NCBI GenBank assembly: GCA_947472615.1
Contig: CANJEY010000004.1
Span: 1-33,760 of the forward strand
Direction: 5' to 3'
DNA from: Beijerinckiaceae bacterium
GTDB taxonomy: Bacteria; Pseudomonadota; Alphaproteobacteria; Rhizobiales; Beijerinckiaceae
Length of the DNA stretch: 33,760 bases
Shown here: in pieces, positions 1 to 33,760 of the stretch
How positions within the stretch are numbered: position 1 is the stretch's first letter
How the letters are laid out: each line of letters starts with the position of its first letter
Made by a program: the position numbers and the translations under genes
The notes under the pieces: generated by a model
What the model was told of the DNA's origin: nothing
Database searches by the model: none
Seen by the model: the letters and a program-made list of their open reading frames with translations, nothing else

Positions 1-225
1 GATCGGCGGCGCATCGCCGAGGCCGGAAATTTCAACGCGTGTGACGCTCTCCACCTCTGGAAGATCGGCATTGGTGCGCGCCGCTTGCTTCGCCCGGATC
101 GCGCGGGCTTCTGGCATTGACAATGTCGAGAGATCGGGCAGTCCCTTGTCCTGCTCCTGAAGCCAGTCAAACAGCGCCTGCATTTCATCAGACCGCTTCG
201 CCTCCGCAGAGAGAAGCTTGTACAT
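1..225 (-). CDS. N-terminal part of an alpha/beta hydrolase-like protein (truncated by window edge)
   Basis: Not in the ORF track. Reverse-strand ATG at 225 opens a frame without stops to base 1: MYKLLSAEAKRSDEMQALFDWLQEQDKGLPDLSTLSMPEARAIRAKQAARTNADLPEVESVTRVEISGLGDAPPI; style resembles the N-terminus of acetyl esterase/lipase-type hydrolases. Confidence 0.5.
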   Translation of the reverse strand, partial: MYKLLSAEAKRSDEMQALFDWLQEQDKGLPDLSTLSMPEARAIRAKQAARTNADLPEVESVTRVEISGLGDAPPI

Positions 226-265
226 GTTGATCTGACCTACCTTTGAACGCTCCACACCCGCCCCC

Positions 266-1087
266 TTACGACAATCTTCTCTTGTGCTGCGCGACCGGGA
301 TCATCTGCCGGACTTTCTTCACACGTTCGGGATCGATCCGCGTCGCCACATAGCCGACGCCGTCGGACGCTTTCGCCACCACGAGCCCCCACGGATCGAC
401 GACCAGCGAATGCCCATAGGTGGCGCGCGTCTCGTTGCCCTGCTGGAACGTGCCCGTCTGACCCGAGGCGCAGAAATAAGTTTCGGTTTCGATCGCGCGG
501 GCGCGGCTGAGAACCTCCCAGTGATCCTTGCCGGTCTGCAGCGTGAATGCGGCCGGCAGCGCGATCACCTGCGCGCCCCTGTCGGCCAACGCCTGAAACA
601 GATCGGGAAAGCGAATGTCGTAACAGATCGAGCATCCGACCGTGACGCCGTCGCAGTCATAGGTCACGACTTCCTCACCGGGCTTCATGGAACTGCTCTC
701 GTTGTATTGCTGTCCGTCGGGGCCGGTGATGTCGAACATGTGGATCTTGCGATAGCGGGCAATCTCCTCACCATTGCGGTTGAACGCGACGGTCGTGTTG
801 CCGACGCGCGGTTCGCCGCCGATCTTTTCGAGGATGGAGCCGGCATGAATGAAGACGCCGTGCTTCTTCGCCAGCGCCTGCATGGCCGAATAGGCGGGGC
901 CGCCCGGCATCCGTTCGGCGGCTTTCACCTTGTCGGCGTGCGATCCGCCCATGAAATCGAACACTTCCGGGAGACAGATCCAGTCGGGTCGCTCCTCGGC
1001 GACGGCGCGTTCGATCAGGTCGGTCGCAGCGGCGATGTTCGCCGCCTTGTCGCTGCCGGAATTCATCTGGATGAGCGCAACCTTCAT
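266..1087 (-). CDS. Carbon-nitrogen hydrolase (nitrilase superfamily, Nit1/deaminated glutathione amidase-like)
   Basis: Glu-Lys-Cys triad context: LPEVFDF, YRKIHMFD, CSICYDIRFPDLF. Confidence 0.9.
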   Translation of the reverse strand: MKVALIQMNSGSDKAANIAAATDLIERAVAEERPDWICLPEVFDFMGGSHADKVKAAERMPGGPAYSAMQALAKKHGVFIHAGSILEKIGGEPRVGNTTVAFNRNGEEIARYRKIHMFDITGPDGQQYNESSSMKPGEEVVTYDCDGVTVGCSICYDIRFPDLFQALADRGAQVIALPAAFTLQTGKDHWEVLSRARAIETETYFCASGQTGTFQQGNETRATYGHSLVVDPWGLVVAKASDGVGYVATRIDPERVKKVRQMIPVAQHKRRLS

Positions 1088-1128
1088 GTCCGCGTCCTAT
1101 CTTGAAAATCGAGGGCAGGATCGCCCAA

Positions 1129-2346
1129 TCAGGCGACGCTTTCAAGCGCCAGCGCAATGCCCTGACCGACTCCGATGCACATGGCTGCCAAAGCGCGTTT
1201 TGCCTTCCGCTCGCGCAACTCCAACGCCGCCGACAGCGCGATGCGGACGCCCGACATGCCGAGCGGATGACCGATGGCGATCGCGCCGCCGTTCGGGTTG
1301 ACGTGCTCCGCGTCGTCCGGCAGTCCGAGCCCTCGCGTGCAGGCGAGCGATTGCGCGGCGAACGCTTCATTCAGCTCGACGACATCGAAATCCGAGATGC
1401 GCAAATTCAGTCGCTGCATCAGTTTCTGGCTCGCCGGAACCGGCCCGATGCCCATGATGCGCGGCGGGCAGCCGGCGGTCGCGAGGCCGGAAATGCGCGC
1501 AAGCGGCGAAAGGCGATACTTGTCGACCGCTTTGGCCGACGCCACGAGTATGGCTCCCGCGCCGTCGTTCACGCCCGATGAATTGCCTGCGGTCACCGAT
1601 CCGCCCTTCCGGAAAATAGGATTGAGAGACGCGAGCTTCTCGATCGTGGTTTCGCGCGGATGTTCATCGCGCTCGACAAGCGTCACGCCACCCTTTCGAT
1701 CCTTGATCTCGACGGCCGCGATCTCCATCGCGAGACGTCCGCTCGCCTGCGCGGCGGCGGAGCGTTTCTGGCTGCGGAATGCGAACGCATCCTGATCGGC
1801 GCGCGCGATCTTTTGCTCCTCGGCCAGATTTTCTGCCGTTTCGCCCATCGCGTCGACGCCATAGAGCGCCTTCATGCGCGGATTGACGAAGCGCCAGCCG
1901 ATCGTGGTGTCGTGGATCTCGGCGTGACGCGAAAAAGCGTCGGTCGCTTTCGGTATGACGAAGGGCGCGCGCGACATGGATTCGACGCCGCACGCGATGG
2001 CGACCTCAATTTCATCCGACCGGATGGCGCGCGCCGCAGACCCCACCGCGTCGAGCCCCGATCCGCAAAGCCGGTTCAGGGTGACGCCCGGAATCTCCTG
2101 CGGCAGCCCGGCGAGCAGCAGTGACATGCGGGCGACGTTGCGGTTGTCCTCGCCAGACTGGTTGGCGCAACCGGCGTAGACCTCGTCGATCGCCGACGCC
2201 GGCAAACCAGGATTACGGGCCAGCAGCGCCGCAATCGACTGCGCCAACAGATCGTCGGGCCGCACCGCCGAGAGGCTGCCGCCATAGCGGCCGACCGGCG
2301 TACGGACGCCCGAACACAGGAATACATAGGCCACGCTGATCTCCAT
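1129..2346 (-). CDS. Acetyl-CoA acyltransferase (thiolase), probably 3-oxoadipyl-CoA thiolase-like
   Basis: Thiolase motifs NRLCGSGLDAV, VELNEAFAAQ, NPNGGAIAIGHPLGMSG, CIGVGQG; RTPVGRYGGSLSxVRPDDL resembles PcaF/PaaJ. True start may be slightly downstream. Confidence 0.9.
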   Translation of the reverse strand: MEISVAYVFLCSGVRTPVGRYGGSLSAVRPDDLLAQSIAALLARNPGLPASAIDEVYAGCANQSGEDNRNVARMSLLLAGLPQEIPGVTLNRLCGSGLDAVGSAARAIRSDEIEVAIACGVESMSRAPFVIPKATDAFSRHAEIHDTTIGWRFVNPRMKALYGVDAMGETAENLAEEQKIARADQDAFAFRSQKRSAAAQASGRLAMEIAAVEIKDRKGGVTLVERDEHPRETTIEKLASLNPIFRKGGSVTAGNSSGVNDGAGAILVASAKAVDKYRLSPLARISGLATAGCPPRIMGIGPVPASQKLMQRLNLRISDFDVVELNEAFAAQSLACTRGLGLPDDAEHVNPNGGAIAIGHPLGMSGVRIALSAALELRERKAKRALAAMCIGVGQGIALALESVA

Positions 2347-2366
2347 ACCCTGACAGGTTTAATGGC

Positions 2367-3233
2367 TTATCGCTGACATTCGCCGCAGAAGAAAGTCGAC
2401 CGGCCCGACTGCACGATCCGCCGGACGACGCCTTTGCAAGACGGCGTCGGGCAGGGCTCGCCCTCGCGGTCGTAAACCCTGAAGCGATGCTGAAAATAGC
2501 CCAGCGCGCCATCGGTCTGGCGGTGGTCGCGCAGGGACGATCCTCCCGCCTCGACGGCTTCGACCAGAACGTCGCGGATGACTTCGGCCAGCCGGTCCGA
2601 ACGAGGCGTCGGCTTTCCGCCTCCCGCTATTGTTCCGGCTGCCCGGCGCGGCGACAGGCGGGCGCGGTGAAGCGCCTCGCAGACGTAGATATTGCCGAGG
2701 CCCGCAATCAGGGTCTGATCGAGCAGGGCGGCCTTCAGTGGCGCCGCCTTGCCGGCGAAGGCTTTGGCGACAGCGGCCCCGTCCAGTTCATTGCCCAGCG
2801 GCTCGATGCCGATCCGCCTGAACAGCGCGTGAGCGGCCAGTTCCGAGCGCGGGATCAGGTCCATGAACCCGAACCGGCGGGGATCGTTGTAAGTGATCTC
2901 GGCACCGTTCTGCATCCGGAACACGACGTGATCGTGCACCGCTGCTTTCGATCTATCGTGATGGAAGACGCCCGGTATTTCGCCGCCGATCCGAAACGAG
3001 CCGGACATGCCTAGATGCATCACCAGAACCTGCCCGTCATCCAGATCGGCCAGCAGATATTTTGCGCGGCGGCCCAGCGACGCAATGGTGCGGCCGCTCA
3101 GGCGCGCTGTGAAATTCGCCGGAAATGGAAACCGCAAATCCTTCCGGCGCTGCTCGACTGTCGCGATCCGCTGACCGGCCATGACAGGCTCGAGTCCGCG
3201 GCGGACGGTTTCGACTTCGGGAAGTTCGGGCAT
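2367..3233 (-). CDS. mutM: Formamidopyrimidine-DNA glycosylase
   Basis: N-terminal [14 protein letters not shown] and C-terminal zinc finger [28 protein letters not shown]; start set at MPELPEVE rather than the longer ORF start. Confidence 0.97.
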
Positions 3234-3313
3234 GGGCGACCCCAATCGGCAGGAAGCCTACATAGCCATTGCGTTCGTCTGGCGCTATGGTCCCGCCCGG
3301 TTTGGAGTTTGTC

Positions 3314-4096
3314 ATGTCCAGTTTCGAGAGTTCGGACCGTTCCCCCGAAGAGCCGCAGGCGCATTTCGGTTTTTCGTCAGTTCCCCTCGGCGAAAAGCAG
3401 GACATGGTGAACGATGTCTTTCACAAGGTCGCCTCGAAATACGACCTGATGAACGACCTGATGTCTGCAGGCCTGCATCGCGCCTGGAAGGACGTGCTGG
3501 TCGGCATGGTCAAGCCCTCGCGGGGCGGCCGGTTTGACCATCTGGACGTGGCAGGCGGCACCGGCGACGTTGCGTTCCGCATCGCCGAGGCGGGCGGATC
3601 GGGCGCGCATGTCACGGTCGCGGACATCAATGGCGACATGCTTCAGGTCGGCCGCGAACGGGCGCAGAAGCGCAGCCTCGACACGCAGGTCGATTTCATC
3701 GAGGCGAATGCGGAGGATCTGCCGTTCGAGAGCGGCAGTTTCGACGCCTACACGATCGCGTTCGGCATCCGCAATGTGCCGCGCATCGAGAAGGCGCTGG
3801 CGGATGCCTATCGGGTGCTGCGGCGCGGGGGCCGGTTTCTATGTCTCGAATTCTCGATGGTCGATGTGCCGCTGCTCGACAAATTCTACGAGGCCTATTC
3901 GTTCACCGCGATCCCCGCCATCGGTAAGGTCGTCACCGGAGACGGACAGCCTTACCGCTATCTAGTCGAGTCCATTCGCAAATTCCCGAACCCGGAACGG
4001 TTCAGATCGATGATCGAGGACGCCGGTTTCCGCCGCGCGTCATTCACGCGGCTGACCGGAGGGGTCGTGGCGATCCATTCCGGCTGGAAACTCTGA
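3314..4096 (+). CDS. ubiE: Demethylmenaquinone/ubiquinone biosynthesis C-methyltransferase UbiE
   Basis: [58 protein letters not shown]; start chosen at [10 protein letters not shown]. Confidence 0.96.
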
Positions 4097-4102
4097 ACCG
4101 CC

Positions 4103-5671
4103 GTGTTTCGAACCATTGTCCATTTCGTTCGACTCGCTCGCGCCGGCTTCGTGTTGGCGCGTGAAGGCGTCCTGTCGAACGTCGATCCCGTCATGGTTCC
4201 GCCCGGAATGGGGTTTCCGCTGCTGGCGGCGCGGTTGCTGGCGCGGCGCGGGACCGTGGGGGGATCGTCGCGCCTTCCCATCGCGATCGCGCGGCTGGGT
4301 CCGTCCTATGTGAAACTCGGCCAGTTTCTGGCGACCCGGCCGGATGTGGTCGGAATCGACGCAGCGCGATCGCTGGAGGCGCTCCAAGACCGGATGGCGG
4401 CGTTCTCGCGCGACGACGCGATTCGCACCGTCGAAGCCGCCTTCGGCCAACCTCTCGGACAAGTCTACGAAACGTTCGGCGACGCGGTCGCGGCCGCCTC
4501 CATCGCACAGGTTCACAAGGCGACGGTTCGGAACGGCCAAGGCGTCCGGGAGGTCGCGGTCAAGATCCTGCGGCCGGGCGTGGAACGCCGCTTCAGACGC
4601 GACCTGTCCGACATGTATTTCGCCGCCCGTCTGGCGGAGCGCTATTCGGCCGAAGCCAGACGACTGAAGATGGTCGAGGTCGTCGACACCCTCGCCCGCA
4701 CCGTGACGATGGAGATGGATTTCCGTCTCGAGGCGGCCGCTGCCTCCGAGTTCGCCGAGAATGTCGCCAAGGACGTGGACTTCCACGTGCCCGCGATCGA
4801 CTGGGACCGCACCGCCAAGGCTGTGATGACGCTGGAATGGATCAACGGCACGCCGTTGTCTGACCTTAAAGGTCTGGACGCCCGCGAAATTGATAAGCCG
4901 GCCCTCGGCCGAACCGTCATCCAATCTTTTCTGCGTCACGCGGTTCGCGACGGATTTTTCCATGCCGATATGCATCAGGGGAATCTGTTTCTCGATGCCG
5001 ACGGCCGGTTATGCGCCGTGGATTTCGGCATCGTCGGGCGGCTTGGGCTGAAGGAGCGACGGTTTCTCGCCGAAATTCTCTATGGTTTCATCACCCGCAA
5101 TTATCGCCGCGTCGCGGAAGTTCATTTCGAAGCCGGATACGTCCCGCCCCGCCACAGCGTCGACGATTTCGCCATGGCGATCCGGGCGATCGGCGAGCCG
5201 ATCCATTCCCGCACAGCAGACCAAATTTCAATGGCTAGACTGCTGACCTTGCTGTTCGAGATCACCGCGCTGTTCGACATGAAGACGCGCACCGAACTCG
5301 TGCTGCTGCAGAAGACCATGGTGGTGGTCGAAGGCGTGGCGCGGTCGCTGGACCCACACCTCGACATGTGGTCGACGGCCGATCCGGTCGTCCGCGGCTG
5401 GATCGAGCAGAACCTCGGACCAGCTGGCATGCTGCACGACGCGGGGCGTGGAATCGCCTCGCTGGGCCGGATGGCGTTGAGCCTTCCGGATATGCTGGAA
5501 CGCGCCGAGCGGCTGGTGAGCCGGTTTGAAGCCGCAACAGAGCAGGGAATTCCGCTTTCGGGCGCTTCGATCGCCGACATCGGCCGCGCCGAAGCCAGAA
5601 GCAATCGCAGGAGCGCGCTCGCCTTGTGGACGATCGCGGTCCTTCTGGCGGCTGCGCTGTTCCTCAGCTAG
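4103..5671 (+). CDS. ubiB: Ubiquinone biosynthesis protein UbiB (ABC1/ADCK atypical kinase family)
   Basis: LGPSYVKLGQFLATRPD, AAASIAQVHKA, GFFHADMHQGNLF, VDFGIVGRL; GTG start. Confidence 0.96.
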   Translation: MFRTIVHFVRLARAGFVLAREGVLSNVDPVMVPPGMGFPLLAARLLARRGTVGGSSRLPIAIARLGPSYVKLGQFLATRPDVVGIDAARSLEALQDRMAAFSRDDAIRTVEAAFGQPLGQVYETFGDAVAAASIAQVHKATVRNGQGVREVAVKILRPGVERRFRRDLSDMYFAARLAERYSAEARRLKMVEVVDTLARTVTMEMDFRLEAAAASEFAENVAKDVDFHVPAIDWDRTAKAVMTLEWINGTPLSDLKGLDAREIDKPALGRTVIQSFLRHAVRDGFFHADMHQGNLFLDADGRLCAVDFGIVGRLGLKERRFLAEILYGFITRNYRRVAEVHFEAGYVPPRHSVDDFAMAIRAIGEPIHSRTADQISMARLLTLLFEITALFDMKTRTELVLLQKTMVVVEGVARSLDPHLDMWSTADPVVRGWIEQNLGPAGMLHDAGRGIASLGRMALSLPDMLERAERLVSRFEAATEQGIPLSGASIADIGRAEARSNRRSALALWTIAVLLAAALFLS

Positions 5672-5714
5672 TTTGAGAGCCGGATGTGAATTCGCCTGCG
5701 GGCGAGGGTGACGA

Positions 5715-6956
5715 ATGCTCGAAGGCAAACGCATATTGCTCGTCATCGGCGGGGGGATAGCGGCCTACAAGGCGCTCGATCTCATTCGCCGACTGCGCGA
5801 GCGCGGCGCGAGCGTACGCGCTGTGATGACGGCGGCTGCGCATCAGTTCGTCACGCCATTGTCCGTCGCGAGCCTTTCAGGCGACAAGGTTTACGAAAAT
5901 CTGTTTTCCCTTACTGACGAAGCCGAAATGGGACATATCGAATTGTCCCGCGATGCGGACCTTGTGGTCGTGGCCCCGGCGACCGCCAATCTGCTGGCGA
6001 AAATGGCGAACGGACTGGCGGACGATCTCGCGTCTACCCTATTGCTGGCGACCGACAAGCGAACGCTGGCCGCGCCGGCCATGAATCTGCGCATGTGGCT
6101 GCATCCGGCGACACAGCGAAATATTGCGATCCTGAAATCGGATGGCGTTGCATTCGTCGGGCCCAACGACGGGTCCATGGCTTGCGGCGAGTTTGGGCCA
6201 GGCCGGATGGCGGAACCGCTTGAGATCGTCGCCGCGATCGAGGCGGCGCTGGCGGCCGACACTGAACTGCCTTTGCAGGGCGAGCAAAGCCATTCGCTCT
6301 CCCTCAAGGGACGACATGTGTTGGTGACGTCCGGCCCAACGCATGAACCGATCGATCCCGTGCGTTACATCGCCAACCGATCCTCCGGCCGGCAGGGACA
6401 CGCCATTGCGGCCGCCGCCGCGCGGGCCGGGGCGCATGTGACGCTGATCAGCGGCCCTGTTGCTATTCCCGATCCCGCCGGCGTGACCACCCTGCATGTC
6501 GAATCCGCTCAGGACATGCTCAAGGCGGTCGAGGCTTCATTGCCCGCCGATATTTTCGTGTCGACCGCCGCCGTCGCCGATTGGCGCGTTGCGCGATCGA
6601 GCGAAGAGAAAATCAAGAAGGGCGCTGCCGGAACCCCAACCCTAACGCTCATCGAAAATGCCGACATTCTGGCGACTATCTCCAACCGACCGGCCGACCG
6701 GCCGGCGCTGGTAGTCGGGTTCGCGGCGGAGACCGAGAAAGTGCTGCAGCACGCTCAGGAAAAGCTGGGGCGCAAGAAGTGCGACCTGATCGTCGCGAAC
6801 GATGTCGCGCCCGAAACCGGCGTCATGGGCGGCGACCAGAACACCGTCCATCTGGTGACGACAGCAGGCGTCGAATCCTGGCCGAAACTCTCGAAAGTCG
6901 ACGTTGCGGAACGGCTCGTCGCACGCTTCGCCACCATGCTCGGAGCACAGCTGTGA
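5715..6956 (+). CDS. coaBC: Bifunctional phosphopantothenoylcysteine decarboxylase / phosphopantothenate-cysteine ligase
   Basis: [59 protein letters not shown]. Confidence 0.96.
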
Positions 6957-7426
6957 TCGTCCCGATCAGGATCCTGCCGCATGGCGAGGGACTCCCGCTC
7001 CCGGCCTACCAGAGCGCCGGCGCGGCGGCAGTCGATCTGCTCGCTGCGACGCCGCCGCATTCCAAACTGGTGATCGAACCGGGCGCGCGCGAGCTCGTCC
7101 CGACTGGGCTTTCCCTTCAATTGCCCGACGGATATGAGGCGCAAGTCCGGCCAAGGTCCGGTCTCGCCTTGAAGCATGGCGTTACGGTCTTAAATTCACC
7201 CGGGACGATCGATTCCGATTATCGCGGGGAAGTGGGCGTCATGCTCGTCAATCTTGGATCATTGCCGTTCGAGGTGACCCGTGGGGAGCGGATCGCCCAA
7301 TTGGTGTTCGCGCCCGTAACGCGCGTCCGCTTCGAGGTGGCCGAGACGCTCGACGCGACGGTTCGCGGCGCTGGCGGATTCGGGTCGACAGGCACAACGG
7401 CTCAGATGAAGGGGCGGGTCGAATGA
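6953..7426 (+). CDS. dut: dUTP diphosphatase
   Basis: GTG start overlapping the coaBC stop; motifs [68 protein letters not shown]. The longer ORF in the track (6581 start) is out of frame with real coding. Confidence 0.96.
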
Positions 7427-7872
7427 ATCTGCTGTCGCGCCGCAGCCGCCTCGCCATTGCAGCCGTCGTTGATGTCGCGCTGCACGCCCGGCCGCAGCCG
7501 GTTGCGGCCAAGGCGCTAGCCGGACGTCACAATCTGCCGCCCCGGCATCTTGAGACCCTGTTGCAGGCTCTGGTGAAGACCAACATTCTGAAAGGCGTCC
7601 GGGGTCCTCGGGGCGGCTATGAACTGGCTCGCGAGCGCCGCAGAATCACTGCGGGCGAAATCGTGCGGGCGGCAATGAACGAAGGTTTCGACGACGAGGC
7701 TCCGGTGGCGGAATCGCGCCTCGTCGAAGCGGTCGTCACCCCGATGATCGACCATGCAGGGACCGCATTTCTGGCGGCGCTCGACGCCGTAACGGTCGAC
7801 GACCTCTGCCGCCGGGCCAATGAGATGCAGGCGTTCGAAGGCCAAGAAACGGGCGTAGATTTTACAATATGA
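7423..7872 (+). CDS. Rrf2 family transcriptional regulator
   Basis: HTH/wing [46 protein letters not shown]; overlaps the dut stop (ATGA). Lacks the three-cysteine cluster of IscR. Confidence 0.88.
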
Positions 7873-7947
7873 TTTGTGATATCATTTTTATAACGAGTTA
7901 TTTCTGTAAAATAGAAGCGCGAGGAACACGAACGAGAGGATGAAGAC

Positions 7948-8910
7948 ATGGCGATAGCAGGCAAAGCCGGTCGAGGCCGGGTCTACGAGTCCATTACCGA
8001 CACGATCGGCGACACGCCCCTCGTGCGCCTGAACAAATTGGCGAAGGAAAAAGGCGTCAAAGCCAATCTCCTCGCGAAGCTGGAATTCTTCAATCCGATC
8101 TCCAGCGTCAAGGATCGCATCGGCGTCGCGATGATCGACGCTCTGGAAGCCAGCGGCAAGATCACGCCCGGCAAGTCCACGCTGGTCGAACCCACGTCGG
8201 GCAACACCGGCATCGCGCTGGCCTTCGTGGCGGCGGCGCGCGGCTACAAGCTCATTCTGGTGATGCCGGAATCGATGTCGATCGAGCGCCGCAAGATGCT
8301 GGCGCTGCTCGGAGCCGAACTGGTGCTCACCCCCGCCGCGCAGGGCATGAAGGGCGCCATCGCGAAAGCGCAGGAGATCGTCCAGTCGACGCCGGGCGCA
8401 CTCATTCCCCAGCAGTTCGAGAATCCCGCCAATCCCGAGATTCACCGCCGCACGACGGCGGAGGAAATCTGGAACGACACCGACGGCGGCGTCGACTTCC
8501 TGATTTCCGGCGTCGGCACCGGAGGGACCATCACGGGCGTCGGTCAGGTGCTGAAGAGCCGCAAGCCGTCGGTGAAAATCGTCGCCGTCGAGCCCGAAGA
8601 CTCGCCGGTTTTGTCGGGCGGTCAGCCCGGTCCGCACAAGATTCAGGGCATCGGGGCGGGTTTCGTGCCCGGCGTACTGGATCGGTCGGTGATCGATGAG
8701 GTCGTAACGGTCGGCAATCAGACCGCTTTCGATATGGCGCGGCTGATCGCCCGCCGGGAAGGCATTCCGGTCGGTATTTCGTCGGGCGCGGCCGTCGCGG
8801 CCGCGATCGAGGTCGGTCTGCGCGCCGGCAACGAAGGAAAGAATATCGTGATCATCATCCCGTCCTTCGCTGAGCGTTATCTCTCGACCGCCCTGTTCGA
8901 AGGCCTCTGA
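7948..8910 (+). CDS. cysK: Cysteine synthase A (O-acetylserine sulfhydrylase)
   Basis: [48 protein letters not shown]. Confidence 0.96.
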
Positions 8911-8948
8911 CGGCCGCGCAGCTTTCGCTCTTCACGGGCTTCTGCTAG

Positions 8949-8978
8949 TCGCCGCTGCGGGTTCGCGGCGGCGATTTT
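8949..8978 (+). terminator. Predicted rho-independent terminator after cysK
   Basis: tcgccgctgcg-GGTT-cgcggcggcga hairpin followed by TTTTCG. Confidence 0.7.
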
Positions 8979-8992
8979 CGTTGGAGTAAAAA

Positions 8993-9874
8993 ATGAGCAA
9001 GCTTCGGGGCGCCATAGCCGCCATCGCAACGCCGATCACGGATGCGTTCGAACCGGATATCGACCGCTTTACAACGCTCGCCAATCACCTGCTCGCGAAC
9101 GGGTGTGACGGCCTCAATGTGCTCGGAACGACCGGTGAGGCCACGTCCTTCTCCCGCGACCAGCGGTTCCGGGTCATGGCGGCCGCTGCGGAACGCTCAG
9201 ATCCGTCCCGGATGATGGTCGGCGTCGGCGCATCGGCTTTGGCGGACGCCATCGCCTTGACGAGGCGCGCGGCAGAACTCGGCTTCGCCGGGGCGCTGGC
9301 GTTGCCGCCCTTCTATTACAAGGGTGTGCCGGATCTGGGCGTGGCGGCCTATTTCGAGGCGATCCTGCAAGCGACCTCCGCACAGCCAGTCCCCCTCTAT
9401 CTCTATCACTATCCGGCGCTCTCGGGCGTTCCGTTCACGCCGGGTCTGGTCGATCTGCTTCTGAAAAACAGCGGCGGCCGCATCGTCGGCCTCAAGGATT
9501 CCTCCGGCGACATGGCCTATGCGCGGGGAGTAGCGGCGCAAAATCCGGGTTTCGCCGTGTTCCCCTCTACAGAGGCCGTACTACTGGACGCCCGCGCAGG
9601 ACAATTCGCAGGCTGCATTTCGGCGACCGCAAACCTCAACTCCGGCCTGTGTCGACGGGCCTTCCATGATGGAGACGCGGCCGCGCTCCGGAGCGCCGTT
9701 GCCATTCGCCAGTTGTTCGACGGCAAACCACTGGTGGCGGGCGTGAAGGCGGGTCTCGCGCACCTGCAGGACGATTCCACTTTCAGTCGGACAATGCCGC
9801 CCCTGGCCCCCTGGCGTGCGGCGGAGCAGGCGCAACTGGCGCGCGATCTGGATCGCCTGCTGGCGGCGGGCTAG
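8993..9874 (+). CDS. Dihydrodipicolinate synthase / N-acetylneuraminate lyase superfamily aldolase
   Basis: NVLGTTGEATSFS, YHYPALSGVPFT, Schiff-base lysine context GLKDSSGD; divergent enough that DapA proper is not assigned. Confidence 0.9.
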   Translation: MSKLRGAIAAIATPITDAFEPDIDRFTTLANHLLANGCDGLNVLGTTGEATSFSRDQRFRVMAAAAERSDPSRMMVGVGASALADAIALTRRAAELGFAGALALPPFYYKGVPDLGVAAYFEAILQATSAQPVPLYLYHYPALSGVPFTPGLVDLLLKNSGGRIVGLKDSSGDMAYARGVAAQNPGFAVFPSTEAVLLDARAGQFAGCISATANLNSGLCRRAFHDGDAAALRSAVAIRQLFDGKPLVAGVKAGLAHLQDDSTFSRTMPPLAPWRAAEQAQLARDLDRLLAAG

Positions 9875-9921
9875 TATGAAGGGGTCGGAACCGATGATTT
9901 TGCCATCCATCCGGTCCTCCG

Positions 9922-9951
9922 TTGACGAACGGCCTGCGTTTCCTCTATAAG
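9922..9951 (+). promoter_or_regulatory. Predicted sigma-70-type promoter for rpsT
   Basis: TTGACG (9922-9927), then 17-bp spacer and CTATAA (9945-9950) / TATAAG (9946-9951). Confidence 0.6.
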
Positions 9952-9962
9952 GCCGCAGCTTT

Positions 9963-9990
9963 GGCGCCGGGAGGCGCCTCGTTTTGTTTT
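9963..9990 (+). promoter_or_regulatory. Terminator-like hairpin in the rpsT leader
   Basis: ggcgcc-ggga-ggcgcc stem-loop followed by tcgttttgtttt, between the predicted promoter and the start codon. Confidence 0.5.
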
Positions 9991-10028
9991 GCGTGCCCGA
10001 TAGGCGGCATGCGTCCCGGGGAATATCC

Positions 10029-10295
10029 ATGGCGAATACCAGTTCGGCCAAGAAGGCCGTCAGAAAGATTGCCCGTCGCACCGCCATTAACCGGTCGCGC
10101 CGCAGTGAGATGCGCACCTTCATCCGCAAGGTCGAAGAGGCCATTGCGTCCGGCAACGCCGCGCAGGCCCAGACCGCGCTTCACGACGCCGAGCCGCTCA
10201 TCATGCGCGCTGCGCAGAATGGCGTCGTTCACCGCAACACCGCCAGCCGCAAGGTGTCGCGTCTGACGAAGCGGGTGAAGTCGCTCGCGTCCTGA
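10029..10295 (+). CDS. rpsT: 30S ribosomal protein S20
   Basis: [39 protein letters not shown] ... [20 protein letters not shown]; start at MANTSSAKK. Confidence 0.98.
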
Positions 10296-10320
10296 GATCA
10301 TACGCATCGCATTTTGGAAA

Positions 10321-10346
10321 AGCCCGGCCTCGCGCCGGGCTTTTTG
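10321..10346 (+). terminator. Rho-independent terminator of rpsT
   Basis: agcccgg-cctcgcg-ccgggcttttt. Confidence 0.85.
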
Positions 10347-11101
10347 TTAGGCTGCGCATCATGGAATTCGCGCCGAAATGCCACACGGATTTCTTTTTGT
10401 CGAAGCCGGATGGCGCGCACGCAAACAGCACATAATTCAACACCTTGCGCGGCAAGCGATTCTGCCGCCCGTTGGACGCCCGCTTGACAAGCCTATTTGG
10501 CGTTCAAGCCGGCAGTGGTTTCGTATTCGAAACAGACTTGAGACCGGAAAATGAATCGGAACCTATCGCATCCGATTCAACCGCTTGCCTGCGTCAAGGC
10601 TGAATCTAATACAAAATGCGACTTGTCCGCATCGCAAGTCTGACGAGCGTGCGACACGATTGAATTGCGCCGCGAAGCGTCGAATTGTAAGGTTTTTTCG
10701 ACGGCGTTTGACCGAGCTGGATGAACGCTTCGCTGGGACTGACTGCGCGCAGCGCTGCCGAAATTCTGACCACGAAGCTCGCCATTCATACGGGTCGAAT
10801 GTTTTCGTCGCGGGGCGCGGTGCGGCGTGCGCTGATCAATTTATGTCCGAACGGACAACTGCGCTTTCGCGAAGAGGGGATGCTTATGTCTTGCATTCAT
10901 CGCGACGGAGGACTTCTTTCCTCCTTCGGCCGAACCGAATTGTTTGGATTGGCGCATTCTCTTGCAACGCTTTGTTCTATCAAGGCTGTGAGAGATTTGT
11001 CGACGTCCCGGGCCGCTGACTGACGCAGCAGCTTCGTCGTCACGGACCATACGTCCAGATCGAATGCACCCATTGGCCACGATGGAAAAAAGAGAAAAAT
11101 A

Positions 11102-12649
11102 ATGGCGTTCCAAAACGAACAAGACCAATCGATCCCCGAAGCCGTCGAGGCCGAAATTTCGGCGACGCACGACGCCGACGTTTGGACGCGCGTCATGCGC
11201 CGATTGAAGGCGGAAGTCGGCGAGCATGTTTTCAGTTCGTGGTTTGCGCGTATCGAACTCGACGGCGTGAACGGGTCGACGGCGCAATTGTCCGTCCCGA
11301 CAAAGTTTCTCAAGAGCTGGATCGACTCTCATTATCTGGATCGTCTGTCGGTGCTAATCGCGCAGGAAATTCCGCCGACTTCGCGCGTGAATGTCGTTGT
11401 GCGTTCGACGAGCCGTGTGACGCACCGATCGAATACGGCGCAGTTTCAGCAATTGCGGTCTCATCAACTGACAGGTGTGAACACATCCGGTCGCGTCGCC
11501 AATGCGCCACTCGAAAATGACAAACGGCCCGGCCCGATGCGGGTCGGCGACCTCGCGGCGCGACTGACGCCGTCGCCAGTGAAGCGTTGGGAGGCCGACG
11601 CAACTGGGCTTGTCGGGTCGCCGCTCGATCGCCGGCTGACGTTCGATAATTTTCTCGTCGGCAGGCCGAACCAGCTGGCCCATGGAGCCGGCTCGAAGAT
11701 CGCGACGGCTGATGCGCGCTCGATCCGATACAACCCTCTTTATATTCATGCGGCTGTCGGTCTCGGAAAGACCCATCTGCTGCAGGCCATCGCGCACGCG
11801 GTCGAAGCCGCAGGTAAACGGGTGATCTACCTGACCGCCGAAAAGTTCATGTACGGCTTCGTGTCTGCGCTCAAGTCGCAGACCGCGATCGCCTACAAGG
11901 AAAAGCTGCGGTCCATCGACGCCTTGATCATCGACGACATCCAGTTTCTGCAGGGCAAGCAGATCCAGCAGGAATTCTGCCACACGCTGAATGCACTCAT
12001 CGATTCCGGCCGACAGGTCGTGACCGCCGCCGACCGACCCGCGGCTGAACTCGAAAGCGTCGATGAACGCGTACGGTCGCGCCTGATGGGCGGGCTCTCT
12101 GTTGAAATGGGCTCGCTGGATGAATCGCTCCGGGCAAAGATTCTGGAAGCCCGCATCTCCAATGCGCAGATCAGTCAGCCGAATTTTCAGGTTCCGCCTG
12201 CGGTCGTCAGCTATCTGGCGCACGTGATCCAGACGAACGGGCGCGATCTCGATGGAGCCGTCAACCGTTTGCTGGCGCATTCGACCCTGACGGGAGCTCC
12301 GCTGACGGTCGAAATGGCTGAAATCGCAATCAGCGATTTGATCAGATCGCGCGAGCCGAAGCGGATCAAGATCGAAGAGATTCAGAAGCTGGTTGCGTCC
12401 CACTATAATGTGAGCCGCTCCGATCTGTTGTCAGCGCGCCGGACAGCCGCTGTCGTGCGACCGCGGCAGATCGCCATGTATCTGGCGAAGGTACTGACGC
12501 TGCGGTCCCTGCCGGAAATCGGACGCCGTTTCGGCGGTCGCGATCATACGACCGTGCTGCACGCTGTTCGCAAGATCGAGGGCCTCGCGGCCAAGGATGC
12601 GTCGCTGTCAGAAGTCATCGATCTTCTGAAGCGAATGCTGAGCGATTGA
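11102..12649 (+). CDS. dnaA: Chromosomal replication initiator protein DnaA
   Basis: Walker [17 protein letters not shown], Walker [14 protein letters not shown], DnaA signature [17 protein letters not shown]. Confidence 0.99.
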
Positions 12650-13735
12650 TTATTTGCCGGTCTTCACACGCGTCCACTCGCGCGTGACGATCTTCTGCGT
12701 CGCCTGATCGTAGGCGGTGGCGGTGAACAATCGCTTCATGATCGCTTCGTCGGGATAGACGGCTTTGTTGTTCAGAATGTCCGGCGACACCAGCGGACGC
12801 GACGCCGCAACTCCATTTGCAAAATTCGTAACATTGGAGTTGCGGGCTGCGATTTCTGGCCGCAGCAGGTAGTCGATCAGCGCGTGCGCTTCGGCCACAT
12901 GCGCTGCGTCCTTTGGAATCGCCAGATTGTCCATCGATATGAGCGTTCCCTCCTTGGGAATCATATATTCGATGTCGACATTGTTTCGCGCTTCCTTGGC
13001 GCGGTTCCTCGCCTGAAAGCTGTCGCCCGCCCAGCCGACGGCGAGGCAGATGTCGCCATTGGCGAGCGCGTTGATATATTCCGACGAATGAAATTTCTTC
13101 ACGAACGGCTTCACGCGCATTAGCGCATCGGCCCCCTTGCGGATGTCGGCTGCGTTCTTGCTATCTGGATTGATCTGCAGAAACCGCAGGCTGGTCGTCA
13201 GAATGTCTTCCGGGCTGTCCAGCATGTAGACGCCGCAATCGGCGAACTTGCGCAGATTTTCCGGCTTGTAGACGAAATCCCAACTGTCGAGGGGCTTGTC
13301 GCCGACGCGCGCCTTCGCCTTCTCGACATTGTAGGCGATGCCGGTCGTGAACCACATGTAATTGACGGCGAACTGGTTGCCCGGGTCATAGGTGGCGAGT
13401 CGGGACATGATGTCCGACGCCAGATTTTTCAGATTGGGAATCTTGGACTTATCGAGCTTCTGATAGACGCCGATCTGGATCTGCCGTTGCAGAAAACTCG
13501 CCGACGGGGCGACGACGTCATAGCCAGTCTTCCCGGCGAGCAATTTGGTCTCGAGCGTTTCGTTCGAGTCGTATGTGTCATAGACGACGCGAATGCCGGT
13601 CTCACGTGTGAAGTCGTCGAGCACGGTCGGGTCGATGTAGTCCGACCAATTGTAGATGTTGACGACTTTTTCCTGCGCCAGACTGGCGCTCGACAGGAAG
13701 GCGGCGCAGAACGCGACGATCAATCTGGTCTTCAT
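12650..13735 (-). CDS. Polyamine ABC transporter substrate-binding protein (PotF-like)
   Basis: Signal peptide then VVNIYNWSDYIDPTVLDDFTRETGIRVVYDTYDSNETLETKLLAG, NYMWFTTGIAYN, ALIDYLLRPEIAA. Confidence 0.94.
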   Translation of the reverse strand: MKTRLIVAFCAAFLSSASLAQEKVVNIYNWSDYIDPTVLDDFTRETGIRVVYDTYDSNETLETKLLAGKTGYDVVAPSASFLQRQIQIGVYQKLDKSKIPNLKNLASDIMSRLATYDPGNQFAVNYMWFTTGIAYNVEKAKARVGDKPLDSWDFVYKPENLRKFADCGVYMLDSPEDILTTSLRFLQINPDSKNAADIRKGADALMRVKPFVKKFHSSEYINALANGDICLAVGWAGDSFQARNRAKEARNNVDIEYMIPKEGTLISMDNLAIPKDAAHVAEAHALIDYLLRPEIAARNSNVTNFANGVAASRPLVSPDILNNKAVYPDEAIMKRLFTATAYDQATQKIVTREWTRVKTGK

Positions 13736-14904
13736 GAGGGGGCCTTCAGCAGGTCGGGATGAGAGGCTGCCTTTTCGAGCCGCTGCAATGCGGCGTCGAG
13801 CGTTGCATCGTATTTGGCAAAGCAGAAACGCACGACACTTTTTACTGAATCGACCGTGTAGAACGCCGACACCGGAATGGCCGCAACGCCGAATTTCGTC
13901 ACCAGATTGCGGCAGAATGTTTCGTCATCCAATCCCATTGCGGAAATGTCGATGGTGACGAAATAGGTTCCCTGACTTGGCAGGACTGAAAAGCCGAGCT
14001 GCGCCAGCCCAGTCGACAATCGGTCGCGGCTGCGCTGAAACGATTGTCGCATGCCGCTGAAGTAGTCCGTATCCTTACCGAGCCCATGCGCCACGGCGAC
14101 CTGCAAATTTGGCGGCGTAGTGAAGGTCAGGAACTGGTGCGATTTGGACAGGACTTTCATCAGCTCTGGCGCAGCGGCGACCAACCCGACCTTCCAGCCC
14201 GTGAGTGAAAAGATCTTCCCCGCAGATCCGATCTTGATCGTCCGCTGGCGCATGCCGGGCAAGGCGATCATCGACACATGCTCCCGGCCGTCGAAGATCA
14301 GATGTTCCCAGACTTCGTCGCAGATGGCGATCACGTCATGACGGATGCAAAAACGCGCCAACCGTTCGATCTGCTCACGCGGATAAACCACCCCACAGGG
14401 ATTCAGGGGATTGTTGAAGACGACGGCTTTCGTCTTGCTGGTGAACACCCGCTCGAGATCAGCCTCGCTGAAATGCCAGTGCGGCGGCCTGAGCGTCACG
14501 AAGCGCGGAATCCCGCCCGCTCTCAGCACCAGCGGCACATAGGCGTCATAGGTTGGCTGCATCAGCACGACTTCGTCGCCCGGTTCGATCGTCGCAAATA
14601 ACGCGCCCGCAATGGCTTCCGTCGCCCCCGACGTCACCATGACTTCGCGCGCCGGATCGAGATCGACGCCATGAAATCGACGGTAATGGGCCGCGATGGC
14701 TTCGCGCAGTTCCGGTATGCCCATCATGGACGGGTATTGATTGTAGCCGTTCAAGACTGCATCGGCCGCCTTCTGGCGAACGTCATCGGGACCGGGGTCA
14801 TCCGGGAAGCCCTGACCGAGATTGATCGCGTTCAGGTCGCGGGCGAGCCCGGACATGACTTCGAAAACCGTCGTCGGCAGATTGGAAAATATGGAATTCA
14901 TCAA
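13732..14904 (-). CDS. PLP-dependent aminotransferase, fold type I
   Basis: NLGQGFPDDPGP, TSGATEAIAGALFA, NNPLNPCGVVYPREQ, ICDEVWEHLIFDG, SAGKIFSLTGWKVG (PLP lysine). Confidence 0.93.
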   Translation of the reverse strand: MMNSIFSNLPTTVFEVMSGLARDLNAINLGQGFPDDPGPDDVRQKAADAVLNGYNQYPSMMGIPELREAIAAHYRRFHGVDLDPAREVMVTSGATEAIAGALFATIEPGDEVVLMQPTYDAYVPLVLRAGGIPRFVTLRPPHWHFSEADLERVFTSKTKAVVFNNPLNPCGVVYPREQIERLARFCIRHDVIAICDEVWEHLIFDGREHVSMIALPGMRQRTIKIGSAGKIFSLTGWKVGLVAAAPELMKVLSKSHQFLTFTTPPNLQVAVAHGLGKDTDYFSGMRQSFQRSRDRLSTGLAQLGFSVLPSQGTYFVTIDISAMGLDDETFCRNLVTKFGVAAIPVSAFYTVDSVKSVVRFCFAKYDATLDAALQRLEKAASHPDLLKAPS

Positions 14905-15000
14905 GCACCGAGGCAGAGTCCAGCCGTTGAATTGATTAGCATTGTTTCAGCTTCGTTTGAAGAAGCCGAAAGGCTTGCGGGGCGCGGGCCGGGGTGGCAC

Positions 15001-15537
15001 ATGGCCGCCATGACTAAGGCTGAAACGCATCGCTCCATCATGGTTCTAGGCGGCGCCCGGTCCGGCAAGAGCCGGCGCGCCGCCACGCTGGCGGAATCGA
15101 GCGGTCTCGCGCCCCTCCTCGTCGCCACAGCGACGGCCGGAGACGCCGAGATGGCGGCGCGAATTGAACAGCATCGGCATGACCGCGGCCCCAACTGGAC
15201 CACCATCGAAGAACCGGTCGACCTCGTGGGTGTGCTGACCAGCAATGGGGATCCTGCCCGAATTCTGGTTGTCGATTGTCTGACGTTGTGGCTGTCCAAT
15301 CTGATGTTCGCCGGACTCGAGTGCGGCCCGGCTGTGGACAGCCTCGTGCACGCCGTCGCGTCGACGAAGGGCCCCTGCATATTCGTGACCAACGAGGTCG
15401 GACAGGGCATCGTGCCGGACAACGCCATGGCGCGGGATTTCAGGGATCATCAAGGCCGACTGAACCAGAAGCTCGCGGCCGCCTGCGACACAGTCGAACT
15501 TGTGGTCGCAGGGATACCGCTTCGCATCAAGCCTTAG
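15001..15537 (+). CDS. cobU: Adenosylcobinamide kinase / adenosylcobinamide-phosphate guanylyltransferase
   Basis: VLGGARSGKSRRAATLAE P-loop, VVDCLTLWLSNLMF, VTNEVGQGIVPDNAMARDFRDHQGRLNQKLAAACD; ATG at 15001 or 15010. Confidence 0.95.
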   Translation: MAAMTKAETHRSIMVLGGARSGKSRRAATLAESSGLAPLLVATATAGDAEMAARIEQHRHDRGPNWTTIEEPVDLVGVLTSNGDPARILVVDCLTLWLSNLMFAGLECGPAVDSLVHAVASTKGPCIFVTNEVGQGIVPDNAMARDFRDHQGRLNQKLAAACDTVELVVAGIPLRIKP

Positions 15538-15542
15538 CGGCT

Positions 15543-16454
15543 TCAGCGCAGAACCTTGGCGTCGATCTCGCCCGCGAGTGCGTGCACCAGAGCGATCGTC
15601 GAAGGTCCGCCGCAGATGGTCAATTGATCGGGAAGCACCAGCCGCCGCTCGAGGGGGAAAGACTCCAGCAGCGCCGGGTGGACCAGCAACGCCTGCCCCT
15701 GATCGCCCGCCAGAACGCTGTTCTGTGAAACCAGCAGGAAATCCGGCGGGTCGACGAGCAGGCGTTCGAGACGCACGAATCCCGCCTGCCCCACGCCCAA
15801 CGCCGCCGATACATCGCGAAAGCCCGCGAGCTTCGCGACTTCGCCCGTCACGCCCGCATGAAACACGTAGCCGCGACGATGCAGCACGAGGCTCGAGGGC
15901 GCTCTCCCGTCCTTCGAAGCCCGGCCTTTGATGCTGTCGAGGGCCCCATTCATTTCGTGTACGAGAGCTTCGCCCCGTTCCGGATGCCCGAACAAAGCCG
16001 CAAGCTGACGAATCTGTTTGCGGCCATCTTCGATGTTGTCCCATGGGGTCAGGCTGAGAAAGCGGATGCCTTGCGCGGTCAACAGATCACGCGTGTAGCG
16101 GCTGTCGTAGGGCCCGACGAGCACGAGGTCGGCCTTCAACCGGACGATGTCTTCTCCAACGCCACGATTGACGGGAAACGCCTTCGCCTTCTCGTGCAGG
16201 AATGACATTTCCGGATCAGTCGAGAACGGACTGAGCGAAACAATCTGATCGGCGTCAGCCAAGGTAAGCAGCAGTTCGTCGGCGCAGAGATTCGCAGACG
16301 CTATGCGCCGAGGCGCGTCGGTGGCGGACGCAAGTGTCGACATCGCGCAGACGGCCAACATCAATCCGATCAAGGCACGCGCGAGACCCCGGCGCGCTGA
16401 ACGCTGCGTCGACTCACGGTTGAACGGCGTCCAAGAATTTGTTTGCAAGCGCAA
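15543..16454 (-). CDS. btuF: ABC transporter substrate-binding protein, probable cobalamin-binding BtuF
   Basis: Signal peptide, RRIASANLCADELLLTLADADQIVSLS, LKADLVLVGPY; between cobU and the riboswitch-controlled btuBCD genes. Confidence 0.8.
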   Translation of the reverse strand: MRLQTNSWTPFNRESTQRSARRGLARALIGLMLAVCAMSTLASATDAPRRIASANLCADELLLTLADADQIVSLSPFSTDPEMSFLHEKAKAFPVNRGVGEDIVRLKADLVLVGPYDSRYTRDLLTAQGIRFLSLTPWDNIEDGRKQIRQLAALFGHPERGEALVHEMNGALDSIKGRASKDGRAPSSLVLHRRGYVFHAGVTGEVAKLAGFRDVSAALGVGQAGFVRLERLLVDPPDFLLVSQNSVLAGDQGQALLVHPALLESFPLERRLVLPDQLTICGGPSTIALVHALAGEIDAKVLR

Positions 16455-16477
16455 AAATCCGTGTCTAAGCTCGGTCT

Positions 16478-16662
16478 GTCGTTGGTGCCCCGGATAGAGC
16501 CGGGGTGAAACGGGAATGCGGTGATGGATTTATCCAGATTCCGCAGCTGCCCCCGCAACTGTAAGCGGTGAGCCGACCCCGAGCAAAGTCACTGGAGACC
16601 ATGTCTCCGGGAAGACCGGGAGAGGCCTCGACCCGCAAGCCAGGAGACCGGCCAGTGACGAG
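16478..16662 (+). ncRNA. Cobalamin (B12) riboswitch
   Basis: Characteristic blocks in order: ggtgccccgg..gccggggtgaaacgggaatgcggtg, ccgcagctgcccccgcaactgtaagc, B12-box-like aagtcactgg, gggaagaccggg, cgcaagccaggagaccggccagtgacg; directly upstream of btuB. Confidence 0.93.
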
Positions 16663-16700
16663 TCGACTCTAGCTCCGTCGGTGGGACGGTAGGGGGATTT

Positions 16701-18692
16701 ATGTCTGGCAAGTCCTTGGGCCGCTCTGCGGCTGTTGCTGCGCGTGTATGCGCTCTTTTTCCAACGCTTCTTCTGGCTAATGGCGGCAAAGCCGAAACGC
16801 TCGATGAAATCGTCGTGACGGCTGAACGCGTCTCGACGAATATCGACCGGACCGGATCGTCCATCACGGTCCTCGATAGCGCGCAGATCGAAAAGCGTTC
16901 TTCCAAAGGCCTGGCGGACGCGCTTCGTGGCGTGGCCGGCGTCGAGGTGAGAGAAACCGGCGGAGCCGGCGGCAATGCGTCGGTCTCCATCCGCGGCGCC
17001 ACGCCCGGCCAAACTCTGGTCCTGATCGACGGCATTCGCATCGGCGATCCATCGTCGATCGATGGCTCCGTCGATTTCGGCGGTCTTGTCGCCGGCGACA
17101 TCGAACGGATCGAAGTTCTGCGAGGACCGCAATCAGCGCTGTACGGGTCGGACGCCATGGGCGGCGTCATCAACATCCTGACCCGGCGTGGCGAAGGTCC
17201 GGCCCGCTCGTCCGTCACGATAGAAGGCGGCAGTTACGGCACGGTCCACACGCGCGCGTCTGTCACGGGCGGAACCGACAAACTGAGCTACGCCTTCGCC
17301 ATCGATGGCCTGCACGCCGACGGGTTTCCGCGCTACGGTTATCGCATCACGCGACCATTGACGTATGGCTTCGGGTCCGGACCGTTGCCGGCGCTGCCGT
17401 GGGGCGATCCAACCAATCGGGGCGGCGCATCTGGCCGTGTGACGTATCGGCTGTCTGAATCTGCCACGCTCGAATTCGGCCTGCTGGGATCGGACAATTC
17501 CATTCGTTTCGACAACCCGAATGCGTTCACCGCCTCGAACGTCTTCAACCCGCGCAATCACTCGGTCGCGACGTTCATTCAGGGTTATGGGAAGCTGACG
17601 ACTGATGCGCTGGATGGAAATCTCCGCAATCAGTTCAACCTGTTCGGCAATCAGACCGACCGAAATATCTGGCAGACCGAGGGCTGTTTCGACGCCTTCT
17701 TCTTCTCCTTCGATTGTCGCAACGGTTATCGCGGCACGCGGCTGGGTGGCGAGTATCAGGGCGATCTGAAGGTCGGCGCATATGGGGTTCTGACCCTCGG
17801 ACTCCGATCGGAAACGGAGCGCACAACGACGTCGCAATCACCAGCGCCGGCTGGAACATTCACACCCATCAATGCGCAACAAACGACAAATTCCGTATTC
17901 GCCCAGCACAAGTTTGCGATCGGCGAGCGCCTCGATCTCACCTATGGGGGACGCATCGATTCGGTTGCCAACGGCGCAACCTTCGCCACATGGCGCACGT
18001 CCGCAAGCTATCGACTGAACGACTCCGGTACACGCCTGCACGCGAGCGCCGGAACGGGCGCCAAGGCACCGTCGCTTTATCAGCGCTTCAGTCAGTACGG
18101 CAGCGCTCCGCTCAATGCCGAACAGAGCGTCGGAATTGACGCCGGCGTCGAGCAGAAGCTCCTGAACGACCGCCTGCGTCTCGATGTGACGGCCTTCGAC
18201 AATCGCTATCGAAACCTGATCGGCTTCGGAACCGTCGCGTCGTGTTCGATCGCGCAAATTTTCGGTTGCTATTACAATGTCGGCAAGGCCGTAACGCGGG
18301 GCGTCGAAGCGAGCGGTGAATTCGCGGTCATTCCGGACGCCTGGAAGGTCCGCGGAACCTACACGTTCATGCACGCTCGCGATCTGGTGCTGAGTGCGCC
18401 GTTGTATCAGCGGCCCCGCAGTCAGGCGTCGGGATCGGTGGTCTATACGGGGTTTCCGAAACTGGAACTCGAAAGCCGCGTAACGTTCGTCGGCCCGAGG
18501 CTTGATTTCGCCTCGCCGCCCGTGACGCTTGCGCCCTACGCCAAATGGGATTTGTTTGCCACTTACAAGGTCGCCGATTCACTTTCGGTTTTCGGCAGAA
18601 TCGAAAACCTGACGAACGCGCGATACGAAGAAGTCCTGAATTATGGGGTCGCGGGCCGCGCCGTTTACGCAGGCCTGAAAGCAACCTGGTGA
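16701..18692 (+). CDS. btuB: TonB-dependent receptor, probable vitamin B12 transporter BtuB
   Basis: LDEIVVTAERV TonB box region, plug domain GVEVRETGGAGGNASVSIRGATPGQTLVLIDGIRIGDPS, barrel end; riboswitch upstream. Confidence 0.93.
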   Translation: MSGKSLGRSAAVAARVCALFPTLLLANGGKAETLDEIVVTAERVSTNIDRTGSSITVLDSAQIEKRSSKGLADALRGVAGVEVRETGGAGGNASVSIRGATPGQTLVLIDGIRIGDPSSIDGSVDFGGLVAGDIERIEVLRGPQSALYGSDAMGGVINILTRRGEGPARSSVTIEGGSYGTVHTRASVTGGTDKLSYAFAIDGLHADGFPRYGYRITRPLTYGFGSGPLPALPWGDPTNRGGASGRVTYRLSESATLEFGLLGSDNSIRFDNPNAFTASNVFNPRNHSVATFIQGYGKLTTDALDGNLRNQFNLFGNQTDRNIWQTEGCFDAFFFSFDCRNGYRGTRLGGEYQGDLKVGAYGVLTLGLRSETERTTTSQSPAPAGTFTPINAQQTTNSVFAQHKFAIGERLDLTYGGRIDSVANGATFATWRTSASYRLNDSGTRLHASAGTGAKAPSLYQRFSQYGSAPLNAEQSVGIDAGVEQKLLNDRLRLDVTAFDNRYRNLIGFGTVASCSIAQIFGCYYNVGKAVTRGVEASGEFAVIPDAWKVRGTYTFMHARDLVLSAPLYQRPRSQASGSVVYTGFPKLELESRVTFVGPRLDFASPPVTLAPYAKWDLFATYKVADSLSVFGRIENLTNARYEEVLNYGVAGRAVYAGLKATW

Positions 18693-18716
18693 TGATCTGA
18701 CGAGGCTTCGTGGTCG

Positions 18717-19754
18717 ATGACGATTCAGGCCGCATCCGCTGTTCACGTCCGCACATCGCATGTGCGCGTGCTGAATTTGGGACTTGCGAGCCTGCTTTTA
18801 ATCGCCGCATTGGGCTCAGTGATGGTGGGCGCCGCGCCGTTGTCGATTCACGACGTCTGGGAGGGCGTCTGGCGACATAGCGGCGTGTCTGGAATCATCT
18901 TCTGGGACATCCGCTTTCCGCGTCTGATCCTGTCTGTTGCGATCGGCGGATTTCTGGGTCTGTCGGGAGCAGCCCTGCAGGGACTTCTGCAAAACCCGCT
19001 TGCGGAGGCTGCGGTTTTCGGCGCGCCGCAGACCGCAGCCGTGGGCGCGGTCGCGGTGCTATATCTGGGCGTCAGCGACGCCCTGTCGTTCTGGTTGCCG
19101 CTCGCGGCCATCGGGGGCGCTTTGCTCTCCAGTGTCGCCCTATACGGACTGGTCGGCCGGCAAGCCGGCTCGACCCGCTTCATCCTCGCCGGTCTGGCGC
19201 TGGGAAGTCTTTCGGGCGCGCTCGTCGCGCTGATCATAAGCCTGTCGCCCAATCCATTCGCGATGACGGAAATCCTGTTCTGGCTCATGGGCTCGATCGA
19301 GGATCGGTCGATGCGCCATGTCCTGCTGGCGCTGCCTTTCGTGGTCGTGGCAAGCCTTGTCCTGTTGAGGCTGGGCGGCGGGTATCGGGCGCTGACGCTC
19401 GGCGACGATACGGCGGCAAGTCTGGGCGTCGATGTCGGCCGGTTGAGGTTGTCCACCATTGTGGCCGTGTCGGTGGGCTGTGGGGCCTGCGTCGCGGTGT
19501 CGGGCACGATCGGCTTCATCGGATTGATGGCGCCTCATCTGGTGCGGCCCTTCGTGGCGAACGATCCGAAGAGGGCCTTGCTATCGTCGGGACTTACGGG
19601 AGCCCTGATGCTCACCTGCGCGGATCTGCTCGTGCGCCTTATTCCGTCGACCAGTGAAATCCGGATCGGCGTGGTGACAGCCTTGCTGGGCGCACCGTTT
19701 TTTCTCTACGTCATGCTGTCCGATCGCTCCCTGTACCGGAGCGAAGGCCCATGA
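18717..19754 (+). CDS. btuC: FecCD/BtuC family ABC transporter permease
   Basis: IRFPRLILSVAIGGFLGLSGAALQGLLQNPLAEAAVFGAP, GTIGFIGLMAPHLVRPFV. Confidence 0.93.
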   Translation: MTIQAASAVHVRTSHVRVLNLGLASLLLIAALGSVMVGAAPLSIHDVWEGVWRHSGVSGIIFWDIRFPRLILSVAIGGFLGLSGAALQGLLQNPLAEAAVFGAPQTAAVGAVAVLYLGVSDALSFWLPLAAIGGALLSSVALYGLVGRQAGSTRFILAGLALGSLSGALVALIISLSPNPFAMTEILFWLMGSIEDRSMRHVLLALPFVVVASLVLLRLGGGYRALTLGDDTAASLGVDVGRLRLSTIVAVSVGCGACVAVSGTIGFIGLMAPHLVRPFVANDPKRALLSSGLTGALMLTCADLLVRLIPSTSEIRIGVVTALLGAPFFLYVMLSDRSLYRSEGP

Positions 19755-20527
19755 CGCACGAAGCAATCGTGTCCCGGCCGCTCCTGCGCTTGAACGATGT
19801 CCGCGTCGCGCTGGGCCGGCGCGAGATCGTGGCGGACGTCACAGCAGATTTCAGGGCGGGCGAATTTGTGGTCATCCTAGGCCCAAACGGAGCCGGTAAA
19901 TCGACTTTGCTCAAGGCGATCGCGGGCATTCTGGGGTTTCGGGGAAAGATCGAGATGCTCGGACGGCCAATGGCCGATCTGAACGCGGCCGAGCGTTCGA
20001 GACTGATCGGCTATCTGCCTCAAAACGGCGGCATTCACTGGCCCATCCCGGTCCATGACATCGTCACGCTGGGGCGCATGCCGCATGGCGATGCGGACGC
20101 CGCCATCGTCGAACAGGCCATGACGAGTTGCGACATCCGGCATCTGGCGTCGCAACCCGCAACCGAGCTGTCAGGCGGCGAACGGACCCGCGTGTTGCTG
20201 GCGCGCCTGTTGGCGGTTCGGGCCTCCATCATCATCGCGGACGAGCCGGTATCTTCACTCGATCCCGCGCATGAAATCGCCGTCATGCGACTGCTGCGTC
20301 AGGAAGCGGATCGCGGCCGTCTCGTGATCGCCGTGCTGCACGACATCGGACTTGCGCACAGGTTCGCATCGCGCCTGCTGGCGCTGAAGCAGGGACGCAT
20401 CGTGGCCGACGCATCGCCGAAGGACATCTTGCAGGGTGGACTGCTCGATGAATTGTTCGGGTTGAAATTCGACGTGGCGTCCACGGGCCGGGGGCAGCAA
20501 TCCCTCGTCGCCCGGCACGAATTCTGA
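19751..20527 (+). CDS. btuD: ABC transporter ATP-binding protein (BtuD/FecE-like)
   Basis: Walker A LGPNGAGKSTLLKAIAG, ELSGGERTRVLLARLLA, IIADEPVSSLDPAHE; 4-bp overlap with btuC. Confidence 0.93.
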   Translation: MTHEAIVSRPLLRLNDVRVALGRREIVADVTADFRAGEFVVILGPNGAGKSTLLKAIAGILGFRGKIEMLGRPMADLNAAERSRLIGYLPQNGGIHWPIPVHDIVTLGRMPHGDADAAIVEQAMTSCDIRHLASQPATELSGGERTRVLLARLLAVRASIIIADEPVSSLDPAHEIAVMRLLRQEADRGRLVIAVLHDIGLAHRFASRLLALKQGRIVADASPKDILQGGLLDELFGLKFDVASTGRGQQSLVARHEF

Positions 20528-20563
20528 GGCTTGATTCCCGCGCTGTTGCGCGGACAATTCGGT

Positions 20564-21037
20564 ATGTTGCGAATCGTCGAGACGCCGCCGGTCGATGGCC
20601 GGCAATCTCCCACCGCGCTCCGCGTCGCGCGCGGCGTACGGCGGTTGTTCCACAGCCATGGTCATTCAACCGTCACGGAATTGCCGCTGCTCAGCGGCCG
20701 GCGCGCTGACGTCGTGGCGCTCGGGCCAGATGGGTCGTTTGCGATCATTGAGATCAAATCGTCGATTGCGGATTTCCGGGCGGATTCGAAATGGCCCGAC
20801 TATCTCCAGCACTGCGACAGGTTCTATTTCGCCATTCCGGCTGAGGTCCCGGCGGAGATCATTCCGAAATCAGCCGGCCTCATCGTTGCCGACGCCTATG
20901 GGGCGATGATTCTGCGCGAATCTGACGCATCGAAAATGTCGGCCGCAACCCGAAAGGCGATCCTGTTGCGGTTCGCGCGCGCGGCCGCGGATCGCCTGCA
21001 CAGGCTCGCAGACCCGGATCTCGAACCGGGAATCTGA
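20564..21037 (+). CDS. mmcB: MmcB family DNA repair protein (PD-(D/E)xK-like)
   Basis: VARGVRRLFHSHGHSTVTELPLLSGRRADVVALGPDGSFAIIEIKSSIADFRADSKWPDYLQHCDRFYFAI; start set at MLRIVETPP. Confidence 0.85.
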   Translation: MLRIVETPPVDGRQSPTALRVARGVRRLFHSHGHSTVTELPLLSGRRADVVALGPDGSFAIIEIKSSIADFRADSKWPDYLQHCDRFYFAIPAEVPAEIIPKSAGLIVADAYGAMILRESDASKMSAATRKAILLRFARAAADRLHRLADPDLEPGI

Positions 21038-21047
21038 GCCTCCCGGT

Positions 21048-21605
21048 TCAGCGCGGCGCGCGCTTGGCCAAAATGCGTTGCAGGGTGCGACGGTGCATGT
21101 TGAGGCGGCGGGCGGTCTCGGACACGTTGCGGCCGCACAATTCGTAGATCCGCTGGATATGTTCCCAGCGCACTCGATCCGCCGACATCGGATTTTCGGG
21201 AACCTCGGCCTTGTCGTGACGCGTCGCCATCAGGGCGCCAAAAATTTCGTCCGCGTCGGCGGGCTTCGCCAGATAATCGAAAGCGCCCAGTTTGACCGCC
21301 GTCACGGCCGTCACGATGTTGCCGTAACCGGTCAAAATGACGCCGCGGGAATCCGGGCGGCGGGCCTTCAGATCGGAGATGACGTCCAGCCCATTGCCGT
21401 CCGCAAGCCGCAAGTCGATCACCGCGAAGGCAGGGGCAGCGTCGCGGATCGCCGTCAGCCCATCGGCGACGTTATCAGCGGTGCGCACCACGAAACCGCG
21501 CGCTTCCATGGCGCGCGAAAGCCGCATCAGAAATGGCCGATCATCGTCGACGATCAGCAACGATCGGTCTTCGAGATGTTCGACGGTGGAGGCGGACTTT
21601 TCCAT
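21048..21605 (-). CDS. regA: RegA/ActR-type redox response regulator
   Basis: Receiver LLIVDDDRPFLMRL, FAVIDLRLADGNGLDVI, ILTGYGNIVTAVTAVKLGAFDYLAKPAD; Fis-type HTH NVSETARRLNMHRRTLQRILAKR. Confidence 0.93.
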   Translation of the reverse strand: MEKSASTVEHLEDRSLLIVDDDRPFLMRLSRAMEARGFVVRTADNVADGLTAIRDAAPAFAVIDLRLADGNGLDVISDLKARRPDSRGVILTGYGNIVTAVTAVKLGAFDYLAKPADADEIFGALMATRHDKAEVPENPMSADRVRWEHIQRIYELCGRNVSETARRLNMHRRTLQRILAKRAPR

Positions 21606-21683
21606 GTTTCTCTTCGCAGGTAGGCCTCGGAAGCTGATCCAAGGCTCTGAATACGACAAAACGGCCACGTATCGCAAATCGAC

Positions 21684-23006
21684 CTATTCGACGGCCCGGA
21701 TCGGAACCGACCGTTCGAACATATTTCTGGGCCACCGGACGCTGACACGGGCACCGCGCTCCGGCGTCGGTCGGTTCGAGGTGATCACCACAGCGCCCGA
21801 CCTTTCCAACAGAGTCTTGGCGATGAACAGGCCCAAACCGAGTCCGCCCTCTTCGGATTTGGCCTTACGGTCCGGCCCACGGGTGGTGATGTAGGGTTCG
21901 CCCAGACGCAGAAGCACTTCGGGCGCGAAGCCGGGCCCGTCGTCCTCAATCACGATGACGACATTCGTGGCGTCCCACTCGGCCCGGACGCGAACCTCCG
22001 CCTTGGCGAAGTCGATCGCGTTTTCGATCAGATTTCCAAGACCATAGAGCAATCCCGGATTGCGCCCGGTCACGGGTTCTTCGCCGACGCCCTCCGCCGT
22101 CACCACGACGTCCACGCCGAAATCCCGATAGGGATGGATGACCTCCTCGACGAGAACTCGCACGCTGAGGATGTCCAGCATCCCGGCAGGCTCGTTTCCC
22201 AACGACTTCAGTTTGGACAGGATCTCCCGGCAGCGCTTCACCTCCTGGGACAGGAGCGCCAGGTCTTCGGCCACTGGCCCCTCGGTCGGCATGTGGGCGG
22301 TCATCTCCTTCACCACGACCGTGATGGTGGCGAGCGGCGTCCCGAGTTCGTGCGCGGCGGCGGCAGCCAGCCCGTCCAGCTGCGTCAGATGCTGTTCGCG
22401 CGCGAGCACAAGTTCGGTGGCGGCCAGCGCGTCCGACAGAAGCAGGGCCTCCTCGGCGACGCGCGAGGCGTAAACCCAGATGAATCCGGCCCCCAGAACG
22501 ATCGCGACCCAGATGCCCGCAATGTAGGTCATCGGAAGCTGCAGATGTGATCCCGGATACCAGGGCAACGGCAGATGCCAGATCGCCAATATGGTCGCCG
22601 CGACGCCCATGAGCCCCGAAAGCATCAGGGTCCGCGCGCCCGACAGCGATACGGCGGAAATCATCACCGGCGCTAGAAAGAGCAACGAAAACGGGTTTTC
22701 CAGACCGCCCGTCAGATAGAGCAGGCCAGAGAGCTGCAACACGTCGTAGGCGAGCAGGATCGAGGCAGGGCCATCGTCGAGTCGGTGGTTGAGCGAGAAC
22801 CGCAGGCGCAGGGCGACATTGAGCCACGCCGACAGCGCGATCGCCACGAAGCACGGTCCCAACGGCAGTTCGAATCCAAGGCCGTAATGAACAAGCAGGA
22901 CAGCCAGCGACTGGCCGCAGATCGCCAGCCAGCGGAGCTTGACGAGCGTATCAACGCGCAACCGGCGAGCGCGGCGACCGAGTTCGAGATCGGACAGGCT
23001 GGACAT
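21684..23006 (-). CDS. regB: RegB/ActS-type redox-sensing histidine kinase
   Basis: Quinone-site-like GGLENPF, H-box AAAHELGTPLATI, cysteine-containing EVKRCREILSKL, ATPase EDDGPGFAPEVLLRLGEPYITTR. Confidence 0.93.
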   Translation of the reverse strand: MSSLSDLELGRRARRLRVDTLVKLRWLAICGQSLAVLLVHYGLGFELPLGPCFVAIALSAWLNVALRLRFSLNHRLDDGPASILLAYDVLQLSGLLYLTGGLENPFSLLFLAPVMISAVSLSGARTLMLSGLMGVAATILAIWHLPLPWYPGSHLQLPMTYIAGIWVAIVLGAGFIWVYASRVAEEALLLSDALAATELVLAREQHLTQLDGLAAAAAHELGTPLATITVVVKEMTAHMPTEGPVAEDLALLSQEVKRCREILSKLKSLGNEPAGMLDILSVRVLVEEVIHPYRDFGVDVVVTAEGVGEEPVTGRNPGLLYGLGNLIENAIDFAKAEVRVRAEWDATNVVIVIEDDGPGFAPEVLLRLGEPYITTRGPDRKAKSEEGGLGLGLFIAKTLLERSGAVVITSNRPTPERGARVSVRWPRNMFERSVPIRAVE

Positions 23007-23277
23007 ATGGCGACCCTATCGCGTTCAGATCGTCAAATACATGAAACCATGAGGCGAGACGAATTGCCGCGCCGGAGACTATGCGCCGGTCCGAAGCGCC
23101 TAAATCAATGATTTTGCGTGATTAAAGATGTCCGATATTTCGCTCGTCTTCGGACGTGCGCCGAGCTGTCGCATCGGTCCACAGCCCATTTGCGCCTCTA
23201 TTGCGGATCCACGTCCGGCGCTTGCGACCGGACTCAAGGGATTGGCTGATCGCCAAACGCAATCAGGAGGACGCCGC

Positions 23278-24567
23278 ATGTTGAAGCGCGAAGACAATGA
23301 TCGGGTGACACTGGTCGGAAAGGGCAAGCCTGCGGGCGAACTGTTCCGTCGTTATTGGCAGCCCGCACTGTTGTCCGAAGAACTGAAGGAGCCGGATGGC
23401 GCGCCGGTGCGTGTGCGTCTGCTGGGCGAAGATCTCATCGCGTTCCGCGACACTAACGGCAAGGTCGGTCTGCTCGACGCCTATTGCCCGCACCGTCGCG
23501 CCCCAATGTTCTATGGCCGCAACGAAGACTGTGGCCTGCGCTGCGTCTATCACGGCTGGAAATTCGATATCGCCGGCGACTGCACCGACATGCCGTCGGA
23601 GCCTGCCGACACGCCCCTGAAGGCCAAGGTGAAGATCGCCTCCTATCCGGTGTTCGAGAAGGGCGGCATCATCTGGACCTATCTGGGTCCGAAGGACACG
23701 ATGCCGGAGCCGCCGGACTATGAATGGTTGCGTGCGCCGCCCACCCACATGCATGTGTCCAAGACCTTCGAGGACTGCAATTGGCTGCAGTGCATGGAAG
23801 GCGGGCTCGACACCGCCCATTCGTCCTTCGTGCACAACGACTTTATCGGCAACCAGAACTCGCTGCGCAATCAGGACACCGCGCCACGCCTTGAACTGGA
23901 AACCACGCCCTATGGTTACTATTACGTGTCGACACGCTCCCTGCTCGACGGCACCAGCTATGTTCGCATGTACCATTACGTCATGCCGAACCAGCAGATG
24001 CGTTCGGGAACCGTCAACTTCGTCAAGGGCCTCGGCAAGGACGATCCACACGCCATTCCAAAGCTCGACGGCCATCTGTGGGTGCCGATCGACGACGAAC
24101 ATACGTGGGTCTTCAACTGGACCTGCGCGTATGACCCGTCGGTGACGTTCCCGAAAGACTATGTGGATCGCTGGGAATCCTTCATGGGCCGCGGCAAGGA
24201 CGACCTCATTCCCGGCACCTATCGCCTGAAGCGCAACGCCTCGAACGACTATATGATCGACCGCGAGCTGCAGCGCACCAAGACCTACTCGGGCATCAAG
24301 GGCATCAACACGCAGGATTACGCGTTGCAGGAAGGCATGGGACCGATCGTCGATCGTTCGCTGGAATTCCTCGGCACGTCCGATCGCGCCATCGTCACGT
24401 CGCGCCGCATGCTGCTCGACGCGACGCGGCAGGTGGAGCGTGGCGAACGGCCGCCGGCGTCCGAGCCCGCGTCGCATCGCAACATCCGGCCGCACGACCG
24501 CATCCTGCAGCCGGGTGAAAAGTGGCGGGATATCTTCCCGGGCGAAATGGTCTCCAAGTGGACCTGA
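23278..24567 (+). CDS. Rieske 2Fe-2S aromatic ring-hydroxylating oxygenase, phthalate 4,5-dioxygenase-like subfamily
   Basis: Rieske motif YCPHRRAPMFYGRNEDCGLRCVYHGWKFD and mononuclear iron motif EGGLDTAHSSFVH; RBS caggagg before ATG 23278. Confidence 0.92.
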   Translation: MLKREDNDRVTLVGKGKPAGELFRRYWQPALLSEELKEPDGAPVRVRLLGEDLIAFRDTNGKVGLLDAYCPHRRAPMFYGRNEDCGLRCVYHGWKFDIAGDCTDMPSEPADTPLKAKVKIASYPVFEKGGIIWTYLGPKDTMPEPPDYEWLRAPPTHMHVSKTFEDCNWLQCMEGGLDTAHSSFVHNDFIGNQNSLRNQDTAPRLELETTPYGYYYVSTRSLLDGTSYVRMYHYVMPNQQMRSGTVNFVKGLGKDDPHAIPKLDGHLWVPIDDEHTWVFNWTCAYDPSVTFPKDYVDRWESFMGRGKDDLIPGTYRLKRNASNDYMIDRELQRTKTYSGIKGINTQDYALQEGMGPIVDRSLEFLGTSDRAIVTSRRMLLDATRQVERGERPPASEPASHRNIRPHDRILQPGEKWRDIFPGEMVSKWT

Positions 24568-24600
24568 TCGCAGGCGCGATTTGCACTGTCTGACCGACTT

Positions 24601-24630
24601 CCGGGGCGCTACGGCGCCCCGGTTCCATTT
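24601..24630 (+). terminator. Predicted terminator after the Rieske oxygenase
   Basis: ccggggcgc-tacg-gcgccccgg perfect 9-bp stem followed by ttccattt. Confidence 0.6.
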
Positions 24631-24753
24631 GAGGGGCGTTTTCGACACGCGGCCTTAACCGAATTCCTGATTTGCTTTCTTCAGACGTTATGTTGCATAG
24701 CAGCATTCCTGTCGGGCAGCTGTCACGGAATTCTGGCGAACGGTAGAGGTCGA

Positions 24754-26046
24754 ATGAACCGCTATTCCTATCAGATGTACGAAATGGCCCACCTGATGCT
24801 GACGCCGGCGCGAGCCTGGTCCGACGCCACGCGGCTATTTCTGAAGAACCCGATGAACCCGATCGCCCATACGGTCGTGGGAAAGAACATGGCAGCCGGC
24901 GCAGAAGTCTTCGAGCGCCTGACGCGCCGCTATGGCAAACCGGTATTCGGTTTTGAAACCACGACCGCCGGCGGCGTCCGGGTCGGCGTGCGCGAGCAGA
25001 TCGTCTGGCAGCGGCCCTTCTGCAGCCTGATCCACTTCCAGAAGGAAGTTCGGACCGTAGCGCGCCCGCTGCCTCGGCTGCTCATCGTGGCGCCGATGTC
25101 GGGCCATTACGCCACGCTGCTGCGTGGCACCGTCGAAGCGTTCCTGCCGAATTTCGAGGTGTACATCACCGACTGGGTCGACGCCCGCATGGTTCCGCTC
25201 GGGATCGGCCGCTTCAATCTCGACGATTATATCGACTATCTAATGTCCATATGCCGCTTTCTGAGCGCTGAAAGCGGCGGGGCGCCACTGCATACGCTGG
25301 GCGTCTGTCAGCCTTCCGTGCCGCTGATCGCCGCCTCGGCTTTGCTGGAAGGTCAGGACGATCCGGCCAGCCCGGCCTCCGTGATCCTGATGGGCGGACC
25401 GATCGATACGCGGCGCAGCCCGACTGCCGTCAACAAGGTGGCGCACGAACGCGGCGTCGACTGGTTCAGGCGCAACTGCATCGTCACCGTGCCATTCCCA
25501 TATCCGGGCGTCGGTCGCGAGGTCTATCCGGGCTTCCTGCAATTGTCGGGTTTCATGGCGATGAACCTCGATCGTCACGTCAACGCTCATCTGGAGATGT
25601 TCAACCATCTCGTGCAGGGCGACGGCGATTCGGCCGAGAAGCACCGCGACTTCTACGACGAGTACATGGCCGTGATGGACCTCACGGCCGAGTATTACTT
25701 GCAGACGGTCGAGACAGTCTTCGTGCGCCACTCGCTGCCAAAGGGCGAGATGATGCACAGGACGACTCCGATCGATCTGTCGAAGATTTGCCGCGCCGGA
25801 TTGATGACCGTCGAAGGCGAGAAGGACGACATTTCAGGCGTCGGACAAACGCAGGCCGCGCACGATCTCTGCACTGGCATCGACGATATTCGCAAGACGC
25901 ATTATCTGCAGAAGGGCGTCGGCCATTATGGCGTGTTCAACGGCTCGCGCTTCCGCTCCGAGATCGCCCCGCGCATTCACGACTTTACGCTGAACATCGA
26001 GCGTGACCGGCAGTTGGGCAGGAAGGCTTCGAAGCCGGCGCGCTGA
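24754..26046 (+). CDS. phaZ: Intracellular polyhydroxyalkanoate depolymerase
   Basis: MNRYSYQMYEMAHLMLTPARAWSDATRLFLKNPMNP, LIVAPMSGHYATLLRGTVEAFLPNFEVYITDWVDARMVPL, LGVCQPSVPLIAA, GVGHYGVFNGSRFR. Confidence 0.95.
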   Translation: MNRYSYQMYEMAHLMLTPARAWSDATRLFLKNPMNPIAHTVVGKNMAAGAEVFERLTRRYGKPVFGFETTTAGGVRVGVREQIVWQRPFCSLIHFQKEVRTVARPLPRLLIVAPMSGHYATLLRGTVEAFLPNFEVYITDWVDARMVPLGIGRFNLDDYIDYLMSICRFLSAESGGAPLHTLGVCQPSVPLIAASALLEGQDDPASPASVILMGGPIDTRRSPTAVNKVAHERGVDWFRRNCIVTVPFPYPGVGREVYPGFLQLSGFMAMNLDRHVNAHLEMFNHLVQGDGDSAEKHRDFYDEYMAVMDLTAEYYLQTVETVFVRHSLPKGEMMHRTTPIDLSKICRAGLMTVEGEKDDISGVGQTQAAHDLCTGIDDIRKTHYLQKGVGHYGVFNGSRFRSEIAPRIHDFTLNIERDRQLGRKASKPAR

Positions 26047-26088
26047 GCCGTGCTGGCGCTGTCGTGGCGGCAGGATTATTCTGTGTGG

Positions 26089-26868
26089 ATGATTCGCCCG
26101 CTTCAGCGTAACTTGCAGGACCGCGTCGGGGCCTCATTCCTCGACGTATCCCATAGTGGCGAAACCTATCGGATCGCCCTGAAACGCATGACCGGGGCGC
26201 GGCGTCTGACGTTGCGCGTACGCGCCGCGACACGAGATGTCGTTCTGACGATTCCAAAACGCAGCACGATTTCATCGGCGCGCGAATTCGCCCAGCGTCA
26301 CGCGGCGTGGATCGGCGCGCGCCTGGCGCGTCTGCCCAAGCCGATCCCGTTCGAGCCGGGCGTCAAATTGCCGTTGCGCGGGGTCGAAGTTCAGATCGAA
26401 CATCGACAGGATGCACGTGGAACCGTCTGGGTCGAGACGCTACGAACCGGATTCTTTTCGGAGTCGACGCTTCTCGTCGTGGCGGGTGAACGGCCGCATG
26501 TGACGCGGCGGGTGTTCGACTTTCTGAAGCGGGAAGCGCGCCGCGATCTGGAAGCTGCAGTGACGCGTCACTGCACGACCTTGGGCATCGTCGCCCGAAA
26601 GGTCACCGTGCGTGATACGACAAGTCGTTGGGGTTCCTGTTCGGCGACGGGTGGTCTGAACTTCTCATGGCGGCTCATCATGGCGCCGCCCTTTGTGCTG
26701 GATTATCTGGCGGCGCACGAGGTCGCGCATCTGAAGCACATGAATCATTCGCCCAAATTCTGGGCTGTCGCTCGTTCGCTATCGTCGGATACGGATCGCG
26801 CCGAAGCATGGCTGCAGGCAAACGGTTCATCGCTGCATCGATTCGGCGTTGCGCCCGACGCCGACTGA
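26089..26868 (+). CDS. SprT/YgjP-like zinc metallopeptidase (DUF45 family)
   Basis: RWGSCSATGGLNFSWRLIMAPPFVLDYLAAHEVAHLKHMNHSPKFW (HExxH-type). GTG start at 26050 is an alternative. Confidence 0.9.
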   Translation: MIRPLQRNLQDRVGASFLDVSHSGETYRIALKRMTGARRLTLRVRAATRDVVLTIPKRSTISSAREFAQRHAAWIGARLARLPKPIPFEPGVKLPLRGVEVQIEHRQDARGTVWVETLRTGFFSESTLLVVAGERPHVTRRVFDFLKREARRDLEAAVTRHCTTLGIVARKVTVRDTTSRWGSCSATGGLNFSWRLIMAPPFVLDYLAAHEVAHLKHMNHSPKFWAVARSLSSDTDRAEAWLQANGSSLHRFGVAPDAD

Positions 26869-26869
26869 T

Positions 26870-27580
26870 CTATTTTCGCTGAAACGTTAGATAAGCTGGA
26901 TTGCGATCTTCTCGCAGAGCTTTGGCCTCGTAGCGCGTGCGCGTCCAGCCGTCCCACGACTTCGTCCAGTCGTCCGAACTATTCGCCAGCCACACGAAGT
27001 CCCGCGATTTCAGCATGCGGGCCAGCGTCCACGCCGAATAATCGTCGATGTCGGTGGCGAAGCGAAACAGGGCGCCGGGCTTCAGGATGCGCGCAGCATG
27101 TTCGATGAAAGCTGGCGAAATGATTCGGCGCTTGCGCTGACGCACCTTTGGCCATGGATCGGGATAGAGAACGTAGAGCCGACCGATTGAGGCGCTCGGC
27201 AACAATGGCAGCAAATCCAGCGCATCCGCCGGGTGCAGGCGGATGTTGCCAATCCGATGCTCTTCGATGACATGCAGAATCTTGGCGACGCCGTTCTCGA
27301 AACCCTCGCAACCGATGAACCCGATCTGGGGATTCGCCTGCGCGATGGCTGTGAGATGCTCGCCGCCTCCGAAACCGATTTCGAGCCAGACGTCATGGGC
27401 GTCATAGCCGAACCAACCGCGCGGATGGGCGCCGGCCTTGAGCGGCACGGTTAGCGTCGGCAACAGTTCGCGCATCAGCAAGGCCTGATGCTGGCGCAAG
27501 GGCTTGCCTTTGCGGCGTCCGAAAAAGGCGGAGCCGGGCGCGCTAGCGCGCCCGGCTCCGGATTGTTGTTCGTCGGACAA
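26870..27580 (-). CDS. trmB: tRNA (guanine-N7-)-methyltransferase TrmB
   Basis: FFGRRKGKPLRQHQ, LEIGFGGGEHL, YPDPWPKVRQRKRRIISPAF. Start uncertain: track ORF starts at 27640 inside metK; TTG at 27580 is the first plausible start outside metK. Confidence 0.92.
   Translation of the reverse strand: MSDEQQSGAGRASAPGSAFFGRRKGKPLRQHQALLMRELLPTLTVPLKAGAHPRGWFGYDAHDVWLEIGFGGGEHLTAIAQANPQIGFIGCEGFENGVAKILHVIEEHRIGNIRLHPADALDLLPLLPSASIGRLYVLYPDPWPKVRQRKRRIISPAFIEHAARILKPGALFRFATDIDDYSAWTLARMLKSRDFVWLANSSDDWTKSWDGWTRTRYEAKALREDRNPAYLTFQRK
27529..27560. repeat. 32-bp perfect palindrome (possible metK terminator on the - strand)
   Basis: cggagccgggcgcgctagcgcgcccggctccg; on the - strand it is followed by cctttttc. 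Confidence 0.85.
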
Positions 27581-27594
27581 GAATTCCGATCCGA

Positions 27595-28782
27595 TCAGAA
27601 CTGCGCCTTGAGCTGCTCGACCAGATCGGTCTTCTCCCACGAGAACCCGCCTTCAGCGTCAGGCTCGCGGCCGAAGTGACCGAACGCGGAGGTGCGCGCA
27701 TAGATCGGCTTGTTCAGCTTGAGATGCTCGCGAATGCCGCGCGGCGACAGGCTCATGATGTTCATCAGAACCTTTTCGAGCTTGTCGATGTCCACCTTGC
27801 CGGTGTCGTGCAGGTCGGCATAGATCGACAGCGGCTGGGCGACGCCAATGGCATAGGACAGCTGGAGCGTGCAACGATCGGCGAGGCCGGCCGCGACGAC
27901 GTTCTTCGCCAGATAGCGAGCCGCATAGGCGGCCGAACGGTCGACCTTGGTCGGATCCTTGCCGGAGAATGCGCCGCCGCCGTGCGGAGCCGCGCCGCCG
28001 TAGGTGTCTACGATGATCTTGCGGCCGGTCAGGCCGCAGTCGCCATCAGGACCGCCGATGAAGAACTTGCCGGTCGGGTTGACGTGCCAGACGGTGTCCT
28101 TGGTGATCCAGTCGGCCGGCAGCGCCTTGCGGACGTAGGGTTCGACGATGTCGCGGATCTCGGCCGACGACAGGTCTTCGACGATATGCTGATGCGACAC
28201 GACGATCTGCGTCACGCCGACCGGCACGCCGTTTTCATAACGAACGGTGACCTGGCTCTTGGCGTCAGGGCCGAGGAACTTCTCGGTGCCGGCGTGGCGG
28301 GCTTCCGAGATCAAGCGCAGAATCTTGTGCGCGTAATAGATCGGGGCCGGCATCAGCTCCGGGGTCTCGCGGCAGGCATAGCCGAACATGATGCCCTGAT
28401 CGCCCGCGCCCTCGTCCTTGTTGCCGGCGGCGTCGACGCCCTGGGCAATGTCGGCCGACTGCGCATGCAGAAGGACTTCGATCTTCGCGTTCTCGTGGTG
28501 GAAGCCGTCCTGCTCGTAACCGATGTCCCGGATCGCCTTGCGGGCGGCGTGGATGATCGTGTCTTCGGTGATCTTCGGACCGCGGACTTCGCCTGCGATG
28601 ACGACGCGATTGGTGGTCGCCAGCGTCTCGCACGCGACGCGGATCTGATACGGGTCAATTCCGGCCTTCGCGCCTTCGCGGAAGAACAGATCGACGACTT
28701 CGTCAGAGATGCGGTCGCAAACCTTGTCGGGGTGTCCTTCGGAAACCGACTCGCTGGTGAAAAGATAGCTCTTGCGGGCCAC
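27595..28782 (-). CDS. metK: S-adenosylmethionine synthetase
   Basis: [64 protein letters not shown] start chosen at 28782 (VARKSYLF). Confidence 0.98.
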
Positions 28783-28924
28783 GGATAACCCCTCTGTTAT
28801 GATCGAAAACTGGGAACGCCAAGCATTCCAGCCTGCCTCGGGCCTGAATGCAAGGCGCGACGTTTTTGCAGAGCGCGTTCGTTTCGTCAAGCCGTTCGGG
28901 CAAATTCGTTCGGTTTATCGAACG

Positions 28925-29377
28925 CTAGGCCGACCGCTCTTCGGTCGCATCCTGATCCGTCGCCTGCGAAACTTCTGCAGGTGGCGCAAGGGAGACGACC
29001 AGTTCGACCAGACGACGGCGAACCTTCGGGTCCTTGATGCGCGCAAACGCCATGTTGAGGGAAACGCCCTCGGGACTCGCCATGAAATCCGACACGTAAG
29101 CGGGCGTATGCTCCTCGGCGAATCCCACAAGCGGATAGGGCTCGCCGGTCGGCGCTCCCTCGAAGAAGAACGAGGGTGGCGCTTTCAGGATCTTGGAAAT
29201 CTGCTGCAGGCGGCTGGCCCCGATGCGATTGGTGCCCTTTTCGTATTTCTGCACCTGCTGAAAGCTCAGTCCCAGTGCGCCAGCCAGCTTCTCCTGGCTG
29301 AGGCCCAGAAGCGTGCGACGCATCTTCACGCGGCTACCGACGTGTCGATCTATTGGGTTGGGCGACTTGGCCACCAA
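28925..29377 (-). CDS. XRE family HTH regulator, PhrR/PraR-like
   Basis: HVGSRVKMRRTLLGLSQEKLAGALGLSFQQVQKYEKGTNRIGASRLQQISKIL; located between lnt and metK. Start TTG 29377 or GTG 29374. Confidence 0.88.
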   Translation of the reverse strand: MVAKSPNPIDRHVGSRVKMRRTLLGLSQEKLAGALGLSFQQVQKYEKGTNRIGASRLQQISKILKAPPSFFFEGAPTGEPYPLVGFAEEHTPAYVSDFMASPEGVSLNMAFARIKDPKVRRRLVELVVSLAPPAEVSQATDQDATEERSA

Positions 29378-29480
29378 AACCGACTCTCCGAACTTCCTAC
29401 TCGCTCGCTGACAAATCATGGTCGGATTTGGCGGGCTTGCCGTCAACCAGAAACGCAACGGTTCCGGGCGCCGCGTCGAT

Positions 29481-31112
29481 CTACCGCCGCCGCGACCCCA
29501 GAACCTTCCCCAGACATCCTAAAATCGCCGCCAGAAGCCAGACTACGATCGGCGCGCCATTCGGGACTCTGGAAAACAGGGTCGGCTCGATCGGCTGCGG
29601 CAATTGTCCGTCCAGCACGCCCTCGACCCCCAGCCGCAAACTCGACACAACCCGGCCGTACGGGTCGATAATCGCCGAAATCCCCGTGTTGGCGACGCGG
29701 ATCATCGGCAGACCCTGCTCGATGCTTCTGAGTCGCGCCTGTGAAAAGTGCTGGTAGGGCCCGGTCGTCAATCCGAACCAGCCATCGTTCGTGACGTTCA
29801 GGAGATATTTCGGCCGCGCGCCGGTCGCGGCTGCCTCGTCGGGAAAGATCGCCTCATAGCAGATCAGCGGCAGACCCGCCGGCAGGCCGGGGATCATGAT
29901 CTGTCGAGGCCCCGACCCGGCCGTGAAGCCTCCCGGGATGTGCACGAACTGACGGAGTTTCAGTTTCTCCAGCAACCAGCCGAGCGGCAGATATTCGCCG
30001 AACGGGACGAGATGAACCTTGTCATACCCCTGCTCGGCGAGGCCATCCTTGGTGAGAACCTGCAGCGAATTGAAGTATTGCGGCGGTCCGCCCCGCACCG
30101 TCTCCGCCCGTGCGGCGCCGGTGACCAGAATCGCGCCGCTCGACAGTCGCGCGGCGAGTCGCCGAGTGGCGTCAGGATCACGGGAAAGAATGAACGGAAA
30201 TGCCGATTCCGGCCAAAACAAATGCGTGACGTCTGCGATGCCGCTTGTGGTCGGCGAGGTGGCGCGGTCGGACAGCGTTAGATAGTGCTGAAGCACGCGG
30301 TCCTTGTTATCGGCGCGAAATTTTTCATCCTGCTGCAGATTGGGCTGCATGATCCGCAGCCGGACGCCGCCGACCACACCGGCGTCGGGTCGAGAGAGAC
30401 GATATGCGCCGACCGCCGCCAGCGCCGCCAGCGCTGCGCAGGCGAGAAGCAGCGGCCTGAAGCGCAGCCGTGTCGTTTCGCCGTTAGGATCGCCATCCGT
30501 AATGGTGGCTGGCGCGGCAAAAATGGCGATCGCCAGAATGGTCAGGCCGTACAGGCCGATCCCGCTGGCGGCCTGCCCCAGAACGGCGTTCGACCCCAGC
30601 GCCATGCCAAACACGTTCCATGGAAACCCGGTGAGCAGGTTTCCCCTCAGCCATTCCGACAGGCCGAGGCCGGTTGCGAGCGCAAAGATGCGCCAGGGAC
30701 CATTCGACCAGACCATCCGGGCGATGGCGAAACCGACGGCCGGAAAGAACGCCAGAATGGCGGGTAGGCCGAGAACGCCCAGCGGCAGAGCCCATGCGAA
30801 CTGGTCCGCCTCGACCAGAAAGGCCGCCCCCAGCCACCAAAGACCCGCGACGAAATAGCCGAAGCCCAGCCACCAGCCGGCTTCGCCCGCTTCCAGCAGG
30901 CCGCGTATCCAGCCGGCGACTCTGCGATCGGTTGCAGCGCGACCGACGCATCCGTCGATCATCCAGACGGAGACTGTCATCGGCACGATCATCAGCGGGA
31001 ACAGGTCAAACGGCGCGAGCGCCAGAGCGCCGATGGCGCCGGCCAGAAATGCATATGCGCGGCGACGCCAGCCCCAGGCCAGAACAACTTCGTGCGCGAC
31101 CGCGAGCATCAT
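29481..31112 (-). CDS. lnt: Apolipoprotein N-acyltransferase
   Basis: LSEWLRGNLLTGFPWNVFG, LFWPESAFPF, YDKVHLVPFGEYLP, PLICYEAIFPDE, NVTNDGWFG, RVANTGISAIIDPYGRV. Confidence 0.96.
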   Translation of the reverse strand: MMLAVAHEVVLAWGWRRRAYAFLAGAIGALALAPFDLFPLMIVPMTVSVWMIDGCVGRAATDRRVAGWIRGLLEAGEAGWWLGFGYFVAGLWWLGAAFLVEADQFAWALPLGVLGLPAILAFFPAVGFAIARMVWSNGPWRIFALATGLGLSEWLRGNLLTGFPWNVFGMALGSNAVLGQAASGIGLYGLTILAIAIFAAPATITDGDPNGETTRLRFRPLLLACAALAALAAVGAYRLSRPDAGVVGGVRLRIMQPNLQQDEKFRADNKDRVLQHYLTLSDRATSPTTSGIADVTHLFWPESAFPFILSRDPDATRRLAARLSSGAILVTGAARAETVRGGPPQYFNSLQVLTKDGLAEQGYDKVHLVPFGEYLPLGWLLEKLKLRQFVHIPGGFTAGSGPRQIMIPGLPAGLPLICYEAIFPDEAAATGARPKYLLNVTNDGWFGLTTGPYQHFSQARLRSIEQGLPMIRVANTGISAIIDPYGRVVSSLRLGVEGVLDGQLPQPIEPTLFSRVPNGAPIVVWLLAAILGCLGKVLGSRRR

Positions 31113-31190
31113 GGAGCCTGCGACCTACAGGTTCGAATCAGGATTGGTTCGGTTATGCCGGGTCTTGCGCGGACGAGCCAGCGCGAATGC

Positions 31191-32147
31191 TTATCGCGCC
31201 TCGGGCGTGGCCTGCCTCAGCCGCAGACGAATGCGCTTGAGGCGGCGCGGGTCGGCGTCGAGAATCTGACACTCCACCTGTTCGTCGATGATCAGAACCT
31301 CGCCCCGCACCGGCACACGGCCGGCGCGCGCCGCGATGAGCCCGCCGATCGTCTCGATGTCCTCGCTATCGCCATCGACGTCGAAGTCATGGCCCATCGC
31401 GGCTTCCACATCGGTGAGCGCCGCGCGCGCATCTGCCACGAAAGCGCCGTCGGCGGCCGCTTCGATCGATGGCGGCGCGACGTCGTCGTGTTCGTCCTCG
31501 ATGTCGCCGACGACGACTTCGACGATGTCTTCGAGCGACACCAGCCCGTCGGTGCCGCCATATTCGTCGATCACCAGCGCCATGTGGGTGCGCGACGCCT
31601 GCATCTTCACCAGCAAATCCAGCGCCGGCATGGAGACAGGTACGAACAGAACCGGCCGGGTGATCTTGGCGGATTCGAGCGTGGCGGAAAAATCGACGCC
31701 GCCGCTTTGTTGCGGCGCGGGCGCGTCCGCTTCTTTGCGATCGGCGGCAAAACCAGCGGATTCGGCGATGTAATCGACGAAATCGCGGATGTGAACCATG
31801 CCGCGAGGGTCGTCGAGCGTCTCGCCATAGACCGGCAGACGCGAATGTTCAGCGGCGCGAAACAGGGCCAGAACATCGCCTAGCGTGCGGTTCATCGACA
31901 CGCTGATGATATCGGCACGGGGAATCATGATGTCCTTCACCCGCACCTCGTGCAGGCGAAGAACGTTCTTCAACATCGTTCGTTCGTGCGCGGAAAGCTC
32001 CGCGTCGGCCGCCGATTCCTCAAGCGCTTCCTCAAGGCCCTCGCGCACCGAAGGCTCATCGATGCCGAACAGCGCCCGGATGCGGCTGACGAGACTTGGC
32101 CGCTCGGGCTTCGTCTCAGGAAGAGTGCTGGAAGGTTCGTCGTTCAT
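31191..32147 (-). CDS. corC: CorC/hemolysin C family CBS-domain protein
   Basis: VRVKDIMIPRADIISV, SRLPVYGETLDDPRGMVHIRDFVDYI, MALVIDEYGGTDGLVSLEDIVEVVVGDIEDEHD. Confidence 0.95.
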   Translation of the reverse strand: MNDEPSSTLPETKPERPSLVSRIRALFGIDEPSVREGLEEALEESAADAELSAHERTMLKNVLRLHEVRVKDIMIPRADIISVSMNRTLGDVLALFRAAEHSRLPVYGETLDDPRGMVHIRDFVDYIAESAGFAADRKEADAPAPQQSGGVDFSATLESAKITRPVLFVPVSMPALDLLVKMQASRTHMALVIDEYGGTDGLVSLEDIVEVVVGDIEDEHDDVAPPSIEAAADGAFVADARAALTDVEAAMGHDFDVDGDSEDIETIGGLIAARAGRVPVRGEVLIIDEQVECQILDADPRRLKRIRLRLRQATPEAR

Positions 32148-32635
32148 GGCGAAATGTGCGCTGGCGAATCAGCTGAATATGGATCCGCGATACCATGCGC
32201 AGCGAGAATTTCGCGCTCCTTGTTTTCCATCACAAGCGCATCCTGCTCCTCGACATGGTCGAACCCGACGAGGTGCAGAAAGCCATGGGCGATGAGATGC
32301 GCCGTATGATCGGCGATGGATTTTCCCTCGTCCGCCGCCTCAAGCTGAACCGTTTCAAACGCGATGGCGATATCGCCCAGCATCAGGCGAAGTCCGCCCT
32401 GGGCGGTCGCCGGAAAGGACAGAACATTCGTGGGCTTGTCGATGTTGCGCCAATCATGATTGAGTTCGCGAATCCGAGCGTCATCGCAGAACATCAGGCT
32501 GACTTCCGCGCCATCAATGATGTCGACGCCACACAGGCGTGCAGACGTCTGGACAATTTCCTCCGCGATGCGCGCCCGATCGGCCAAACTTTCCCAGTCG
32601 CCGGACTCGTCGATGATGTCGAGACTGACGCTCAC
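32144..32635 (-). CDS. ybeY: rRNA maturation endoribonuclease YbeY
   Basis: LNHDWRNIDKPTNVLSFP, LGDIAIAFETV, HLIAHGFLHLVGFDHVEEQDALVMENKE. Confidence 0.96.
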   Translation of the reverse strand: MSVSLDIIDESGDWESLADRARIAEEIVQTSARLCGVDIIDGAEVSLMFCDDARIRELNHDWRNIDKPTNVLSFPATAQGGLRLMLGDIAIAFETVQLEAADEGKSIADHTAHLIAHGFLHLVGFDHVEEQDALVMENKEREILAAHGIADPYSADSPAHISP

Positions 32636-33720
32636 CGCTGTTCCTGCGCGCGACGGGCAGCGGCTTCGTAAGCTGTCACAATGCGACGGACGAGATCGTG
32701 CCGAACGACGTCTGAATCCTTGAAGACTACATGGCCGATCTCTTCCAGACCCGACAACAGCCCGATGGCCTCGCCGAGGCCGGACCGCTGGCCAATCGGC
32801 AAATCGGTCTGCGTTGGATCGCCGGTGACGATCATGCGAGAGTTCTCGCCGAGGCGCGTGAGAAACATCTTCATCTGCATGGACGTGGCGTTTTGCGCTT
32901 CGTCGAGCAGAACGCAGGCGTTCGTCAGAGTGCGGCCGCGCATGAACGCCAGTGGCGCAACCTCGATCATACCGGTCTGCATCCCGCGTTCGACGATACG
33001 CCCGTCCATGAAATCATGCAGCGCGTCGTAGATTGGCCGCAGATAGGGATCGACCTTGTCCTTCATGTCGCCCGGCAGGAAGCCCAGCCGCTCTCCAGCC
33101 TCGACGGCTGGCCGCGACAGGATCAGCCGCTCCACGATGCCCTTTTCGAGCAACGACACCGCAAAGCCGACCGCCAGCCACGTCTTGCCGGTGCCGGCCG
33201 GGCCTTCGGCGAAAACGAGTTCGTGCTGCTTTAACTGGCGGAGATAGACGTCCTGCGCCGCATTTCGCGCCCGCACAACGCCCTTTTTTCGCGTGGTGAG
33301 CTGCTCGAATCCGCCTTTCGGGGTCTCGTCGCGCGGAAACAGCGAGCCCTGGAGAACGCCTTCCTGAATGGCGCCATCGACATCCCCGAGACTCACGGTC
33401 TGACCGAGCTTCACGCGCCCATAAAGATTTTCGAACACACGGCGGGCGTTTTCACAGGCGTCAGCAGGACCCTTGATGGTGATGTGATTGCCGTTTGCGT
33501 GTGCCGAAACGCCCAGCTTGCGTTCGATTTTCGCCAGATTCTGATCGTATTGGCCAAGCACCAGCGAAGCCAGACGATTGTCCTCGAAAGCCAGCGTCAC
33601 TTCGGTCGGCGCGGCGTCGGCGCGATTCAATCCGCCCCCAACGGCTTCACGTCCGACGGGAGACTCGCGGCCCGCGCCCGCCCGTGTGCCGGCGCCATCG
33701 GGCCTGTCCGAAGGTTTCAA
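32632..33720 (-). CDS. phoH: PhoH family ATPase
   Basis: FAEGPAGTGKTWLAVGFAVSLL, LSRPAVEAGERLGFLPGDMKDKVDPYLRPIYDAL, LLDEAQNATSMQMKMFLTRLGENSRMIVTGDPTQTDLP; TTG start. Confidence 0.95.
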   Translation of the reverse strand: MKPSDRPDGAGTRAGAGRESPVGREAVGGGLNRADAAPTEVTLAFEDNRLASLVLGQYDQNLAKIERKLGVSAHANGNHITIKGPADACENARRVFENLYGRVKLGQTVSLGDVDGAIQEGVLQGSLFPRDETPKGGFEQLTTRKKGVVRARNAAQDVYLRQLKQHELVFAEGPAGTGKTWLAVGFAVSLLEKGIVERLILSRPAVEAGERLGFLPGDMKDKVDPYLRPIYDALHDFMDGRIVERGMQTGMIEVAPLAFMRGRTLTNACVLLDEAQNATSMQMKMFLTRLGENSRMIVTGDPTQTDLPIGQRSGLGEAIGLLSGLEEIGHVVFKDSDVVRHDLVRRIVTAYEAAARRAQEQR

Positions 33721-33760
33721 ACAGGAACTCCTCGCTCCTCGCAGCGCCTGACGAACTCGC

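Follow-up and report, generated by a model that had tools for sequence, protein, structure and literature searches.

The stretch of DNA analysed here, which we refer to as the window, comprises 33,760 nucleotides and is taken from a Rhizobiales assembly, probably a metagenome-assembled genome, that is fragmented into 500 contigs and 93% complete; the window is its contig 4. The region of interest is the gap between rpsT and dnaA, which is bounded by the following features:

10029–10295, + strand: rpsT (ribosomal protein S20), the upstream neighbour of dnaA, a synteny shared by all 105 loci whose gap was measured
10318–10345, + strand: intrinsic terminator of rpsT, GCCCGGCctcgcGCCGGGCTTTTT, recognised from its sequence and kept in the same-genus alignment
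11102–12649, + strand: dnaA, the chromosomal replication initiator

Named database relatives belong to Rhizobiales/Hyphomicrobiales, Beijerinckiaceae and Bradyrhizobium, and DnaA is 58–70% identical in the 29 species assigned to the same genus whose loci were retrieved. In every case rpsT precedes dnaA, and the gap measures roughly 0.7–1.4 kb across the 105 loci. The gap in the window and those of the 29 species form a same-genus set of 30, in the alignment of which the majority of positions are variable and only a few blocks are conserved. A search against Rfam gave a sole match, weak, sub-threshold and SorX-like, which spans the end of rpsT and the terminator.

An earlier note on this DNA described a cluster of four GANTC sites, the target of the methylase CcrM, within the gap, two of them in the arms of an inverted repeat, and proposed that their methylation gates dnaA transcription. 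All four sites are present, at 10458, 10553, 10574 and 10602, as is the repeat tgaatcgga-N10-tccgattca. The site at 10574 begins an element described below, and the others are as follows:

10458–10462, no strand assigned: GANTC site (CGATTCT) overlapping the end of element A
10552–10579, no strand assigned: 9-bp dyad TGAATCGGA-N10-TCCGATTCA, clade-specific
10553–10557, no strand assigned: GANTC of the left dyad arm
10602–10606, no strand assigned: GANTC 28 bp downstream of the 10574 site

The window contains fewer GANTC sites than expected, 115 against 207, and in the 432 kb of the genome that was measured GANTC occurs at 2.7 per kb compared with 3.4 expected from composition. In the literature, alphaproteobacterial GANTC is reported to be under-represented overall and over-represented between genes (PMC3973325). 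By the density condition that the earlier note named as refuting, the cluster on its own is ordinary, as triplets of GANTC within 54 bp number 8 in 432 kb against 9.1 expected. The dyad has no second copy in the 4.33-Mb assembly; the window holds 17 inverted repeats that are perfect over 9 bp and have a spacer of 3–20, and a dyad of at least 9 bp accompanies 2 of 60 neighbouring GANTC pairs spaced 15–30 bp apart, the window's own dyad being one of the two. With triplets close to the number expected by chance and dyads in 2 of 60 pairs, both the cluster and the dyad are statistically unremarkable. What stands out instead is the conservation of particular GANTC sites. Three conserved elements were recognised in the gap:

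10434–10459, + strand: element A, AATTCAACACCTTGCGCGGCAAG
10483–10488, + strand: element C, CTTGAC, kept in relatives at about 91 bp before element B
10574–10597, + strand: element B, GATTCA-ACCGC-TTG-CCTGC-GTCAA, a conserved composite of GANTC (10574–10578), an IHF-like WATCARNNNNTTR and GTCAA

Element B is 24 bp long, takes the form GANTCA-N5-TT(A/G)-N5-GTCAA and starts at the first base of the 10574 site. It is found in 22 of the 30 same-genus gaps, where dinucleotide shuffles predict 0.03, and never in the reversed sequence; the window's own genome holds one exact match. Among these 22 loci a site of the 10602 type, 27–28 bp from the 10574 site, is kept in 11, the left-arm GANTC at 10553 recurs only in L084 and L085, and the 9-bp dyad is kept in L084 alone besides the window's own species. 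The symmetric arrangement is therefore local to a few species, and the 10553/10574 pair is not supported as the functional unit. Conservation in relatives is deep for the 10574 site, confined to a sub-clade for 10602 and limited to one or two other species for the left arm and the dyad. The broader proposition, that a conserved GANTC lies upstream of dnaA in a genome equipped with CcrM and GcrA, is borne out. There is one CcrM in the genome, a single PF01555 match with a RAMA domain that scores 1e-155 by phmmer against the C. crescentus CcrM structure 6pbd, and GcrA is encoded as well (PF07750, 175 bits). IHF-beta gives a match above its family cut-off, and an IHF-alpha-like match of 103.7 bits lies below the 120-bit cut-off.

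To relate these sites to transcription a promoter has to be placed, and two positions come into question:

10607–10612, + strand: TAATAC, the −10-like hexamer of the earlier note, not conserved
10665–10693, + strand: candidate dnaA promoter, −35 TTGCGC (10665–10670), N17, −10 TAAGGT (10688–10693)

The candidate promoter predicts a transcription start near 10700. Its general form, TTGC(G/A)N-N16/17-TA...., recurs in relatives from many families, often with TGTG preceding the −10, and was called in 75 of the 105 gaps compared with 12.4 expected in shuffled gaps. The calls were made without regard to GANTC, although the initial loci had served to develop the calling rule; a stricter rule requiring an extended TG missed Bradyrhizobium and the window, and the relaxed rule was used for the counts.

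The arrangement originally envisaged was a local promoter of the GcrA/CcrM type, in which the symmetric pair at 10553/10574 and the 10602 site beside a TAATAC −10 would gate dnaA. The GANTC sites are there, TAATAC does follow directly on the 10602 site, a pairing TTGCCT-N16-TAATAC would put 10602 between −35 and −10, and both CcrM and GcrA are encoded. The partner site at 28 bp is also kept in 11 of 22 loci, and the dyad is shared with L084, which is among the nearest relatives by DnaA score. However, the hexamer downstream of 10602 is not conserved, the left arm and the dyad are limited to one or two other species, and the better conserved −35/−10 pair at 10665–10693 lies about 80 bp downstream of TAATAC. 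In the window a GANTC adjacent to a −35/−10 pair is found only with the unconserved TAATAC alternative and not with the conserved pair. The extended motif of GcrA-activated sites, YGAKTCK (PMC7987155), is matched by the 10458 site only and not by those at 10553, 10574 and 10602. On the evidence from both sides this arrangement is decidedly unlikely, and the gating of a TAATAC promoter by 10602 is not supported. A −35 at TT(A/G) in element B, paired with TAATAC, was rejected because the −10 is unconserved.

Measured from the conserved −35, the sites at 10553, 10574 and 10602 lie at −112, −91 and −63 respectively. Of the 75 loci with a called promoter, 49 have a GANTC at 88–97 bp before the −35; after dereplication of the Rhizobiales loci it is present at −97 to −88 in 33 of 53, whereas random promoter positions give an expectation of 2.7 and a maximum of 10 in 2000 draws. 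Among order members retrieved later, 4 of approximately 7 loci with a promoter judged convincing by eye also have it (at −96, −95, −93 and −95). In other families the sequence at −88 to −97 reads GACTC, GAGTC, GATTC or GAATC, so only the free base changes and the methylase motif itself persists. Twenty genomes of the class belonging to different orders, C. crescentus not among them, did not show the −91 arrangement; they keep the rpsT-dnaA synteny and most contain GANTC. The distance from element B to the −35 falls into two classes, 66–68 or 54–57 bp, about one helical turn apart, which is compatible with element B needing one helix face.

The survey of the gaps also revealed GANTC sites in other positions. 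A second recurrent place lies 6–12 bp upstream of the −35 in other families and in Bradyrhizobium (L008, L009, L013, L014, L019, L020, L022, L023, L025 and L031). In Bradyrhizobium a further GANTC begins 4 bp into the −35 (GAATCAATTCCGTTGCGAGTC), so the −35 is flanked by two sites, which are close to the usual GcrA/CcrM position. The rpsT-dnaA gap of L183 (genome G084, from another order) carries eight GANTC in approximately 130 bp upstream of dnaA and is far denser than the window.

The second component of element B resembles a binding site for IHF. The sequence WATCARNNNNTTR, which we take to be the IHF consensus as derived from E. coli, overlaps the GANTCA-N5-TT(A/G) part of the element. 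With at most one mismatch it is found at element B in 28 of the 30 same-genus loci compared with a background of about 2%, and the window's sequence differs from it at one position. In four loci (L090, L103, L104 and L111) the GANTC has been lost and the IHF-like and GTCAA parts are kept, showing that the protein-site-like sequence is part of what selection keeps. IHF itself is, by sequence, a candidate for the protein that would occupy element B.

These observations raise the question of whether the IHF site, or that of another protein, could be functional together with GTCAA alone and methylation be irrelevant. The GANTC would then be a by-product, as an IHF core AATCA with a single preceding G yields GAATC. 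With a tolerance of one mismatch, the consensus is indeed more widespread than GANTC (28 against 22 of 30 loci), and 6 of the 8 loci without GANTC still match it at that threshold. Against this, GATTCA in the window's species and in L083/L084 keeps the GANTC at the cost of the IHF core, and other families have GACTC, GAGTC or GATTC at this place, some of them in poor IHF matches; moreover, 33 of 53 loci have a GANTC at this distance where 2.7 are expected. We consider it unlikely that methylation is irrelevant. The loci that have lost GANTC, the loci with GATTCA and the variants of other families together make both the GANTC and the IHF-like features seem to matter.

The overlap of the GANTC in element B with a conserved protein-site-like sequence also bears on a different relationship, in which a protein such as MucR shields the element and keeps its GANTCs hypomethylated, so that methylation would report occupancy rather than exert control. 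At other loci of C. crescentus and S. meliloti, bound MucR is an established cause of local hypomethylation (PMC5172544), but its motif is poorly defined (PMC7987155), and we give shielding a slim chance of being the explanation here.

Elements A and C are conserved upstream of element B at near-constant spacing. Element A begins with GANTC in 16 of the 30 same-genus loci, and that GANTC is lost in the window; element C reads CTTGACTC, with a GANTC inside, in many relatives, and the window is without it. The CTTGAC of element C (10483–10488) and the GTCAA of element B (10593–10597) are inverted copies of one pentamer approximately 110 bp apart, and both are conserved. Inspection of the aligned sequences found no conserved −10 after CTTGAC at 10483, and it was dismissed as a promoter −35; likewise GTCAA, the reverse complement of TTGAC, was dismissed as a leftward −35 as inspection found no TATAAT-like partner.

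A long conserved gap adjoining dnaA, with IHF-like sites, could also be read as part of the chromosomal origin. The DnaA box TTATNCACA, allowing one mismatch, is absent from the gap, and the whole window contains 4 against 6.4 expected. A DnaA-dependent origin with an array of DnaA boxes was accordingly rejected for the rpsT-dnaA gap, and an origin of any kind at this position is very improbable.

Downstream of the candidate promoter there are two further features:

10700–11101, + strand: predicted long dnaA leader of approximately 400 nt, deduced from the promoter candidate
10886–11023, + strand: short upstream ORF (45 codons), preceded by a G-rich stretch that resembles a Shine-Dalgarno

Leader ORFs of about 36–60 codons behind a G-rich Shine-Dalgarno, approximately 280–330 nt before dnaA, are present in many relatives (L008, L009, L013, L014, L016, L019, L020, L022, L023, L025, L026, L028, L029, L031–L033, L036, L038, L042, L043, L057 and L065). 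Bradyrhizobium and close genera have a conserved hairpin before the ORF and a near-invariant CGAGTACGCGCTGACCTCGCGA over its stop codon. The coding signal of the ORF is weak, with 206/202/280 changes at the three codon positions, which makes it likely that this part of the leader is an RNA or translation-control element. In L060, L066, L072 and L074 (Roseibium, Afifella and Aurantimonas/Jiella-type) the rpsT-dnaA gap has, directly before dnaA, an ORF similar to the final part of a rhodanese domain (FFLCRSGxRS...).

Several of these properties have counterparts in better studied species. In C. crescentus dnaA likewise lies downstream of rpsT, has GANTC in its upstream region and has a long leader, there of 155 nt (PMC4489657), and CcrM methylation is reported to alter dnaA transcription and promoter activity (PMC3973325). 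The window differs in that about 91 bp separate its conserved GANTC from the −35 downstream, and in that this site sits inside an IHF-like/GTCAA element. The promoters regulated by GcrA and CcrM (ctrA P1, mipZ and ftsZ) resemble it in having a GANTC before a cell-cycle gene in a genome encoding GcrA and CcrM. Their activated sites are near the −35/−10 and tend to YGAKTCK (PMC4287350, PMC7987155), whereas the window's conserved site sits well upstream and departs from that motif. At C. crescentus cell-cycle promoters the GANTC sites studied lie no more than 50 bp from the start (PMC4287350), whereas the 10574 GANTC would be near −126 from the predicted start. A GANTC far from the promoter core and clustered sites unlike YGAKTCK speak against a standard GcrA promoter.

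S. meliloti shares the rpsT-dnaA gap, the long leader and a short leader ORF (PMC4414408, PMC2245857). Its long dnaA 5′-UTR (transcript sra10) is a target of the sRNA EcpR1, through which control is post-transcriptional (PMC4414408), and the gap gives rise to a 383-nt transcript with an ORF (PMC2245857). These descriptions concern post-transcriptional control and, as far as covered here, do not mention a GANTC/IHF-like element upstream. According to Brilli et al., the dnaA upstream regions of these bacteria have no CtrA sites, and CtrA and dnaA may be linked by different regulators (PMC2877005). In the literature covered, neither the fixed −91 site nor an overlap of IHF and CcrM sites at dnaA was found described, and because that coverage is partial the missing description is weak evidence of novelty.

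The reading we prefer, with a probability of roughly 55%, is that the DNA upstream of dnaA holds a conserved control region through which transcription could plausibly be coupled to CcrM methylation. The positions and conservation of the elements and the encoded machinery are observed; that proteins bind here, that methylation matters and which way it acts are inferred, as follows. Transcription of dnaA would proceed from TTGCGC-N17-TAAGGT (10665–10693), starting near 10700. Approximately 91 bp upstream of the −35, element B would combine a CcrM site, an IHF-like bending sequence and a GTCAA box in one unit, with boxes of similar style farther upstream in elements A (at 10434) and C (at 10483). 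IHF or a similar bending protein may bind element B on a fixed helix face, and the bend would bring an upstream factor to the promoter, either GcrA, a factor reading GTCAA/CTTGAC, or both. The embedded GANTC would be fully methylated before passage of the replication fork and hemimethylated after it, and its CcrM methylation state could tune the assembly of the proteins and so the transcription of dnaA.

A more specific form of this proposal, which we hold as tentative and somewhat doubtful, is that dnaA of the Rhizobiales is under an order-specific module in which a helically phased CcrM site lies inside an IHF bending site, and methylation alters bending or looping rather than acting through GcrA at the core promoter.

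For the window itself, methylation control of dnaA is plausible, and the fixed GANTC distance across much of the order suggests that methylation may help to time dnaA expression. Counts of GANTC or searches for dyads in a single genome are insufficient for such a question, as only comparison reveals which site matters. The conserved GTCAA/CTTGAC boxes point to a second factor that would read them. A GANTC held at a fixed distance across families of the Rhizobiales offers a small, mutable target with which the coupling between replication initiation and methylation may be approached.
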